Shown: piece after piece, positions 1-64,000 of the stretch | How the letters are laid out: the number at the start of each line of letters is the position of its first letter | Position numbering within the stretch: the first letter of the stretch is position 1 | Position numbers and translations under genes: made by a program | Assembly: GCA_023250195.1 (NCBI GenBank) | Contig: JAHFBF010000001.1 | Coordinates: 337,907-401,906 of the forward strand | Source: Candidatus Melainabacteria bacterium | GTDB taxonomy: Bacteria; Cyanobacteriota; Vampirovibrionia; 2-02-FULL-35-15 | Direction of reading: 5' to 3' | Length of the DNA: 64,000 nt | The notes under the pieces: model-generated | The model's input: the letters and a program-made list of their open reading frames with translations, nothing else | Databases searched by the model: none | Told to the model about the DNA's origin: nothing

Positions 1-760
1 CATTACCAATAATTTCATAAATTCTTTGAACTGAAAGTTTATTCTGAATCATTTTATAAAGCAAACATGCAAAGTCACAATGCAAACCTTCATCACGTGA
101 GATTAATTCATTAGAAAAACTTAAACCAGGCATTAACCCCCGTTTCTTAAGCCAGAAAATTGAACAAAAACTGCCAGAAAAGAAAATACCTTCAACTGCA
201 GCAAATGCAACTAGTCTTTCTGTAAAGTTTTTACTTTCAATCCACTTAAGAGCCCAATCTGCTTTTTTCTTTACACATGGTATTGTTTCAATTGCATTAA
301 AAAGTTTTCTCTTTTCTTCAGGATCTTTTATATATGTATCAATAAGAAGTGAATACGTCTCAGAATGAATGTTTTCAATCATTATTTGAAAACCATAGAA
401 GCTTCTTACTTCAGGAATTTGAACTTCTTTCATAAAATTAACAGCAAGATTTTCATTTACAATCCCATCGCTTGCAGCAAAAAAAGCCAAGACATGGCTT
501 ACAAAATATTTTTCATTTTCGTTTAATTTTTCCCAGTCTTTAAGATCCGGAGATAAATCTATTTCTTCAGCAGTCCAGAAACTTGCTTGAGCTTCTTTAT
601 ACATTTTCCAGACTTCATCATGTTTGATTGGAAACAGTACAAATCGATCCTTATTTTCTTTAAGAATTGGTTCTTCCGGCAAACTAACTTCTTTTAAGTC
701 TTGTTTTTCCTTTAAATCAGTTAAGGTTGTTTCTTCATTTCTTTCTAGTACTGCTACCAT
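1..760 (-). CDS. nrdB: Ribonucleotide reductase beta subunit, class I (3' end beyond window)
   Basis: This is the radical-generating small subunit that partners an alpha subunit to make deoxyribonucleotides. Reading the minus strand from the ATG at 760 gives about 253 residues before the window edge, so the C terminus is missing. It has the eukaryote/Chlamydia-like R2 pattern: FWTAEEIDL (first metal-ligand Asp), VNENLAVNF (ligand Glu), [14 protein letters not shown] (radical Tyr followed by ligand Glu and His), EGIFFSGSF and DEGLHCDF (remaining ligand Glu and His). The start is set by a good Shine-Dalgarno GGAAGGA just upstream. It lies 45 bp downstream of the alpha gene on the same strand and is almost certainly co-transcribed. 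The presence of the Tyr argues for a Tyr-radical class I enzyme and not the Phe type of Chlamydia. Confidence 0.93.
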
Positions 761-805
761 TTTATTTCCTTCCTTTTAAACAAGACATGCCATGGCATAT
801 CCCTA

Positions 806-3800
806 CTACCCACAATGGCTCCATCCACAGCCCAAACAAACAGGTCCGCTTTTACATGCTGAATTTCCAAATGATTCATTTGTAAATTCAGAATTACAGC
901 ATGGACATTGTGTTTCATGTCCATGTGCAATCCAATCCATTCTTGCAATTATCATTTCATCAAATTTTTCTTCAAATTTTATTTCATGTTTTTTTTGAAG
1001 GACTGTTTGTAATGGTACAGCATTCCCCTGCACAGCCTGTAAAGAGACATGATTAATGGCATCCTTATTTTCACTGCCATTTAAAGCTTCACTAAAAAGT
1101 GACAATTGATATTGTCCATTACAAGCTTCTTTTAAAACCTTTCCAATTGCATCCGGTATAGAGCTGGACTCAATACCAATTATTTTTTGTCCTCCCTGTA
1201 TATTAAGCAGACCGTTTGCTACGTCTTCCGGTGGACACCCCCACTTTAGTGCTTTTGTAGCCATACGACATATTGCTTCAATCATTCCAGAAGCAACCCC
1301 GCCACCTCTCATAAGATGTGCAAACACCTGTCTTGGTCCATTCTCATCAAAATAAACATGGACATGGACAGGACCTTCCGGAGTCATAACTTCTTCATTA
1401 AATCCATAAAGCCTCTTTGGCCTTACCCTTACAGGCGCTGCATGCAGCGCTTCTTTATTTTGATCTGATTTTAATTTTCTAGTTTGTGTATCTTCTTCAG
1501 CTATCTCACCATGCGGAATAAACTTACTTAATTTTTTAATTTCCTGTGATCTCTTTTCCTGTTGTTCAACAGGTTGACTGAGCCTCGTCCCATCAGGATA
1601 AAAAGTAATTGATTTTACTCCAAGCTTATATCCATTCATTGTGGCTTCCCATGCATATTCCCAGGGCAATCCACCCTTTATCATGCAGGTGTTAGAAAGA
1701 GCATTAAAACATTCCGGATGCCCGCTAACGCCTTTTTGAATACTTGCAAGATGTTCAATATACTCATATGGATCAACTTCTGTATTTATCTTAAATATTT
1801 TCTGAATATCCTCAGGAACTTCCTTCAGACCGGTAACTCTTTTCCCGTTTTTCCTGATTTTATCGCAAAGCCCTTGAATCTCCTGCTCTGTTTGAGGCCA
1901 TGCATTTCGCTTTTTCATTGCTTCTTCAAAGCCCGGAGCTGTAAAGTTTACCCAGGCATCCCTGACTTTTCTAGAAAAAACAATTCCATTAAATGGCTCT
2001 GGTCCCCATGAAGTTCCACAAAGTTGTGCCATGGTACCTGTAGGCTGCTGGTTAATCATACAGCTGTTTCTAACTTTCAAACCTTTTTGTGCATATGTAC
2101 TCCCAGCCCAAATTTCATAAACTCCTCTTTCTTCCGCAAGTCTTTGACTTTCTCGTATAGAGGCTTTTGCAAGATGATCATAAAGTCTTGTAACAAGAGT
2201 ATTAGCTTCTTTTGATGCAAATTCAAGTTCATGTCGTGAAACAAATTCTGCAATACCTGCAAAGCCACCTCCATTTCTTCTCTCACGACGAGCTGTAGAA
2301 TTCTGAGCTAAAATCGGGAAATGACTTACAGTAGTTACATCATCCATAAACTCAGTAGCCAACTCAGCAACTTCTTCTATCTTTTCCCATAAATAGTTTC
2401 CACTTTCATCCCAGAAATCTTTATGAGCAGCATGAAGAGTAGTTAAATTACAAATACCTCTGTATTCCAGTCCATCTTTTCCAATTTGTGCAGGAAGATT
2501 TTGTTCTCCACATGGATTGCAGGTATGCAATTCATATATATGTCTGTTAGCATTCCCTGCTTCTACACGATCAGCAAACTGAATCCCTGGCTCACCACCA
2601 TTTACCATTCCAATACAAATTCTCTTAAACAGATCAGGAGCATAAAAACAAAATACTCCTTCTCGTTTAATCTGGATTTTCCCCCCATCTTCTGACTTTA
2701 GAATCTGTAAACCTTGTCTTACTGCAGCACTCTCTGCTTCTGGATATTCTTCCAGGCTTATAGAGTAAAGCTCAAATAAAGGCTCCTTATTTAAGGGATT
2801 TACTCTTTGTTCTCCTTTAGAATCCAATATAGGTTTTGTAAAATCATAGATATTTCCTCTCCATGGAGAATTTGCAAAATAAGCCGGATACCATTCTTTG
2901 TTGTCAACATGGCTCATAAACCCACGAACTGTTCTTACTGAAACATTGTAGTTTTTTAAATACTGTTGTTTTGCATAATATTCAAATGATGCCTTACTAA
3001 ACTGCTCAAGCGCTTTTTGCATAATACTTAACGGTCTTTGAGAAAGCGCTGTTTCATATTCCTTTGGATCTGAATATTCCTTTGCATCAATCTTTGGAGC
3101 AGCCAAATCAATAGTGTCATAAACATCAGGAAAATTTGGTTCTTTAGGTAGTTGTTTCTTTTCAATAAATAGAATTATGTCAGGATGATCACTGTCACGC
3201 AGTTCTATGAAAGCACCTCCGCGTCTCCCCCCCTGAGCAATAGACTGACCTGCAGGACAAAAAAGTTTTTCTACAAAACGATCAGGACCAGATGCTGTAC
3301 TGCCATCACTGTTAGGTGTCTGCCATGGACGCAAAGAACTTGTGTTTATCCCCATTCCCATTGAACCTTTGGTAGCATCCATAATTTCATTTGCTGCTTT
3401 TTCAATATCTTCAAGACTATCACCAGCATTTGTAACACCACAAGCTGCAAGCCCACCACGCCTTCTTATACGGGCTGCATAATAACCCATTGCAAACTCA
3501 TGCTTGTTTGTCTCAACTATATTCGGGTAAAAAAGTTTTTGCTGTTGCCCGTAAGCATTATTTGTATTTGCACCTTTAATATCAGAAATCCATTTTTTAG
3601 CTTTTTCTTTTTCTGCTTTTGGAAGTCTTTCATATTTTTGTCTTAAATCATTTTCACTCATCCAGATTTTATGCGTGCCCCAGCCAAGAATTTCTCCATG
3701 AGCTTCATACTGTAGAACACTAAGCGACACTTCTGGGTTTGCATTTATGTTTGCAGGAGTGTTTGCAAACATTTTTCTTTCACCCATTGCCTGATAATAT

Positions 3801-4138
3801 CTGGCAGCGGCTTTCAAAACTGCTTCATTCTCAAGAGCACGATCAAGCGTAAGTCTGATTAGCTCATGGGGCTTCATAATATATTTCAGCCTTGCTATTG
3901 CAACTGCCGTTGCAACCCGCCTCCAAGTCTGAGTTATCGTTTCAACTACTTCACCTTTTTCGTTTCTTTTGCCATAAAGTTTCTTGGCTACATCCTGAAC
4001 ATTTTCAGGAAAGTTTGCGCTAAAATCCATTGATAAGATTTCTCTTGATTTTTCTCTGGTAAAGATATTTTGTTTTTCCGATTTAGCTGTATCTTCTGTT
4101 TGATCTGATACTAAATTGTTTGATATGGTTATTGTCAT
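806..4138 (-). CDS. nrdJ: Ribonucleotide reductase alpha subunit with NrdJ-like TSCPD and zinc-ribbon C terminus
   Basis: Catalytic subunit of ribonucleotide reductase, 1110 residues. Active-site elements are all visible: Cys233 in GLAACGVTNAGD and Cys563 in ICNLTTL (the redox pair), NPCGE at 541-545 (thiyl Cys543, Glu545) and the phosphate-binding PTGT at 699-702. Residues about 900-1003 look like a TSCPD domain, and the end (Cys1078/1080/1081, 1095, 1101, 1104, 1109) is a Cys-rich ribbon. This architecture is usual for adenosylcobalamin-dependent class II NrdJ. However, the next gene is a class I beta subunit, so the enzyme could be a class I alpha with NrdJ-like domains, and the symbol is tentative. 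An AGGA ribosome site precedes the ATG at 4138. No ATP cone was recognised at the N terminus. Confidence 0.88.
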   Translation of the reverse strand: MTITISNNLVSDQTEDTAKSEKQNIFTREKSREILSMDFSANFPENVQDVAKKLYGKRNEKGEVVETITQTWRRVATAVAIARLKYIMKPHELIRLTLDRALENEAVLKAAARYYQAMGERKMFANTPANINANPEVSLSVLQYEAHGEILGWGTHKIWMSENDLRQKYERLPKAEKEKAKKWISDIKGANTNNAYGQQQKLFYPNIVETNKHEFAMGYYAARIRRRGGLAACGVTNAGDSLEDIEKAANEIMDATKGSMGMGINTSSLRPWQTPNSDGSTASGPDRFVEKLFCPAGQSIAQGGRRGGAFIELRDSDHPDIILFIEKKQLPKEPNFPDVYDTIDLAAPKIDAKEYSDPKEYETALSQRPLSIMQKALEQFSKASFEYYAKQQYLKNYNVSVRTVRGFMSHVDNKEWYPAYFANSPWRGNIYDFTKPILDSKGEQRVNPLNKEPLFELYSISLEEYPEAESAAVRQGLQILKSEDGGKIQIKREGVFCFYAPDLFKRICIGMVNGGEPGIQFADRVEAGNANRHIYELHTCNPCGEQNLPAQIGKDGLEYRGICNLTTLHAAHKDFWDESGNYLWEKIEEVAELATEFMDDVTTVSHFPILAQNSTARRERRNGGGFAGIAEFVSRHELEFASKEANTLVTRLYDHLAKASIRESQRLAEERGVYEIWAGSTYAQKGLKVRNSCMINQQPTGTMAQLCGTSWGPEPFNGIVFSRKVRDAWVNFTAPGFEEAMKKRNAWPQTEQEIQGLCDKIRKNGKRVTGLKEVPEDIQKIFKINTEVDPYEYIEHLASIQKGVSGHPECFNALSNTCMIKGGLPWEYAWEATMNGYKLGVKSITFYPDGTRLSQPVEQQEKRSQEIKKLSKFIPHGEIAEEDTQTRKLKSDQNKEALHAAPVRVRPKRLYGFNEEVMTPEGPVHVHVYFDENGPRQVFAHLMRGGGVASGMIEAICRMATKALKWGCPPEDVANGLLNIQGGQKIIGIESSSIPDAIGKVLKEACNGQYQLSLFSEALNGSENKDAINHVSLQAVQGNAVPLQTVLQKKHEIKFEEKFDEMIIARMDWIAHGHETQCPCCNSEFTNESFGNSACKSGPVCLGCGWSHCG

Positions 4139-4176
4139 TTTAGTCCTGCTTTTAAGAAAAGATTCCCTGCCTATCC

Positions 4177-4365
4177 TTAGCCTTTTAGATAGTATTTAGC
4201 TTGCTTGCAATAATTCTGGTTATGTATTGAGCAAATCAGGCTAACTTCTCCACCTCTATATTTAGTGTCGTCAAAATTTAAGTAACCCTTCAGATAACTG
4301 TCAAACTTAGCAGCCTTATTAAAGATGGTAGAGATTAATGGTACTCCGAAATTACTTTTTGTCAT
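4177..4365 (-). CDS. Hypothetical 62-residue protein in the nrd leader
   Basis: A short ORF between the NrdR-type promoter and the nrd alpha gene, on the same strand. It ends 38 bp before the alpha start. A weak AAAGG lies about 10 nt before its ATG. The product has two Cys near the C terminus (LICSIHNQNYC) and a lysine-rich tail, and matches no family I know. It may be a real small gene of the nrd transcript or a chance ORF in a long untranslated leader. Confidence 0.3.
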   Translation of the reverse strand: MTKSNFGVPLISTIFNKAAKFDSYLKGYLNFDDTKYRGGEVSLICSIHNQNYCKQAKYYLKG

Positions 4366-4557
4366 CTGTTTGTGACCTTTATTTTACGTTTGTTTTTTTT
4401 GTTTACAATGATCTTGAAACCCTTATTATCAGTAGATTCTAAAAGCATTACTTTTGTATTTATGTAGCTTAGCATAGTATTTTTCTGCTTAAAAATTACC
4501 AGAACCTTTATTTTGTGAGATTAGGTTATTGTCTTTTTAACCTTCAATAAAAGAACC

Positions 4558-4622
4558 AGTCATATTAAGGTGTGTAATACATATCCATCTACTATATATG
4601 GTGTTGACGGGTATCTATACAA
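4558..4622 (-). promoter_or_regulatory. Tandem NrdR-type boxes overlapping a sigma-70-like promoter for the nrd operon
   Basis: The 16-mer at 4589-4604 (CTACTATATATGGTGT) matches the NrdR box pattern ACACTATATATAGTGT at 13 of 16 positions. A weaker copy (AGTCATATTAAGGTGT) starts exactly 31 bp away at 4558, the three-helical-turn spacing known for paired NrdR boxes. On the minus strand a -35 TTGTAT (4617-4622) and a -10 TATATA (4593-4598), spaced 18 nt, put the stronger box on the -10. NrdR is an established zinc-finger repressor of RNR operons; its gene is not in this window. Transcription from here would give a leader of about 450 nt. The rest of 4139-4684 holds only the 62-residue ORF and no other signal I could recognise. 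Confidence 0.6.
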
Positions 4623-4693
4623 ATGGTTCCACTAGACTAATATTGTAGGTTAACCTTGAAAAGTCTAATTAAGCAAAAAAATAATTGAAGAAG

Positions 4694-5347
4694 ATGCGAC
4701 AAGGCGTAAACAAAACCGATTTCTGGGAAGAACGATATCTTAAAAACAAAATGCCTTGGGATATTGGAGAAGCTGCACCAGCATTTGTTAAATATTTTTG
4801 CAGTAGAGACTTGCCGAGGCAAGTCTCTACTGCATGGCAAGCCCCTACAGGATTAAAAATTGCTGTCTTAGGTTGTGGAAGAGGACACGATGCTTTTTAT
4901 CTTGCAAACATAAATAACTTAGAGGTTTATGGTTTTGACTTTTCAGAAAGTGCAGTTAAATTTTGCAATGAAGCAAAAGAAAAAAAGAATCTTAAAAACA
5001 TCTTCTTTTATAATGTTAATTTTTTTGATTTGAAAAAAGAAAATCAATGGAAAGGTTTCTTTGATTTTGTAATAGAGCATACAAGCTTATGTGCAATAGA
5101 TCCATTACGCAGAAAAGAATATGCTGATTTAATAAAGTATCTTTTAAAACCAAAGGGTAAATTAGCCGGGTTATTCTTTATAAGACCAATTGAACTTGGT
5201 GGACCTCCCTTTGGCATTACACAGGAAGAAATAAGAGACTTATTTAAAAATAATTTTGCAGAGGTAGAAAAGCTTCATTATGAAAGCTGTCCACATACAT
5301 TTACTGGGGAAGAGTACTTTGGAGTATTTGAGAAGAAGGTACAATGA
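4694..5347 (+). CDS. SAM-dependent methyltransferase, thiopurine-methyltransferase-like
   Basis: Class I SAM-dependent methyltransferase with the layout of the TPMT/TehB-like family. FWEERYLKNKMPWDIGEAAP at the N terminus is the family's substrate-side opening, AVLGCGRGHDAFYLA is motif I (SAM binding), EVYGFDFSESAV is motif II and FDFVIEHTSLCAI is the post-motif region. About 217 residues from ATG 4694; a TTG three codons upstream (4685) is an alternative, and neither has a clear ribosome site. Residues about 36-52 (SRDLPRQVST and flanks) are encoded by a palindromic repeat inserted in frame just before motif I. It ends 6 bp before argS and is probably co-transcribed with it. The substrate cannot be told; small thiol, metalloid or phenolic acceptors are typical of the family. 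Confidence 0.8.
   Translation: MRQGVNKTDFWEERYLKNKMPWDIGEAAPAFVKYFCSRDLPRQVSTAWQAPTGLKIAVLGCGRGHDAFYLANINNLEVYGFDFSESAVKFCNEAKEKKNLKNIFFYNVNFFDLKKENQWKGFFDFVIEHTSLCAIDPLRRKEYADLIKYLLKPKGKLAGLFFIRPIELGGPPFGITQEEIRDLFKNNFAEVEKLHYESCPHTFTGEEYFGVFEKKVQ
4800..4849. repeat. Palindromic repeat (28-bp family) inside the methyltransferase gene
   Basis: Perfect inverted repeat with 16-bp arms around 2 bp (4800-4833; arm GCAGTAGAGACTTGCC), followed directly by a partial third arm ATGGCAAGCCCCTAC. The core 28 bp has the GTAGAG...CTCTAC ends shared with copies at 15711, 41721 and 42151. It is read through in frame as RDLPRQVST. Confidence 0.85.
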
Positions 5348-5353
5348 TAAAGA

Positions 5354-6997
5354 ATGTCTTACAAACAAAAAATTCAGACTGAAATCAAAAAGGCTCTCAA
5401 TGGAATTACAGAAGAAATTGTAGTTGAAAAAACAAAGTTAAAAGAACATGGCGATGCTGCTACAAACATTGCAATGGTACTCGCTAAAACACAAAAAAGA
5501 AATCCACTTGAGATTGCAAATGAAATAAAAGAAAAACTAAAATCAAATACTGCTTTAATCTCAAAGATTGATGTAGCCAAGCCGGGATTTTTAAACTTTA
5601 CTATCAGCGATCAGGCTTTAATAGAGTCTTTACTGGAAGTTTACAAATCCCGTGAAAATTATGGTTTTGTTCAAAATAAATTAAAAGAAAAAATACTTGT
5701 AGAATATGTTTCAGCAAATCCAACAGGAGATCTTCATCTGGGGCATGGAAGACAGGCAGTAATTGGCAGTTGTCTGGTAAATCTTTTAGATAAAGCTGGT
5801 TACAACATTTCAAGCGAATTCTATATAAACGATTATGGTGAACAAATCACAAAGCTAACTGAAACTTCATGGGCAATTTATGAAAAATTAAATGGTAAGC
5901 AAATAAACTGGTCAGAAGGCTTTTATCCTGAAGAAGGGGTTTCTCCTTATGTTGAAAAAGTACTTGAAGATATGAAATCAGGATTTATGAAAGAAGAGTT
6001 AGGTCAAAAAGTAAAAGATTTAATTTTAAAATCTCAGAAACAGCTGCTTTCTTCATGCAAAGTGGAATTTGATAAATGGTTTAGTGAAACTGATCTACAC
6101 AAAAACAAAGTCGTAGAAGAAATTTTAAAAAAGCTTAAAGAAAAAGATGTTACATATGAACATGAAGGCGCTCTCTGGTTTAAAGCAGAAGAATTTGGTG
6201 ATGTAAGAGATCGGGTTTTAATTAGATCTGATGGAAGACCTACCTATCTTGTCGCTGATATTGCCTATCATATAGATAAAATTAATCGCGGATTCAACAA
6301 ACTAATTACAATCTGGGGAGCAGATCACCATGGTCAGGAAGTTAGCCTAAAAGGTGGCTTAAAAGCTCTTGGATATGATGCTGACAAATTAGAAGTAATC
6401 TTTGTACAGCTAGTAAGCCTAAGACAACATGGACAAGAAGTAAAAATGTCAAAAAGAGCAGGAGCCGTTATAACGGTGGAAGAAGTATTAAATGAAGTGG
6501 GTGCAGATGCATTTAGATATTTTTTAATTGAAACCCATGCAAATAACAGAATGGTTTTTGATATTGACCTGGCAAAAAAGCAGGACAAAGACAACCCTGT
6601 TTATTATATTCAGTATGCACATGCAAGATGTTGCAGTATTTTCAGGCAATATAAAGAATTAAATGCTGAAGAAAAATTTGATTTTAATAACCCTGAGTTA
6701 TTAATGAATCTGTTTAAGTCTAATGAGCAGGAATATGCTGCAACAAAAGATTTGATTTTAAAAATCCTTGATTTCCCCGAAGAAGTAATACTTGCAGCAA
6801 AAAGTACATCTCCAAACAGAATTGCTAATTACCTAAAAGATTTAGCAACTAATCTTCACCAGTTCTACACAATATGCAGGGTAATTTCAAAAGATTTAAA
6901 CCTTACTAAGTCAAGACTTGCACTGATTGAAGCTGTAAAAATAACAATTGCAAATGGATTGAAAATACTGGGAATTACTGCACCAAAGGCAATGTAA
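5354..6997 (+). CDS. argS: Arginyl-tRNA synthetase
   Basis: Class I aminoacyl-tRNA synthetase that charges tRNA-Arg in the cytoplasm. The 547 residues cover the whole family: an N-terminal Add-1-like domain, the catalytic fold with HLGH at 128-131 in NPTGDLHLGHGR (HIGH motif), KMSK at 364-367, and a C-terminal DALR anticodon-binding domain (IQYAHARCCSI onward). The ATG at 5354 lies 6 bp after the methyltransferase stop. An inverted AT-rich repeat follows the gene directly and may end transcription. No repeat insertion is visible within the gene, unlike several neighbours. Confidence 0.97.
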   Translation: MSYKQKIQTEIKKALNGITEEIVVEKTKLKEHGDAATNIAMVLAKTQKRNPLEIANEIKEKLKSNTALISKIDVAKPGFLNFTISDQALIESLLEVYKSRENYGFVQNKLKEKILVEYVSANPTGDLHLGHGRQAVIGSCLVNLLDKAGYNISSEFYINDYGEQITKLTETSWAIYEKLNGKQINWSEGFYPEEGVSPYVEKVLEDMKSGFMKEELGQKVKDLILKSQKQLLSSCKVEFDKWFSETDLHKNKVVEEILKKLKEKDVTYEHEGALWFKAEEFGDVRDRVLIRSDGRPTYLVADIAYHIDKINRGFNKLITIWGADHHGQEVSLKGGLKALGYDADKLEVIFVQLVSLRQHGQEVKMSKRAGAVITVEEVLNEVGADAFRYFLIETHANNRMVFDIDLAKKQDKDNPVYYIQYAHARCCSIFRQYKELNAEEKFDFNNPELLMNLFKSNEQEYAATKDLILKILDFPEEVILAAKSTSPNRIANYLKDLATNLHQFYTICRVISKDLNLTKSRLALIEAVKITIANGLKILGITAPKAM

Positions 6998-7070
6998 TTG
7001 AGAATTGACAATAGAGAATTGATAATTTAAGAAAATTGTATAATTGTCAATTTTCAATTCTCAATTCAAT
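6997..7070. repeat. Imperfect AT-rich inverted repeat after argS
   Basis: ATTGAGAATTGACAAT at 6997-7012 is mirrored by ATTGTCAATTTTCAATT and CAATTCTCAATT at 7043-7067. It could fold into a long hairpin and serve as a transcription end, or be an intergenic repeat unit. It has no GC-rich stem plus T-run, so it is not called a terminator. Confidence 0.5.
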
Positions 7071-7084
7071 GTTAGAATTGTTTT

Positions 7085-7384
7085 ATGCCTGAAACACCAT
7101 ATTGTCCACTTTTAAGTATTGGAAAAGAAGTACCTGTTTTATGTCAGGAAGAACTTTGCATGTGGTATGTAAAGCAGTTAAAACTTTGTGCCCTAACAGT
7201 AACAGCTTATGCAAATGCTCTAAATCTTCAAACCCCTCAAACAGCAGGTAACCCACAAACACCAGGACAAAAACCCCAACAAGCAACATCTCAAACTCAA
7301 CAAGTTAAACAAACTTTAACTAACCAGCCGGCACAGAAAGAAAAACCCAAAATGAACCCTTTTGCATTAGACGATCTGGATTAG
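7085..7384 (+). CDS. Small Cys-containing protein with a Gln/Pro-rich tail
   Basis: 99-residue protein of unknown function. The first 45 residues carry a spaced Cys pattern (CPLLSIGKEVPVLC, ELCMWYVKQLKLCAL) that resembles small zinc- or iron-binding modules seen in many short bacterial proteins. Residues 48-85 are a low-complexity Gln/Thr/Pro linker, and the end is an acidic ALDDLD. The Cys spacing suggests metal binding, which is inference. It sits 70 bp before the coiled-coil gene on the same strand, perhaps in one unit. No strong ribosome site is seen. Confidence 0.6.
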   Translation: MPETPYCPLLSIGKEVPVLCQEELCMWYVKQLKLCALTVTAYANALNLQTPQTAGNPQTPGQKPQQATSQTQQVKQTLTNQPAQKEKPKMNPFALDDLD

Positions 7385-7454
7385 GAATCAAATTCAAGAT
7401 AAGAACGTCAACAAAAAATGAACAAAGCCCTGTCATGAATAAAATAAGAATAAA

Positions 7455-7937
7455 ATGAATAGCCCACTTAAAAAAGAAAATACAAGTTTAGAAGGTTTTG
7501 AACAACTTTGGGAAGCTCCTGAAAGTTCTCAATCTATTGATTCTATTTCAAATCAAATTCATGCAATTCTAAAAGTTCTTGTGGATGAAAGAATCGCTTT
7601 AAATCAAGAGCATAAGCTTGTAGCTGAACTAAAACAGCATATGAATTCTCTTGAAACTCAAATCCAAAAGTTAAGCTGGCAGCTTGGACAAAGAGAACAC
7701 GAGCTTTCAAATTTGTATTCCGAGCATCATGAAGTTATTTCTAAAAAGGAAACTCTGGAAAAAAATGCAACTGACCATAAGGAACTTATACAGGAAAATA
7801 AAGAACTAAGACTTCTTGCAGAGCAGCTTTCAAATCAAATTCTTCAGGAAAAATCCAAAAACGAACAGCTGCTAGAACTTTTAATGAACTTAAGTAATCC
7901 TGAACTATCAAAGGTTATGAAGAAGCTTGGGATTTAA
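7455..7937 (+). CDS. Coiled-coil protein of unknown function
   Basis: 160 residues, almost entirely helical with heptad-like spacing from about residue 30 to 145 (LVAELKQHMNSLETQIQKL, ELRLLAEQLSNQIL). No signal peptide, membrane segment or catalytic motif is visible. It ends 9 bp before msrA, suggesting co-transcription with the methionine sulfoxide reductases. The likely role is structural or as a protein-protein adaptor; I cannot name a family. Confidence 0.65.
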   Translation: MNSPLKKENTSLEGFEQLWEAPESSQSIDSISNQIHAILKVLVDERIALNQEHKLVAELKQHMNSLETQIQKLSWQLGQREHELSNLYSEHHEVISKKETLEKNATDHKELIQENKELRLLAEQLSNQILQEKSKNEQLLELLMNLSNPELSKVMKKLGI

Positions 7938-7946
7938 TTTCTAAAA

Positions 7947-8423
7947 ATGCAAAACACGCTGGAAAAAGCAACATTTGGAGCAGGGTGCTTCTGGCACATT
8001 GAGGAAGAATTTAAAAAACTTAAAGGAGTAATTTCAACTTCTGTTGGTTTTATGGGAGGGGATTTCAAAAACCCTTCCTACAAAGATATCTGTACTGGAA
8101 CGAGCGGACATGCAGAAGTTGTACATTTGGAATATGATCCAAAAGTTATTTCCTATGAAAAGCTGCTTGAAGTATTCTGGAACATTCATGATCCAAGCAC
8201 ATTAAATAGACAGGGCCCTGATATTGGGACTCAATACAGATCGGTAGTTTTTTTTCATAATGAAGAACAGGAAAAAACAGCAGCTGCATCAAAAGTAGAA
8301 CTTGAAAAGAGCAATGAATTTAAAAACAAAATTGTAACTGAAATCAAACCCGCTCAAATTTTTTATAAAGCAGAAGAATATCACCAGAAGTACTATGAAA
8401 AACAAAAAAAGTGTATCTTATGA
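7947..8423 (+). CDS. msrA: Peptide-methionine (S)-S-oxide reductase
   Basis: Repairs oxidised methionine by reducing the S-sulfoxide form. The catalytic motif GCFW is at residues 13-16 ([13 protein letters not shown]), followed by the family blocks [43 protein letters not shown] and YHQKYYEK. The length of 158 residues is normal. Its stop overlaps the msrB start by 4 bp (ATGA), so the two stereospecific reductases are translationally coupled. A Cys near the C terminus (KKCIL) may be the resolving cysteine. Confidence 0.95.
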
Positions 8424-8803
8424 AATCTGATTCTGAATGGAGAAAACTCTTAACTGAGGAGCAGTATCACATAGCAAGAGAAAAAGGTACTGAACTTCCA
8501 TTTACTGGCAAATATTATAATTCAAAAGAAAAAGGCATTTATAAATGTGTTTGCTGCGGTAGTAAATTATTTTCTTCAGAGACTAAGTTTGATTCTGGAA
8601 GTGGCTGGCCAAGTTATTTTGCTCCAGTCTCAAAAGACAATATCAAATTACTATCTGATAATAGTTTAGGCACAGAAAGAGTTGAAGTAGTTTGTGCCGG
8701 TTGTAATGCACACTTAGGACATGTATTTAAGGATGGGCCCAAACCAAGCGGACTTAGATATTGTATCAATTCAGCTGTATTGAATTTATCGAAAGACTCA
8801 TAA
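8420..8803 (+). CDS. msrB: Peptide-methionine (R)-S-oxide reductase
   Basis: Reduces methionine-R-sulfoxide. Two CxxC pairs ([19 protein letters not shown]) form the structural zinc site, SGWPSYF is the family block, and the catalytic Cys is in [11 protein letters not shown] chose ATG 8420 because it overlaps the msrA stop as ATGA. A GTG at 8411 in the same frame would add three residues. The gene ends 1 bp before the converging prmC stop. About 127 residues, normal for the family. Confidence 0.95.
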
Positions 8804-8804
8804 T

Positions 8805-9812
8805 CTAAGGATACACAAACAAACATCTGTCCAATTTAGAATAATCTTTTATAATTTCATAATTATTTAAATTATTTTTTTTTAATAGGCTTTTCAAATC
8901 ATCTACCAAAGGTGGATCTATCTCAAATGCTAACAATTTCACGTCATTACGAGCCAAAGGCAAAGCAATCTCATAACGTTTAGAGATTACCACGCTCGCC
9001 TCGCTCCGGCGGAGCGGGTCGGCACTTTGTGCCTCCTCGCAATGACGTGGCAAACCATAACATTTCTTTATCAATTCAATAATCCTCTCATAATAAATTA
9101 ATCCTGTTGTATTTTCTTTTGAGCCTGATAATGCAATTTTTGGTTCATGCATAATCTCTGGCTGTACGGACTTGCCATAGCAAGTCCGTCCTTTAACATA
9201 TGGTGGATTTGAAACAATCAAATCAAACTTCTGACTCTGCAGCAATCCTTCAAAACATTTAGAAAAAACATCACAGATTTTAAAATTAATTTTATTCTCT
9301 ACATTATTTAATTTTGCATTCTCTTTTGCAAGATGAATTATTTCTTTATCAATATCTATTGAAGTTATTTTAATATCCGGTATTAATTTTGCAATAGCAA
9401 TTGCTATTATTCCTGAACCTGTGCCAATATCTAATGCCGTTAATGTCATTCCGGGCTTGACCCGGAATCCAGACGATCTAAGCATATAATCTTGTTTCTG
9501 GATTCCCGCTTTCGCGGGAATGACATGTCTCTCTAATCTCTTAACCGTTTCTTCCACCAATATTTCAGTCTCCGGTCTGGGTATTAAAACTTTTTCATTT
9601 ACCTTAACTTCAAAATCCATAAAGGATGCTTTTCCAAGCAAATATTGAATTGGTATTCTGGTTTGTACTCTTTTTCTAACTATCTTTTCTATTTCTTCAA
9701 GATTATTTTCACCTATCTCTGAAAGCAAAATAGAGATCTCTCTTTTTGCTTCACTTTCTTCTATGCCAGCACTGATTAATTTATTTATGAAATCTTCATA
9801 TTGACTAAACAT
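8805..9812 (-). CDS. prmC: Release factor glutamine methyltransferase with three repeat insertions
   Basis: Methylates the GGQ glutamine of peptide chain release factors. The N-terminal helical domain is followed by VLIPRPETEILVEETV, the SAM motif ALDIGTGSGIIAIAIAKL and the catalytic NPPYVKG. At 335 residues it is about 50 longer than usual, and the excess is explained by three repeats read in frame: residues about 96-123 (VIPAKAGIQ...GFRVKPGMT), about 208-216 directly after NPPYVKG (CYGKSVQ), and about 255-291 (RHCEEAQSADPLRRSEASVV...ALPLARND). Each belongs to a different repeat type. The core motifs are all present, so the protein may still work, but loop insertions next to the active site could matter. 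Confidence 0.92.
   Translation of the reverse strand: MFSQYEDFINKLISAGIEESEAKREISILLSEIGENNLEEIEKIVRKRVQTRIPIQYLLGKASFMDFEVKVNEKVLIPRPETEILVEETVKRLERHVIPAKAGIQKQDYMLRSSGFRVKPGMTLTALDIGTGSGIIAIAIAKLIPDIKITSIDIDKEIIHLAKENAKLNNVENKINFKICDVFSKCFEGLLQSQKFDLIVSNPPYVKGRTCYGKSVQPEIMHEPKIALSGSKENTTGLIYYERIIELIKKCYGLPRHCEEAQSADPLRRSEASVVISKRYEIALPLARNDVKLLAFEIDPPLVDDLKSLLKKNNLNNYEIIKDYSKLDRCLFVYP
8941..9048. repeat. Dispersed inverted repeat (ACGTCATT...AATGACGT type) inside prmC
   Basis: A 108-bp element bounded by ACGTCATTACGAG and CTCGCAATGACGT, with internal inverted segments such as CTCCGGCGGAG. It is GC-richer than the surrounding gene. It encodes the peptide beginning RHCEEA and ending ALPLARND in the prmC frame. 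A related copy is at 16981-17055 between genes. Such elements are known as widespread dispersed repeats in many bacteria. Confidence 0.85.
9164..9191. repeat. 28-bp palindrome inside prmC
   Basis: GTACGGACTTGC and GCAAGTCCGTCC arms around CATA, 28 bp. The centre ACTTGCC..GGCAAGT is close to copies at 4800, 15711, 41721 and 42151. It falls directly after the NPPY catalytic motif of the encoded protein. Confidence 0.8.
9443..9526. repeat. Dispersed inverted repeat (ATGTCATTCC...GGGAATGACAT type) inside prmC
   Basis: An 84-bp inverted element: ATGTCATTCCGGGCTTG on one side, CGCGGGAATGACAT on the other, with CTGGATTCC and GGAATCCAG internally. It is read as VIPAKAGIQ and GFRVKPGMT, peptides well known as translations of this repeat type in many genomes. 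It is in frame and adds about 28 residues between the N-terminal and SAM-binding parts. Confidence 0.85.
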
Positions 9813-9830
9813 TTCAAAATTCGCACTTCC

Positions 9831-9855
9831 AGGGCAGACACATTGATCTGCCCCT
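9831..9855. repeat. Short palindrome upstream of prmC
   Basis: AGGGCAGACACA and TGATCTGCCCCT arms, about 25 bp, between prmC and the next upstream gene on the minus strand. It looks like a slightly degraded copy of the GTAGGG...CCCTAC palindrome family. It could act as a weak hairpin terminator for the upstream methyltransferase. Confidence 0.6.
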
Positions 9856-9860
9856 ATTTT

Positions 9861-10538
9861 TCATTTCTTTCTAACTAAAATCACAAAGTGATCTTCATAA
9901 GGAGTATCAAGATTATTCTTAACAGCATTAATTTCAGCATAAGATAGTTCTATAGGTAGATTTTTATGCAATTTTTTTCTTAGCATCATTTTTAAAATTC
10001 TTAGACCAAGGCTGCTTAATAATTTCCTTATATAAGAATCCCTAAATCCCCAGGTTTTTATCCCTACTGAACTGACATATCTTTGTTTTGGGCTTTTCCC
10101 GTCATAATCAATCGAACTCTTGTTATCAAATAACGTAAAAGCAAAATAACCACCCGGTTTTAGAATATTTCTTATACCCTTAAGTACTTTAATTGGATCT
10201 TTTGCATAATCCATCACTCCAGAACTTATTACAAAATCAAATTTTTCCTTTCCAAATTTTTTAATGAGATTTACATCCTGACTCATTTTAAAAACTTTTA
10301 CTTCTCCTTTGCATGCTGTTTTAAAAAAAATCTTTGCCTGCTTAAGTGAAGATACATTTATATCAAACCCCACAATATTTACATAGGGTTGTTTTTGAAG
10401 CAGATATTTTGTTACTCCACCTTTTCCAATACCAATCTCAAGAATATTGTTATTTTTCTTTATTTTTTTTAGAATCAGATCAGCTACAGGTTTTTGCCCT
10501 CGCCAGTAAGTTTCATCTGGAATTTTTTTATGAGTCAT
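9861..10538 (-). CDS. Class I SAM-dependent methyltransferase
   Basis: 225-residue methyltransferase. NNILEIGIGKGGVTKYLL (residues about 29-46) is the SAM-binding motif I, NIVGFDINVSSLKQAK is motif II, FDFVISSGVMDYA is motif IV and LKPGGYFAFTLFD is motif VI. It belongs to the broad methyltransf_11/ubiquinone-biosynthesis-like group; the substrate is not deducible. On the minus strand it lies between the cupin gene and prmC, with short gaps, and may share their transcript. The basic C terminus (MMLRKKLHKNL, LVRKK) is unusual but uninformative. Confidence 0.8.
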   Translation of the reverse strand: MTHKKIPDETYWRGQKPVADLILKKIKKNNNILEIGIGKGGVTKYLLQKQPYVNIVGFDINVSSLKQAKIFFKTACKGEVKVFKMSQDVNLIKKFGKEKFDFVISSGVMDYAKDPIKVLKGIRNILKPGGYFAFTLFDNKSSIDYDGKSPKQRYVSSVGIKTWGFRDSYIRKLLSSLGLRILKMMLRKKLHKNLPIELSYAEINAVKNNLDTPYEDHFVILVRKK

Positions 10539-10610
10539 TTTTTTATTTAACGCTTCATAATTTGCTCCGCAAATTATTTCGCTTTTTGCGATCTCACTTT
10601 ACAGTGCTCT

Positions 10611-10976
10611 CTACTTAACACGACCAAAGTCATCTTCAATTCTGACTATGTCATCTTCTCCAAAATAATTTCCTGTCTGAACTTCAATTATCTCTGCTAC
10701 TTCATCTCCAATATTTTCTATTCTGTGAAGTGTTCCAATTGGTACAGAAATAGTCTCTCCATAAGAATAAATCTTTTCATACTTATCAACTGTAATTTTT
10801 AATTTTCCTTGTACAATAGTCCAGGTTTCATTTCTTTTATTATGATACTGAAGGCTAAATCTTTTTTTAGAGTTTATTACCAGTTTTTTTACTTTACACT
10901 TTTCATCATCAAGCAATATTATGTATCCACCCCATGGACGTTTTTCTAATTCTAGCAATTCATTTAATTTACCCAT
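10611..10976 (-). CDS. Cupin, mannose-6-phosphate isomerase type II C-terminal domain
   Basis: A stand-alone 121-residue cupin matching the isomerase half of bifunctional ManC/GMP enzymes, which interconvert mannose-6-phosphate and fructose-6-phosphate for sugar-nucleotide synthesis. Characteristic blocks are RPWGGYIIL, KKRFSLQYHNKRNETW (metal ligand His), IVQGKLKITVD and SVPIGTLHRIEN (ligand His). The length is right for a free-standing domain. It is divergent from the geranylgeranyl-reductase-family gene, with 66 bp between starts. The downstream methyltransferase is on the same strand 72 bp away. Confidence 0.88.
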   Translation of the reverse strand: MGKLNELLELEKRPWGGYIILLDDEKCKVKKLVINSKKRFSLQYHNKRNETWTIVQGKLKITVDKYEKIYSYGETISVPIGTLHRIENIGDEVAEIIEVQTGNYFGEDDIVRIEDDFGRVK

Positions 10977-11042
10977 TTAAATATTTAGATATTGTAGCGC
11001 ATAAAGTGTCACCACTACATGCTAGAATTTTGCATATACTTT

Positions 11043-12227
11043 ATGGAAAATATATACGATTGCATTATCGTAGGATCAGGTCCAGCCGGTGGAACAGCTG
11101 CTTACAATCTGGCTAAATGTGGATATAAGGTTTTAATTATAGAAAAAGAGTCTCTGCCACGGTATAAACCCTGCGGCGGTGGAGTTTCCCCGGTAGTTCA
11201 AAAGTGGTTTGATTTTGACTTTTCATCAGTAATTTCACAAAAAGTAAAAAACTTCCGTTATACATGGCATGGGCATGATCCTGTAAACATTGAGCTTAAA
11301 TTAAAAGAACCACTCTGGATGGTTAGAAGAAATGAGTTTGATTTTTTTATCATCAAACAAGCACAAAAAGTTGGAGCTGAGTTATATGATAAAACAGAGG
11401 TAATTGGTGTTCAATTCAAAGACAACCTCTGGCATGTAAAGGCAATTCATGCCGCCCTTGGCGAGCCTCGCCTTCGGCGGGAATTGCCTCAACAAACAAA
11501 AATTGAAAAAGCACATTATTTAATAGCAGCTGATGGCGCAAAAGGTCCAATGGCCGGGTTATTAGGCTTTAAACAAAGGAAACATACTATTGGTGGTGCA
11601 ATTGAAGCAGAAGCCTCAACAGTCAGTGTTAAAAATGGTGCAACAGCTCATTTTGAATTTGGCATGGTAAAAAACGGATATCTATGGAACTTTCCAAAGA
11701 TAGATGGATATTCACTTGGAATAGGAGTACTTAAAAATAATCAAAAACAAAATTTAAAATCAATTGCAAGTGAGTATTCAAAGATTTTTAATATAGATTT
11801 TAACACTACAAAACAATATGGACATCCAATTTCACTCTGGAATGGAAATCAAACACTCCATGCAAAAAATGAAAAAGCCCTGCTCGCTGGTGAAGCTGCA
11901 TGTATAGTAGATCCACTTACTGCAGAAGGAATCAGGCCATCAATATTTACTGGCTTAAAAGCCGCAAAAGCTGTAGGAAAAGCACTTTCAGGAGATATAT
12001 CTGCAATTCAAAACTATACAAAAATTATCCACAAAGAAATTGGAACTGACATGCAAATTGCAAATAACTTATCAAAAATGCTTTATATGTTTCCGAACAT
12101 ATGCTACAACAAAATTTTAAAAAGACATTCAGCTACAAACACGATGGCAAGAATCTTATGCGGAGAGATGAGATATAGTGATGTTACAAAAGAAACGTTT
12201 GTTCAGTTAGGAAAAATGTTTAAATAA
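11043..12227 (+). CDS. Geranylgeranyl-reductase-family FAD protein
   Basis: FAD-dependent reductase of the ChlP/archaeal GGR type, which saturates isoprenoid chains of lipids, quinones or chlorophyll. The Rossmann motif IIVGSGPAGGTAAYNL is at the N terminus, followed by LPRYKPCGGGVSP (family signature) and LLAGEAACIVDPLTAEGI (second FAD motif). I start at ATG 11043, just before the FAD motif; the ATG at 11019 would add eight unlikely residues. There is no Shine-Dalgarno, but TATACT sits directly upstream. Residues about 132-151 (AIHAALGEPRLRRELPQ) come from a 60-bp repeat identical to one in ftsY. The target isoprenoid is unknown. Confidence 0.88.
   Translation: MENIYDCIIVGSGPAGGTAAYNLAKCGYKVLIIEKESLPRYKPCGGGVSPVVQKWFDFDFSSVISQKVKNFRYTWHGHDPVNIELKLKEPLWMVRRNEFDFFIIKQAQKVGAELYDKTEVIGVQFKDNLWHVKAIHAALGEPRLRRELPQQTKIEKAHYLIAADGAKGPMAGLLGFKQRKHTIGGAIEAEASTVSVKNGATAHFEFGMVKNGYLWNFPKIDGYSLGIGVLKNNQKQNLKSIASEYSKIFNIDFNTTKQYGHPISLWNGNQTLHAKNEKALLAGEAACIVDPLTAEGIRPSIFTGLKAAKAVGKALSGDISAIQNYTKIIHKEIGTDMQIANNLSKMLYMFPNICYNKILKRHSATNTMARILCGEMRYSDVTKETFVQLGKMFK
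11435..11494. repeat. 60-bp composite palindrome, identical copy in ftsY
   Basis: Identical over 60 bp to 42759-42818. Outer arms TGTAAAGGCAATTC and GAATTGCCTCAACA resemble a GTAGGGGCAATTC-type 28-mer. The middle holds a second, GC-rich inverted repeat (CCGCCCTTGGCGAG / CTCGCCTTCGGCGG). 60 bp keeps the reading frame and adds 20 residues. Confidence 0.9.
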
Positions 12228-12245
12228 CTTTTACAATTTAATCTC

Positions 12246-14288
12246 TTATCTTTTTATAGTTGGGGCAATCTCACCACCAATTTTCTTTACTAGTTCAATT
12301 GTTTGTTTTATGTCATCTTCAGTAGTTTGTGGGTTTATAAAACACATCCTAAGAACAGTTTCGCCATTTAATAACGTTGTCCCTATATTTGCAAATCCTA
12401 TTTTGTTTACATCTTCTCTAATGCTTGCATTTAATTTATTTTGTTCATCAATAGAAAGTCCATCAAAATTATATTTAAAAGTTACTATACTTAAATTAGG
12501 ACCGGTCACCAGCTTAAGTCTTGAATCTTTTTTTATTTCCTCTGACGCAAATCCAGCTAAATCACTCAAAGTATCTATTGCTCTTCCAAATTCATTTATT
12601 CCATAATATTTTATTGCCATCCAAAGCTCAAGAGCCTGACGATCATTCCGTGTAAAATGTGGACTACATTCATAAAAATTAACTTCTGTTTCTTTATAAT
12701 CTCCTAAAAATGAAGATTTCGATTTACCTTCATATGTTTTTTTAAGCCAACTAGAATCTCTGACAAGAAGCAGTGAATTACCATATGTAGTAAACATTGC
12801 TTTATGTGGATTTATAACAAGTGAATCAGCTTTATTAATTCCAATTCTTTCAAAATCAGATCTGAATTTTTGTGAAGTAATAAAACCTCCTCCATAAGCT
12901 GCATCCACATGAAGCCATAAGTTTTCTCTTTTACAAATATCAGAGATTTCCGATATCGGATCAATAGCTCCAGTTCCAGTTGTTCCAAAATTTGAGATCA
13001 CACAAAAAGGTAATCTTCCCTCTTGTTTATCTTTTTTAATGGCTTCCTCTAATGTTCTTACTGAAAGCCTAAAATCATTATCAACTGGAAGTTCTTTAAA
13101 AAAATTTGGATCATGAATATTAAAACCGAGTGTTTGGAGTCCTTTATATGCACTTGAATTAATTTGACCTGAGGTATAAATTACAGCGTTTTGAGTCTTT
13201 AAAGGATTATCATCAAGTAATATTTTTCTTCCAATTCTTACCCCATGCATATTAGATTCTGAACCACCATTAAGAAATAATCCTCCACCCTCCGGTGGAA
13301 AACCTACTAATTGTCTAATCCAGTCTATAGTTTGAAGCTCAAGCTGGGTAGAGCCGGAAGCTTCAGCCCAACTTCCTACAAACGGATTTACACCAGCTGA
13401 AATCAAATGTGAAAGTACACTAACAGGATTTGGTGCAACAGGTACATAATCAAAAAAACGTGGATGCCCCTCATCTAAATTATTTGGGTAAACATCTCTT
13501 CTTAATACCTGCAATATGTTATCAAGTGAAGTTCCAGATTGCGGAATGGGCTCACGTATTTCTCCTAGTTCTGCTGGATGTCTAGAAATCCCGATCAAGC
13601 TATTACGCTGCTTACTTGCGTGTGCTAGAACAAAATCAGAGACTTTTTGTAACATTAATCTCATTTCTTGAGGAGATTTTGCTAAAGGTGCTGATTGAAT
13701 TTCTGGAGCAGAAAGATCTTTTCTTGTGAAAATAATTGTCCTTGGAACATGAAGGAAAGGGGGTAGAGGAGGTGGAGCATTCTTTCTTCTAATCTCATTC
13801 CACTCTTCAAAGGTTGTTTGTGCTGATTTTACAAAGTCTTTAAAAATATCAAAAGCCCAATCAACTCTAACCGAGCCATCTACTGTCGAACTTATAAACT
13901 CAGTTTCCCCTTTTGTTGGATGAATAAAAGAAGCACACAATTCTGATTCAGTCTTAAAAGGTCTTGGAGGATTATCAAATTGGTTGTACTTGTCTTTAGT
14001 TCTAATAGTAAATTTAGCTTTTTCCCTTTCATCTTCTGGATTTCGAATCGTGATAGTTATATGACGTTCTGGATGAAAGTCACTATTAGGATTCTGTTTT
14101 TTAATTTCAATTAGATCTTTTGGAATTCTAAAAGATGAAGTTTTATCTAAAATTAAAAGACAATAGATTTCACTGGAAAGAATCTCGTAGCCTCGATGAT
14201 TAGATAAATTTTCACCTAAGTATGGATATCTAGCTCCAGGAGGAAGAATAGGACCAGCTGTACTTCTATCTAGAACAAGTGCACTCAT
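12246..14288 (-). CDS. Group II pyridoxal-phosphate decarboxylase with a long N-terminal extension
   Basis: PLP-dependent amino acid decarboxylase of the glutamate/aromatic/2,4-diaminobutyrate group. LWLHVDAAYGGGFI (PLP-stacking and Asp contact) and INPHKAMFTTYG (Schiff-base Lys) are intact, and FVGSWAEASGSTQLE and LFLNGGSESNMHG also match. The family core covers about residues 210-680. The first 200 residues are extra and I cannot assign them. They contain a proline-rich APPPLPPFLHVPRT hinge near 175. The substrate cannot be read from sequence. The gene converges on the geranylgeranyl-reductase-family gene with 18 bp between stops. The 176 bp upstream of its start (14289-14464) contain no recognisable signal. 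Confidence 0.88.
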   Translation of the reverse strand: MSALVLDRSTAGPILPPGARYPYLGENLSNHRGYEILSSEIYCLLILDKTSSFRIPKDLIEIKKQNPNSDFHPERHITITIRNPEDEREKAKFTIRTKDKYNQFDNPPRPFKTESELCASFIHPTKGETEFISSTVDGSVRVDWAFDIFKDFVKSAQTTFEEWNEIRRKNAPPPLPPFLHVPRTIIFTRKDLSAPEIQSAPLAKSPQEMRLMLQKVSDFVLAHASKQRNSLIGISRHPAELGEIREPIPQSGTSLDNILQVLRRDVYPNNLDEGHPRFFDYVPVAPNPVSVLSHLISAGVNPFVGSWAEASGSTQLELQTIDWIRQLVGFPPEGGGLFLNGGSESNMHGVRIGRKILLDDNPLKTQNAVIYTSGQINSSAYKGLQTLGFNIHDPNFFKELPVDNDFRLSVRTLEEAIKKDKQEGRLPFCVISNFGTTGTGAIDPISEISDICKRENLWLHVDAAYGGGFITSQKFRSDFERIGINKADSLVINPHKAMFTTYGNSLLLVRDSSWLKKTYEGKSKSSFLGDYKETEVNFYECSPHFTRNDRQALELWMAIKYYGINEFGRAIDTLSDLAGFASEEIKKDSRLKLVTGPNLSIVTFKYNFDGLSIDEQNKLNASIREDVNKIGFANIGTTLLNGETVLRMCFINPQTTEDDIKQTIELVKKIGGEIAPTIKR

Positions 14289-14464
14289 AACTTTCCACCT
14301 GTAATTATTTCCTTAAATAATTTCTATTTATTAATGGATTTGATTGTACAACAACCAAATGTATTACCAAATTAATTCTATTTAAGATTCAAAGACTAAT
14401 CTGAAAAGCTCTTGAGAAGGTGTTTTTAACTTATTTTATGATCTGATTTATGATCTTTTTTGGT

Positions 14465-14596
14465 TTAAATCTTATTGTGTTTTTCTTTTGTACGATCTTG
14501 TAACCTAGCCCATTTAACAAAAAACAAATAATAAACTGCTAAAAAGAATGTAATCACGGCAACTATCCAGACACACATTACAATTATTATTTCCAT
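14465..14596 (-). CDS. 43-residue single-helix membrane protein
   Basis: A short ORF read from the ATG at 14596. The start overlaps the end of the preceding gene (its TGG AAA TAA contains the ATG), so translation is probably coupled. The product is one hydrophobic helix (IIIVMCVWIVAVITFFLAVY) and a basic tail (KWARLQDRTKEKHNK). At 43.4 kb a comparable small one-helix protein follows a paralog of the upstream gene in the same order, which supports both being real. Function unknown. Confidence 0.6.
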   Translation of the reverse strand: MEIIIVMCVWIVAVITFFLAVYYLFFVKWARLQDRTKEKHNKI

Positions 14597-14820
14597 CTTA
14601 TTATTTCTCTCTTATCTAAGATTCTTCTACCTACTTCAATTATTGTAACACCAATCACTAAGCCTACAGAAGACATAAGAACATAAATAGCAAAACCAAG
14701 TGAACCTAATTGATTAAAGAGAATAACCGGTGTAAGAAGTAATCCTCCAAACGGCATGAGCATTGTTATTCCAAGGAATCTACCTGTTTCTGATCTATAC
14801 TTCTCTTCATCAGTACTCAT
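14587..14820 (-). CDS. Two-helix small membrane protein
   Basis: About 77 residues from ATG 14820 (an ATG at 14856 is possible but adds an unlikely leader). N-terminal STDEEKYRSETGRFLGI is followed by two membrane helices (about residues 18-36 and 41-62) and a charged end (GRRILDKREII). A homolog is encoded at 43165-43371: TEEQKYDSSIFKNIGF aligns with its N terminus, and the Pro-Phe/Ile-Gly turn and the C-terminal GR are kept. Both loci carry the same double operator. TATACT lies 10 nt before the ATG with no ribosome site, hinting at a leaderless message. Function unknown. Confidence 0.65.
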   Translation of the reverse strand: MSTDEEKYRSETGRFLGITMLMPFGGLLLTPVILFNQLGSLGFAIYVLMSSVGLVIGVTIIEVGRRILDKREIIRWK

Positions 14821-14882
14821 GTGTGAAAGTATAAAAGCACAGTATTTAAAAATCAATACCTGAAAATTAAGATTTCATATCG

Positions 14883-14932
14883 ATGTAACCATAGGTTACA
14901 TAAATTTTATGCAATGTAACCCACAGTTACAT
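14883..14932. promoter_or_regulatory. Double operator TGTAACC-N3-GGTTACA between divergent genes
   Basis: ATGTAACCATAGGTTACAT (14883-14901) is a perfect 7-3-7 inverted repeat. A second copy, ATGTAACCCACAGTTACAT (14914-14932), has one arm mismatch, and the starts are 31 bp apart (three turns). The pair lies between the small-membrane-protein gene (minus) and the oxidoreductase gene (plus). A TAAAAT (14933-14938) next to the second copy could be the plus-strand -10. The same pair recurs at 43063-43131. The regulator is unknown. Confidence 0.75.
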
Positions 14933-14959
14933 TAAAATAGATATGAGAGGTAAATAAAA

Positions 14960-15946
14960 ATGCAAACACTAACTAAAACTATAAAAGCAATGACTATTAC
15001 AGATTTTGGTAACACTAATGTTTTTAAAGAAAGTGAAATATCAAAACCAGATCCAAAAGGAAAAGAGATCCTTGTAAAAGTTCATGCCACTTCAGCTAAT
15101 CCTGTAGATTGCAAAATCAGAAAAGGTATGTTCGGTGAAATGTTTAAACTCCCTGCAATACTTGGGTTTGATGTATCCGGTGTAATAGAAGCTGTCGGTG
15201 AAAAAACTAGTGATTTTAAAATTGGTGATGAAGTTTATTACATGCCAAGAATAAATGGTACTCCCGGAGCTTATGCAGAATATCACTTAATAGAAGAATC
15301 TATTGTTTCTAAAAAACCAAAAAATATTTCACATACAGATGCTGCAGGTTTTCCGCTTGCCTGTGGTACTGCATGGGATGCCCTAATAGACAGAACAAAA
15401 ATAAAAATCGGCGAAACCATTTTAATTCATGCAGGAGCCGGTGGTGTAGGTTCTTATGCTATTCAACTTGCAAAGCTTTGCGGGGCTTATGTTTATACCA
15501 CATGCAGCAGTAAAAACTTTGATCTTGTAAAAAAACTTGGTGCAGATAAAATTATTGATTATAAAAAAGAGGATTTTGTAGAAACCATAATGAAAGACAC
15601 AAATAATAAAGGTGTAGATGTAATATTTGATACTGTGGGTGGTGAAACACTTGCAAAAAGCATTGATGCAGCAAAACCATTTGCACGTATAGCTTCTATC
15701 GTTAGAGATAGTAGAGATTTGCCGATGGCAAGTCTCTATATGAAAAATATTTCTCTTCACTTTGTTTTTGTTCAAAGCAACAGATACAAACTTGACACAA
15801 TGCGGGATCTTATTGAAAGAGAACAGTTAAAACCAGTTATTGACTCAGTTTTGCCATTAAGCGAAGCCGCTGTAGCCCATCAGAAATTAGAAAAGGGTGG
15901 TGTCAGAGGAAAGATTATTTTGAATCTTACGCCCCAGATGGACTAA
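14960..15946 (+). CDS. NADPH:quinone-reductase-type MDR oxidoreductase
   Basis: Zinc-free medium-chain dehydrogenase/reductase, 328 residues, that typically reduces quinones or enones with NADPH. Supporting blocks are MTITDFGNTNVFKESE at the N terminus, KVHATSANPVDCKIRKG, LGFDVSGVIEAVGE and the nucleotide-binding ILIHAGAGGVGSYAIQLAK. A GAGAGG ribosome site precedes the ATG. Residues about 251-260 (SRDLPMASLY) derive from a palindromic repeat. It is divergent from the small-membrane-protein pair across the double operator, so a repressor responding to an electrophile or oxidant is a reasonable guess. Its 3' end overlaps the converging gene by 20 bp. Confidence 0.9.
   Translation: MQTLTKTIKAMTITDFGNTNVFKESEISKPDPKGKEILVKVHATSANPVDCKIRKGMFGEMFKLPAILGFDVSGVIEAVGEKTSDFKIGDEVYYMPRINGTPGAYAEYHLIEESIVSKKPKNISHTDAAGFPLACGTAWDALIDRTKIKIGETILIHAGAGGVGSYAIQLAKLCGAYVYTTCSSKNFDLVKKLGADKIIDYKKEDFVETIMKDTNNKGVDVIFDTVGGETLAKSIDAAKPFARIASIVRDSRDLPMASLYMKNISLHFVFVQSNRYKLDTMRDLIEREQLKPVIDSVLPLSEAAVAHQKLEKGGVRGKIILNLTPQMD
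15711..15739. repeat. Palindromic repeat inside the oxidoreductase gene
   Basis: GTAGAGATTTGCC and GGCAAGTCTCTAT arms, 29 bp with one extra central base. It belongs to the same family as 4800 and 42151 and is read in frame as RDLPMASLY, close to RDLPRQVST and RDLPWQVST at those sites. Confidence 0.8.
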
Positions 15947-16898
15947 TCAACATATCCTTATACAAATTTGTTCTCTCAGCAATATCTTTCAATCTATTAT
16001 TCCAGTTATTAAGCTCAATTCTTACCAGAGAATTTCCTAATAACAACCAGAGCAGCTTCAGATAAACTGAATCATCATCAATCTCAAGTGTATTTTCAAT
16101 AATCAATTCTTTTTCACAAGGCAAAACTGACCAGGTATTTCTTCCATGTAAAAAAGGATTCGAGAATGACACTTCAATGTTATTTGATTTTTTTCTTGTG
16201 ATTCTGCAGTTAAACCTGGACAGGATCGGCAGCATAAGTGTAACCAAAAATTCCTGCCCTTCCTTAAGTTCCTGATTTTCACAATGAGTTTCTATCTTTA
16301 AAAAGGGTGAGGCTAAAAGAGCAAATTTATTTAAATCCTGAAATAGTGAATTGATTTCATTTATATCAGCCTCAATAACAATATAACTTCTAATAGCAAA
16401 AATGTTTGTGAAATTGTCTTTTTTCTGACCTGCCGTTACTTGTAAATTTTTATACAAAGCATTTCTTAGTCTAAAATGTTTTATACAGGCATCAATATAA
16501 AAGAAGATTGAAAGGATTAAACTAAGTACAGGTAAATTAAACTGATTGTACAGAGCAAATTCAAATTTTTCCCTCAAGAGAGTACTATTTTCACCATCAT
16601 TTATGAAATAAAGTGTTTGTGTTCCTTTTATTAATCCATTAAGATCAAAAACAATTTTTTTATCCGGCTCTATTTCTTTTACTGTCACAAAAAACTGGAG
16701 AAGATTAAGCAACATACACTTTAGAGAAAAATAAGTGTTCATATCAATTGTAGAAGTGGCAGAAGTGAAATTTTCAATCGTAAAAAATGGAGAGACGCTT
16801 TTTGTAAAAGTGTTAGTCTGCAAAAAATGTTTAAAAACTTCTTTTTGAGAAAGTTCTATCTTCGAAAAAATGTCAATAGCAGCCATATTCTTATCCAA
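15927..16898 (-). CDS. Unknown protein, probably two tandem SRPBCC-like domains
   Basis: 323 residues without signal peptide. Two halves look alike: residues about 7-150 (IDIFSKIELSQKEVFKHF ... IDACIKHFRLRNALYK) and about 168-310 (IRSYIVIEADINEINSLF ... IELNNWNNRLKDIAERT). Each starts with a beta strand and short helices and ends with a long helix, as in START/polyketide-cyclase-like lipid-binding folds. That assignment is inference from the pattern only. M5 is an equally likely start. The gene converges with the oxidoreductase and overlaps its 3' end. Confidence 0.6.
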   Translation of the reverse strand: MDKNMAAIDIFSKIELSQKEVFKHFLQTNTFTKSVSPFFTIENFTSATSTIDMNTYFSLKCMLLNLLQFFVTVKEIEPDKKIVFDLNGLIKGTQTLYFINDGENSTLLREKFEFALYNQFNLPVLSLILSIFFYIDACIKHFRLRNALYKNLQVTAGQKKDNFTNIFAIRSYIVIEADINEINSLFQDLNKFALLASPFLKIETHCENQELKEGQEFLVTLMLPILSRFNCRITRKKSNNIEVSFSNPFLHGRNTWSVLPCEKELIIENTLEIDDDSVYLKLLWLLLGNSLVRIELNNWNNRLKDIAERTNLYKDMLISPSGA

Positions 16899-16980
16899 TG
16901 TCCAAAATAATTATATTATTACGCTAAGAAATACAAAACATTTTAATATAATACATGAGTTTAACAAAAACGAATTGCAT

Positions 16981-17055
16981 CATTGCGAGCCCGAAGGGCG
17001 TGGCAATCTGATAACGTTAGGAGATTGCCGCGTCGCTTCGCTCCTCGCAATGACG
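16981..17055. repeat. Dispersed inverted repeat between genes
   Basis: CATTGCGAGCCCGAAGGGC on one side and CGCTCCTCGCAATGACGTG on the other, with GGCAATCT/AGATTGCC internally, 75 bp. Related to the element in prmC at 8941-9048. It fills most of the gap between the SRPBCC-like gene and pstC. Confidence 0.85.
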
Positions 17056-17124
17056 TGAAGCAATTAACCTTGAATTCTTAACAGACCTATACAATGTAAG
17101 AATATAAATTATTAAATTTTAATC

Positions 17125-18054
17125 ATGCAAAAATACTTCATTCAAAAAGAAAAAAGATTTTGGACAAATCTTGTCAATAATTTAATGGGACAAGTCTTTT
17201 TTCTCAGTGCATTTATAGCAGTACTTTCACTATTTTTAATAACAGCTTATGTCTTTTATAACGGTATTCAGGTGTTTAAAGTAGTTTCACTAAAAGATTT
17301 TATTTTTGGATTTGAATGGGAACCGGTAACAAGAAAGCTTTTTGGTATTTTCCCAATGATTATTACTTCATTTTATGTAACCATTGGTGCATTAATGTTA
17401 AGCGCTCCGCTGGGAATTGCCTGTGCTGTTTTTCTTGCCGAGATTGCTCCTCTATCTGCCCAGCAGATAATTAGGCCGGCTGTTCAGCTTTTAGCAGGTA
17501 TCCCTTCAGTAATTTTCGGACTTTTTGGTTTATCCTTTATAGTTCCACTGATTCAGACTTTCGCCGAAGTTGCAGGACTTTCAATTTTAGCTGCAATAAT
17601 CATTCTTTCAGTTATGATCCTTCCTACAATAATCAGCATCTCTGAAGATGCTATCAGGGCTGTTCCAAAAGAATTAAAAGAAAGTAGTATAGCTCTTGGC
17701 ACTACAAAGTGGCAAACAATCTATGGCGCTATCCTGCCAGCCAGTTCATCAGGACTTATGACAGCAATTACTCTTTCACTGGGTCGGGCATTTGGAGAAG
17801 CTATGGCAGTAAAGATGGTAATTGGAAATACCCAGACAATGCCTGATTTTTCTCCTGACACACTTTTTGGACTTTTAAGTCTGGCAAGAACATTAACTAC
17901 AAACATAATCGGTGATATCGAATATGCCGAACCAGGACCACATTTACAGTCTTTATTTGCAACCGGTGCAATATTATTCATTTTTATTATTTTTACAAAC
18001 GCAATTTACTATTTATTTTTAAAAAAAGCATATGGCGTAAGGAGAGCACAGTAA
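17125..18054 (+). CDS. pstC: Phosphate ABC transporter permease PstC
   Basis: Inner-membrane permease of the high-affinity phosphate importer, 309 residues with about six membrane helices. LLAGIPSVIFGLFGL and the cytoplasmic coupling (EAA-like) loop KESSIALGTTKWQTIYGAILPA are typical of PstC. PstA follows 24 bp downstream. The binding protein (pstS), ATPase (pstB) and phoU are not adjacent, so they must lie elsewhere if the transporter is complete. No Shine-Dalgarno is visible before the ATG. Confidence 0.93.
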   Translation: MQKYFIQKEKRFWTNLVNNLMGQVFFLSAFIAVLSLFLITAYVFYNGIQVFKVVSLKDFIFGFEWEPVTRKLFGIFPMIITSFYVTIGALMLSAPLGIACAVFLAEIAPLSAQQIIRPAVQLLAGIPSVIFGLFGLSFIVPLIQTFAEVAGLSILAAIIILSVMILPTIISISEDAIRAVPKELKESSIALGTTKWQTIYGAILPASSSGLMTAITLSLGRAFGEAMAVKMVIGNTQTMPDFSPDTLFGLLSLARTLTTNIIGDIEYAEPGPHLQSLFATGAILFIFIIFTNAIYYLFLKKAYGVRRAQ

Positions 18055-18078
18055 TTAAAGGAGGGCGGTGAAAAAATA

Positions 18079-18978
18079 ATGCAAAGAGTTCAATTTGACA
18101 AAGGTAATATTTTAAGAATTCAAACAGAGCAAAAAATCGCTCTTGGTACTCTGTGGTTTTCTGGTTGGCTAATCGTAACAGTACTGATTTTTATTATTGG
18201 TTATATTTTTTATTTTGGTTTACCAACTGCTTTATCTTTTCACTATTTATTTAGCCCGCCGGATGGCGGCCGATATGATACAGGAGGAATCTTATATCAA
18301 TTAATTTCAACATTATATTTAATTTTTGGAGCAATTGCTGTAGCTGCACCAATTGGAATATCAGCAGCAATTTATCTTACAGAGTATGCCCCACAAAACG
18401 CTATCACAAAGTTAATTGGATTTGCTATCGAAAATCTGGCAGGTATTCCTTCTATTATTTATGGACTTTTTGGACTGGCTTTTTTTGTAATATTTTTAAA
18501 ATTTGAATACTCACTGCTTGCAGGTGCACTCACTGTAGCTATTATGGTTTTACCGGTAATAATCAGGACTTCTGAAGAGGCACTGCTTTCAGTACCACAA
18601 AGACTAAGGCAGAGCAGTTTAGCTCTTGGTGTAAACAAATGGCAGACTATTGCAAACGTAGTTTTACCCTCAGCATTTCCTGGAATTCTTACTGGTATTC
18701 TGCTAAGCATTGGAAGAATTATTGGTGAATCAGCTATCCTGATTCTTGCAGCAGGAGGAAGCATTACTGCCATGCCAAGTCTTATATCAAGCGATTATCC
18801 ATATTTTCTTCCTGAATCTGCAAGAACTCTGGCTGTTCATCTTTATTACCAGGCTACAAGCTACGACACAAGGGGCAAAGCATTTGCTACAGGTGTAGTT
18901 CTAATTTTGATTGTATTATTCTTAAATTTTAGTATTACTCAGATTTCAAAAAGCTATAGAAAAAGATTCTTAAGTTGA
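18079..18978 (+). CDS. pstA: Phosphate ABC transporter permease PstA
   Basis: Second permease of the phosphate importer, 299 residues. It has PstA-type blocks: FSPPDGGRYDTGGILYQLIS, NLAGIPSIIYGLFGLAFF and the coupling loop LRQSSLALGVNKWQTIANVVLP. A strong AGGAGG lies 14 nt from the ATG, rather far, with a nearer GGTG at 8 nt. It ends 10 bp before the converging atpG. Confidence 0.93.
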   Translation: MQRVQFDKGNILRIQTEQKIALGTLWFSGWLIVTVLIFIIGYIFYFGLPTALSFHYLFSPPDGGRYDTGGILYQLISTLYLIFGAIAVAAPIGISAAIYLTEYAPQNAITKLIGFAIENLAGIPSIIYGLFGLAFFVIFLKFEYSLLAGALTVAIMVLPVIIRTSEEALLSVPQRLRQSSLALGVNKWQTIANVVLPSAFPGILTGILLSIGRIIGESAILILAAGGSITAMPSLISSDYPYFLPESARTLAVHLYYQATSYDTRGKAFATGVVLILIVLFLNFSITQISKSYRKRFLS

Positions 18979-18988
18979 ATTCTTATTT

Positions 18989-19879
18989 TTATTTAAGTGC
19001 TTCAACCCCACCCACAATTTCTGACAATTCCTGGGTAATTGCTGCCTGACGTGCTTTATTATAAACAATCGTCAGTTTATCAATTAGTTCTTTTGCATTT
19101 TTTGTAGCACTTGACATTGCATTCATACGACTTGCAAGTTCACTGCATGAAGCTTCTAACAATGCATGGTAAATAACGTTGCTTAAATAAAGCGGAAGTA
19201 AATTTTGCAAAACAATATCTAAGGATGGTTCAAAAAGAACAGAGGTGAGATTTTTTTCTTCCAATCTCTGATCTCTGCTCTCTGATCTCTCATTTTTTAT
19301 TGGTAAAAAATGTTTTTTATAGACTTCATTTCTAAGCATTGAAATAAAATCTGTCCCTATTATTTCTACCTGATCAACTGTTTTATTTAAGAATGCATTT
19401 TCAGCACTTGATGCTATAAGATTTGCCAATTCAATATTAGGAACAGCAGCCAATTGCGTAAAACTTTCCAGTATTTCTATTTTGGTTCTTTTAAAAAAGT
19501 TATTTGCCTTATTTCCAATAATAATTAGTTTTGGTTTTATTTCGGATTTTTCAAGTTCAACAGCTCTTCTTGCCGCTTTTTTAAGAAGGTTTGTATTGTA
19601 GCTGCCGCACAAACCCCTGTCAGAAGTTATTACAACAATTCCAACAGACTTTACTTTTCTTTCCTTCATAAGAAGAATTTCGTTTTTGTCAAATGAAGAA
19701 ATAGAAGCTATTGCTTTATTTGTAAAGTTGATTATCTGTTGTGTGTATGGCCTTGAGCTTAAAACCCTGATTTGTGCTTTTCTTACTTTACTTGCAGCAA
19801 CCAGTTTCATTGCCTGAGTAATCTTTTGAGTACTCTTTATTGATTTAATTCTTACTTTTATATGTTTAAGATTTGGCAT
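18989..19879 (-). CDS. atpG: ATP synthase F1 gamma subunit
   Basis: Central rotor stalk of F1F0 ATP synthase, 296 residues. The N-terminal helix MPNLKHIKVRIKSIKSTQKI with ITQAMKLVAASKVRKAQ and the C-terminal LASRMNAMSSATKNAKELI are the two coiled-coil helices, and VITSDRGLCGSYN is the conserved middle. It is unusual in standing alone: no other atp gene is near. Residues about 199-213 (NERSESRDQRLEEKN) are encoded by a CTCTGA tandem microrepeat. TAGAAT abuts the ATG and there is no ribosome site. Confidence 0.95.
   Translation of the reverse strand: MPNLKHIKVRIKSIKSTQKITQAMKLVAASKVRKAQIRVLSSRPYTQQIINFTNKAIASISSFDKNEILLMKERKVKSVGIVVITSDRGLCGSYNTNLLKKAARRAVELEKSEIKPKLIIIGNKANNFFKRTKIEILESFTQLAAVPNIELANLIASSAENAFLNKTVDQVEIIGTDFISMLRNEVYKKHFLPIKNERSESRDQRLEEKNLTSVLFEPSLDIVLQNLLPLYLSNVIYHALLEASCSELASRMNAMSSATKNAKELIDKLTIVYNKARQAAITQELSEIVGGVEALK
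19264..19290. repeat. CTCTGAT tandem microrepeat inside atpG
   Basis: ATCTCTGATCTCTG followed by CTCTCTGATCTCT: short imperfect tandem units, read in the atpG frame as a charged loop (ERSESRDQR). It probably lies in the variable region of the gamma subunit. Confidence 0.6.
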
Positions 19880-19965
19880 ATTCTAGAGAATCAGAAAAAG
19901 AGAAAATTAATTATTTTTCTAGTTAATCTTAACATAAAATGTTATAAAATAATCCTGTAATTACT

Positions 19966-21114
19966 ATGAACCTAATTAAAACTAAAATTTTCTTTTCATT
20001 CTTCCTGCTTCTTACTTCTTGTTTCTTTTTTTCTGCAAATTGCCAGACAAATGAAATTCAAAATAATGCAGGAAAAAAATACGAAGACTTAATTAGACCT
20101 CAAGATCCTGCAAAGCCTATTGAAATTTCTACTCCTGCAGAAGTTTCAGAGCCAAAAATTATTATCCCGCAAAAGGATGAGCTAATTTTATTTTTACCAA
20201 AACTTGACCCCTCACTATATAACAATTGGAACGCTTCCGGTGAACCGATTGTATGGGTACAAGGCAATCTCTTTCTGGATTTTCTTGCAGAAAACCAGGA
20301 ACTGTTTAACGAATTGAAATTAGAAAAGGTTTTAAAACAAACTTACACAAAGGAAAATCATATTGTTGATGTTTTAATTTATAAATTTAATGATTTTACA
20401 GGAGCGTATAGTGCTTATACTACTCTACATAACGGTATCACTACAAAATTAAAAGTCGGCAAAAATGCAAGTGAATCAGACAAACTTGTTAATTTCTGGA
20501 AAGGGGTTTACTTTGTTGACATTCATACAAATTCTGACAATGACAACATTGCAAAAGAATTTATTACTCTTTCAAGTCAGGATATTTCAAAAAATATACA
20601 AACAGAGCAAATGCCTCCTGTTGTAGCAATTCAACTCCCTGCTTTAAACAGAATTCCGGGAAGTGAAAAATATTGTATTGGCTCTGCCTGCTGTAAAAAG
20701 TACTTCACAGAAAACATTACAGATTTTAATCTTTTTAAACTTGCTGAATCCGGAGGAATAATAACAGCACTGTACCAAACAGATGATTCTAAAGATAAAG
20801 AAAGGGTTTCACTTATTCTTGCCCGCTATACTACAAAAGAAAGCGCTCAGTCTGTGTTTACTTCACTTAAGGAATATTTTGACAAGCAGAAATCCGCAAA
20901 GAAAGAAATGGAGATCGATTTTGACATCAATAATTTAATTCTACAAATTAAAACCGAGAAAAATAACTATACAATGTTAAAACAAAAAGGAAACCTGTTA
21001 GCTATTGCATATAATATAACAAGCAAAAAAGCCGGAGAACAAATACTGACACTAATTCCTTGGCCTATAGAAATTACAAAGCCAATTAATACCATAACCA
21101 ACGAAGATAAATAA
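19966..21114 (+). CDS. Exported lipoprotein-like protein, possibly DUF6599 type
   Basis: 382 residues with an N-terminal export signal containing a lipobox-like LLLTSC (Cys near residue 19). The mature part has two similar alpha/beta segments, around IYKFNDFTGAYSAYTTL (about 147-163) and ILARYTTKESAQSVFTSL (about 285-302), a pattern I associate with DUF6599-type proteins. That match is tentative. A short Cys cluster (YCIGSACCKKYF) is also present. It is divergent from atpG, and TAAAAT upstream could be its -10. Cell-envelope location is likely; function is unknown. Confidence 0.6.
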   Translation: MNLIKTKIFFSFFLLLTSCFFFSANCQTNEIQNNAGKKYEDLIRPQDPAKPIEISTPAEVSEPKIIIPQKDELILFLPKLDPSLYNNWNASGEPIVWVQGNLFLDFLAENQELFNELKLEKVLKQTYTKENHIVDVLIYKFNDFTGAYSAYTTLHNGITTKLKVGKNASESDKLVNFWKGVYFVDIHTNSDNDNIAKEFITLSSQDISKNIQTEQMPPVVAIQLPALNRIPGSEKYCIGSACCKKYFTENITDFNLFKLAESGGIITALYQTDDSKDKERVSLILARYTTKESAQSVFTSLKEYFDKQKSAKKEMEIDFDINNLILQIKTEKNNYTMLKQKGNLLAIAYNITSKKAGEQILTLIPWPIEITKPINTITNEDK

Positions 21115-21120
21115 AGGAAG

Positions 21121-21175
21121 TGGCTCAGTCCTCTGGCAGAAGGAGGAATGACAGAATCGTTAGATCCCCTTAACA
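21121..21175. repeat. Fragment resembling a dispersed repeat
   Basis: The stretch around CTCAGTCCTCTGGCAGAAGG and GGAATGACAGAATC resembles one half of the intergenic (T)CATTC...GAATGAC elements seen at 48698. No partner arm is visible. It lies in the 129-bp gap before korA. Confidence 0.3.
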
Positions 21176-21243
21176 TCCGTATTTCTCATTTATAATAAAG
21201 AAGAAAACACCCATCTCAGGGTACAATTCTAAAGGATTATTAA

Positions 21244-23100
21244 ATGACTTTAACAGAAGAAAAAAAAGAAAAAAAAATAGAAACTCTTGAAGAGGCCACT
21301 ATAAGGTTTGCCGGAGACTCTGGCGACGGAATGCAGTTAACCGGTGGACAGTTTACAAATGCAACTGCAATTGTAGGTAATGATTTAAGCACACTGCCTG
21401 ATTTTCCTGCAGAAATTAGAGCTCCTGCCGGATCACTTGCAGGAGTAAGTGCATTTCAGATTCATTTTAGTAGTAAAGAGATTCATACACCGGGAGATAT
21501 TCTCGATGTACTTGTAGCTATGAATCCAGCTGCACTTAAAACAAATTTAAAAGACTTAAAACCAGGCGGAATGCTGATAGTAAACATAAATGCATTTAAT
21601 GAAACAAACCTGAAAAAAGCCGGCTATGACAAAAATCCTCTTGAAGACGGACTAACCCAAAAATATAAAGTTTTTTCAATTGAGATTTCAAGACTTACTC
21701 AACTTGCTCTTGAAGAAATGAAATTACCAGCAAAGGTAGTTGACAGATCGAAAAATTTATTTGCTCTTGGTCTTATGTACTGGCTTTATACAAGGCCAAT
21801 GGAAAAAACAATTGAATGGTTAAAGAAAAAATTTGCAAAAGACCCTGTAACTTTAGAAGCAAATTTAAAAGTACTAAAAGCCGGATATCACTTTGGTGAA
21901 ACCACAGAAGCTTTTATATCAAACTATGAAATAAAACATGCAAAAATTCTTCCCGGCAAATATAGGAACATTACTGGAAATGAAGCTACTGTTTTAGGCT
22001 TAATAGCTGCACATCAATTAACAGGATTGACAATATTTTTAGGCAGTTATCCCATAACCCCTGCAAGTGACATTCTGCATGAACTGTCAAAATACAAAAA
22101 TTTTGGAATAAGAACTTTTCAGGCAGAGGATGAAATTGCTGCAATCGGTTCTGCCATTGGTGCCAGCTTTGCAGGTGGTCTTGGTGTAACTACTACAAGC
22201 GGTCCTGGAGTCTGCTTAAAATCAGAGTTTATTAATCTTGCAGTTAAAACTGAGCTGCCAATAATTATTTGTGACATTCAAAGAGGCGGACCAAGTACAG
22301 GTTTACCCACAAAGACAGAACAGGCTGATCTTCTCCAGGCAGTTTTTGGACGTAACTCAGAAAGTCCTGTCCCTATCATTGCAGCAGCAACCCCCGGCGA
22401 TTGTTTTGAAACTATGATTGAAGCTGTAAGAATTGCAATTAAATATATGACCCCTGTATTTTTTATGTCTGATGGTTATCTAGCAAATGGCTCTGAGCCA
22501 TGGAGAATCCCTGAAATAAGTAATTTCTCAAAAATTGAAGTGACGTTCAGGAAAGAAATTAACGGTTTCTCTCCATTTCTGCGTGATGAAAAAACATTAG
22601 CAAGACCATGGGCACTACCTGGTACGCCAGGCTTAGAACATGTAATCGGTGGACTTGAGTCCGAACAAACTACAGGAAAAGTCAGCTACGATCCACAAAA
22701 CCACGATGCCATGGTAAAGATTCGTGCAAAAAGAATTGCGCAGATTGAAAATGACATTCCAGATATAAAAGTTGTATTCGGTGAACCAAAAGGAGACTTA
22801 TTAATCTTAGGCTGGGGTAGTACATTAGGTGCAATTAACGCTGCTACTGAAAAACTTCTAGAAAAAGGATACAAGGTGGCAAATGCACATCTGAGACACC
22901 TAAATCCTTTTCCAAAAAATCTTGGTGAGTTTCTAAAAAATTATAAAAAAGTTTTAATTCCTGAAGTTAACCTCGGACAATTGAAATTATTAATCAGAGC
23001 TAAGTATTTGGTTGATGCTCAAGGATTTAATGTCGTTAGTGGTCAACCACTTAAAGTCAACGGCATAGTAGAAACCGCCGAAAAAATGATACGGGGATAA
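21244..23100 (+). CDS. korA: 2-oxoacid:ferredoxin oxidoreductase, fused gamma-alpha subunit
   Basis: Oxidatively decarboxylates a 2-oxoacid (probably 2-oxoglutarate) to the acyl-CoA while reducing ferredoxin. Residues about 15-190 are the gamma domain (IRFAGDSGDGMQLTGGQF, DILDVLVAMNPAALKTNL). Residues about 240-618 are the alpha domain (FLGSYPITPASDILHELSKY, AIGSAIGASFAGGLGVTTTS, GPSTGLPTKTEQADLLQAVF). The fusion, 618 residues, is the common bacterial KorA form. The beta subunit starts 2 bp after its stop. No delta-type ferredoxin subunit is present, as usual for this two-gene type. Confidence 0.93.
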   Translation: MTLTEEKKEKKIETLEEATIRFAGDSGDGMQLTGGQFTNATAIVGNDLSTLPDFPAEIRAPAGSLAGVSAFQIHFSSKEIHTPGDILDVLVAMNPAALKTNLKDLKPGGMLIVNINAFNETNLKKAGYDKNPLEDGLTQKYKVFSIEISRLTQLALEEMKLPAKVVDRSKNLFALGLMYWLYTRPMEKTIEWLKKKFAKDPVTLEANLKVLKAGYHFGETTEAFISNYEIKHAKILPGKYRNITGNEATVLGLIAAHQLTGLTIFLGSYPITPASDILHELSKYKNFGIRTFQAEDEIAAIGSAIGASFAGGLGVTTTSGPGVCLKSEFINLAVKTELPIIICDIQRGGPSTGLPTKTEQADLLQAVFGRNSESPVPIIAAATPGDCFETMIEAVRIAIKYMTPVFFMSDGYLANGSEPWRIPEISNFSKIEVTFRKEINGFSPFLRDEKTLARPWALPGTPGLEHVIGGLESEQTTGKVSYDPQNHDAMVKIRAKRIAQIENDIPDIKVVFGEPKGDLLILGWGSTLGAINAATEKLLEKGYKVANAHLRHLNPFPKNLGEFLKNYKKVLIPEVNLGQLKLLIRAKYLVDAQGFNVVSGQPLKVNGIVETAEKMIRG

Positions 23101-23102
23101 AA

Positions 23103-24125
23103 ATGGCAACAACAGAACCACAAAAATATACAAAAGCAGATTTTGAATCACCAAATGATGTTCGTTGGTGCCCTGGCTGCGGAGACTATGCAATTTTATC
23201 TGCCGTTCAATCTGTAATGCCTACACTTGGCATACCAAAAGAAAAATTTGTTTTTATATCTGGAATTGGCTGTTCAAGCAGGTTTCCTTACTATATGAAT
23301 TGCTACGGATTTCATACAATCCATGGAAGAGCACTTACCGTAGCTACAGGAGTTAAATCAATAAATCCGGATCTTTCAGTATGGGTAATTACCGGGGATG
23401 GGGATGGGCTTAGTATTGGTGGAAATCACTTTATGCATGCCATACGCAGAAATCAGGATTTTAAAATATTACTTTTCAATAATAAGATTTATGGTTTAAC
23501 AAAAGGGCAATATTCCCCTACATCGGAACTTGGAAAGAAAACAAAATCTACTCCATACGGTTCAATTGATAATCCTGTAAACCCTGTCTCCCTTGCAATT
23601 GCAAGTGGTGCTACCTTTGTAGCAAGAACAGTTGATAACAATGTTAAACACATGATGGAAATTTTAAAGAGAGCAGCAGCACATAAAGGAACAGCATTTG
23701 TTGAAATCTACCAGAACTGTTTAGTATTTAATGATAATGCTTTTGATGACTTTACTAAAAAAGACGTTAAAGATGATCATTCTGTCTATGTTGAACATGG
23801 CAAGCCGCTTATCTTTGGAAAAAATCATGACAAAGCAATTAAACTAAATGGTTTTCATTCTGAAGTAATTAATGCTGCAAACGGAAGCATGAAAGAGGCT
23901 CTTGTTCATAATGAAAATGTTGATGACCGTGGATTGTCTTATGTAATTGGTCAGATGGGTGTAGAAAATGAAGGATTGCCTGTTGCCTTTGGAGTGTTAA
24001 GAGATATTCGACAACCTACATACCAGGAACGTTTATTTGAACAAGAAAATTTGGCGAAAGAAAAGGGTTCAAAAGCAAGCCTTGAAAGCATCTTAAATGC
24101 TGGTGATACGTGGGTAGTAAAATAA
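23103..24125 (+). CDS. korB: 2-oxoacid:ferredoxin oxidoreductase beta subunit
   Basis: Thiamine-diphosphate-binding subunit partnering KorA. VRWCPGCGDYAILSAVQ carries the first Cys pair, FISGIGCSSRFPYYMNCYGF the next conserved Cys, ITGDGDGLSIGGNHFMHAIR the TPP/Mg motif (GDGDG ... N) and YGLTKGQYSPTS the family signature. 340 residues. The start lies 2 bp after the korA stop, so the two are translationally linked. A 2-oxoglutarate substrate is favoured over pyruvate by similarity of layout, but it cannot be proven here. Confidence 0.93.
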   Translation: MATTEPQKYTKADFESPNDVRWCPGCGDYAILSAVQSVMPTLGIPKEKFVFISGIGCSSRFPYYMNCYGFHTIHGRALTVATGVKSINPDLSVWVITGDGDGLSIGGNHFMHAIRRNQDFKILLFNNKIYGLTKGQYSPTSELGKKTKSTPYGSIDNPVNPVSLAIASGATFVARTVDNNVKHMMEILKRAAAHKGTAFVEIYQNCLVFNDNAFDDFTKKDVKDDHSVYVEHGKPLIFGKNHDKAIKLNGFHSEVINAANGSMKEALVHNENVDDRGLSYVIGQMGVENEGLPVAFGVLRDIRQPTYQERLFEQENLAKEKGSKASLESILNAGDTWVVK

Positions 24126-24215
24126 TAAATATTATACATTAAGATAACAAACTGCCTGGTTTTAACAACGTATACAATAATAGATCAAATCTGAAAGTAA
24201 TACTAAGGGGTATAA

Positions 24216-26315
24216 ATGAAAAATTTAAGAAAATCAACAATATTTTTTTTAGTAGCTCAATTTTTAATTGTAAATGTACTTTTTTTATTTCCTGCTTACA
24301 ATAAATCTTACGCAGCATTTGATGTTCAAGGCGTAGAACTATTTAAGAATAATAATATCTGCATAATTATGGCAGGAAGCACTACCCCTGAAGGATTAAG
24401 TCTTTCAGGCTTTACAGTTAACACTGAAAATGTTCAGTCAAGAATAAGTTCAAGTGGTTCACTGTGTCCAATTCCTCCATTTTTTACCGGTGGAACACTT
24501 TTAACCACCATAAGTGGAATAACAACTCAGGCTGATCCTACAGTACAGGGACTTGGAAGAGGAATTTTAATTTCTGAAATTGCAGGAAATTCCAGCGGCG
24601 TATCAAGCTCTGGTGATCCATTAGGATTTAGTTCACTAGTTAGCAGGCTAGGTGGCTTAGTATCAACAATATTTGAAATAAGTTTACCTGACGGCTGTGA
24701 CATAATAGATGATGACGATGACATAGTTGGCGCAAGCAGTGATCTTTCAGCTATTAATGATTTTTCATTCCCAACATGCACCTCCACTACTGGCTTAACT
24801 GTAGCCTGTAATGATGCCAGTAATTTGTTAACTGCCATAACTGGCTTAGCTCCAGCCACAAGTACAAGTTCAGCAAAAATTCGCTTCACAATATCAGAAC
24901 TTAATGGTTTTGCAGATGCAAATATGATTGATTCTATTTTAATTAAATTAGATTCACAGGATATTTTCTGTCCCAATAATGCAGGCAATCCTTTAACAGC
25001 AACTATAGTTGCAAAAAATGCCGTTAGCAGTCCAACAATTACAGAAACAATTGGTAGTACAAATATTGGCACTCCTATGCAGGCCGCAAAACTTTCTTAT
25101 GCTGCTGAAACAGTTACTTCAATTAAAGGAGAAACCTCTACAAACGAAACCGGAACAACTCCTGTTTTAGCAGGTGCAACAACAGCAAATACCATTCAAG
25201 TAGAAGAACTAAATAACGAATCAATCCCAATTAATGGTCAATCATCTCCTACAATAATAAACCCATCTGCTATAAACTCCAATGAAATCAGTTCAATTAA
25301 CGTCTGGCTTATCCCTTCCAGCATTAATTTATTTTCAAGCCCACCTTCAACTACTGATATTACTTTTTCCGATAATTCACTTATAGTTAGTTCTGCACCT
25401 TACCTTGTTATGACTAATGCTGATGATCTAAATGCCCCTGTTGGAACTCTTGTAATTCCAATTCAATTAAACCTGGGAGGAACCGATCCCTCCGCAGTAA
25501 AAACAACAATTACAATTAAAAATCTTACTTTAAGTGGAGACACTACAGCATCAAAAGACAGTACTATATCTCTCTCTTTCTATGAGCTTGTTTCCGGGGC
25601 TATAGTAAACACCCCTGGAGCACTTTCAGTATTTAGTTCTGCTACAAACACAACAAATCCACGAAATTTTTCTTCCTTTGCTCCACTCTCTACAAGAGCT
25701 ATCTCGCAAAACACAATAGTTGGTGGTGCTGTAAATGAAGGAGCAGGAGCATCACAAATACTAACCGATCCGGACTTAAGTGCACTAACTGCGAGAGATA
25801 CAGTGCTTGGCACTCCACAAATTACAAATTTTACAAAGGTTGTTTCTTCAGTAACTGACATTGATTTAACCAAGATCGATCTTTCAGATTCAAATTCTGT
25901 TTTAACCGTTACTGGAAACAAAGGAGCTTCAATTGGCGGAGCAAAAGTAAAAATTGAATCTTTTGCAAAAGATCAAACTACAGCTTTTGATTCTGTAACT
26001 ATTACAAGTAAGAGTGATGGATCATTTAATGCAAAACTTAAAGCAGACTTTTCAAAAGGTGATGCAACTGTTAGTTTAAAACAAACAGTCAGCAAAATAG
26101 ACAGTCAAGTTATAATAACTAAAACAGTTACAGCATCCTCACAATCTTGTGAAAAAACTGTCTGTGGCTGTGCAAATCCAAACTGTTCACCAAACATTAC
26201 TTCTGTTTTAACTTTTATTCAAGACAATGGCGGTTTAGCCCAGATAGTAACTAGTGGCGGAGTTTTACTTCAGGAAGTCATTACCTCTACAAAGAAAGCT
26301 CTGGGATTAAGTTAA
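24216..26315 (+). CDS. Large secreted surface protein of unknown function
   Basis: 699 residues with an export signal (STIFFLVAQFLIVNVLFLF, cleavage likely near SYAA). The rest is Ser/Thr/Asn-rich and beta-rich with no catalytic motif: an acidic DIIDDDDD patch near residue 165, beta-sandwich-like stretches, and a bacterial-Ig-like segment around 570-630 (GGAKVKIESFAKDQTTAFDS). A Cys cluster CEKTVCGCANPNC near residue 648 may bind metal or form disulfides. An AGGGG ribosome site precedes the ATG. Probably an adhesin, S-layer-like or other surface component. Confidence 0.65.
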   Translation: MKNLRKSTIFFLVAQFLIVNVLFLFPAYNKSYAAFDVQGVELFKNNNICIIMAGSTTPEGLSLSGFTVNTENVQSRISSSGSLCPIPPFFTGGTLLTTISGITTQADPTVQGLGRGILISEIAGNSSGVSSSGDPLGFSSLVSRLGGLVSTIFEISLPDGCDIIDDDDDIVGASSDLSAINDFSFPTCTSTTGLTVACNDASNLLTAITGLAPATSTSSAKIRFTISELNGFADANMIDSILIKLDSQDIFCPNNAGNPLTATIVAKNAVSSPTITETIGSTNIGTPMQAAKLSYAAETVTSIKGETSTNETGTTPVLAGATTANTIQVEELNNESIPINGQSSPTIINPSAINSNEISSINVWLIPSSINLFSSPPSTTDITFSDNSLIVSSAPYLVMTNADDLNAPVGTLVIPIQLNLGGTDPSAVKTTITIKNLTLSGDTTASKDSTISLSFYELVSGAIVNTPGALSVFSSATNTTNPRNFSSFAPLSTRAISQNTIVGGAVNEGAGASQILTDPDLSALTARDTVLGTPQITNFTKVVSSVTDIDLTKIDLSDSNSVLTVTGNKGASIGGAKVKIESFAKDQTTAFDSVTITSKSDGSFNAKLKADFSKGDATVSLKQTVSKIDSQVIITKTVTASSQSCEKTVCGCANPNCSPNITSVLTFIQDNGGLAQIVTSGGVLLQEVITSTKKALGLS

Positions 26316-26377
26316 TCTAAATTTGTAATGGCAAATCTACATAGGCTATAATTTAATATCTGGAGCAAAAGCTGTAA

Positions 26378-28234
26378 ATGTGCGGAATTATAGGTTACGT
26401 TGGAGATAAAGAAATAGTACCTCTTTTGCTTAAAGGGCTACAGTGTCTTGAGTATCGTGGCTATGATTCAGCAGGAATTGCAATTCATGAAGGACATCAT
26501 TTAAATGTTATTAAAACAATTGGAAAGATCGCAAAGCTAGAAGAAGTTTTAAAAATAAAGAAAGCTACAAATGGTACAAACGGTCACTCTAACTGTGGAA
26601 TTGGACATACCAGATGGGCTACACATGGCGAGCCTTCAAATATAAATGCTCATCCACATTTTGATACTGAAGAAAAAATAGCTGTTGTCCACAATGGAAT
26701 AATAAGAAACTATCAGGAAGTAAAAGATAAATTAATAAATCTTGGTATCAAATTTGTAACCCAGACTGATACTGAAGTAATAGTTCAATTAATAAGTGAA
26801 AATTTAAAGAAAACAAAATCAATTTTAGATGCCATTTTAAAAGCCGTAAAAGAACTTGAAGGCAGTTATGCAATTGCTATTTTGTTTAAAGATGAACCCG
26901 ACAAAATATATGCAGTACGAAAAGAAGCTCCTCTTGTAATTGGAATTGGAAATGATGAAAACTTTGTAGCCAGTGATATTCCTACTTTATCGCAGTTTGT
27001 AGATAAGGTCATAAGGCTTAATGATAATGAAATTACAGTTGTTGCAAAAAATGCTGTTGAATTTTATGACTTAAATGGAGGAAGAATAAAAAAAGAACCC
27101 CAAATAGTAACCAAGACAAAAGATATCTTGGATAAAAAAGGATTTAAGCACTATCTTGCAAAAGAAATAAACGAACAAGCTGAAGTAATATCAAACCTTT
27201 TAAAAGATTTTTTACCGAATCCAGAAAAACCTGTTCAATTGAATCATCTAAAACTTGAGCCTGATTTTATAAAAAGCATTGATCGGATTCTAATACTTGC
27301 CTGCGGAACTGCTTACCATGCCGGCTTAACAGCTAAATATGTTATAGAAAACTTAACCTCAATTCCTACTGAAGTCCAGTTTGCAAGCGAATTCCTAAGT
27401 GCAAATTCACTATTAACAAAAAGATCTCTGGTTATTGGGATTAGTCAGTCAGGTGAAACAGCAGATACTATAACTGCAATAAAAAAAGCAGTTTTAACAG
27501 GTGCTACTCTTTTGGGAATTACAAATAGAGCAGACTCAGCACTGGCAGATCTGGCAAAAGAACACTTGATTTTAAGTAAAGCAGGAGTTGAAATCAGTGT
27601 AGCTGCCACAAAAACATTCACAGCACAAATTGCTGTTTTATATCTTTTTGCTGTTTATACTGCTGAAATTCTTGGTACTGCTGATAAAACCAGCTTAATC
27701 AAAATAAAACAGGAACTCAGAGAACTACCACAACTTATTGATCAAGCATTGGTCAGGGCAGAACGCTATCAGGAACAAGTTATAAAATATGCAGACAAGC
27801 CGGATTTTGTTTTTATCGGTCGTGGAATAAACTATCCAATTGCACTTGAAGCTGCACTTAAGTTAAAAGAACTAAGTTACATTCATGCAAGTGGATATGC
27901 TTCAGGCGAAATGAAACACGGACCAATTGCAGTACTGGATCCAAATGTACCTGTAGTTTCAATTGTTGTATCTGGAGAGACCTATGAACGTGTTATTCAA
28001 AATAGTCTTGAAGCTAAAAGCAGAAAGGCTCCTATGATTGCAGTAGCTATAGATGGAGATAAAAAAGCTGAAAGTATCTTTGACACTGTTTTGCACATCC
28101 CACAGGTTTCAGAAATTATAAGTCCTTTTTTAACAGTAATTCCTTTACAATTTTTAGCTTATTACATAGCTGAAGAATTAGGACGTGATATAGATCAACC
28201 GAGAAATTTAGCTAAATCTGTTACAGTAGAGTAA
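26378..28234 (+). CDS. glmS: Glucosamine-fructose-6-phosphate aminotransferase
   Basis: Makes glucosamine-6-phosphate from fructose-6-phosphate and glutamine, the entry to peptidoglycan and LPS amino sugars. MCGIIGYVGDKE starts with the nucleophile Cys. GHTRWATHGEPS and HNGIIRNY are the glutaminase blocks, and two SIS domains follow (ILACGTAYHAGL, ISQSGETADT; FIGRGINYPIALEAALKLKE). The C terminus is the canonical PRNLAKSVTVE. TATAAT and GGAGC precede the start. The 62-bp leader is too short for a glmS ribozyme. Confidence 0.97.
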   Translation: MCGIIGYVGDKEIVPLLLKGLQCLEYRGYDSAGIAIHEGHHLNVIKTIGKIAKLEEVLKIKKATNGTNGHSNCGIGHTRWATHGEPSNINAHPHFDTEEKIAVVHNGIIRNYQEVKDKLINLGIKFVTQTDTEVIVQLISENLKKTKSILDAILKAVKELEGSYAIAILFKDEPDKIYAVRKEAPLVIGIGNDENFVASDIPTLSQFVDKVIRLNDNEITVVAKNAVEFYDLNGGRIKKEPQIVTKTKDILDKKGFKHYLAKEINEQAEVISNLLKDFLPNPEKPVQLNHLKLEPDFIKSIDRILILACGTAYHAGLTAKYVIENLTSIPTEVQFASEFLSANSLLTKRSLVIGISQSGETADTITAIKKAVLTGATLLGITNRADSALADLAKEHLILSKAGVEISVAATKTFTAQIAVLYLFAVYTAEILGTADKTSLIKIKQELRELPQLIDQALVRAERYQEQVIKYADKPDFVFIGRGINYPIALEAALKLKELSYIHASGYASGEMKHGPIAVLDPNVPVVSIVVSGETYERVIQNSLEAKSRKAPMIAVAIDGDKKAESIFDTVLHIPQVSEIISPFLTVIPLQFLAYYIAEELGRDIDQPRNLAKSVTVE

Positions 28235-28239
28235 GTGAA

Positions 28240-28259
28240 GGTTTGTCCATCGACAAACC
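28240..28259. repeat. GGTTTGT hairpin after glmS
   Basis: GGTTTGT and ACAAACC arms around CCATCG, preceded by AAGTGAA and followed by CCGGAAC. The reverse-complement arrangement (GGTTTGC arms, AAGTGAA, CCGGAAC) recurs at 30303-30360, so this is a small repeat family. Confidence 0.55.
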
Positions 28260-28330
28260 GGAACGTCGTAAATCATTAGCATATAAAAGCAAAGTGTTTT
28301 GTTAAAAACACGGAGCGCTATATAAAAAAT

Positions 28331-28369
28331 CAGCCGAGAAATTTGGCAAAATCAGTCACAGTAGAATAA
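28331..28369 (+). pseudogene. Orphan 3' tail of a second glmS
   Basis: Thirteen codons including the stop encode QPRNLAKSVTVE, exactly the last 12 residues of the intact glmS that ends 135 bp upstream. Six of the 12 sense codons differ, all at third positions (CAA/CAG, TTA/TTG, GCT/GCA, TCT/TCA, GTT/GTC, GAG/GAA). The segment just upstream does not read as GlmS. This fits the leftover end of an older glmS after replacement or loss. The FMN reductase start lies 4 bp downstream. Confidence 0.75.
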
Positions 28370-28373
28370 TTCT

Positions 28374-28916
28374 ATGGTACAAAAAACTGGCAATAACAAA
28401 ATCATTCTAATTCAGGGCAGTTTAAACCCAAATTCAAAAACAGCAGTAATTCTGGACGAAGTCGTAATTATTTTAAAAGAAAAAAATATCACATATGAGG
28501 TAATTGATTTAAGAAAACTAAAGTTGGAATTTTGCAACGGCCGAGATCTAAAGGATTACAATGAAGATCTCCAAAATGCTTATAAATTAATGGAATCTGC
28601 AAATGGCTATATAATCGGTATGCCGGTTTATTGTTATTCTGTTTCAGGTGTATTGAAAAATTTTCTTGATATTACCTGCAGCGCTATGGAAAATAAAGTC
28701 ACAGGAATCGTCTGCAATGCAGGCGGAGTAATGTCATACCTTGCATCAGCAGATTTAATGAAAATACTATCTTATGAAGTTCATGCTCTAACAGTACAAC
28801 CTACGGTTTATGCCTATGGAAATGATTTTAAAGATGGACAAATCGCAAATGAGAAGGTCTTACATAAGGCACGGACTATGGTGGAGAGGTTAATGGATAT
28901 TGTAAAACACAATTAA
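28374..28916 (+). CDS. NADPH-dependent FMN reductase family protein
   Basis: 180-residue flavodoxin-like oxidoreductase. The N-terminal IILIQGSLNPNSKTA is the FMN phosphate-binding loop, MPVYCYSVSGVLKNFLD is the second FMN contact and IVCNAGGVMSY is the third. Family members reduce FMN, azo dyes, chromate or quinones; the exact role is open. The start directly follows the glmS remnant, so it probably once followed that older glmS in an operon. The gene ends 26 bp from a small converging ORF. Confidence 0.85.
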   Translation: MVQKTGNNKIILIQGSLNPNSKTAVILDEVVIILKEKNITYEVIDLRKLKLEFCNGRDLKDYNEDLQNAYKLMESANGYIIGMPVYCYSVSGVLKNFLDITCSAMENKVTGIVCNAGGVMSYLASADLMKILSYEVHALTVQPTVYAYGNDFKDGQIANEKVLHKARTMVERLMDIVKHN

Positions 28917-28942
28917 CCTTCTTTAATCTTTTATAATTTCAC

Positions 28943-29149
28943 TTATCTGCCTTCACTTAGTTCAGTAAAAATGCTTTGGAGTTTCCCATCTCCTCCTGCT
29001 AAAGAGCCTTCTTCTCTACCTGGGCTACTTACATAAAGTGGAGCAGGCTGCTGTTCAGACACCCAAGTAATTTCTCCCCTTTTGTATGGTACAACACTAG
29101 CTAATTCAAAAAAAATACTTGGAAGTTGTCCCCCTTTTCCTATAATCAT
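28943..29149 (-). CDS. Hypothetical 68-residue protein
   Basis: Short ORF with a strong ribosome site (GGAG and GGAAG within 15 nt of the ATG), divergent from hemE. The product has a weak internal duplication, GQLPSIFFEL near the start and GKLQSIFTEL near the end, around a Pro/Gly-rich middle. No signal peptide, helix or family is recognised. The Shine-Dalgarno is the main reason to believe it. Confidence 0.5.
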   Translation of the reverse strand: MIIGKGGQLPSIFFELASVVPYKRGEITWVSEQQPAPLYVSSPGREEGSLAGGDGKLQSIFTELSEGR

Positions 29150-29233
29150 AAATTCTTCCTTTCTCCTTGTTCTTGTGTTAACACACTATGGACTATATTC
29201 TAGCACCATGCTCTTATTGCTACAATTATACCT

Positions 29234-30283
29234 ATGTTTAATGACCTTTTATTAAAAGCCTTAAATAAAGAAATTGTCCCGCGTCCACCGGTTTGGCTTA
29301 TGAGGCAGGCTGGAAGATATTTACCTGAATATCAGAAAATCAGATCACGGGTTGGTTTTTTAGAACTTTGTAATACTCCAGAGCTTGCTGTAGAAGTCAG
29401 TCTTCAGCCATATGAAAGATTTAAAACAGATGCAGTAATTGTTTTTTCAGATATTCTGCTTCCTGCACAGAAAATGGGACTTGAGCTTGAGTTTACCGAT
29501 GAAGGTCCTAGAATTAATAATTTGATTTCCAATGCTTCTGATATTAAAAAACTTCAAATCCCCATGGCAAATGAAGAAACTTATCCTACATTAACTGCAA
29601 TAAACATGCTTAAAAAAGAAGTTGGTGAAAAGGTTCCAATCATTGGGTTTAGCGGGGCACCATGGACTTTGTTCTGTTATATGACGGAAGGCTATAGTTC
29701 AAATAACTTTAACAAAGCAAAAACATTTCTTTATACAAATCCACAGGCATCGCATCAGCTTTTGTCTAAAATTACAAATACATTATTTTTATATCTAACA
29801 ATGCAGGTAAATTCAGGTGCACATGTTTTACAGATATTTGATACATGGGCAGGAATCCTATCACAGGAAGATTACAGGACTTTCGCACTTCCATACTTAA
29901 GACAGCTAATAAGTGACTTAATGCCACTTAAAGTTCCAATCATCCTATATACAAATAACTCACACCATCTCTTGCCAAAAATTTCAATGCTAAAAATTGC
30001 AGCGTTAAGTTTAGACTGGAGATGTAATCTACAAGAAGTTAGAGATAATTTTGGTGCAAGTCTTGGCTTACAGGGAAATTTAGATCCAGGAGTTTTGCTT
30101 ACAAATCAAACAGTTGTCCGTGAGAAAACAAAATCCATGATTCAGTCCCTGAAAAACTGGCAAACAGGTTATATTTGTAATCTTGGTCATGGGGTTTTAC
30201 CACAAACCCCTGTTGAAAATGTTCATGCAATGCTTGATACAGTTTTTGAAATTGCAAATGAATCCTTGGTATACGCAAAATAA
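29234..30283 (+). CDS. hemE: Uroporphyrinogen decarboxylase
   Basis: Converts uroporphyrinogen III to coproporphyrinogen III in heme synthesis. PPVWLMRQAGRYLPEYQ is the family signature near the N terminus, VIVFSDILLPAQKMG holds the catalytic Asp, and IIGFSGAPWTLFCYM, FDTWAGILS and LGHGVLPQTPVENVHAM are further conserved blocks. 349 residues. TACAAT lies 7 nt before the ATG without a ribosome site. It is the first of four heme genes on this strand. Confidence 0.96.
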   Translation: MFNDLLLKALNKEIVPRPPVWLMRQAGRYLPEYQKIRSRVGFLELCNTPELAVEVSLQPYERFKTDAVIVFSDILLPAQKMGLELEFTDEGPRINNLISNASDIKKLQIPMANEETYPTLTAINMLKKEVGEKVPIIGFSGAPWTLFCYMTEGYSSNNFNKAKTFLYTNPQASHQLLSKITNTLFLYLTMQVNSGAHVLQIFDTWAGILSQEDYRTFALPYLRQLISDLMPLKVPIILYTNNSHHLLPKISMLKIAALSLDWRCNLQEVRDNFGASLGLQGNLDPGVLLTNQTVVREKTKSMIQSLKNWQTGYICNLGHGVLPQTPVENVHAMLDTVFEIANESLVYAK

Positions 30284-30302
30284 CTGCTAACGCAGATTAT
30301 TT

Positions 30303-30360
30303 TGCTATTTCTATGCAAACCAGTTCCGGCATTCAGGTTTGCGTTTCAGCAAACCTTCAC
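30303..30360. repeat. GGTTTGC hairpin between hemE and hemN
   Basis: AGGTTTGC (30335-30342) and GCAAACCT (30349-30356) around GTTTCA. Together with flanking GTTCCGG and TTCACTT it is the reverse-complement relative of the hairpin at 28240-28259. It may stop or pause transcription between the two heme genes. Confidence 0.5.
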
Positions 30361-30388
30361 TTGTATAATAAATTAGAGAGCGCTTTTT

Positions 30389-31801
30389 ATGTCTATCAAA
30401 AACTTATATGGTTTATCCCACAATTTATTAGAAAAATACTCTGTAGGTGTTCCTCGCTACACAAGCTATCCCCCAGCTCCAGAATGGAGAGAGGATTTTA
30501 AAGCAGAAGATTTTTTAAAAGCAAATGAAATTGCAAATCAATCCAGATCACCAGTTTCTTTATATTTTCATCTTCCTTTTTGTGAAAGTCAGTGTTACTT
30601 TTGTGCATGCAATATAGTAATCAGCAAAAAAAGATCTGTTGTTAGTCCATATCTGGAACATATTAAAAAAGAGATTTCCAGTCTGGGAGATTTAATAAGC
30701 AGGAACAGATCTGTTGAACAAATCCACTTAGGAGGCGGAACTCCTACATATTTTAATCCTGACGAATTAAAAGAATTATTTTCTACAATAAAAGAAAACA
30801 TTGGTATTTCAAAAAATTGTGAAGTTGGGATAGAAATCGATCCGCGGGTAACTACACACGATCACTTAAAAACCTTATCAGAACTTGGTTTTAATAGATT
30901 AAGCATGGGTATACAGGACTTTGATCAGAAGGTTCAGGAAACAATTAATCGCATTCAGCCCTTTGAAGAAACAAAAAAAATCTTTCAGTATTCAAAAGCT
31001 CTTAATTTTGAATCTATAAATGTAGACTTGATTTATGGACTGCCATTTCAGACAAAAGAAAGTTTTAAAAGAACAATCGATTTAATTTTTAAACTGGCTC
31101 CAGATCGAATAGCACTTTTTCACTATGCTCATCTGCCCCAGCTTTTAAATCATCAGGATAAATACATTCCTGCAAATGCACTACCATCTTCATCTGAAAA
31201 AATAGAAATTTTTCAATATGCTGTAAATACCCTGACTGGCAATGGTTATGTTTTTATAGGCTTAGATCACTTTGCAAAAGTAGATGATGAATTAGCTCAA
31301 GCCAGAAAAAACAAAACTTTACATAGAAATTTTCAAGGCTATACAACCAAATCAGGGTGTGATTTATACGGGCTGGGAATTACTGCTATAAGTAACGTTC
31401 AAAACACTTTTTCGCAAAATATAAAAAAATTAAATCCTTATTATGAAGCAGTTGATCTAAATAAAATGCCGCTATTTAGGGGATTTGTATTAAGCAAGGA
31501 TGATCTATTAAGAAGAGAAATAATAATGAAAATACTCTGTCATGGAATAATTATCAAATCAGAAATCGAAGAAAAATATAGTATTAACTTTGACAAGTAT
31601 TTTGCATTTGAAATTGAAAGGCTAAAAGAATTAGAACAAGAAGGTTTAATCCTTAGTAGAGTCGTTGTGTGCAACGACTCTACCAGTACAATTAAAATTA
31701 CAGAAACAGGACAATTCTTTCTAAGAAACATAGCATGTATTTTTGATCGTTATCTACAAGAAAAAAATGGAAAACAAAAGATTTATTCAAAAGCAATCTA
31801 A
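30389..31801 (+). CDS. hemN: Oxygen-independent coproporphyrinogen III oxidase
   Basis: Radical-SAM enzyme that converts coproporphyrinogen III to protoporphyrinogen IX. The cluster motif is in HLPFCESQCYFCACN (Cys65, 69, 72, plus Cys74, the HemN-specific extra Cys). YSVGVPRYTSYPPAPEW at the N terminus and QIHLGGGTPTYF also mark true HemN and not the heme chaperone HemW. 470 residues. A 28-bp palindrome in the C-terminal part (31656-31683) is read in frame as SRVVVCNDSTS. The end overlaps hemH by 35 bp. Confidence 0.95.
   Translation: MSIKNLYGLSHNLLEKYSVGVPRYTSYPPAPEWREDFKAEDFLKANEIANQSRSPVSLYFHLPFCESQCYFCACNIVISKKRSVVSPYLEHIKKEISSLGDLISRNRSVEQIHLGGGTPTYFNPDELKELFSTIKENIGISKNCEVGIEIDPRVTTHDHLKTLSELGFNRLSMGIQDFDQKVQETINRIQPFEETKKIFQYSKALNFESINVDLIYGLPFQTKESFKRTIDLIFKLAPDRIALFHYAHLPQLLNHQDKYIPANALPSSSEKIEIFQYAVNTLTGNGYVFIGLDHFAKVDDELAQARKNKTLHRNFQGYTTKSGCDLYGLGITAISNVQNTFSQNIKKLNPYYEAVDLNKMPLFRGFVLSKDDLLRREIIMKILCHGIIIKSEIEEKYSINFDKYFAFEIERLKELEQEGLILSRVVVCNDSTSTIKITETGQFFLRNIACIFDRYLQEKNGKQKIYSKAI
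31656..31683. repeat. 28-bp palindrome inside hemN
   Basis: Perfect GTAGAGTCGTTG and CAACGACTCTAC arms around TGTG. It has the family's GTAGAG...CTCTAC ends with a new centre. It falls in the C-terminal helical region of HemN, away from the radical-SAM core. Confidence 0.85.
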
Positions 31802-32822
31802 GATAGCTGTCTTACTTGTCAATTTCGGCGGACCGGACAGTCTTTATTCGGTAAAACCTTTTCTTTATAAATTATTTTCTGATCCAACTGTATTAAACTT
31901 TCCGTTTGCTTTTTTATACAGAAAACCTCTTGCCTGGCTCATTTCAAATTTGAGAGCTAAAGCCTCTCAAAAGATGTACAAAAAAATTGGTTCTATGAGT
32001 CCATTAATTCCTATCACTTACCTGCAGGCTGAAAAACTTCAAAGTTTATTCAGTAAAAATGATCTTCCTATAGATGTTTTTATTGGTTTCCGCTATTGCA
32101 AGCCTTTTATTGAGTCTGCTTTGGCTGAAATATCTTCAGGTACATATGAAAGGTTGATTATCCTGCCTTTATATCCACAATATTCATATACCACAGCAGG
32201 ATCTGTAGAACTTATCGTAGATAAATGGTTTAGAGATTACCGGATCGATGCTAATGCATCTACTCACAATGACATGAAGATCCATTTTATAAAAGAATGG
32301 TATAAAGACGAAGACTATATTGAATCTTATGCAAACTTAATCAACAATTCCTTATCAAACCTGGATTTGAGAAGCACAGAAATAATCTTCAGCGCACACA
32401 GTATTCCTGTTTTTAATATAGAAAATGGAGATCCCTATCAAGAACATATAACTGAAACTGCTAACTTAATAATCACTAAAATTAGTTGGAAAAAGAGATG
32501 GCATATTGCTTATCAGAGCAAACTTGGTCCAGTAAAATGGCTTGAACCAGGCACTGATAAAGTTATAGAACAAATAGCCCAAAGAAATCAAAACACAAAT
32601 ATTCTGGTTGTACCAATTAGTTTTGTTTGTGAACATGTAGAAACCATTTTTGAAATCGGCATGCTGTATAAAGAAATTGCAAATAAGCTTGGAATAAAGA
32701 GATTTGCCCGAGTACCGGCTCTAAACACTGACAAATATTTAATCCAGGCATTATATAATCAAGTGGTTAGCTGCTTAGAAAACAATAATGTAAGTGTTAA
32801 AGAGTTGTTACTCTTAAAATAA
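31767..32822 (+). CDS. hemH: Ferrochelatase
   Basis: Inserts iron into protoporphyrin IX, the last step to heme. AVLLVNFGGPDS is the N-terminal signature, VFIGFRYCKPFIESAL and IILPLYPQYSYTT follow, IIFSAHSIPVF contains the catalytic His, and FVCEHVETIFEIGML is the C-terminal block with the second metal ligand. The ATG at 31767 overlaps hemN; a TTG at 31743 is possible. About 351 residues. Confidence 0.95.
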   Translation: MENKRFIQKQSKIAVLLVNFGGPDSLYSVKPFLYKLFSDPTVLNFPFAFLYRKPLAWLISNLRAKASQKMYKKIGSMSPLIPITYLQAEKLQSLFSKNDLPIDVFIGFRYCKPFIESALAEISSGTYERLIILPLYPQYSYTTAGSVELIVDKWFRDYRIDANASTHNDMKIHFIKEWYKDEDYIESYANLINNSLSNLDLRSTEIIFSAHSIPVFNIENGDPYQEHITETANLIITKISWKKRWHIAYQSKLGPVKWLEPGTDKVIEQIAQRNQNTNILVVPISFVCEHVETIFEIGMLYKEIANKLGIKRFARVPALNTDKYLIQALYNQVVSCLENNNVSVKELLLLK

Positions 32823-32876
32823 ATTTCTTCCGCCTTTGTAATTATAGAATTTGTTCCCGGTTTTATATAAAGAACT

Positions 32877-32935
32877 TGGCAAATCCGCTCCAGCGAAAGG
32901 AAACAAAATCGGGAAGCTCAAGCTTGTCTTGAGCT
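32877..32935. repeat. Repeat with AGCTTGTCT hairpin between hemH and hemY
   Basis: GGCAAATCCGCTCCAGCGAAAGG followed by the hairpin AGCTCAAG-CTTGT-CTTGAGCT. It aligns with 43511-43569 (GGCAAATGCGATCAATCGAAAGG, then a hairpin with the same loop). It lies just before the hemY start, and the hairpin is followed by ATTAAAAAG rather than a T-run. Confidence 0.6.
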
Positions 32936-32945
32936 ATTAAAAAGA

Positions 32946-34346
32946 ATGAAAGACGTCATTATTATAGGAGCTGGAATTGCTGGTCTGTCAGCAGGGTTTG
33001 AACTATATAAAAACAACATTGATTTTCAGATTTTAGAACCTACAGATAGAGCAGGCGGAGCTATTGAAACCCTTAAAATTGGGGATTGTTTAATTGAAAG
33101 TGGACCGCATACATTTAGTTCTCTTAGCAAAGAAACAATGGAACTAATAAAAGATTTAGGAATAGAAGATTTATTGCAGGAAGCAGACCCAAAAGCAAAA
33201 AAAAGATCTATATATAGAAACGGTCAGTTAGTGGCTGTCCCATCTGGTTTAAAAGAGTTTATTAAAACAGATATCTTATCAAAAGATTCAAAGATGATGC
33301 TTTTAGAAGAGCTATTTATTAAAAAAGAAGAGAAAGAAGAAACTGTTCAGGATTTTGTCGAAAGAAGATTTGGTAGAGAAGTGTTAAAGAATTTTATACA
33401 GCCTTATTTAAATGGGCTTTTTGCCGGTGATGTTCAAAAGCTTTCTGCAAATGCAGTTTTTCCGAAGTTAAAAGAGCTTGAGAAGAAATATAGAAGCATT
33501 GTATTTGGAATGTTTTTATCTTCAAAATTTAGAAGTTCATTTAAAGGACTTACACTTTATTCATTTACAAATGGAATGGAAACACTATCAGATGAAATCC
33601 ATAATAAACTGAAAAATAAAGTTACACTTGGAGCAAAAGACATTGAGATTTCACGTGCAAAAGATTTTTACATTGTAAATTTTAAGGTTAATAATAAAAC
33701 TATAAATTACACAGCCAATTCAATTTTATTTGCAATTCCTGCTTATGCAATGTCTGAATTTGCTTATTTACTTCCAAAAGGTTATGCTTCTGAGATAACA
33801 CAAATTGAATATTCACCTATTGCTACAGTTGTACAAACAGTAGATAAATCAAACGTAGGAACATCCACAGAAGGATTTGGATATCTCTGTACAAAAGAAC
33901 CACATAAAAAGCTTTTAGGGACTATTTGGACATCCTCAATTTTCCCAGACAGAGCTCCTTCAGACAAAATGCTTTTAACCTCATACATTGGCGGGACTCT
34001 GAATAAAAAGATAATAGACCAGCCAAAAGAAGAAATAGCAAACCTAACTGCTAAAGAAGTTGCAGAAACTATGCAAATATCAGATTCAAATTCAATTGAG
34101 ACAATTTATATAAAAGTCCATACAAATGCCATTCCACAATACAATTTAGGACACTTAAACAGGGTTAAAAGAATTGAAGAGTTAATGGATACAAACATTG
34201 GATTATTTTTTACAGGTAATTATTTATATGGAATATCCATAAATGACACTGTTAAAACTTCCAGAAAAACAGTTGAAAAAATAAAAATATATATTAATAC
34301 CGTTAAGCAGTCAACACACATAGAAAAAGATCTGGTAAAAAACTAA
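32946..34346 (+). CDS. hemY: Protoporphyrinogen oxidase, oxygen-dependent type
   Basis: FAD enzyme that oxidises protoporphyrinogen IX to protoporphyrin IX at the membrane. DVIIIGAGIAGLSAGFEL is the FAD-binding motif, followed by ILEPTDRAGGAIET; FVERRFGREVLKNFIQPYLNGLFAGD is the HemY-specific region. 466 residues. It is unusual that a late O2-using HemY accompanies an O2-independent HemN, though this mix occurs in facultative aerobes. The stop overlaps the converging secretin gene by 4 bp. Confidence 0.93.
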   Translation: MKDVIIIGAGIAGLSAGFELYKNNIDFQILEPTDRAGGAIETLKIGDCLIESGPHTFSSLSKETMELIKDLGIEDLLQEADPKAKKRSIYRNGQLVAVPSGLKEFIKTDILSKDSKMMLLEELFIKKEEKEETVQDFVERRFGREVLKNFIQPYLNGLFAGDVQKLSANAVFPKLKELEKKYRSIVFGMFLSSKFRSSFKGLTLYSFTNGMETLSDEIHNKLKNKVTLGAKDIEISRAKDFYIVNFKVNNKTINYTANSILFAIPAYAMSEFAYLLPKGYASEITQIEYSPIATVVQTVDKSNVGTSTEGFGYLCTKEPHKKLLGTIWTSSIFPDRAPSDKMLLTSYIGGTLNKKIIDQPKEEIANLTAKEVAETMQISDSNSIETIYIKVHTNAIPQYNLGHLNRVKRIEELMDTNIGLFFTGNYLYGISINDTVKTSRKTVEKIKIYINTVKQSTHIEKDLVKN

Positions 34347-35665
34347 TATATCATTGACTTAAATATAGAGAACCATCTTTTCTTTTTATATACTTGACCA
34401 GGTGCTGATTCAATATACTCATTTTCAATTAAAGAAGACTGTGGCAGTTTTCTCAAGGTTATACTTTCTTCATTTAAACTTCTAATTCTAGGTGTTATTA
34501 AAACAATTAACTCGCTTTGGTTCTTTAAGCTTGATCTGTTACTTAATATATCTCCAATAATTGGAATGCCTGTTATAAACGGTAACCCCTGCCTATCAAC
34601 TGAATTATTATTTGTTACAAGTCCTCCTAGTGCAACTGTCTGACCATCTTTAACTTGAACTTCTGAATTTATTTGTCTTCTTAGTGTTGTTGTAGGAATT
34701 GTTACTCCATTTTGAGTTGTTTTTCCGCTGTTGTCCGAGACTTCAATACCAATCGCTGTAGTAATCAAACCATTCTGCCCAATAACTGGAGTAATGCTTA
34801 AGTTTGTACCTGCTACAATCTTTTCTAATCTTTGTGTTTGTACTACTCCAAGCTGTTGTTCTCCAAAGCCAATTCCCTGACCAAGAATTATATTTGTATC
34901 CTGGTTAATATTAATCATTGCAGTTCTACCTGAAAGAGATACTACTTTAGGGTAAGCATGAACATGCGCTAAACCAACTCTTTCTAAATATCTTAGTTCT
35001 CTATTAAATAAAAGCCATTCGTTATGACTAAAATCAAAAATACCTAAGCCATTTCTAATTTTACCAATTAAAAATCCTTGATCATTAAAAATCCTTAAGT
35101 CTCTTAGAGCATTTCTCTTAATTTCAATCAACTTTACTTCAAGTTCAACTTGTTTTAATGGTTTATCAATGTCTTTTATAAATTCTTCTATCCTTTTTAA
35201 GTCATTATAAGTACCTTCTGCAATTAAAGAATTTTGTTCATTTATTATTCTTGTACTAGCTCTCAGGTTATCCGGCAAAAGTTCACTTACATAATTTGCC
35301 TCTATATTTGTCAGAGGGAAAATTTTACTTTTCTGTCCAACCCTGCAATTACTTTTTTCAGTTTTAAAAACCAAATAAGTATTTTTGCCTGAATTAGGTT
35401 TTGTAAAATCGAAATTCGTCCCACAAAGAACCAGATCCAAAGCATCTTCAATACTTACATTTTTTACACTACAAGTAATACTCTGACTTGCAGCACTACT
35501 TAAAACAACATCAACACTGAATTTATCTGCCAAGTCCTTGAGAACATCTGATAAAAGTTTGTTACTGTAATTAATATCAATTAATTTGCTTTCTTGACAA
35601 AACCCCAGAGAGCTATAATTCAATAAAATTAATACCGCTAATATAGATAGGACTATTTTTTTCAT
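34343..35665 (-). CDS. Secretin (GspD/PilQ family)
   Basis: Outer-membrane channel for a type II secretion or type IV pilus-like machine. It has a signal peptide (IVLSILAVLILLNYSSLGFC), an STN-like N domain (INYSNKLLSDVLKDLADKF), an N1-type domain (IFPLTNIEANYVSELLPD) and the secretin core from about residue 170 (QVELEVKLIEIKRNALRD, LSGRTAMININ, VQVKDGQTVALGGLV, GLPFITGIPIIGDILSNR, ELIVLITPRI). At 440 residues it is short for PilQ or GspD, with few N domains. No other secretion genes are near. Confidence 0.9.
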   Translation of the reverse strand: MKKIVLSILAVLILLNYSSLGFCQESKLIDINYSNKLLSDVLKDLADKFSVDVVLSSAASQSITCSVKNVSIEDALDLVLCGTNFDFTKPNSGKNTYLVFKTEKSNCRVGQKSKIFPLTNIEANYVSELLPDNLRASTRIINEQNSLIAEGTYNDLKRIEEFIKDIDKPLKQVELEVKLIEIKRNALRDLRIFNDQGFLIGKIRNGLGIFDFSHNEWLLFNRELRYLERVGLAHVHAYPKVVSLSGRTAMININQDTNIILGQGIGFGEQQLGVVQTQRLEKIVAGTNLSITPVIGQNGLITTAIGIEVSDNSGKTTQNGVTIPTTTLRRQINSEVQVKDGQTVALGGLVTNNNSVDRQGLPFITGIPIIGDILSNRSSLKNQSELIVLITPRIRSLNEESITLRKLPQSSLIENEYIESAPGQVYKKKRWFSIFKSMIY

Positions 35666-35843
35666 ATTTCTTAAGTTGAAATTATACCTTTAATCTGTAA
35701 GCTTAGTCATAATTGTAAGAACTTAGATTATGAAGATACTTTTAATCTTATTTATAATTTTTCCTTTATCCATACATGATTAAATAAATAATCCATTGTA
35801 TTATCTTCATACCAACACTGATTGGGGGGAAAAAATTAAATAT

Positions 35844-35930
35844 TATATAAATCTTTTTGGGGGAAGTATGGTGAAAATCCTACACTGACCCGCAACCGTA
35901 AAAGCCGGAACACCCACATAGATTTAAATA
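35844..35930 (+). promoter_or_regulatory. Cobalamin riboswitch
   Basis: The core GGGGAAGTATGGTGAAAATCC, CTGACCCGCAACCGTAA and the B12-box-like AAGCCGGAACACCCAC follow the cobalamin aptamer order. TATATAAATCT (35844-35854) pairs with AGATTTAAATA (35920-35930) as a closing P1 stem (10 of 11 pairs). It is a compact version without long peripheral arms. A terminator-like hairpin follows at once, so B12 should turn off the downstream genes at 36007 and 37799. The aptamer occupies most of the 341-bp gap after the secretin gene. No B12 synthesis or uptake gene is adjacent. Confidence 0.85.
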
Positions 35931-35931
35931 C

Positions 35932-35965
35932 AAAACTCTTTTGCGAGGCTCAAAAGGGTTTTTGT
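35932..35965 (+). terminator. Intrinsic terminator in the riboswitch expression platform
   Basis: AAAACTCTTTTG pairs with CAAAAGGGTTTT over 12 bp (one G-T pair) around a 7-nt loop, followed by a T-rich TTTGTTTATT. It starts 1 nt after the P1 stem, which suits a transcriptional riboswitch switch. Confidence 0.75.
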
Positions 35966-36006
35966 TTATTCTAGAGTTCCAGACAAGCTGAGACTTATCA
36001 AACAAA

Positions 36007-37782
36007 TTGTTTGAGAAGAAACAAAAATCTCTCGTGAAAGAAAACACAGAGGTTTTTAGTTTGCAAGTTTCACTTCAAAAAGCTCTTTCATTTTATTTAA
36101 CAGGCTCACTCAATGAGCATCATACTGCTAGCTCTAGAAATTCAAATAATATAGAAGTTCTTACAACTCAAGAGCTGGATGACTGTGAAATGTCACAAAA
36201 AGAATTTCTGGATTCTGAAATAAACGGATTTGAATTTAAAGACCCCACCTTAAATTTAAAAGCAAACTTAAATACACTGACCGGACAATTTAGATTTGCC
36301 GGAATGAGTGTAATTAATTCTTTATTTTCCGGAATAGGTGCATTAATAGCAAAAAAATTAAACTTAATTTCAGGGCTTGGACTTGCAGTTGTATCTTTTG
36401 GAGCATCTTTTGTTAAAGACGTGCCTTTTCTTTCTAGAAAATTTTCAATTTTTTCGTTAGGTGCAAATTCGATTCGTGGTTCATTACACATACTGGATTC
36501 AATATTTTCAAGAATTGGTGAAGAAGGAGCTAAATACACTTTACCAAGTTTATTAGCTGGTGGAGCAAGTATTTTTAGTGCTTACCGTTCCATAAACGGC
36601 AAAGACAATAAATCTCTTTCTCTACCCAACGATTCTATTTCAGGGATATTAGGCAGAACTTCAATTCATCATCTTGATTCAATGCTGGCCAGCAAGGCCA
36701 CAGAAATCTCTACAAATCATAATGAGCTTGGAGCATTTCTTGCTTCTTCCCTTTCAACTGCAGGACTTCTGGTTCCAAAGAATTTAAGAACAAATAAAAT
36801 GCAATGGGATTCAATGGAAGGCTTTGTAGCGCAGGGAGGCTCAAAATTTCTCGATTCATTATTTGCAAGTATTGGACATACCTTTAGTTCAACATTTAAC
36901 TCTACAAAAAAAATAGCACTTGGGACTTTAGGAGTAACTGCCGGCTTACCAATTTTAGGTTCACTCTTGAATTCTACTAATTATCAGATTCCATTTGGAA
37001 CACTTGAAGGAAGAGTCGTAAAAGGAATTTTAAGTCTGCCTGAAACTCTTGCATTTAATTTAGGAGATTCAGTAGGAAACAGTTTGCTAGGAATACCTCT
37101 CTCCCTTGGATTTGCTGGATTAACTTATTTCACATGTTTTTCAAACAAAGGAAAAAACTTAATTAAAAACTTCGAGGTATCTTCTACTTCTTTAGGGGGT
37201 GAATTACAAAGGCTTCCTTTCCTACACTTTATGAACTCAATAATTTCAGCAAGTGCAATGAAACTAAGCAATTTCATTCCTGCTCCACTAATGGTTTTAG
37301 TTGGACCTGCCTTATCATTTCAAATTGGAGAAAAAGTAAAAAACATTCCTGCAAAATTCGGTGATGTGAAAGGACTAATGCTTAGAAACTCAGTCCATCT
37401 CTGGGATTCAATCTTATCAAGAAGTGCTTATAAAACAGCAACAATGCTATTTGGGCAATCTGAAGATGAATCTTATACAGGAAATGTTGTTTCAGATGGT
37501 GGAAGTACCTGCTGGTTAACTGAAGACGGACGAAAAGTAAACAGCATGGCTATTGGCAAACAGTTAAATCAGGGAAATGAATCAAATCTATTAAATACAG
37601 TTCTTGCAGCTTTAGGCGGCATAGTTTTTAGTGCAGGGGCTTTTATGCTTGGTAAGCATTTCTTAAAACAGGATACAAGTATTGAAAGCACTGAAGAAAT
37701 TTCTAAACCTGTCAGTAAAAAAATTGATCTGGAAAACTTACAGCCGGTCAATGTTTTAAGAGAAAAAGTAAGTATTAGGTAA
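36007..37782 (+). CDS. Riboswitch-controlled repeat protein of unknown function
   Basis: About 591 residues from TTG 36007 (GTG 36034 is the alternative; neither has a good ribosome site, and the TTG lies in a CAAACAA/TTGTTTG hairpin). No signal peptide. From about residue 95 to 490 the chain repeats a unit of roughly 65 residues: a motif such as HILDSIFSRIG, HHLDSMLASKA, KFLDSLFASIG, HFMNSIISASA or HLWDSILSRSA, then a glycine-rich hydrophobic stretch (GLGLAVVSFGASF, LVGPALSFQIG) that could enter a membrane. The C-terminal 100 residues contain one more hydrophobic helix and a Lys-rich end. I know no such family. B12 control suggests a role in cobalamin or cobalt handling, or as an alternative to a B12-dependent function. 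Confidence 0.7.
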   Translation: MFEKKQKSLVKENTEVFSLQVSLQKALSFYLTGSLNEHHTASSRNSNNIEVLTTQELDDCEMSQKEFLDSEINGFEFKDPTLNLKANLNTLTGQFRFAGMSVINSLFSGIGALIAKKLNLISGLGLAVVSFGASFVKDVPFLSRKFSIFSLGANSIRGSLHILDSIFSRIGEEGAKYTLPSLLAGGASIFSAYRSINGKDNKSLSLPNDSISGILGRTSIHHLDSMLASKATEISTNHNELGAFLASSLSTAGLLVPKNLRTNKMQWDSMEGFVAQGGSKFLDSLFASIGHTFSSTFNSTKKIALGTLGVTAGLPILGSLLNSTNYQIPFGTLEGRVVKGILSLPETLAFNLGDSVGNSLLGIPLSLGFAGLTYFTCFSNKGKNLIKNFEVSSTSLGGELQRLPFLHFMNSIISASAMKLSNFIPAPLMVLVGPALSFQIGEKVKNIPAKFGDVKGLMLRNSVHLWDSILSRSAYKTATMLFGQSEDESYTGNVVSDGGSTCWLTEDGRKVNSMAIGKQLNQGNESNLLNTVLAALGGIVFSAGAFMLGKHFLKQDTSIESTEEISKPVSKKIDLENLQPVNVLREKVSIR

Positions 37783-37798
37783 TCAAAAGGAGATAAAA

Positions 37799-38536
37799 AT
37801 GGCAGTAGAATTAAGTAGAGTATCAGCAGCAGGTTATAAACCTATTAGTGGAACAGTAAGTCAACCCAGAATAGGCAGAGCAAATCTAACACTGGTATCA
37901 AGTAACCAACCTCAGACAAATGCTTCAAAAGCAGCACTCAATGCCTCAATGGAACGTGCTCAATCAAATCAACAGTACTGGGAAGACCTTTTAGAAAAGC
38001 TTCGCAGGGCAGGCGGTGGTGGTGGCGGAGATGATAAACGCTTTGACCGTATTGGTGTAAGTATGATGCTAAGTAACTTACTAAACAAAAAAATTATTGA
38101 GGCAATGCTAAGAAATTTCGGTGTTGAGTTATTTGGTTTAAATAACACTTCAGATCAGATTAATAATACCGGTCAAAACATTTCAGGAAAGATAATTTAC
38201 ATTTTTTCTGATTTTGTATTAAATATTGTTAATCCATTCATAGGCATCATTGCAAAAAATTTGGGTGTGCAGAATATTCCTAAGATATCTTTAGCTTTAT
38301 CATCCTTTGTTGCTGTTTTATCCTTTCAAATGAATAAATTAAAAGAAATTCTCGAAGAAGCTTTAAAGGAATTCATCAAAAAGTTAGATGTGAAAGAAAA
38401 AATGAGAAAGGTAAAAGCAGCTCTTACTGACTTTTTTGTAGAGATGAAGGATACTCTATTTACTATGTCAAGATTTTTTACCGAAAAAATCTTCTCCCTT
38501 CAATTAAAACAGGCATCCCACGAATTATACAAATAA
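37799..38536 (+). CDS. Unknown protein with Gly-rich linker, co-transcribed with the riboswitch gene
   Basis: 245 residues, strong AAGGAG ribosome site, 16 bp after the previous stop. The layout is a polar N terminus (1-60), a short helix (YWEDLLEKLRRA), a six-Gly linker near residue 76, a helical hydrophobic middle (IIYIFSDFVLNIVNPFIGII, ISLALSSFVAVLSF) and a Lys/Glu-rich amphipathic helix pair (KLKEILEEALKEFIKKL). It looks membrane-associated. As the second gene under the cobalamin riboswitch it probably works with the repeat protein. Its 3' end overlaps the converging pgsA by 59 bp. Confidence 0.65.
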   Translation: MAVELSRVSAAGYKPISGTVSQPRIGRANLTLVSSNQPQTNASKAALNASMERAQSNQQYWEDLLEKLRRAGGGGGGDDKRFDRIGVSMMLSNLLNKKIIEAMLRNFGVELFGLNNTSDQINNTGQNISGKIIYIFSDFVLNIVNPFIGIIAKNLGVQNIPKISLALSSFVAVLSFQMNKLKEILEEALKEFIKKLDVKEKMRKVKAALTDFFVEMKDTLFTMSRFFTEKIFSLQLKQASHELYK

Positions 38537-39065
38537 AAGTCATAAGATAAATCAATATCATTTCAGCAGGCAAGAATTCACGACAGTTTGCCTGAAACAA
38601 AAACATAAACGCAAATGCAGAGGCTTTTACTGTCCCATAAAACGCTCTCATAAACCTGGAGCTCGTTAAAAAAACTCCAATACTACTTTGCATCATGGAC
38701 TTTGTACCAAAAGCGGTTTTTCCTTCTTTTAGTGCAAGACCACGTATGCCATCTACAAGAATCCCTCTTACTAAAAAAACTGCCAATATCCAGAATGGAA
38801 TCCACTTAAGTACTATAAAAAGAGAAATATATATAAGCTCTGTAATTCTGTCACAGGCAATATCAAAAAATGCACCAAAATCAGATTCTGATTTTAAATA
38901 CCTTGCAACTACTCCATCCAACCCATCAAGAGTAATTATTAACCATGTCATCCAAAAAGCAATCATTAAAAAACTTTTATTTTCTGGATTCTTTAAAACA
39001 AAAATTGCAAGTGCAATTGCAAGTATTGTTCGTAAGATACTGATTAAATTGGGAATTTGATTCAT
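38478..39065 (-). CDS. pgsA: CDP-alcohol phosphatidyltransferase, probably PGP synthase
   Basis: Membrane enzyme that transfers a phosphatidyl group from CDP-diacylglycerol, most likely to glycerol-3-phosphate for phosphatidylglycerol. The full signature D-G-x2-A-R-x8-G-x3-D-x3-D is present (Asp50, Gly51, Ala54, Arg55, Gly64, Asp68, Asp72). 195 residues with five or six helices. [18 protein letters not shown] at the start is typical of PgsA. Its ATG overlaps the aroH stop by 4 bp. Other CDP-alcohol transferases share the motif, so the acceptor is inferred. Confidence 0.85.
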   Translation of the reverse strand: MNQIPNLISILRTILAIALAIFVLKNPENKSFLMIAFWMTWLIITLDGLDGVVARYLKSESDFGAFFDIACDRITELIYISLFIVLKWIPFWILAVFLVRGILVDGIRGLALKEGKTAFGTKSMMQSSIGVFLTSSRFMRAFYGTVKASAFAFMFLFQANCREFLPAEMILIYLMTFICIIRGMPVLIEGRRFFR

Positions 39066-39442
39066 ATATCTAGATTTAAATCCGGACGTAGATTTGTTGC
39101 ATTTCCTAAGTAAACATGTTTAACCTGTTCTTTCTTAAGATTAGAATAAGCCTGGACCATAACTCTTATACACTTTTGTAGTCCATCTTTGACCTTCATT
39201 TCCTGCATACAAAGCATTGGTATTAAATCAATTTTAAATTCTTCTCTTGCTACTGTTGCCGGATTTAAAATATCCAGATCATCTGTAACCGTAAAAATTA
39301 TATTTATAATTTTTTCTTCTTTAAGATTATTTTGAGTGAAAAGCTCATTAAGAAGTCTTGTAATAGCACTCTTAATTTCCTTAACACTGTTTTCGTTGAC
39401 TGTTATTGCACCACGAATGCTGACAATTGTATTCATAAACAT
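39062..39442 (-). CDS. aroH: Chorismate mutase, AroH type
   Basis: Converts chorismate to prephenate for Phe/Tyr synthesis. Residues 3-15 ([13 protein letters not shown]), [25 protein letters not shown]-like blocks and [21 protein letters not shown] match the trimeric AroH fold (126 residues, usual size). The Arg after SI and the Arg in LQKCIRV are the substrate-binding arginines. AGGTGG lies 9 nt before the first ATG; M3 is a possible start. It is translationally coupled to pgsA. Confidence 0.9.
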
Positions 39443-39468
39443 TTTTTATTTCCACCTAATTATACGTT

Positions 39469-39496
39469 GTAAGAACACGATTAATCGCGTCCCTAC
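39469..39496. repeat. 28-bp palindrome between aroH and gap
   Basis: GTAAGAACACGATT and AATCGCGTCCCTAC arms, imperfect, 28 bp. The left end has decayed from the GTAGGG pattern. It lies in the divergent promoter gap of aroH and gap. Confidence 0.7.
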
Positions 39497-39566
39497 TGTT
39501 CAATTTCTGCAATTTTGTGATATTGTAATATCTACATTTGTGAAGGCTAATATTAGGAGAAAAAAA

Positions 39567-40595
39567 ATGGCAAAAATTAGTATTAATGGTTTTGGAAGAA
39601 TCGGGAGAAATGCGCTCCGTGCTTTGATTCAAAAGGGCCTTAAAGATTTAGATCTAGTAGCAATTAACGATCCATTTTGTGATATTCAGACAGCTTTACA
39701 CCTGTTTAAATACGACAGTATTTTTGGAAGATTTAAAGGGGAATGTTCAGTTGATGGTGATTGTCTTATTATAAGTGGAAAGAAAATAAAATATGTCCAG
39801 GAAAAAGATCCTGCAAAATTACCATGGAAAGATTTAAAGATAGACATAGTCCTAGAATGTTCAGGAGCATTTACTGATGCCCAAAAAGCAAAAGCTCACA
39901 TTACAGCAGGTGCTAAGAAAGTAGTTATCAGTGCACCAGCAAAAGATGAAGACGCTACATTTGTAATCGGTGTAAATGAAAAAACATACGATCCTGCCAA
40001 ACATAATATTATTTCAAATGCCAGCTGCACTACAAACTGTTTAGGACCAGTTATAAAAGTATTGAATGATACTTTTGGTATTGAAATGGGCTTAATGACA
40101 ACTATTCATGCTTACACAAACGATCAAAGCTTACAGGATGGTCCTCACAAAGATCCACGAAGAGCAAGAGCTGCTGCAGTCTCTATGATTCCTACCACTA
40201 CAGGAGCTGCAAAAGCAATTGGTTTAGTGTTACCTGAATTAAAAGGCAAGTTAAACGGTTTTGCTATGAGGGTTCCTACTATAAACGTAAGTGTTGTTGA
40301 TTTTGTAGCCACTACAAAAAAAACTGTGACAGTAGAATCTATAAATAAAGCTCTAAAAGACGCTGCAAATAGTTCATTAAAAAACATTCTTGGTTATACA
40401 GATGAACCACTTGTCAGTATGGACTTCTTGGGCGATCCACATTCAAGTTATGTAGATGGTCAAATGACTATGGTTACCGGGGATAAAATGCTAAAAGTAA
40501 TTTCCTGGTACGATAACGAGTGGGGTTATTCAAACAGGCTTGTAGAGCTCGCTCAATTAGTGGGTTCTAAGATGCCAGCCACATGCGCTGTCTAG
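39567..40595 (+). CDS. gap: Glyceraldehyde-3-phosphate dehydrogenase
   Basis: Type I glycolytic GAPDH, 342 residues. [14 protein letters not shown] is the NAD-binding start, [12 protein letters not shown] carries the catalytic Cys154, [17 protein letters not shown] and [16 protein letters not shown] are family blocks. The start at 39567 is set by AGGAGA 6 nt upstream and the GAPDH N terminus; a longer ORF from 39336 is spurious. Asn-Asp after VAI suggests NAD rather than NADP use. The stop overlaps the converging DUF4127 gene by 4 bp. Confidence 0.97.
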
Positions 40596-42067
40596 TCAAT
40601 TTCAACTTCAAAAGATCTCTGCCAAGGTAATTTAAAATCTACTTTCAAATTGCTTAGCCCTAAGAGGTCAGAAAATCTCTTTATAAAGGGTTTCATTCTC
40701 TCATTTACTTCTTCTTCTGTAATTTCAGGACATCTAATTTCTCCCTGATAAGCATAGTCATCCAAAAATCTTGTCAACAAACACCTGTTAAACTCAACTA
40801 CATTAAATACTTTCTTCTTTTCTGCTATCCATCTATTTATGCCAATTGCTAATGCACTTCCTGTGCTGTTTGCACATGTATTCCAGCCTGCATAGCCATA
40901 AAGATTTCCCCACTTTATTTTTGAATTCAACAAAGCTTCAATCAAATTCGGATCTGCCCCGTTTGCATAGGCAAGATCAAGTAAAATAACTGGCTTATCG
41001 GATTTTTCTAATAGCTTTATCAATTCATTTACATTATCTTTTGTATCATTTGGCTCCATTTTAAAAATATGATCACCTTGCACTGAATCTGCACAATGCA
41101 CAAATAAGACAATATCAGAGTCTTTGAAATCTTTTATTTCAATTCCCAGTGTTGCAATTTGGTCTACAATGGAATCATAGATTGAATTTGATTCATATTT
41201 TGCAATCTGATTTTTTCCTTCAATAGTATTGAAATACAAAGATACGGAGGGTTTATATTCAGAGTCTTTTAATATGATTTTAGTCAATAAAACAAGAGGA
41301 ATCTCATCAGTCCCGGAGATTACTTTTGATTTATTTGCAAAATTATGGTTTTTAATCTGCTTTTTTATATATTCAGCTTCGACTACATTCATTCCGTATT
41401 TTCCCGAATCATCACATGAAAAAATCAAATACTCAAAACAATTTTCATGTAAAGATTCAAGCCAGAGCAGATTAACTGTAAGGTTTTTATCCCTGTGTGA
41501 TTTAAAATCTGCAATTATCTGTGGGGGGATTGCCTTTGACGATTTGTACCAGTCATCAAGCAGTAGTGGCAATTCGCTGGCTGCCCCTACATTTTTATCA
41601 CCAACTTTATGTGTTAATTCTGACCACCTAAAAATCTTTTCTCCATAATCCTTCCAGTAATCTTTTTCTTCTTCTGAATTATTGTAATTTGGTATTCGCA
41701 TTATTGAGGAAAATCCATAGGTAGAGGCTTGCCATGGCAAGCCTCTACGGCAACTTTTCAAACAATCAACACGAGATTTTAATTCTTTTAAAGATAAATT
41801 ATGTTTTCTGCTCTGCACCAAGCCACCATAGATAAAATTATCCAATGAAATTATTAATTGTAGGGACTGGTCGCGACCAGTCCCTACAACATCATTCAAC
41901 CATTTTTCAAGATAAGTTAAATTTGACTCTTGTTTTAAATCTCCAAGATATTTTCTCTCAGGTAAAATAAGATTAATGCCAGAAAAATCCGCAATCTGCT
42001 TTGGAAGCAAATATGAAACTGGACGATTGTCGAGAGGAAGAAGGGCAATAGAATATTTTTCTGACAT
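40592..42067 (-). CDS. DUF4127 family protein with two palindrome insertions
   Basis: About 491 residues from ATG 42067 ([20 protein letters not shown], the usual DUF4127 opening); a longer start at 42121 would overlap ftsY. Further blocks are [53 protein letters not shown] and [14 protein letters not shown]. The family has no established function; its fold looks like a metal-dependent hydrolase. Two 28-bp palindromes are read in frame, giving GTGRDQSLQ near residue 65 and [13 protein letters not shown] near 107. It is divergent from ftsY with 14 bp between starts. Confidence 0.85.
41721..41748. repeat. 28-bp perfect palindrome inside the DUF4127 gene
   Basis: GTAGAGGCTTGCCA and TGGCAAGCCTCTAC arms, no mismatch and no loop. 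Near-identical to the copies at 4800 and 42151. Confidence 0.9.
41860..41887. repeat. 28-bp perfect palindrome inside the DUF4127 gene
   Basis: GTAGGGACTGGTCG and CGACCAGTCCCTAC arms, no mismatch. The ends match the family while the centre differs from the neighbour at 41721, 112 bp away in the same gene. Confidence 0.9.
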
Positions 42068-42081
42068 AATGATATTATTAT

Positions 42082-43068
42082 ATGCTTGATATGAAAAATT
42101 GGCTGCAAAATAATGTTTCAAAAATCAAAGATGCCCTGTTCAAAACCCGTGGTAGAGACTTACCATGGCAAGTCTCTACCGGTGAAACCTATATTGAAAT
42201 TAATGATAACTTTTATGATGATTTATTAGAAAAGCTTATTAAGGCAGATGTTGGTAATAATTTATCAGAACAAATTATTTCAAATTTAAAAAAGCAGATC
42301 CAAAATCAAAAAATAAAAGAACCTAATTTGAAAATAAGGCTAAAAGAGGTAATAAAAGACATTGTAAGGGTGGGTTTAAAACCCACCCCGACAGAGCAAA
42401 ACGTAGACTTTACCTTAGATAAACTAAATATTGCTCTTATTACCGGAGTAAACGGTTCAGGAAAAACTACATCAATTGGTAAATTAGCAAAGTATTTTAA
42501 AGAGTCTGGATTTAAGGTTTTAATCGTAGCTGCAGATACATTTAGAGCAGCAGCCCAGGAGCAGTTAACAATATGGGCAAATAGATCAGGTGTAGAAATA
42601 TACTCGCCTGTTGAAATTAAAAAACCAGATGCCGTTGTATTCAGTGCAATGGAAAAAGCAAAAAAAGAAAATTACAATCTGATTTTAGTCGATACTGCAG
42701 GACGATTACATTCTCAGATAAATCTAATGGATGAATTAAAAAAAATAGACCTGGTCATTGTAAAGGCAATTCATGCCGCCCTTGGCGAGCCTCGCCTTCG
42801 GCGGGAATTGCCTCAACATTATGAAAAGCTAATTGTTCTCGACGCAACCATTGGGCAAAATGCAATGAATCAAGCTGAATTTTTCTCAAAAGCAATTGGA
42901 CTTACCGGAATTATTCTTGCCAAGCTGGATAGTTCAGCAAAAGGCGGTGTAATTTTAAACATAATAAATAAGCTTTCTTTACCTGTAAAACTAATTGGTA
43001 CTGGTGAAAAAATAGATGATCTTGCTGAGTTTGATATGGATACTTATTTAGATGGATTAGTTATGTAA
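42082..43068 (+). CDS. ftsY: Signal recognition particle receptor FtsY with three repeat insertions
   Basis: SRP-receptor GTPase that docks ribosome-nascent chain complexes at the inner membrane. LITGVNGSGKTTSIGKLA is the P-loop, VAADTFRAAAQEQL the second motif, LVDTAGRLHSQ the DTAGR motif and ILAKLDSSAKGG the TKxD-like motif. 328 residues with a short N domain and no acidic A domain. Three repeats are read in frame: residues about 24-33 (RGRDLPWQVST), about 95-104 (VRVGLKPTPT) and about 226-246 (AIHAALGEPRLRRELPQ, between motifs of the G domain). No ribosome site; ATG 42091 is an alternative start. Confidence 0.95.
   Translation: MLDMKNWLQNNVSKIKDALFKTRGRDLPWQVSTGETYIEINDNFYDDLLEKLIKADVGNNLSEQIISNLKKQIQNQKIKEPNLKIRLKEVIKDIVRVGLKPTPTEQNVDFTLDKLNIALITGVNGSGKTTSIGKLAKYFKESGFKVLIVAADTFRAAAQEQLTIWANRSGVEIYSPVEIKKPDAVVFSAMEKAKKENYNLILVDTAGRLHSQINLMDELKKIDLVIVKAIHAALGEPRLRRELPQHYEKLIVLDATIGQNAMNQAEFFSKAIGLTGIILAKLDSSAKGGVILNIINKLSLPVKLIGTGEKIDDLAEFDMDTYLDGLVM
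42151..42180. repeat. 28-bp palindrome (30 bp with flanks) inside ftsY
   Basis: GGTAGAGACTTACCA and TGGCAAGTCTCTACC arms with one mismatch. Same subtype as 4800 and 41721. It lies in the N-terminal part of ftsY. Confidence 0.9.
42364..42392. repeat. Palindrome inside ftsY (VGLKPTPT type)
   Basis: GGGTGGGTTT and AAACCCACCC arms inside GTAA...CGAC ends, 29 bp. The translated VGLKPTPT peptide is a familiar sign of this repeat in other genomes. The centre differs from other family members here. Confidence 0.85.
42759..42818. repeat. 60-bp composite palindrome inside ftsY, identical to 11435-11494
   Basis: All 60 bases equal those of the copy in the geranylgeranyl-reductase-family gene. It is in the same reading frame there and here, giving the same 17-residue peptide AIHAALGEPRLRRELPQ. 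Confidence 0.92.
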
Positions 43069-43131
43069 CCGTAGGTTACATAGAAATATTAAACCTTAAT
43101 TAAATCTGTTCAATGTAACTGTAGGTTACAT
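43063..43131. promoter_or_regulatory. Double operator TGTAACC-N3-GGTTACA after ftsY
   Basis: ATGTAACCGTAGGTTACAT (43063-43081, overlapping the ftsY stop codon) and ATGTAACTGTAGGTTACAT (43113-43131, one arm mismatch), 50 bp apart. They match the pair at 14883-14932. They precede the paralog of the small membrane protein found at that other locus, so one regulator probably controls both. Confidence 0.75.
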
Positions 43132-43164
43132 TGTTTTCAATAATCTTTTGATATATTTTTCATT

Positions 43165-43371
43165 ATAATTACTGAAGAGCAAAAATATGACTCGAGTATT
43201 TTCAAAAATATTGGGTTTGCATTTTTAACCCCCATTGGTTCAATAGCATTTCAAACAATTGTTCTAAAAAAACCATTTCTAGAATCCAATTACATTATGG
43301 GTATAATAGTACTTATAATAGGTTGCATTCTTATCTTCCTGGGTCGTATTGCAATTAAGGAGAAAAAATAA
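43165..43371 (+). CDS. Two-helix small membrane protein without a standard start codon
   Basis: An open frame of about 68 codons encoding TEEQKYDSSIFKNIGFAFL, two membrane helices and GRIAIKEKK. It is homologous to the protein at 14587-14820: its N terminus aligns with STDEEKYRSETGRFLGI, and the Pro-Gly turn and final GR are shared. Upstream of the shared region the frame offers only ATA (43165) or ATT (43162, 43168) before a stop; the first ATG is at 43297, after most of helix one. TATATT at 43152-43157 could be a -10. Either a non-standard start is used or the start codon was lost. Its TAA overlaps the next ATG by one base. Confidence 0.5.
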   Translation: MITEEQKYDSSIFKNIGFAFLTPIGSIAFQTIVLKKPFLESNYIMGIIVLIIGCILIFLGRIAIKEKK

Positions 43372-43565
43372 TGGCTAGTGAATTTGAAGCTTTTTTAATT
43401 TCTTTATTTCTAATTGTTCCTGCACTTCTATATGCAGCAATGGTAATTAACGACATGAAAAAAAGAGATAAAATAAAACTTTTAGCAAGAAGAGCATTTG
43501 TCCGATTTACTCGGCAAATGCGATCAATCGAAAGGGATGGCATAAAGAAACTTCAGCTTGTCTGA
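43371..43565 (+). CDS. 64-residue one-helix membrane protein ending in a repeat
   Basis: One membrane helix (FLISLFLIVPALLYAAMVI) after a short acidic N terminus, then a basic tail. AAGGAG lies 8 nt before the ATG, and the start overlaps the previous stop as TAATG. From about residue 42 on (AFVRFTRQMRSIERDGIKKLQLV) the coding sequence consists of repeat DNA (43494-43569), so the original C terminus was probably replaced. Its position mirrors the 43-residue gene at 14465-14596. Function unknown. Confidence 0.6.
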   Translation: MASEFEAFLISLFLIVPALLYAAMVINDMKKRDKIKLLARRAFVRFTRQMRSIERDGIKKLQLV

Positions 43566-43569
43566 AGTT
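43494..43569. repeat. Palindrome plus AGCTTGTCT hairpin, overlapping a gene end
   Basis: GCATTTGTCCGA / TCGGCAAATGC (43494-43521, 28 bp), then ATCGAAAGG, then the hairpin AACTTCA...TGAAGTT (43549-43569) followed by ATTATAAAAAA. The second part aligns with 32877-32935. The hairpin may terminate the small-protein transcript. Confidence 0.65.
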
Positions 43570-43581
43570 ATTATAAAAAAG

Positions 43582-43824
43582 CTAACAAAAATCCTCAAGT
43601 CCTCTTACTATTAAACTTGTTTTAGCAAACTGATATTTTACCCCATCAAAGTAATAATGATGGATCTTTTCTACGGTGATATAGCTTTTATCATCTATTG
43701 TTACTATGTCACCAGGATATTTTATCGTTTGCTCTAAAAGAAGTGTCCCAATTAATTTATAATCAGGTAATTCGTTTACATCTATTTCATGAACGTTTGC
43801 TGTTTTTAATCTTACCAAGTTCAT
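43582..43824 (-). CDS. Small beta-rich protein of unknown function
   Basis: 80 residues, no signal peptide. A polar start (VHEIDVNELPDY) is followed by strands around YPGDIVTIDDKSYITVEKI and HHYYFDGVKYQFAKTSLIVRGL. The layout resembles small cyanobacterial hypothetical proteins with a PGD...V..R.H.Y....Y....I...V pattern, but I recognise no named family. It lies upstream of the RNase J stop side on the same strand and converges with the 64-residue gene. Confidence 0.55.
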   Translation of the reverse strand: MNLVRLKTANVHEIDVNELPDYKLIGTLLLEQTIKYPGDIVTIDDKSYITVEKIHHYYFDGVKYQFAKTSLIVRGLEDFC

Positions 43825-43869
43825 TATTGTACATATACCAAGAAATAGTTATGTTTTGTTTGGGTCCTC

Positions 43870-43897
43870 GTAGGGACACAGCATGCTGCGTCCCTAC
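43870..43897. repeat. 28-bp palindrome providing the rnj stop codon
   Basis: GTAGGGACACAGCA and TGCTGCGTCCCTAC arms with one mismatch. On the minus strand its first bases give the TAG that ends the RNase J frame (43894-43896). Confidence 0.85.
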
Positions 43898-45714
43898 TTT
43901 GATTCCAATATTACAACTTGAACGAGAGGCTCCCTTTTTAGTTCCTTATGAATTAATTTCTTTAACTCAACTTTAACCTTTTCTTTTAAATCTTCAATAT
44001 TTATTGCACTATTTTTATCCAGATTTTCATTGATTGTTTCAGCTACAATGTTTTTAGCATCTGAGACAAACTGCCCGTGAGTAGTATCTTCCTGAGCAAG
44101 AACCAATCCTTTTGCTTCTACAACTGGTTCTTCCAGAACTTTTCCATTAGCTATAATTGACATTATGCTTAAAAGTCCTTCTGATGCAAGCTTGTTTCTT
44201 TGTTCAATTATCTGTTCATCCACATCACCAACTCTTGTACTATCTACCATTATTATTCCGCTTGGAACCTGACCATTAAGTTTTGCAGATTTGCTGGTTA
44301 ATTCAATTACATCTCCATTCTCCATAATAAAAACATTTTTTGGATCCACACCACACTCTACTCCCAGGTTTCCGTGAAGAACAAGCATTCTATACTCACC
44401 ATGAGCCGGCAAAAAATATTTTGGTTTTACGATATTTAAAAGCATACGCTGTTCTTCTTTACATGCATGTCCTGAAACATGTACACCTGAATCTCTCCCG
44501 TAAATTACCCGTGCACCTTTTGCACTTAAAGCATTTACAACATTTGCAACTGCTCTTTCATTCCCCGGAATTGGAGTAGCCGAAATAATAATAGTATCTT
44601 TCGGTTGAATTGTAATTTGTTTGTGCTCATCAAATGCCATTCTTGTAAGTGCTGAAAGCGGCTCACCTTGAGATCCTGTAGTTAAAATTACAATTTTTTC
44701 ATCTGGAAGTTTATTTACATCTTCCAGACCAATCAAAAGTCCATCAGGAAATTTCATATGTCCCATTTCCCTGGAAATCGTGGCAAGTAACAGCATTGAC
44801 CTCCCAAAAATCGAAACTTTCTTTCCCATCTTTACACAAATATCCAAAATCTGTCTTATCCGGTGAACCTGCGATGCAAATGTAGTAATAACAATTCTTC
44901 CTGGTGCTCTGTTAAATTCTTCTTCAAGTCTTCCATAAACAGAGCGTTCTGAAGGCGTAAAACCTTCACGTTCTACATTTGTACTATCACTAATTAAAAG
45001 CAAAACACCATCTTCACCGGCTTTTGCAAGAGTATAAACATCAAAGAATTCTCCATCTACAGGCGTAAAGTCAAACTTAAAATCACCTGAATGAACAATC
45101 TTTCCAGCAGGAGTATGAATTATCAAACAAAAACTATCAGCAATAGAGTGAGTATTTCTCACATAAGTAAATGCAAGTGAGCCAAGTTTAAAAGTTTGTC
45201 TGGGTCTTCCTTTTACCAGTGTAGTTTTATCTGTAAGCTGTGCATCTTTTAATTTTGCTTCCAAAAGTCCAATAGCCAGCGAAGGTCCATAAATAATTGG
45301 AATATCAAACTGTTTTAACATTGGTACAATACCGCCAATGTGATCTTCATGTCCGTGAGTAATTACAAGACCCTTTATTTTATTTTTATTTTGAACAAGA
45401 TAGCTGATATCCGGCAAAACAATTTCCACCCCGGGCATCTCATCTGAAGGAAATGCCAATCCACCATCAATGATTACCATGTCATCTTCATATTCAATAA
45501 TCCATGTATTTTTCCCGATTTCACACATTCCTCCTAGAGGAATAATTTTCACTTTTGCATTTGGGACTAAAGGTACATATCCATTTGAATCATCCACCCC
45601 TCTTGTTACTACGACAGTGTCATCACCACGTTTAATTACTTTGCGTATGCGTTTTTCCCCAGTATCATTTGTTTTTTCTGTCATATTTATTTCATTATCC
45701 CTTTGGGCAAACAC
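43894..45714 (-). CDS. rnj: Ribonuclease J
   Basis: Metallo-beta-lactamase/beta-CASP ribonuclease with endo- and 5'-exonuclease activity for mRNA decay and rRNA maturation. HGHEDHIGG (residues 120-128) is the zinc-binding motif, IVHSGDFKFD and LISDSTNVEREGFT follow, and VSGHACKEEQ, PAHGEYRML are the beta-CASP and C-terminal blocks. 606 residues, including a polar N-terminal tail of about 45. AAGGG lies 7 nt before ATG 45714; ATG 45684 is an alternative. The stop codon is inside a palindromic repeat, so the last residues may have been cut or changed by its insertion. Confidence 0.95.
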   Translation of the reverse strand: MFAQRDNEINMTEKTNDTGEKRIRKVIKRGDDTVVVTRGVDDSNGYVPLVPNAKVKIIPLGGMCEIGKNTWIIEYEDDMVIIDGGLAFPSDEMPGVEIVLPDISYLVQNKNKIKGLVITHGHEDHIGGIVPMLKQFDIPIIYGPSLAIGLLEAKLKDAQLTDKTTLVKGRPRQTFKLGSLAFTYVRNTHSIADSFCLIIHTPAGKIVHSGDFKFDFTPVDGEFFDVYTLAKAGEDGVLLLISDSTNVEREGFTPSERSVYGRLEEEFNRAPGRIVITTFASQVHRIRQILDICVKMGKKVSIFGRSMLLLATISREMGHMKFPDGLLIGLEDVNKLPDEKIVILTTGSQGEPLSALTRMAFDEHKQITIQPKDTIIISATPIPGNERAVANVVNALSAKGARVIYGRDSGVHVSGHACKEEQRMLLNIVKPKYFLPAHGEYRMLVLHGNLGVECGVDPKNVFIMENGDVIELTSKSAKLNGQVPSGIIMVDSTRVGDVDEQIIEQRNKLASEGLLSIMSIIANGKVLEEPVVEAKGLVLAQEDTTHGQFVSDAKNIVAETINENLDKNSAINIEDLKEKVKVELKKLIHKELKREPLVQVVILESK

Positions 45715-45756
45715 ATTGGTTAACCCTTACATTTTTCTACCTGTAAACCCTTTTAA

Positions 45757-45783
45757 TTAAGCTTGCCATGACAAGCCCTTACA
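45757..45783. repeat. Degraded palindrome between dapA and rnj
   Basis: AAGCTTGCCATGACAAGCCCTTAC looks like the right side of a GTAAGGGCTTG...CAAGCCCTTAC unit with a decayed left end. It is in the 71-bp gap on the minus strand upstream of dapA and downstream of the rnj start. Confidence 0.4.
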
Positions 45784-45785
45784 TA

Positions 45786-46691
45786 TTATTTTGCGTTGAT
45801 ATATTCTTTCAAATTTATTTGATTCATAATTTCTTTTAATTCATTTAGTTGTTTTTCATTTAATTTCACAAGCGGTAGTCTCAGGTTTGATTTGCATAAT
45901 CCTTTTACTTCAAGTGCTGCTTTTATACATGTGGGATTAGGTGCCTTAAATAATTCTTTAAATAACGGGGAAAGTTTATTATGAATTTCTTTTGCTAGAT
46001 CTATTTTACCCGTAAAGAAATAATTTATCATATCCTTAATTTCTTTTCCAACAATATGACTGGCTACACTTATAACCCCTACTGCCCCAACCGATAACAT
46101 TGGCAGGGTTAAGCTATCATCCCCGCTATATACTAAAAACCCTTTTGGAACTAACTGTATTACCTGACTTGTATTTTCCAGGTTTCCAGTAGCATCTTTA
46201 TAACCGACAATATTTTTATGCTTTGCTACAAGTTCTGCTACTGTCTGAGGCTCCATATTTACACCAGTACGACCAGGAATATTATAGAGAATAATTGGAA
46301 GACCTGTGCATTTTGCAATTTGTCCAAAGTGCTCCAGCATCCCTTCCTGGGAAGGCTTATTATAATAAGGTACTACAGAAAGCGCCCCATCCACACCAAT
46401 TTTTTCAGCTTCTTTTGTAGACTCAATAGCAGTAGCAGTAGAGTTTGAACCTGTCCCTAAAATAATTTTTGTCTTTCCTTTTACAGTTTTCTGAACAAAT
46501 TTACAGAGCTCTCTTTCTTCTTCATAGCTCAGTGTAGGACTTTCACCTGTAGTACCTGCAACACAAATAGCCTCAGTACCAGTTTCAATCAGATAGTTAA
46601 CAAGTTTTTCAGTAGCTTCAAAATCAATTGATAAGTCATTTTTAAATGGCGTAACCATTGCTGTTATTACTTGTCCAAATTGATTCTGCAT
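45786..46691 (-). CDS. dapA: 4-hydroxy-tetrahydrodipicolinate synthase
   Basis: Condenses aspartate semialdehyde with pyruvate in lysine/diaminopimelate synthesis. CVAGTTGESPTLSYEE is the pyruvate-binding block, LYNIPGRTGVNM contains the catalytic Tyr, and NIVGYKDATGNLENT the Schiff-base Lys. 301 residues. Asd, which makes its substrate, is encoded 0.8 kb away on the other strand, so the local lysine-pathway link is real but not an operon. Confidence 0.96.
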   Translation of the reverse strand: MQNQFGQVITAMVTPFKNDLSIDFEATEKLVNYLIETGTEAICVAGTTGESPTLSYEEERELCKFVQKTVKGKTKIILGTGSNSTATAIESTKEAEKIGVDGALSVVPYYNKPSQEGMLEHFGQIAKCTGLPIILYNIPGRTGVNMEPQTVAELVAKHKNIVGYKDATGNLENTSQVIQLVPKGFLVYSGDDSLTLPMLSVGAVGVISVASHIVGKEIKDMINYFFTGKIDLAKEIHNKLSPLFKELFKAPNPTCIKAALEVKGLCKSNLRLPLVKLNEKQLNELKEIMNQINLKEYINAK

Positions 46692-46714
46692 AAGATATTA
46701 ACTCTTCTAAGTCT

Positions 46715-47419
46715 CTACTTCTCAATCAAATACTCAATAGAAACACTTCCAGAAACTGTTAAATCTCCCGGCTGAACAGGGGTAGAAGCGACTGCTCCAG
46801 CATCTGCAAATTTACTTCCCGTAAAAGTATTTTCAATACTAATTCTTTTGATCCCTGTTATTTTTGTCCTTGCGCTTTTTGCAATTGCATTTGCTTTATC
46901 CTGAGCATCGCTTACTGCTTTATCAATCGCTTCTGCTTTCTCATTCTTATCATCTTCAAGAGCAAAATTAATTCCGGAAATCGTATAATCTCCCGTACTT
47001 GAAATTAAATCAATAATGCTTCCCGTATCATTAATTTTTCTAATAATAACTATTATGCTGTTTGATGCTTCGTAGGCAATTACATTATTTGTGGCATTTT
47101 GTGAATTTATTTTATCTTTGTAGATTGGGAAAACACTTACATTCTGGGTTTGAATATCTTTTTGAACTATACCGGCATTGTTAAGTGCCGTAATTAGTTT
47201 TTGTGCAGAAGATGCATTTGTATTGATTGCTTCACTGGCTGTTTTCCCTCTGCTTGTAACAATAACTGTAGTAGTAGCAATATCCGGTTGTGCTTTAACT
47301 TCACCAGTACCGGTTACAAATAACGTGGAATCACATGAGGTACAAAGAGTCTGTGCTTTTACAATAGTGGCTGAAAGCAAAAGATTAAGGATTAATGCTA
47401 AAACAATTTTGGATTTCAT
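46715..47419 (-). CDS. SIMPL-domain (DUF541) periplasmic protein
   Basis: About 234 residues from ATG 47419, with a signal peptide (SKIVLALILNLLLSATIVKA). LFVTGTGEVKAQPDIATTTV is the SIMPL/DUF541 start, KDIQTQNVSVFPIY and YEASNSIIVIIRKIND the middle, and AVSDAQDKANAIAKSARTKI the conserved helix. Family members sit in the periplasm or outer membrane and have been linked to oxidative stress, without a known activity. The listed longer ORF starts inside the promoter palindrome and is unlikely. It lies 23 bp upstream of dapA on the same strand and may share its transcript. Confidence 0.88.
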   Translation of the reverse strand: MKSKIVLALILNLLLSATIVKAQTLCTSCDSTLFVTGTGEVKAQPDIATTTVIVTSRGKTASEAINTNASSAQKLITALNNAGIVQKDIQTQNVSVFPIYKDKINSQNATNNVIAYEASNSIIVIIRKINDTGSIIDLISSTGDYTISGINFALEDDKNEKAEAIDKAVSDAQDKANAIAKSARTKITGIKRISIENTFTGSKFADAGAVASTPVQPGDLTVSGSVSIEYLIEK

Positions 47420-47428
47420 AACTTCAAA

Positions 47429-47461
47429 ATGAATTATATCATCTGTTATCATGTAATTCAT
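47429..47461. promoter_or_regulatory. Imperfect palindrome between divergent starts of the SIMPL gene and asd
   Basis: ATGAATTATATCAT and ATCATGTAATTCAT face each other across 5 bp; arms differ at two positions. It fills the 42-bp gap, so it must overlap both promoters. It also explains why both frames open with a false MNY start. Whether a protein binds it is unknown. Confidence 0.4.
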
Positions 47462-48496
47462 ATGTCAAAACAAAAGCCAAATCTTGCAATCCTGGGTGCT
47501 ACCGGTAATGTAGGCAGGAAGTTTCTTGAAATTTTAGAAGAAAGAGATTTTCCATTTGAAAGTCTTAAATTATTGGCTAGTGAAAAATCTGCTGGAGCTA
47601 AAGTTAAATTTAAAGGCAAGGAATATACAGTAGAACTTGCTACAAAAAATAGTTTTAACGGGATTGATATCGTTTTAGCATCAGCAGGCGGATCCATTAG
47701 TAAAGAATTAGTACCACATGCAGTAAACGCTGGTGCAGTTGTAATAGACAATAGTTCTGCATATCGAATGGATCCTGATGTCCCGCTTGTAATTGCAGGG
47801 GTAAATAACACTGACTTAAAAAAACACAAAGGAATTATTGCAAACCCAAACTGTACTACTGCTCAACTTATGCCACCCCTAAAAGCTCTTCACAATCTAG
47901 CTGGCTTAAAGAGAGTCGTTATCAGCACTTATCAAAGCGTCTCCGGAGCTGGAAAAGCTGCAATGGATGAACTACAAGAACAATCAAAAGAACACCTAAG
48001 TAAAGGCACTTATAATTCAAAAGCCGTAAACAAAAAATTTGCATTTAATGTAGTTCCACACATTGATGTATTTAGTGAAGATGGCTATACAAAAGAAGAA
48101 ATAAAAGTAATAAACGAGTCAAGAAAAATTCTTGATCTGCCAAATCTAAAAATTACCTGCACTGCTGTTCGTGTACCGGTTTATATATGTCACAGTGAAA
48201 GTGTAAATGTAGAGTTTGAAAAGTCTGTTACAAGAGATGAAATAATAAACGCCCTGAAAAAATTTGGTGACATTGAAATTATTGATGATCCAAAAGATTC
48301 AAAGTACCCAATGCCTATTGATATTGCTGGAAAAGACCCTGTTTATGTAGGCCGCATTAGACCTGACAAATCCTGCCCAAATGCCTATAATTTCTGGATA
48401 GTAGCAGACAATCTTAGGATAGGTGCTGCACTAAATACCATAAAAATTGCAGAAATCGTGGTAAAAGATTCCCTATTATTAACCAAACGTTCATAA
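47462..48496 (+). CDS. asd: Aspartate-semialdehyde dehydrogenase
   Basis: Reduces aspartyl phosphate to the semialdehyde for lysine, threonine, methionine and peptidoglycan synthesis. LAILGATGNVGRKFLEIL is the NADP-binding start, IIANPNCTTAQL carries the catalytic Cys, YQSVSGAGKAAMDEL and VRVPVYICHSESVNVEF follow. 344 residues from ATG 47462; the ORF from 47429 includes promoter DNA. No ribosome site is seen. Confidence 0.95.
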   Translation: MSKQKPNLAILGATGNVGRKFLEILEERDFPFESLKLLASEKSAGAKVKFKGKEYTVELATKNSFNGIDIVLASAGGSISKELVPHAVNAGAVVIDNSSAYRMDPDVPLVIAGVNNTDLKKHKGIIANPNCTTAQLMPPLKALHNLAGLKRVVISTYQSVSGAGKAAMDELQEQSKEHLSKGTYNSKAVNKKFAFNVVPHIDVFSEDGYTKEEIKVINESRKILDLPNLKITCTAVRVPVYICHSESVNVEFEKSVTRDEIINALKKFGDIEIIDDPKDSKYPMPIDIAGKDPVYVGRIRPDKSCPNAYNFWIVADNLRIGAALNTIKIAEIVVKDSLLLTKRS

Positions 48497-48572
48497 ATCT
48501 TACAATCTGGGTATATAACCACCGGTATCAAATTTCAGGCTAAAGTTCCTTTATATAGGTAAGGATAAGATT

Positions 48573-48671
48573 ATGAATTTAATGAAAAGATATTTTAATT
48601 ATTTTGGGTTACATGGAATTATATTATTAATGGCCGCTGTAATCTGGGTCTTAAGAGTAAATTCATTTTAG
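48573..48671 (+). CDS. 32-residue membrane peptide
   Basis: A short ORF with AAGGA 7 nt before its ATG, in the 323-bp gap between asd and mrp. The product is one hydrophobic helix (HGIILLMAAVIWVLRV) after an aromatic N terminus (MKRYFNYFG). No family is known. The ribosome site and helix support it, but chance cannot be excluded. Confidence 0.45.
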   Translation: MNLMKRYFNYFGLHGIILLMAAVIWVLRVNSF

Positions 48672-48697
48672 TTTTTATAAGTAATTTATTTATATGA

Positions 48698-48789
48698 TAT
48701 GTCATTCTGAGTCGATAGACGAAGAATCTCTACTGACAAATAGCGTTTTTATGAGATTCTTCAGTCGCTTTGCTCCTTCAGAATGACAT
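48698..48789. repeat. Dispersed inverted repeat upstream of mrp
   Basis: ATGTCATTCTGAGTCG and CTCCTTCAGAATGACAT ends with GAAGAATCTC and GAGATTCTTC inside, 92 bp. It is a GAATGACAT-type element, related in its ends to the one in prmC at 9443. Its long stem could act as a terminator-like structure. Confidence 0.8.
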
Positions 48790-48819
48790 GTAATTGTATT
48801 AAATGTTAATATTTTAGAT

Positions 48820-49884
48820 ATGAACGAGGGGAAAGTAAAACAAGCTCTATCAAAAGTAAACGATCCTGAACTTCAAAAAGATTTAGTTTCCTTAAATATG
48901 ATTCGTGACATAAAAATAGACGGTGACAGGCTTTCACTTACCGTAGTTTTAACTACACCAGCATGTCCACTAAAAAGCGTCATTGAAGATGAGTGTAAAA
49001 AAGCCCTAAACGAGATTGGGTTTAAAAGTGAAAATATAAAAATAGATATGACCGGTGAAGTCAGGCAGCATGGTATCCAGGGAAAAGAAGGACTTAAAGA
49101 CATAAATCAAATTATTGCAATTAGCTCCGGCAAAGGTGGGGTAGGGAAAACTACCGTTTCTGTAAACATTGCAATTGCACTTTCACAGACCGGTGCAAAA
49201 GTTGGACTGCTCGATGCAGATATAACAGGACCAAATGTGCCAATTATGATGGGGGATCAGGAACCACCGCAGATAGAAAATGCAAAAATAATTCCAAAGG
49301 AAAATTATGGAATTAAATATATTTCAATGGGAGTACTTGTACCACCTGATAAACCGGTAGTATGGCGCGGTCCAATGCTTGATGGTGTAATAAGACAATT
49401 TTTAAGGGATGTCCTGTGGAGAGAACTTGATTATTTAATCGTAGATCTGCCGCCAGGAACAGGAGATGCACAGTTAACTATTTGTCAGGCAGTACCGCTT
49501 GCCGGTGGAGTAATCGTTACAACACCTCAGGATGTAGCCCTTTTAGACAGCAGGAAATCAGTAAACATGTTCAAGCAAATGAAGGTACCACTTTTAGGTG
49601 TAGTTGAAAATATGAGTTACTTTATCTGTCCAAAGTGTAGTGAGAAATCTGATATTTTCAGTTATGGCGGTGGAGAAAACGCTGCAAAAGAACTGAGTGT
49701 TCCTTTTTTAGGAAGAATACCAATTGAGATTGATGTAAGAATTGGCGGGGATTCAGGAAAACCAATTTGTGCAGTAAAACCAGATCATCAAATTTCAAAA
49801 GTCTTTAAAGATATAGCCAGCCAAATTGCGGCAAGTGCTTCAGTAAGTACTATTAATACTTTGAGACCAACTATAGCAATCTAA
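48820..49884 (+). CDS. mrp: Mrp/ApbC-type iron-sulfur carrier ATPase
   Basis: P-loop ATPase that carries [4Fe-4S] clusters to target proteins. Residues 1-85 are a MIP18-like domain (DPELQKDLVSLNMIRDI), GKGGVGKTT at 104-112 is the deviant Walker A, LLDADITGPNVP follows, and YFICPKCSEKS carries the CxxC that holds the cluster. 354 residues. GAGGGGAAAG follows the ATG within the gene, and there is no clear ribosome site upstream. It converges with cdsA. Confidence 0.94.
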   Translation: MNEGKVKQALSKVNDPELQKDLVSLNMIRDIKIDGDRLSLTVVLTTPACPLKSVIEDECKKALNEIGFKSENIKIDMTGEVRQHGIQGKEGLKDINQIIAISSGKGGVGKTTVSVNIAIALSQTGAKVGLLDADITGPNVPIMMGDQEPPQIENAKIIPKENYGIKYISMGVLVPPDKPVVWRGPMLDGVIRQFLRDVLWRELDYLIVDLPPGTGDAQLTICQAVPLAGGVIVTTPQDVALLDSRKSVNMFKQMKVPLLGVVENMSYFICPKCSEKSDIFSYGGGENAAKELSVPFLGRIPIEIDVRIGGDSGKPICAVKPDHQISKVFKDIASQIAASASVSTINTLRPTIAI

Positions 49885-49899
49885 TAAGCGGATATAAAA

Positions 49900-50778
49900 T
49901 TAGATACTAAAATTGTGTAGGACAAACCAGTCAATGTAAAAATAAATTGCCCACACTACAAAGATATAACTGTCAATTCGATCCAGAATTCCACCATGAG
50001 ACAGTAAAGCTTTTCCTGAATCTTTTATACCTGCATCTCTTTTTAAAAGTGATTCAAACAAATCCCCAAACTGGCTGAATATTCCAGTAAACACTCCGAT
50101 CATTAGTCCATGATATAAATTGTTTCCAAAACTTTGTTTGTTAAAGTAAACAAAAATTATTGAAACAATCATACTTAAAACAAATCCACTAACAGCTCCT
50201 TCAAAAGTTTTTTTAGGACTTATTTCCGGTTTTAGTACTGTTTTCCCAAATAATTTTCCGCCATAATATGCACCAATATCGCAAAAAGCAGTACTGATTA
50301 TAGCTATAAAAGCATAAATAGAACCCATATGCCTAAGCAGTATTAAAAAACCTGGTAACAAGCCTGTATAAACAAGACCAAGAACTGATGCACCAATATC
50401 CGGAATTGTAGCAATTGAATCTTTTTTATTTCCACGAAATATTAAACGAAAGAAACAACCAATCACACCAAAAATAAAAACAAAAGTAAAAAGTTTAATT
50501 GGAAGCGTTGCAGAAAAGCCAATTATAGGCAGAGAAGACACAAGCATAAAAAGTATGCTTATAAACCTAATCCATTTACTTGAAGGATTAATTCCTTTCT
50601 GCCGCACTATGTTAATAAACTCAGTATTTACATGCCAGAAAACAAAAAGCAATACAAAGCTTAAAACCCAGCCTCCAAAATACAATGCCATAAAAGCTAT
50701 AAAAAATACCAACCATCCTACGATAAGCCTGGAGATCTGTTCACTTGTTAGAAATTCTTTTTTAACAACTTCGCTCAT
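49900..50778 (-). CDS. cdsA: Phosphatidate cytidylyltransferase
   Basis: Makes CDP-diacylglycerol, the substrate of PgsA encoded at 38.5 kb. 292 residues with about eight membrane helices. The C-terminal signature is complete: SLLKRDAGIKDSGKALLSHG followed by GILDRID. SPKKTFEGAVSGF is the second conserved block. The start is divergent from fixC, 76 bp away. Confidence 0.94.
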   Translation of the reverse strand: MSEVVKKEFLTSEQISRLIVGWLVFFIAFMALYFGGWVLSFVLLFVFWHVNTEFINIVRQKGINPSSKWIRFISILFMLVSSLPIIGFSATLPIKLFTFVFIFGVIGCFFRLIFRGNKKDSIATIPDIGASVLGLVYTGLLPGFLILLRHMGSIYAFIAIISTAFCDIGAYYGGKLFGKTVLKPEISPKKTFEGAVSGFVLSMIVSIIFVYFNKQSFGNNLYHGLMIGVFTGIFSQFGDLFESLLKRDAGIKDSGKALLSHGGILDRIDSYIFVVWAIYFYIDWFVLHNFSI

Positions 50779-50854
50779 TAGTATTATTCTATCTTTTTAA
50801 ACATAACTTGTCTTTGGTGTGTTGAGGTGAGGTATATTATTAATAGCTTATCTT

Positions 50855-52009
50855 ATGTCTAAAACAAACAACTCAGAGGTAATTATTGTTGGAGCAGGTC
50901 CAGCAGGTTTATCAGCAGCAAAAGTGTTGGCAGATACAGGCATTAAAACCCTTGTTCTCGAAAAGACAAAAAAATGTTCTTCTAAAAATTTTTTCAGCGG
51001 GATTATAAGCGAAGAACCTTTAAAGGAAATTTTTACCAATTTTTGTGACCACTCAAATGGCAAAATAATGGCTCCGTTTGAAAGATTTGTTGATCAATAT
51101 AGAGCATACATACTGCAGGAAGATTCATTTACTTCATTTAATGTACAAAACAATAAGCAAAACAGTTATATAGTTTTAAGAGAACAATTCAATTCATGGT
51201 TACTAAAAGAAGCTCAAAAAGCAGGAGCACAGGTTATAACCGGTACTGCAGCAAAAGAACTAATAATAAGTAACGGCAAGGTTTCAGGTGTTAAAACTGA
51301 TTCAGAAGAATTTTTTGCAAATGTAGTAATTATAAGTGAAGGAGTAAATTCAGTCCTAACAAAAAGCTCTGGTTTAAGAGTAGGCGAGCTTAGATCAAAC
51401 CAGATATTTACATTTGTCGAAGAAAATATATCTTTATCATCTGGAGTTATTGAAGAGAGGTTTAATTTATCTCCATTTAACGGCATTTCCGCAAAATTAT
51501 TTACTCAGGCAATGCTTGGAATGCCAAGTATTGGCTATATTTACACGAACCATAATTCAATTTCTCTTGGCATAGGAATTTTGTTTTCAGAGTTAATCTC
51601 TAAAGGTATAAATCCTAATGAATGCCTGGAAAAACTTAAAGAACATTCCTGCATTAAACCACTTATAACAAATGGAACTACAAAAAATTACTGCTCATAC
51701 ATTCTGCCGGCTCCATCTCTTAAAAGTCAGAATGATAAATCATTAAAGCTTTTCTCAAATGGCTGTCTGTTAATTGGCGGAGCCGCTTTAATAATAGATA
51801 TATTCAGCTGGGATGTATCTACCTTAGCAATTTTATCCGGCAAAGCTGCCGCACAAACAATAATAAGAGCAAAAGAATTAAATGATTATTCAGCAAAAAC
51901 TCTTGCACATTATTTACCTTTAGTAAACGAATTGCATGAAATACCTCTACAGGATGATAATCTCAATATGCTAAATAATTTTAACGAGTCTATTTTACAA
52001 AGGAAATGA
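50855..52009 (+). CDS. fixC: FixC-like electron-transfer flavoprotein:quinone oxidoreductase
   Basis: FAD protein that passes electrons from an electron-transfer flavoprotein to quinone. IIVGAGPAGLSAAKVLAD is the FAD motif, ENISLSSGVIEERF the FixC/ETF-QO region and GCLLIGGAALIID the second FAD motif. 384 residues. The ferredoxin-like partner fixX starts 1 bp after its stop. The ETF genes fixA/fixB are not here. The family also overlaps geranylgeranyl reductases, but the FixX neighbour supports this call. Confidence 0.88.
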   Translation: MSKTNNSEVIIVGAGPAGLSAAKVLADTGIKTLVLEKTKKCSSKNFFSGIISEEPLKEIFTNFCDHSNGKIMAPFERFVDQYRAYILQEDSFTSFNVQNNKQNSYIVLREQFNSWLLKEAQKAGAQVITGTAAKELIISNGKVSGVKTDSEEFFANVVIISEGVNSVLTKSSGLRVGELRSNQIFTFVEENISLSSGVIEERFNLSPFNGISAKLFTQAMLGMPSIGYIYTNHNSISLGIGILFSELISKGINPNECLEKLKEHSCIKPLITNGTTKNYCSYILPAPSLKSQNDKSLKLFSNGCLLIGGAALIIDIFSWDVSTLAILSGKAAAQTIIRAKELNDYSAKTLAHYLPLVNELHEIPLQDDNLNMLNNFNESILQRK

Positions 52010-52010
52010 A

Positions 52011-52313
52011 ATGGTAAAAACAACAAAAAACACAAGTGACCATCTAGCAAAGACCGTAGAAGAAAAATTATTCCTGATAAAATTTTGCCCTGACACAGAG
52101 TCCCACGTAACAGTAAATCAGGATATTTGTATGCTATGCAAAGGAAAAGAATGTACAAAGTTTTGTCCAGCAAATGTTTTTGCATGGTCAGCTATAAACA
52201 ACAGATTAGTTATAGGATATGAAAACTGTTTAGAATGTGGATTATGTACCATAGGCTGCCCCTATGGATCAATTCAATACAATCATCCAAAGGATAGTTT
52301 TGGCAGGAATTAA
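52011..52313 (+). CDS. fixX: FixX-like ferredoxin
   Basis: 100-residue ferredoxin partner of FixC. CLECGLCTIGCPYGSI is a [4Fe-4S] motif, and an upstream set CMLCKGKECTKFCPANVF supplies further Cys, as in the ETF-QO ferredoxin domain. It probably mediates transfer from the FixC flavin to quinone. Start codon 1 bp after fixC, translationally linked. Confidence 0.92.
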   Translation: MVKTTKNTSDHLAKTVEEKLFLIKFCPDTESHVTVNQDICMLCKGKECTKFCPANVFAWSAINNRLVIGYENCLECGLCTIGCPYGSIQYNHPKDSFGRN

Positions 52314-52332
52314 TTGAAGGTTATTGATTATA

Positions 52333-53808
52333 ATGATTTTAAAAGCCATTAAAAGTTTTTATATTGTATTTTCTAAAGTTTATTCCAGACTTGGTTTAAA
52401 AGGATTTAAGCGGCTTTATTCATTTGTAAAATTTACGCTTCGTGTAGCATTTTATATTTATCTAGATCACACAAGCTTTGAAAATAGAAGTTTTTTATTT
52501 TATTTGTGTACAAAACTTGATCCACTGCTGCTTGTTTCAAAAGATGAAAGAGATAAAAAGCGTGCTGAATGGCTTTTAGAACAAATTATTCTGCATGGAA
52601 CTACCTTTATAAAATTAGGACAGATAATGGCTACAAGAGCAGATCTTATTCCGCTTGTATACATGAAAGAATTAGCAAAACTCCAGGATGAAGTTCCTCC
52701 ATTTGATAATGATCTTGCTTTTGAAATTATTAGAAGTGAACTTGGCAGACCAATTACAAGCATTTTTTCAGAGCTTAGTTCAACTCCACTAGCATCAGCA
52801 AGTCTAGGACAAGTTTACAAAGGAATACTTTTAGACTCAAACAAAGAAGTAATTATTAAAGTTCAAAGACCTAACTTGAAAAAGCAAATTGAAGAAGATA
52901 TTTCTATATTAAAAACAGCTGCAAGAGAAATTACACAATATCCAAAAATTACAAGAGGAAATGACTACTGTAGTCTTCTTGATGAGTTTTTAAGGGTAAT
53001 TTATGAAGAAATTGATTACATAAAAGAAGGTAAGCATTGTGACTTGTTTAGAAAGAATTTCAAAGGTTATTACAGAGTTTATGTACCAAAGGTTTATTGG
53101 CAATTTACTACAAGGAAGGTAATCACCCTTGAGCATATTCACGGCTGGAAAGTTACTGAGGTTGAAAAAATAAAAAATGCTGGATTTAATTTGAAAGAAA
53201 TTACAAGAGAAGGCTGTAATATTTACTTAAAACAGCTTTTAACCGATGGATTTTTCCATGCAGATCCACATCCGGGAAATTTAAGAATAATGGAAGATGG
53301 AAGATTAGCCTTTTTTGACTTTGGAATGGTTGGATATGTCACAAAAGAAATACAGATAAACCTTGTAAACACAATACTTCATTTAATAAACAGAGATTAC
53401 AAAGCAGTAGTAAATGATTTTATTACCCTGGGATTATTAGATAAAGATTTTAATCGTATTGAAGAAATTGTTGCTGCACTGCAACCTGTTTATGATGCAC
53501 GTTTTGGTTACAGTGATGATATTACAACAAGCTTTAAGCAAATCATTGAAGAGCTTGCTCATATTATTTATGAATATCCATTTAGAATTCCTGTTGAGCT
53601 TGCATTGATTATCCGTGCTTTATTAACTCTTGAGGGAGTCGGTCATGCACTTGATCCAGGATTTAATGTAATAAAAGCACTTATCCCTTTTATCCAAAGA
53701 TACATGTTTTCTAAACAGGGGACATGGCTTAGAGAACATTTAATCAATCAAATAACAAAAAGTAATTTGACATTTAAAAATGCAAGGGAACTTTTAAAAG
53801 TAAGCTAA
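52333..53808 (+). CDS. ubiB: UbiB/ABC1/AarF-family atypical kinase
   Basis: Membrane-associated ATPase/kinase-like protein needed for quinone or isoprenoid-lipid homeostasis. FIKLGQIMATRADLIP is the family KxGQ motif, ASASLGQVYKG the Ala-rich nucleotide loop, FFHADPHPGNLRI the catalytic loop and AFFDFGMVG the metal-binding DFG. 491 residues from ATG 52333; TTG 52324 is three codons upstream. It follows fixX by 19 bp, so the operon fixC-fixX-ubiB joins quinone-linked functions. Confidence 0.92.
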   Translation: MILKAIKSFYIVFSKVYSRLGLKGFKRLYSFVKFTLRVAFYIYLDHTSFENRSFLFYLCTKLDPLLLVSKDERDKKRAEWLLEQIILHGTTFIKLGQIMATRADLIPLVYMKELAKLQDEVPPFDNDLAFEIIRSELGRPITSIFSELSSTPLASASLGQVYKGILLDSNKEVIIKVQRPNLKKQIEEDISILKTAAREITQYPKITRGNDYCSLLDEFLRVIYEEIDYIKEGKHCDLFRKNFKGYYRVYVPKVYWQFTTRKVITLEHIHGWKVTEVEKIKNAGFNLKEITREGCNIYLKQLLTDGFFHADPHPGNLRIMEDGRLAFFDFGMVGYVTKEIQINLVNTILHLINRDYKAVVNDFITLGLLDKDFNRIEEIVAALQPVYDARFGYSDDITTSFKQIIEELAHIIYEYPFRIPVELALIIRALLTLEGVGHALDPGFNVIKALIPFIQRYMFSKQGTWLREHLINQITKSNLTFKNARELLKVS

Positions 53809-53911
53809 ATGTGACGTAAAATAGCTGTTCAAATTTCATCAATAAGCTATAATTAACCTGTTAAATTTTTAAACTCTGACTTCTGATTCTCTAATATCTG
53901 ATTTTCTAAAA

Positions 53912-53984
<73 letters not shown>

Positions 53985-54002
53985 TTTATCTTTGAGGTCA
54001 TT

Positions 54003-56219
54003 TTGCTGGTTTTATTTTCATTCACAATGTTTCTTAGTGCTGTCCTGCTTTTTTGGGTACAGCTCATGTTTGGAAAAATGATTTTACCTCTTTTGGGAAG
54101 TACACCAAATGTATGGAATACCTGCATGGTGTTTTTTCAAGGAATGTTACTTTTAGGATACATTTATGCTCATAAATCAATCTCATGGCTTGGGGTAAGA
54201 CGACAGGCAACACTACATGCAGCGTTTTTACTTCTGCCGCTTTTATTTTTACCAATTACTGTTTCAAATGGATGGCTTCCACCGACAGATAAGAATCCAA
54301 TTCCCTGGTTATTAATGCTTATGACTGTTTCAGTTGGTTTTCCATTTTTTGTAGTTTCTGCAAATGCACCAATGTTACAAAAATGGTTTTCAAATACAAG
54401 CCATAAGGCAAGTGAAGATCCATATTTTCTTTATGTAGCAAGTAATCTTGGAAGTCTGCTTGCACTAATAGGCTACCCATTTTTACTTGAACCAACATTT
54501 AGACTTCCAGAACAAAGCTATCTTTGGACTATTTTTTATCTGTTACTGGTCACTTTTATACTAAGTTGTGCAATATTTTTATGGCGTTCACCTATATTAA
54601 TTGCAAAAAGCATCCCGGAAGAAAATACAAATTCTTTGCTTCCTTTAAGTTTAAAAGTCAAATGGATATTGCTTTCCATGGTTCCATCAAGTTTAATGCT
54701 AAGTGTAACCACTTACTTATCTACTGATATTGCATCAGTTCCACTTCTCTGGGTGGTTCCGCTTGCTATTTATCTGTTTTCTTTTGTACTGGCCTTTGCA
54801 AGAAAACCTATTTTCTCTCATGAGCTTATGGTAAGAATCATGCCTATCATGGTTCTCCCCGTAATGATTTATATTCTTTCTGAACAGACAAAAGTAGTCT
54901 GGCTTACTTTTCTTTTACATCTGTTTACATTATTTATTGCAAGTATGGTCTGCCACGGAGAGCTTGCAAAAACCCGTCCTTCTACAGATCATCTTACCGA
55001 GTTTTATCTATGGATTTCATTTGGCGGATTTTTAGGCGGATTATTTAATGCTCTTATTGCACCAACAATATTTAAAACTGTAATTGAATATCCTATAGCA
55101 TTAGTTCTTGCATGCTTACTCAGACCAAATTTAAACTCTAAAGAAGAGAATTCCAAGAAGAAAAAACTTGATTTTATTTTGCCAATTGCTCTTGGAGTCT
55201 TTTGTTTTATTCTTTCTTATGGTTTTCATACATTTGATTTAAAGCCTGACTGGCTAAGTAATCTGCTTACATTTGGCTTACCTGCAATTTTATGCTACAG
55301 CTTTGCAAAGCGTCCGATTAGGTTTGGTATTGGAGTAGGAATAGTTATTCTGATTACGACACTTTGCATTAATGCAAAAGCAAATGTTTTATATACAGCA
55401 AGAAGTTTTTTCGGAATACATAGAGTAGTGCTTGATTCAGAAGGAAAATATTCACAGGAAAAATGTCACTATCTCATCCACGGAAGGATTCTGCACGGAG
55501 CACAAAGTTTAAATCCTGCTCGTCGTAGGGAATTACTAATATATTATTTCAAAACTGGTCCTATAGGTCAGCTATTTACAGCATTTCAAAATGATAAAAC
55601 AAAATCAAAGATTGCCGTAATCGGGCTTGGAACTGGTTCTCTGGCAGGTTTTGCAAGAGCTGATCAAAGCATAACATTTTACGAAATAGATCCTGTAATT
55701 AAACAAATCGCATTAAATGAAAATTTGTTTACCTTTTTAAAAGATTGCTATGGAAAATATAATATTGTGCTTGGGGATGGCAGATTGTCCATAAAAAAAG
55801 CACCCGATCATTACTATGATATTTTTGTTCTGGATGCTTTTAGTTCAGATTCTATTCCAACACATTTAATCACAAGGGAAGCTATAAAACTTTATCTGGA
55901 TAAACTTACACCTGGTGGAATTCTGGCATTTCATATTTCGAACCAGTATTTAAATTTGGAACCAATTCTTGGAAATTTAGCTTCAGATGCAGAACTTACA
56001 GCTTATGTTCAGTTTGATGAAAATATAACTGAAGCTGAAAAAGCCCTTGGGAAAAAGCCATCAAAGTGGGTAATTATGGCAAGAAAAAAAGAAAACTTAG
56101 GAATACTTGCTAATGATAGTAGGTGGAAACCTCTAGTTTACAACCCCAAATTTCCACTTTGGAGTGATGACTTTTCAAATATTTTAAGTATCTTTAACTG
56201 GGGAAGAACAAGGAACTAA
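54003..56219 (+). CDS. Fused MFS-like transporter/spermidine synthase-like protein
   Basis: N-terminal half (about 480 residues) is about a dozen membrane helices; the C-terminal half is a spermidine-synthase-like fold (IAVIGLGTGSLAGFARADQ as motif I, FYEIDPVIKQIA, LGDGRLSIKKAP, FVLDAFSSDSIPTHLIT). Such fusions are common and of unknown substrate. I start at TTG 54003, preceded by GAGG at 5 nt; the ATG at 53943 lies inside the tRNA and is not credible, and ATG 54027 is another option. About 738 residues. True polyamine synthesis is doubtful because no other polyamine gene is near. Confidence 0.85.
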   Translation: MLVLFSFTMFLSAVLLFWVQLMFGKMILPLLGSTPNVWNTCMVFFQGMLLLGYIYAHKSISWLGVRRQATLHAAFLLLPLLFLPITVSNGWLPPTDKNPIPWLLMLMTVSVGFPFFVVSANAPMLQKWFSNTSHKASEDPYFLYVASNLGSLLALIGYPFLLEPTFRLPEQSYLWTIFYLLLVTFILSCAIFLWRSPILIAKSIPEENTNSLLPLSLKVKWILLSMVPSSLMLSVTTYLSTDIASVPLLWVVPLAIYLFSFVLAFARKPIFSHELMVRIMPIMVLPVMIYILSEQTKVVWLTFLLHLFTLFIASMVCHGELAKTRPSTDHLTEFYLWISFGGFLGGLFNALIAPTIFKTVIEYPIALVLACLLRPNLNSKEENSKKKKLDFILPIALGVFCFILSYGFHTFDLKPDWLSNLLTFGLPAILCYSFAKRPIRFGIGVGIVILITTLCINAKANVLYTARSFFGIHRVVLDSEGKYSQEKCHYLIHGRILHGAQSLNPARRRELLIYYFKTGPIGQLFTAFQNDKTKSKIAVIGLGTGSLAGFARADQSITFYEIDPVIKQIALNENLFTFLKDCYGKYNIVLGDGRLSIKKAPDHYYDIFVLDAFSSDSIPTHLITREAIKLYLDKLTPGGILAFHISNQYLNLEPILGNLASDAELTAYVQFDENITEAEKALGKKPSKWVIMARKKENLGILANDSRWKPLVYNPKFPLWSDDFSNILSIFNWGRTRN

Positions 56220-56250
56220 AAAGTTAAAGGTTAAAACTCCAAACTTTTCC

Positions 56251-56667
56251 TCATTCCCCTATAATCTTTACCAAAACTCTTTTATTTCTTTTCCCATCAA
56301 ATTCAGCATAAAATATCTGTTCCCATGGACCGAAATCTAACTTTCCATCCGTAACAGCTACTACTACTTCTCTACCAAACAATTGTCTTTTGAGATGAGC
56401 ATCGCCATTGTCTTCACCAGTTTTATGATGCCTGTATTTTTTTACATCATATGGCGCAATGTTTTCTAGAAACTCATCAAAATCTTCTATTAACCCCTGC
56501 TCATCATCATTTATGTAACAGCTGGAAGTAATATGCATAGGATTTACAAGTATAAGACCTTCTTTTATGCCGGACTTTCTAATAACCTCTTCAACCTGAG
56601 ATGTGATATTAATATATTCTCTTTTTTTCTTTGTGTTAAAAGTTAGATATTCTCGGTAGGATTTCAT
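56251..56667 (-). CDS. UPF0047/YjbQ-family protein
   Basis: 138 residues with the family blocks [48 protein letters not shown] and [19 protein letters not shown]. YjbQ proteins have been reported with weak thiamine-phosphate synthase activity, but the physiological role is unsettled. His in MHIT and NGDAH are the likely metal/active-site residues. It converges with the transporter/synthase gene; 31 bp separate the stops. Confidence 0.9.
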
Positions 56668-56688
56668 GATCTTATATTATCAAAAACA

Positions 56689-56718
56689 CATAGAGGCGCA
56701 GATAATTGCGCCTCTATG
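56689..56718. repeat. Palindrome between the UPF0047 gene and the Cys-rich peptide gene
   Basis: CATAGAGGCGCA and TGCGCCTCTATG perfect arms around GATAAT. The inner 28 bp carry ATAGAG...CTCTAT ends, a variant of the family. It may stop transcription of the minus-strand Cys-rich peptides. Confidence 0.8.
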
Positions 56719-56740
56719 AAATATATCATTCGTTAACTAA

Positions 56741-56866
56741 CTATTTGCAATTACATGGACTACAGTGACATGGGCTACATGGACATATTCCTGCCTTACA
56801 TGCAACCAGATATCCTCCACCCACAATTGCAAAAGCAATTAACAAAGGTAATATTGCTTTTTTCAT
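56741..56866 (-). CDS. 41-residue Cys-rich lipopeptide, metallothionein-like
   Basis: Too short for usual gene calling. An N-terminal hydrophobic helix ends in a lipobox (LVAC), so the mature peptide would be CKAGICPCSPCHCSPCNCK: 19 residues with seven Cys and one His. GGAGG lies about 9 nt before the ATG, and the start overlaps the stop of the upstream gene as ATGA, so translation is coupled. It should sit in an envelope membrane and bind a soft metal such as Cu(I), Zn or Cd; that is inference from composition. It is divergent from csoR across an operator. Confidence 0.8.
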   Translation of the reverse strand: MKKAILPLLIAFAIVGGGYLVACKAGICPCSPCHCSPCNCK

Positions 56867-57138
56867 TTTTTATTTCCTCCATCTATATAACTTCCACAGC
56901 CACTATGAACAAGTTTGTTACTATATTCAACTTTAGTCTTCTGATCATTCTCCAATGATGAGTAACCAGTCCCACCACAAAAGGATCTTTCAAGTTTTAG
57001 CTCTTCATTTTGTGAGTCTTGGGCAATTCCACAATTATTAGATTTATCTGCACAGCCACATCCACAGGCCAAAACAGAATTGTGCAAGCCAAGAGGACTT
57101 AAAACGATCAGAATTAAAATTGAAATAAATTTATTCAT
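56863..57138 (-). CDS. Small exported Cys-rich protein
   Basis: 91 residues with a signal peptide (FISILILIVLSPLGL, cleavage near SVLA). The mature part begins CGCGCADKSNNCG and has two further Cys in glycine contexts (SFCGGTG, SGCGSY), six in all. No family is recognised; a metal-binding periplasmic protein is likely. First gene of a two-gene unit with the 41-residue lipopeptide, divergent from csoR. Confidence 0.75.
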   Translation of the reverse strand: MNKFISILILIVLSPLGLHNSVLACGCGCADKSNNCGIAQDSQNEELKLERSFCGGTGYSSLENDQKTKVEYSNKLVHSGCGSYIDGGNKK

Positions 57139-57183
57139 AACTTTACTCGCTTCATAAGCATCTGTTTGTATTGTACCCTATAA

Positions 57184-57204
57184 ATACCCCCCTGGGGTGG
57201 GTAT
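57184..57204. promoter_or_regulatory. CsoR-type operator in the divergent promoter region
   Basis: A GC-rich inverted repeat with ATACCC and GGGTAT arms around CCCTGGGG, in otherwise AT-rich DNA. This G/C-tract palindrome is the known type of CsoR/RcnR-family operators. It lies between the Cys-rich peptide unit (minus, start 57138) and csoR (plus, start 57346), 46 bp from the former, so it more likely controls the peptides; csoR may be autoregulated. The rest of 57139-57345 is AT-rich with no other clear site except TATAAT at 57333. Confidence 0.75.
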
Positions 57205-57345
57205 GGGGTTAATTTATAAAAAGTTTAACAATTATAATAACAAAATGACACAGAATAGTTATAGATTTGTTAAATACTATTAATTCTACGGAACTTTGGT
57301 TATTATTTAAGGTATATCAAAGGTTCTGAAGCTATAATAAAAACT

Positions 57346-57621
57346 ATGCTGCATCACCACCCAAAAGTAAAATCTGATGTTCTGAAAAGAATTTCATATA
57401 TTCTTGGACATATAAAAGGCATTCATAAAATGACTGAAGAAGATAAATACTGCATAGATATTGTGAAACAGATTCAGGCCGTTCAATCAGCCTTAAACAA
57501 AGTAACCGAAATCGTATTAGAAGATCACTTAAAAACCTGTGTAAGTCATGCCATAAAAAAAGGCGAGGGACAAAAATTAATTAAAGAAGTAATGGAAACT
57601 ATTAAACAAAAAAAAGTATAG
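57346..57621 (+). CDS. csoR: CsoR-family metal-sensing repressor
   Basis: 91-residue all-helical DNA-binding sensor. VKSDVLKRISYILGHIKGI is the conserved first helix; Cys36 (EDKYCIDIV), His61 and Cys65 (DHLKTCV) give the Cys-His-Cys ligand set of Cu(I)-CsoR at the same positions as in the founding member. The nickel sensor InrS shares this set, and His3-His5 at the N terminus recalls RcnR, so Cu(I) is the best guess but Ni is not excluded. TATAAT ends 7 nt before the ATG with no ribosome site: a leaderless message is likely. A Fur-family gene follows 24 bp later. Confidence 0.9.
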   Translation: MLHHHPKVKSDVLKRISYILGHIKGIHKMTEEDKYCIDIVKQIQAVQSALNKVTEIVLEDHLKTCVSHAIKKGEGQKLIKEVMETIKQKKV

Positions 57622-57645
57622 AAGTCCTTGTATAATTTAACTACG

Positions 57646-58095
57646 ATGTCAGATTATATTAATAAAGCGCTAACAATACTTAAGGAAAATAGTTTTAGAA
57701 TAACTAAACAAAGGCTTTTTGTAATCGAACTTCTGGACAAATCAAAAGAAGCTCTTTCAGCCTATGAAATTAAGGATAAACTTCAGACAAAAAAGCTTGA
57801 CGTGGATGTTGTAAGTATTTATAGAATAATTGACTGTCTTGAAAAAAATGGACTGGTTCATAAAGTTCTTTCAAGCAATAAAGTAAAAAAGTGCAAGCTG
57901 AAGCATGAGGATACTTGTGAGAAACATCAGGATAACCATTGCCATCATCTTTTAATCTGTGAAAAATGTAATTCAGTAGAAGAAATACACTGTGCTGGAA
58001 TTTCTAATGTTATTAAAAAAGTAGAATTTGATTCAAGATTTAAAATCAAAACCCACAACCTGGAATTCCATGGAATATGTAATTCATGTAAATAA
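57646..58095 (+). CDS. Fur-family metalloregulator
   Basis: 149 residues from ATG 57646 (a TTG at 57628 is less likely). Winged-helix half: ILKENSFRITKQRLFVIELL and VDVVSIYRIIDCLEKNGLV. Metal-binding half: HCHHLLICEKCNSVEEIHC and a terminal CNSC, giving two CxxC structural-zinc pairs and a His-rich sensing site. Zur, Fur or Nur cannot be separated by eye; the extra His/Cys (EDTCEKHQDNHCHH) favours Zn or Ni. Two 7-1-7 boxes 160-210 bp downstream, before the first cassette gene, are its probable targets. Confidence 0.9.
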   Translation: MSDYINKALTILKENSFRITKQRLFVIELLDKSKEALSAYEIKDKLQTKKLDVDVVSIYRIIDCLEKNGLVHKVLSSNKVKKCKLKHEDTCEKHQDNHCHHLLICEKCNSVEEIHCAGISNVIKKVEFDSRFKIKTHNLEFHGICNSCK

Positions 58096-58258
58096 TTTTT
58101 AAGTTCCTCTTAATATCAATTTGTTCCAAACAGCACATTTATACCATTTGTGGAAATTAATCTAACACTTCCTGTCATTTCGGAATGACGTGATAAGTCG
58201 GTTTATTTTTCACGTTTGGTATTACTGATAATACATCGAGATTTAGGAGATTTATTAT

Positions 58259-58307
58259 TGCAATATTATTGCATTTACGATAAGATTCTTATTGCAATAA
58301 TATTGAT
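58259..58307. promoter_or_regulatory. Two Fur-family 7-1-7 boxes
   Basis: TGCAATA-T-TATTGCA (58259-58273) is a perfect palindrome; TGCAATA-A-TATTGAT (58293-58307) is a weaker copy 34 bp on. They end 16 bp before the ATG at 58323. The rest of 58096-58258 holds a short GTCATTTCGGAATGAC hairpin at 58174-58189 and nothing else I can name. Confidence 0.65.
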
Positions 58308-58322
58308 ATAAGAACTTTTGAT

Positions 58323-59279
58323 ATGGACGAAATTAATTTAAATCATTCAGGCTGTAGAGGTTGCTCTAATCACCGGGAATTTAAATGTGAGCCTGTAAAA
58401 GATGGTCAAGCAGGTTTAACTACAGAACCTCCTTTGCCACCATTACCTGACAAACCAGCAGAACCTCCTGAACACAAGCCAGCTCCTAAAGCTAAGCAAC
58501 CCAAAAGCTTATTTCCTCTTGAAGAAAAAATTAAAGAATTAAAAGTCAATAATTTTACAAAACAGTTTCTAACTATGATTAGCAATCTCACCCCTGCAAT
58601 CGGTGTTTCTGAGATTACAGGGGCATTTCATGTTGATTCTTTAATTTCATCACCACTTGCCATAAGCTCTATGCATCTTACAAACAGAGGGACAAATAAA
58701 GAACACTTACCTAAATTATTTCTTACAGCACTTAGTTCTATTGGAATTATTTCTGCACAAAAATTTGTAACCTTACCTCGTATACTTATCAGACCCGTTA
58801 TGGCATTAGCTGTTTTCTTCATTGAAAAAAATGGCTCTAAAAAAGAACATGTTCACACTGAAAACTGCAATCACGATCATGACCATGATCATAAAGACAA
58901 AAACATAAAAAAAGAAAATTACGAAATCACAAAATCTGACTGGATTAATCTTGCAAAATTACAAGGACAAATTAATACTGTTCCCTGGTTGGCCAACTTA
59001 TATACTAAAAGACTAAAAGAAATGAATGAATCAAATGACGGTATGATAAATAAATTTTTAGGTAGCATTGGAATATCTGCATTACACATAGCTGGTTTAA
59101 GTTTAGGTTTTGTAGGTCTTGGACATTTAATTGATAAATCACTTGTAGAATTTAAAGTTTTATCTGACAAAGAATCAATTGCAATGAGAGCAGAAGGTGC
59201 TGTTTGTGCCTGTTGTGGAGCTCCTGTATGTGTAGCCGAAGCAGCTTCTGAAGCCGGTGTAATGTCTATTGCTGCGTAA
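58323..59279 (+). CDS. Membrane protein with His-rich and Cys-rich segments (cassette copy 1)
   Basis: 318 residues, no signal peptide. N terminus HSGCRGCSNHREFKC, then a Pro-rich linker, a hydrophobic region (about 75-175) ending RPVMALAVFFIEKNG, a His-rich loop (ENCNHDHDHDHKDKN), a second hydrophobic region (GSIGISALHIAGLSLGFVGL) and a Cys-rich end (GAVCACCGAPVCVAEAASEA). The second half is homologous to the protein at 60449-61807. A metal-binding membrane protein is likely; no family is known to me. Probably controlled by the Fur-family boxes. Confidence 0.7.
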   Translation: MDEINLNHSGCRGCSNHREFKCEPVKDGQAGLTTEPPLPPLPDKPAEPPEHKPAPKAKQPKSLFPLEEKIKELKVNNFTKQFLTMISNLTPAIGVSEITGAFHVDSLISSPLAISSMHLTNRGTNKEHLPKLFLTALSSIGIISAQKFVTLPRILIRPVMALAVFFIEKNGSKKEHVHTENCNHDHDHDHKDKNIKKENYEITKSDWINLAKLQGQINTVPWLANLYTKRLKEMNESNDGMINKFLGSIGISALHIAGLSLGFVGLGHLIDKSLVEFKVLSDKESIAMRAEGAVCACCGAPVCVAEAASEAGVMSIAA

Positions 59280-59348
59280 GTAATTACCTAATTACAAAAA
59301 AAGTGAATCACGCTTTTATAGAAAGCTACAAATGTTAGATTTTTATTC

Positions 59349-60374
59349 ATGGGGTATTATTTTTTAGTTTTTATTTTATCCATAGGTTTATTTTTTACTG
59401 GCTTCAATAACAAAGTCAAAGCTCATCACGGAGGGGAAGGAAGTATTAGTGGTCCTGGAATTGTGGGGCCTATAATAACCATTCCTGCTCTTACATTACC
59501 AAAGGGGACAAAATTTATAACCCTTGGAACGAGTTACACACATTTTGATTCATTTTCAAATGGTGATCTCATAAACCTAGGAAAACAAGGACAAGATGTT
59601 CACACATTTAGAAATATTTTTATTCCGTCTTTATCAGCCGGTTATGGAATCACTAATAATTGGTATTTGACTTTAAATGTACCTTATGTTTTTAAGTTCA
59701 ATCAAAGAGTTAGCGACGGACCACCTATAAATATAGGAAGCTCTATAGGAATAGGTGATATAACTTTTTTCAGTGCTTATAGATTTTTAAGAAAGGAAAA
59801 TATTGGCTTACATGCTTCCTTTCTTTCAGGATTAAAGATTCCAAGCGGTGTAAAACATTTTAGAGATAATCAGGGTGGATTATTCGAAACCGATGATCAA
59901 CCGGGTACTGGTTCATGGGATTCATCTGTAGGATTAGCAGTTACCAAGAGATTTAAATTTTTTTCACTAAGTTCAAATGGATTATATAAATTTTCTACAC
60001 AAGGAACACAACACACATCAGTTGGGGATATTGTTACATTTAACCTGGCAGCAGCTCATAGAGTACATGCTAATGACAAAATAATTAATAAAATCTTTCC
60101 TGAGCACTTCTTTGACAAGGATCTAACATGGGATTTGATTTTTGAAGGGAATGGACAATGGACACAAAAACCAGTAACAAATATTGATGGAATGCATATT
60201 GCAGATGAAAACCATGGAGGTTTAATTATTTATTTATCTCCAGGTATAAGACTACTAATCAACAAAAAATGGATTACTAATTTATCAGTTGGACTTCCTG
60301 TAATTGAAGATTTAAATCATGTACAAAAAGGACCAAACATAAGATTATTACTTAATCTAACAAGAGTTTTTTAA
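59349..60374 (+). CDS. Beta-barrel outer-membrane protein (cassette copy 1)
   Basis: 341 residues with a signal peptide ending KVKAHHGGEG. After it come alternating amphipathic strands (KFITLGTSYTHFDSF, SLSAGYGITNNWYLTLNVPY, IGIGDITFFSAYRF, GLHASFLSGLKIPSG, LSPGIRLLINKKWI) and an aromatic end (LLNLTRVF), as in barrels of the phenol-degradation MetA-like type. Homologous to 61873-63012. The mature N terminus His-His may bind metal. Lies 69 bp after the cassette membrane gene. Confidence 0.8.
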   Translation: MGYYFLVFILSIGLFFTGFNNKVKAHHGGEGSISGPGIVGPIITIPALTLPKGTKFITLGTSYTHFDSFSNGDLINLGKQGQDVHTFRNIFIPSLSAGYGITNNWYLTLNVPYVFKFNQRVSDGPPINIGSSIGIGDITFFSAYRFLRKENIGLHASFLSGLKIPSGVKHFRDNQGGLFETDDQPGTGSWDSSVGLAVTKRFKFFSLSSNGLYKFSTQGTQHTSVGDIVTFNLAAAHRVHANDKIINKIFPEHFFDKDLTWDLIFEGNGQWTQKPVTNIDGMHIADENHGGLIIYLSPGIRLLINKKWITNLSVGLPVIEDLNHVQKGPNIRLLLNLTRVF

Positions 60375-60416
60375 ACCGTAAATCTGTATAGATTACGAGC
60401 AAGAATCCAGAACAAT

Positions 60417-60441
60417 TATAATAGTATAAAAAACTATTATA
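60417..60441. promoter_or_regulatory. Inverted repeat before cassette copy 2
   Basis: TATAATAGT and ACTATTATA, perfect 9-bp arms around 7 bp, ending 7 bp before the ATG at 60449. It could be an operator, or a hairpin at the ribosome site. It differs from the Fur boxes of cassette 1. Confidence 0.55.
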
Positions 60442-60448
60442 GAAGTTT

Positions 60449-61807
60449 ATGATCCAAGCTCCCACTTATTCTAAGCAAAAAGAAACCCTGTTGCCCTTGC
60501 TGAAAACACCTATTTTCAATAGGCCATCGTCAGATAAAAACGGATCTAATAACTCTTCATTAAATACAACTTTTGGACAAGCTGCCGGAACAACTATTGC
60601 TCTTGGGAGTTTAGCCTTAGCAATGCAAACTGCTGTAAAGAACTGGGGAGAAGACTGGCTTTACAAGCCTTTAAGCATGCAGGCAACTATTGGGTTATTT
60701 GGAGCTGCACTTGCAGGGGTTTCATCACAAAATGATCAAAATCCTTTACTCAAGTTATTGAAAATGCCAATGTTTAAAAAACCAGATTTAAATTCAAAGA
60801 AGCTGTGGTATCACAATACCCCTATTGATACAACTATCGGAACAGCCATTGGAGCAGCAAGTGCAATAGGCAGCATTGGGTGGTTAATTCCCAGAGTAGT
60901 TAGAAAGTGGGGAGAAGATGATATTTATAAGCCAATTGCTATGCACTCTTTGCTTGCAGTACTAGGCACATTAATTGCATGCATTTCAAGCAAGGGCAAT
61001 GTACAAACAGATAAAAATAATCAAAATAAGACTCTTGAAGATTACGCATCAAAATTATTTCCTCTTGAAGTTAAAATAAAAAAAGCAATCAATACCGCCT
61101 CTCTTAAAAAACTTGGCATTGACCGTTTCATTAGCAGTATTTCTGCAAAACAAACAATTGTAATGTGCAGTAATCTTTTAATAGCACTTGGCAGCTTAAA
61201 ACTTCTTTTACCGGCTCTCAGTCCATATCTTGCTATCCCGCTTTCACTAGGAGCAATGCAACTTGCAAACAAAGGACTTAAAAATCCAACCAGAATATCT
61301 CTGACTGCAGCCACTGCTGTAGCACTTACACACCTAAAGTCAAGTTATGATATGCCACGCAGCTTAATAAGACCAATCATGGGGTTAGCTGTCTTCTTAA
61401 TTGAAAATTTTAAAGCTAATAAAGGAAATATGAAAACAATAATAACAAAGGACAATCTGTTTGCTCTTGGAAAACTGGAAGCACTCATCAACACTATTCC
61501 TCCCCTATTAAATGTTTTTACAAAAAAAGTACATATTGCAGTCAATGAATCTGAAAATCCTCTTTCAAGATTTTTTGGCAACATCGGTGTTTTTACATCT
61601 GAAATAGTTGGTCTTAGCGCAGGATTTGTTGCTGCAGGAAAATTTCTTGATACAATGTTTGCGAAATTCAATCTCTGTAAGATGGATTCCCCAACAAGGC
61701 TTGAAGGAGTCCTAATTTTCCCAACCTGTCCATTAGCACAAGTTGCAGAAGTGGCAGAAGCTTCAAGCGCTGGATTCTCAGCAGTACACGCTGGAATGGC
61801 ACACTAA
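60449..61807 (+). CDS. Membrane protein with tandem repeats (cassette copy 2)
   Basis: 452 residues. Residues about 10-95 and about 105-180 are a tandem repeat: each has a LLKxPxF start, a T-rich hydrophobic stretch and KNWGEDWLYKPLSMQ or RKWGEDDIYKPIAMH, ending in a small-residue helix. The rest matches cassette copy 1: KLFPLEVKIKKA, SLIRPIMGLAVFLIE, GNIGVFTSEIVGLSAGFVAAG and a C-terminal TRLEGVLIFPTCPLAQVAEVAE. It lacks the His-rich loop of copy 1. Unknown family, likely inner membrane. Confidence 0.7.
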   Translation: MIQAPTYSKQKETLLPLLKTPIFNRPSSDKNGSNNSSLNTTFGQAAGTTIALGSLALAMQTAVKNWGEDWLYKPLSMQATIGLFGAALAGVSSQNDQNPLLKLLKMPMFKKPDLNSKKLWYHNTPIDTTIGTAIGAASAIGSIGWLIPRVVRKWGEDDIYKPIAMHSLLAVLGTLIACISSKGNVQTDKNNQNKTLEDYASKLFPLEVKIKKAINTASLKKLGIDRFISSISAKQTIVMCSNLLIALGSLKLLLPALSPYLAIPLSLGAMQLANKGLKNPTRISLTAATAVALTHLKSSYDMPRSLIRPIMGLAVFLIENFKANKGNMKTIITKDNLFALGKLEALINTIPPLLNVFTKKVHIAVNESENPLSRFFGNIGVFTSEIVGLSAGFVAAGKFLDTMFAKFNLCKMDSPTRLEGVLIFPTCPLAQVAEVAEASSAGFSAVHAGMAH

Positions 61808-61872
61808 TAAAATAAGCTAAATACTTACTAAATTACAAAGAATCAGAAACACAAATTTCTACATATATTGAA

Positions 61873-63012
61873 ATGTTAGGATTTATACCTATGTTTAATT
61901 GGCTATTAGCTATCATCCTTATATTTTCATTCTGCATTAGCAAAGCAAAAGCACACCATAATCCTACATTTGGCTTCGCTGGAACTGCAGGACCAATATT
62001 AACTAATCCAGCTTCAACAATACCCAAAGGACACTGGGGAGTTGGAATAAGAACTGAATATGTAAACTTTAACGAACTTTCAACAGGTGCTCTAAAATAT
62101 TTTGCAAAGAAAAAAGAGTTTATTCATAGTGGACAATATTTTTTAAGCCCTTCAATTGGAGCTGCTTATGGATTAACTGACAATTTTACAGTTGCTTTGA
62201 GACTTCCTTACAGTGTCCAGGGTAATATAACTGATGGACTCCTAAGTAAAACCGGAATGCCTTACCTTTCTAGATTAGGAAGCTCAGATGGACTTGGAGA
62301 CATAACTCTTTTTGCTCAATATCGTTTCTTAAATTTAAAAGATAAGGCTTTTGAAGCAGCATTGCTCTCCGGGATTACTATTCCATCAGGATTAGCTCAT
62401 GTAAAAGATAAACTTGGGGACAGGTTTGGTGCTGATCATCAACCAAGTAAAAGAGCTTTTGAACCACTTGTCGGTTTATCGATTACTAAACGCTTTGGAC
62501 ATCGTTTGTCTTTTGATACAAATTATCTCTTTACAAAAGCAGTAAAAGGAATTCAAAATTTTTATCCTGGAGATCTTCATAATTATAATCTGGCTCTTTC
62601 ATATAGATTTTTGGAGCAACATCACCACCACCATAACCATTCTGAAGAGCTCCCTGAGCATTCTCATATTCACTTACATGAACATGGTTATGGAGCACCT
62701 ATTGAAGAGTATAAATTTTCTCACTCTCATAAGCATGAACACAAGTGGTATTCAATTTTTGGTGTCGATGGAATTATCGAGTTAAACGGAGAATGGAGAC
62801 AAAAGCAGGTTTTTGGTACAAGACAGCCATTTGGATTTAAAGATGAAAATAATGGTGGTAGTTTTATATATGTTTCTCCCGGCCTGCGTTTAGCAATTGG
62901 TGAAAAATGGGCTACATATTTTTCATTTGGTATACCTACAATTTCTGCTCCCATGGGAAAAGGACAGAAGCCTGATTTCAGGATGATTTGTGGAATCAGC
63001 AGATCATTTTAA
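61873..63012 (+). CDS. Beta-barrel outer-membrane protein with His-rich loop (cassette copy 2)
   Basis: 379 residues with a signal peptide (LLAIILIFSFCISKAKA) and mature start HHNPTFGFAGTAGPILTNPA. The barrel strands follow copy 1 (GIRTEYVNFNELSTG, SPSIGAAYGLTDNFTVALRL, GLGDITLFAQYRFL, LLSGITIPSGLAHVKD, VSPGLRLAIGEKWATYF). A large loop near residues 250-295 is extremely His-rich (HHHHHNHSEELPEHSHIHLH, then SHSHKHEHK), absent from copy 1. It would bind Zn, Ni, Co or Cu at the surface. ATG 61891 is an alternative start. Confidence 0.82.
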   Translation: MLGFIPMFNWLLAIILIFSFCISKAKAHHNPTFGFAGTAGPILTNPASTIPKGHWGVGIRTEYVNFNELSTGALKYFAKKKEFIHSGQYFLSPSIGAAYGLTDNFTVALRLPYSVQGNITDGLLSKTGMPYLSRLGSSDGLGDITLFAQYRFLNLKDKAFEAALLSGITIPSGLAHVKDKLGDRFGADHQPSKRAFEPLVGLSITKRFGHRLSFDTNYLFTKAVKGIQNFYPGDLHNYNLALSYRFLEQHHHHHNHSEELPEHSHIHLHEHGYGAPIEEYKFSHSHKHEHKWYSIFGVDGIIELNGEWRQKQVFGTRQPFGFKDENNGGSFIYVSPGLRLAIGEKWATYFSFGIPTISAPMGKGQKPDFRMICGISRSF

Positions 63013-63014
63013 TT

Positions 63015-64000
63015 TTATGAAGGCCATATACTCATGTTAAAAGCTCTCTCTACAAACCAGATAAAAGCAAGAATGGTAATAGCAACTGATCCTCCTATAA
63101 GAACCACCTTTTGATATATAAGTGAACTACGAAGTTTATATGCAATTGGTAAAAATGCAAGGACAATTGCCATCTGTCCGATTTCAACACCAAGATTAAA
63201 ACTAAAAAGAGAAACTAAAAGTGATTCTTTAGGTAATCCTATATCCATTAGAGCACTTGCAAATCCAAAACCATGTATAAGCCCAAAACAATAAGCAGCA
63301 ATCCATCGTCCATCCTTTAAAACAGGAAAAATATTATTAACTGCAGCAAGAATTACAGAAGCTGCAATTAAAGATTCTACAAGCCTGGACGGCAATTGGA
63401 TAAAACCTAAAACCGCCAGACTAAGCGTTACAGAATGAGCAAGTGTAAAAGCAGTAACTACCTCAAAAACACTTCGAAAGGCTGATTTAAAATTATTTAC
63501 GGGCTCCCACTGATTATTTTTTCTTATAAGCACTGAGGGTAAAAGCAATGCAAGCAAAAATAAAATATGATCAAACCCAATCCAGATATGCCATATTCCT
63601 TCAGCGCAAAAATCAAAAAACTGACGCAAAAAAGTTAATTTATTTAAATCAAAATGCTGAACTTGTTTATCAGGACTAAAAATCGAGGTGAGCGTTTTCC
63701 CTTTATGCTGAATACTTAATAAGCCGCGATGCTGTGGATCAATATCAAAAAATAAACTGTAATCCAAATCAAAAACTTTTGGTATTTTATCTTTCCCGGG
63801 ACAATCTATTAGAAACCGCAGAATCGTATAAGCACCATCGCTGTGATTATCTACAAGCTGCTCAGTTAGGTGATTAATACAATACCCATCACTGGTTTTC
63901 ATCTTAAAATGGCTAAGAGCATATTCTGCAATTCTTTTGTGATTATCACGTAGCTCACGCCAGGTAATTATTCCATCGTTGTTTTTATCTATTCCAATTG
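63015..64000 (-). CDS. HupE/UreJ-type membrane protein with an EF-hand-like N-terminal segment (5' end beyond window)
   Basis: The frame is open to the window edge, so the start lies outside. Visible order: an EF-hand loop DKNNDGIITWREL, a soluble domain of about 110 residues (VFDLDYSLFFDIDPQHRGLL), then six or seven helices with IWIGFDHILFLLALLLPS, FTLAHSVTLSLAV, FGLIHGFGFASAL and FSFNLGVEIGQMAIV. These are HupE/UreJ_2 motifs with helix His/Asp that could carry nickel or cobalt. A shorter protein from the ATG at 63902 is possible but would cut the EF-hand. It converges with the copy 2 barrel gene, 2 bp apart. Confidence 0.88.
   Translation of the reverse strand, partial: IGIDKNNDGIITWRELRDNHKRIAEYALSHFKMKTSDGYCINHLTEQLVDNHSDGAYTILRFLIDCPGKDKIPKVFDLDYSLFFDIDPQHRGLLSIQHKGKTLTSIFSPDKQVQHFDLNKLTFLRQFFDFCAEGIWHIWIGFDHILFLLALLLPSVLIRKNNQWEPVNNFKSAFRSVFEVVTAFTLAHSVTLSLAVLGFIQLPSRLVESLIAASVILAAVNNIFPVLKDGRWIAAYCFGLIHGFGFASALMDIGLPKESLLVSLFSFNLGVEIGQMAIVLAFLPIAYKLRSSLIYQKVVLIGGSVAITILAFIWFVERAFNMSIWPS

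Follow-up and report, generated by a model that had tools for sequence, protein, structure and literature searches.

Positions 56741-63012 of the DNA analysed here could well be a homeostasis locus for soft metals (Cu and Zn), a judgement that we regard as evenly balanced, with two sensors placed around a new protein family, termed P, and with a neighbouring HupE-like gene lying outside it. The window, meaning the whole 64,000-nucleotide stretch, spans positions 337907-401906 of one contig from a 2.2-Mb genome (G000; other G numbers denote compared genomes, and L numbers compared loci). The host lineage consists of non-photosynthetic relatives of cyanobacteria, and the relatives with named records are 'Candidatus Melainabacteria' MAGs, several of which bear groundwater names. 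A literature search on Melainabacteria and metals gave nothing relevant. From 56741 onwards, two peptide genes on the minus strand are followed on the plus strand by the genes of a CsoR-type regulator, a Fur-type regulator, P58323, an outer-membrane barrel, P60449 and a second barrel. After the latter comes the HupE-like gene on the minus strand, which extends beyond the window end. No RNA families were found at the locus. The features are as follows.

56689..56718, minus strand: intrinsic-terminator-like hairpin of 12 pairs, just 3' of the Cys-peptide genes (a consensus match only)
56741..56866, minus strand: 41-aa exported Cys-rich microprotein MKKAILPLLIAFAIVGGGYLVACKAGICPCSPCHCSPCNCK, an open reading frame with six relatives beside P
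56863..57138, minus strand: 91-aa exported Cys-rich peptide, with CGCGC at the predicted mature N terminus
57184..57204, no strand: putative CsoR-type operator ATACCCCCCTGGGGTGGGTAT, a GC palindrome between the peptide genes and csoR
57346..57621, plus strand: CsoR-family repressor (PF02583, 93.6 bits, cut-off 22.8, E 1e-26)
57628..58095, plus strand: Fur-family regulator with Zur-like ligands (PF01475, 62.9 bits, cut-off 23.1, E 4e-17)
58259..58273, no strand: putative Fur-type operator box 1 TGCAATATTATTGCA, a perfect 7-1-7 palindrome, also in G002 (L018) and G005 (L022)
58293..58307, no strand: putative Fur-type operator box 2 TGCAATAATATTGAT, degenerate, overlapping a possible -10
58323..59279, plus strand: P58323, helical protein of the new family, with Cys/His clusters at the N terminus, in a loop and at the C terminus
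59349..60374, plus strand: outer-membrane barrel type I (PF13557), mature N terminus starting HHGG
60449..61807, plus strand: P60449, diverged P paralogue that has lost nearly all of the conserved Cys/His clusters
61873..63012, plus strand: outer-membrane barrel type II (PF13557), His-rich loop at residues 248-295

The P family and its partner barrels

Library searches placed P in no described family. Neither Pfam nor NCBIfam gave a match above chance (none in Pfam at E<=1 for P58323), no PDB sequence matched, and the low-confidence model found no fold match in the PDB. This model (pLDDT 59, poor) shows some six helices, the fourth of which is followed by a His-rich loop. In this layout the P model roughly resembles CDF zinc exporters, but in nothing else: P58323 has no Pfam match at E<=1 that would place it among the CDF transporters, the model has no fold match, and P is weakly hydrophobic. 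Hydropathy of P is modest, with few segments above a mean of 1.6 and almost none in the second family. Membrane insertion is plausible from the sequence, but the label 'membrane protein' is unproven because of this weak hydrophobicity. Of the originally predicted two diverged copies of an unknown membrane protein, the two copies and the lack of a known family stand, and the membrane nature is no more than plausible.

In P58323 the clusters comprise C11, C14, H17 and C22, a CNHDHDHD stretch from residue 182 and CACCGAPVC at 295-303. Three features recur across the family: Cys and His clustered at the N terminus, a loop rich in His behind the fourth helix, and the motif CxCCGxPVC at the C terminus. 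Most first-family P proteins carry the N-terminal motif HxxHDGxCxxxxC..HxHT..C, of which P58323 keeps a reduced set, together with the rest. Within CxCCGxPxC, the first Cys is present in 15/16 P proteins and the third in 16/16. P60449, 30% identical to P58323 (E 1e-29), has an extra N terminus made of two ~90-aa repeats that share 38% identity (they score 159, and the best of 500 shuffles scored 49); a search with P60449 revealed no further copy of these repeats (60449-61050) in G000.

The survey covered class and phylum samples plus both P-bearing families. P occurs in 8/11 genomes of the source family and in 7/9 of a second 'Ca. Melainabacteria' family of the same class. Outside these two families, no credible match was found among 386 genomes sampled across the phylum; one in G266 (E 2e-5), which lies within a frame of 1368 aa, was judged spurious. 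Plasmids yielded no P, and for the barrel only weak 'transporter' matches.

Both barrels pass the PF13557 cut-off of 22 (29.4 and 26.6 bits) and are 34% identical to each other (E 2e-62). The type II model (pLDDT 62) matched FapF and the COG4313 channel 4rl8 in Foldseek at E 9e-10 to 5e-9. These barrels resemble the COG4313/PF13557 channels (Pput2725, 4rl8; FapF, 5o65) in the Pfam cut-off passed, in the fold match at E 9e-10 and in a 12-strand-type barrel, the strand number being our interpretation of a model for which 13-14 longer strand elements are listed. In the literature, known members of this group are tied to hydrophobic solutes or amyloid export, not to metals. The barrels here differ from the known COG4313 members by a His/Cys-bearing mature N terminus, which recurs in the aligned barrels, also in L063 and L064, and in type II by the His-rich loop. 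With strands counted from tight turns in the low-confidence model, this loop (248-295) would lie on the periplasmic side, like the mature N terminus. Elsewhere in G000, a third barrel, 72% identical to that at 59349, stands beside a Czc/P-ATPase island. This metal-resistance island (L025 277-10913; G000:C6, about 612.8-623.4 kb) encodes MerC-like, thioredoxin-like and ArsR-type proteins, OMF, MFP, CzcA and a Cd/Zn P-type ATPase, and the third barrel is convergent at its end.

The identities of the P proteins (30%) and of the barrels (34%) confirm the predicted duplicated cassette of P and outer-membrane barrel. The His-rich stretches described for the copy-1 P and the copy-2 barrel are also real: by His density in the 64 kb, the copy-2 barrel ranks first (11/30 residues), and the Fur-type protein and P58323 tie for second. 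The original prediction had further proposed that the metal-capturing role was split after duplication. This was rejected, since P and barrel of G006 are both His-rich and the P and barrel trees are discordant. The G006 barrel is an orthologue of the copy-2 barrel (69%) with the same His loop, and the G006 P has the longest His loop in the family. In the trees, P58323 pairs with the G002 P, but its barrel pairs with the same-genome paralogue; barrel 61873 pairs with the G006 barrel, and P60449 does not pair with the G006 P, its position being unsure because of a long branch. From these sequences, the cassettes look mixed and matched rather than simply duplicated with split labour.

Two sensors, their putative operators and the Cys-rich peptides

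The predicted CsoR-type regulator was confirmed by its PF02583 match. Its alignment to M. tuberculosis CsoR (2hh7) is gapless, and residues C36-H61-C65, Y35 and E81 make up the Cu(I) fingerprint, that is, X-Y-Z ligands Cys-His-Cys with second-shell Tyr and Glu (PMC4235346). The same source cautions against deducing the metal from the ligand pattern alone, and reports that the Tyr, here Tyr35, marks Cu(I) sensors and is missing in the nickel sensor InrS (PMC4235346). CsoR also has N-terminal histidines, like InrS. Equivalents of the CsoR-type operator lie upstream of csoR in G003 and G009 (L016, L019). The mycobacterial RicR copper regulon includes the metallothionein MymT. Mycobacterial RicR/CsoR copper regulons resemble the present locus in a CsoR-family sensor with the C-H-C-(Y-E) fingerprint, in a GC-rich palindrome and in a small Cys-rich peptide nearby, which here is putatively metal-binding; by comparison, the peptides here have signal sequences and no family match, and csoR and a Fur-type gene form a tandem.

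The two exported Cys-rich peptides are present as predicted, with signal-like N termini and CxC clusters, and their genes overlap by 4 bases. Six relatives of the 41-aa peptide adjoin P in five other genomes (G002, G003, G005, G009 twice, G010), and all seven share a signal-like N terminus and the pattern CxC...CxCxxCxC; including G000, such a ~41-aa CxC peptide is found near P in 6/8 first-family genomes. It had no Pfam or NCBIfam match, hence no match that would assign it to the bacterial metallothioneins. Homologues of the 91-aa peptide were found by phmmer in L018 and L019, and L022 has a similar peptide of 89 aa.

The Fur-type regulator, likewise confirmed (PF01475), carries the ligand set H78, C89, C111, C114, E119, C151 and C154. 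In E. coli Zur, the sensory ligands are H77, C88, H96 and E111, plus two CxxC. On alignment to E. coli Zur (4mtd), H78, C89, E119, C111/C114 and C151/C154 correspond, and the H96 position falls in a gapped His-rich stretch; the H and C positions agree with Zur, not with the co-aligned Fur (9ire). The best NCBIfam match is Zur at 83.8 bits, below the equivalog cut-off of 167, and we therefore name the protein only 'Zur-like'. An orthologue (at least 73%) exists in exactly G000, G002 and G005, the same genomes that have a TGCAA-N5-TTGCA pair upstream of P. The two boxes are 34 bp apart in G000 and G002 (L018) and 44 bp in G005 (L022), and in the window a possible -10 (AATAAT, 58296-58301) lies inside box 2. 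Single TGCAA-N5-TTGCA matches carry little weight, because they occur 1-8 times per genome (6, 5 and 8 in those three), mostly away from P; the paired, positioned sites are the evidence. The core also resembles the nickel Nur box, a likeness set aside because the regulator ligands are Zur-like.

Neighbourhoods of P in relatives

In the first family, CsoR is encoded near P in G000, G003 and G009, the Fur-type orthologue in G000, G002 and G005, and a PF13557 barrel in G000, G002, G003 and G006. Over both families, the barrel lies near P in six genomes, and a Zur-like Fur gene also in six. OMF-MFP-CzcA genes are found near P in G003, G005 and G009, with CzcA above the TIGR00914 cut-off, and the order csoR, P, CzcCBA is seen in G003 and G009. 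Neither sensor adjoins P in G004, G006 and G010, and G004 and one of the two P genes of G013 have no metal neighbours.

In the second family, the arrangements are HisI-FolE2-P-barrel (G018, G042), HisI-FolE2-P (G046) and P near a Zur-like Fur gene (G028, G033, G023). G033 has a ZigA-type GTPase, and G023 has FolE1, a ZigA-like GTPase and a MerC-like protein, the last recognised by eye without a Pfam match. The ZigA-type COG0523 GTPase in L066 scores 617.7 bits (cut-off 600). COG0523 GTPases, FolE2 and HisI paralogues occur in Zur regulons (Haas et al. 2009, PMC2770081). The link from HisI/FolE2 to Zur is suggestive only, because HisI is single-copy and FolE1 is absent in most second-family genomes, which weakens the idea that these genes are zinc-starvation paralogues there. 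In three second-family genomes, a large protein of 623-801 aa is encoded between P and the Zur-like gene (L065 9877-11748, L066 6675-8684, L110 4069-6474); the L065 copy, searched against Pfam, belongs to no family.

Zur regulons with COG0523/YciC/ZigA, FolE2 and HisI resemble these loci in the Zur-like Fur protein, in the 7-1-7 palindrome and, for the second family, in the ZigA/FolE neighbours (PMC2770081). They differ in that the genes under putative control here are P and a COG4313 barrel rather than ZnuABC or a TonB receptor, in a genome without ZnuA: PF01297 was not found in G000, and is present in 11/14 control genomes. Since metal genes also neighbour the P relatives in other genomes, the grouping goes beyond chance. 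Profile searches and neighbourhoods together uphold the original prediction of a metal-handling island around a P of no described family, with a metal-gene neighbour set that recurs in other genomes.

The HupE/UreJ-type gene is present where it had been placed (HupE_UreJ_2, 164.9 bits). It is the last gene of a DUF4331-TPR-HupE_UreJ_2 operon on the opposite strand (L004 6922-10863), which starts in the window at 63015. DUF4331, TPR and HupE_UreJ_2 genes are also near P in G006, and HupE adjoins P or barrel in these two of the eight first-family genomes; in the genus-mate G002 the next flank genes directly follow the barrel, with no HupE. Against the nickel permease family PF04955 it scores 22.7 and 22.2 bits, below the cut-off of 23, and it does match PF13795. 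Further downstream (L004 13652-19900), very large Cys-rich proteins with EGF-like repeats are encoded.

A putative model and its alternatives

The best-supported division of the locus is a copper circuit, consisting of CsoR and the secreted peptides, and a zinc-type circuit, consisting of the Zur-like protein, P and the barrel. Copper would release CsoR, and the secreted peptides, thereby induced, would chelate metal. In the other circuit, P and the barrel would be induced once the Zur-like repressor loses its Zn(II). P would be a helical, membrane-associated protein facing the cytosol, whose Cys/His clusters at both termini and in the loop bind metal, either to hand it over or to buffer it. 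The barrel would serve as an outer-membrane pore with its metal-binding ends in the periplasm, and the second pair would be a diverged paralogue whose P is devoid of these clusters. Of the metals originally considered (Ni, Co, Zn, Cu), copper is favoured by the CsoR fingerprint and zinc by the Zur-like ligands and the ZigA/FolE context, but nickel and cobalt found little support.

The missing ZnuA leaves room for P and barrel in zinc acquisition. It is possible, if rather unlikely, that P and the COG4313-type barrel each supply one half of an undescribed transporter that moves metal across the envelope, replaces ZnuABC in this lineage of non-photosynthetic cyanobacterial relatives and is switched by a Cu or Zn sensor. 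On import versus efflux, the presence of CzcA near P in three relatives points to efflux, and the csoR-P-CzcCBA order suggests a response to metal excess, not zinc limitation. As an efflux accessory, P would pass surplus Cu/Zn from the cytosol to a pump of the RND kind (CzcCBA/Cus-type), with the barrel as outer-membrane exit or accessory, and the locus would answer metal excess. The CzcA, OMF and MFP genes adjoining P, the csoR-P tandem and the 72% barrel paralogue, which ends convergently on an ArsR-MerC-CzcCBA-ZntA-like island, all favour this role. However, no RND pump adjoins the locus in the window or in G002, where the regulator upstream of P is Zur-like and such regulators normally repress when metal is plentiful, and the second-family context is one of zinc limitation or zinc allocation, so that we hold the accessory role possible but doubtful.

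Alternatively, P and the peptides might bind and retain metal in cytosol and periplasm rather than transport it, and the barrel might be a general solute channel. The dense Cys/His clusters of P and peptides, the weak hydropathy of P and the non-metal literature on PF13557/COG4313 channels fit such a store or buffer, which is nevertheless unlikely given that the barrel accompanies P across two families and that aligned members bear His/Cys at the mature N terminus. Far less probable is the path first put forward, in which barrel, P and HupE would carry Ni/Co across the envelope. Although the HupE-like gene adjoins the second barrel in G000 and G006 and the CsoR histidines recall InrS, HupE is part of the DUF4331-TPR-HupE operon on the opposite strand, is not beside P in 6/8 genomes and misses the PF04955 cut-off, and CsoR has the Tyr35 that InrS lacks. 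The separate operon and Tyr35 ruled out this path as the main reading, and HupE was accordingly dropped from the proposed path.

In summary, four kinds of library gave no match to P, and the genes around it link it to the control of copper and zinc in two families of a lineage without cultures. If P and the barrel carry metal across the envelope, they would constitute a transport route that is now unrecognised in annotation, and the ~41-aa secreted CxC peptide would represent an exported metal chelator of a new class, so small that gene callers could miss it. At minimum, an unannotated protein family gains a testable function.
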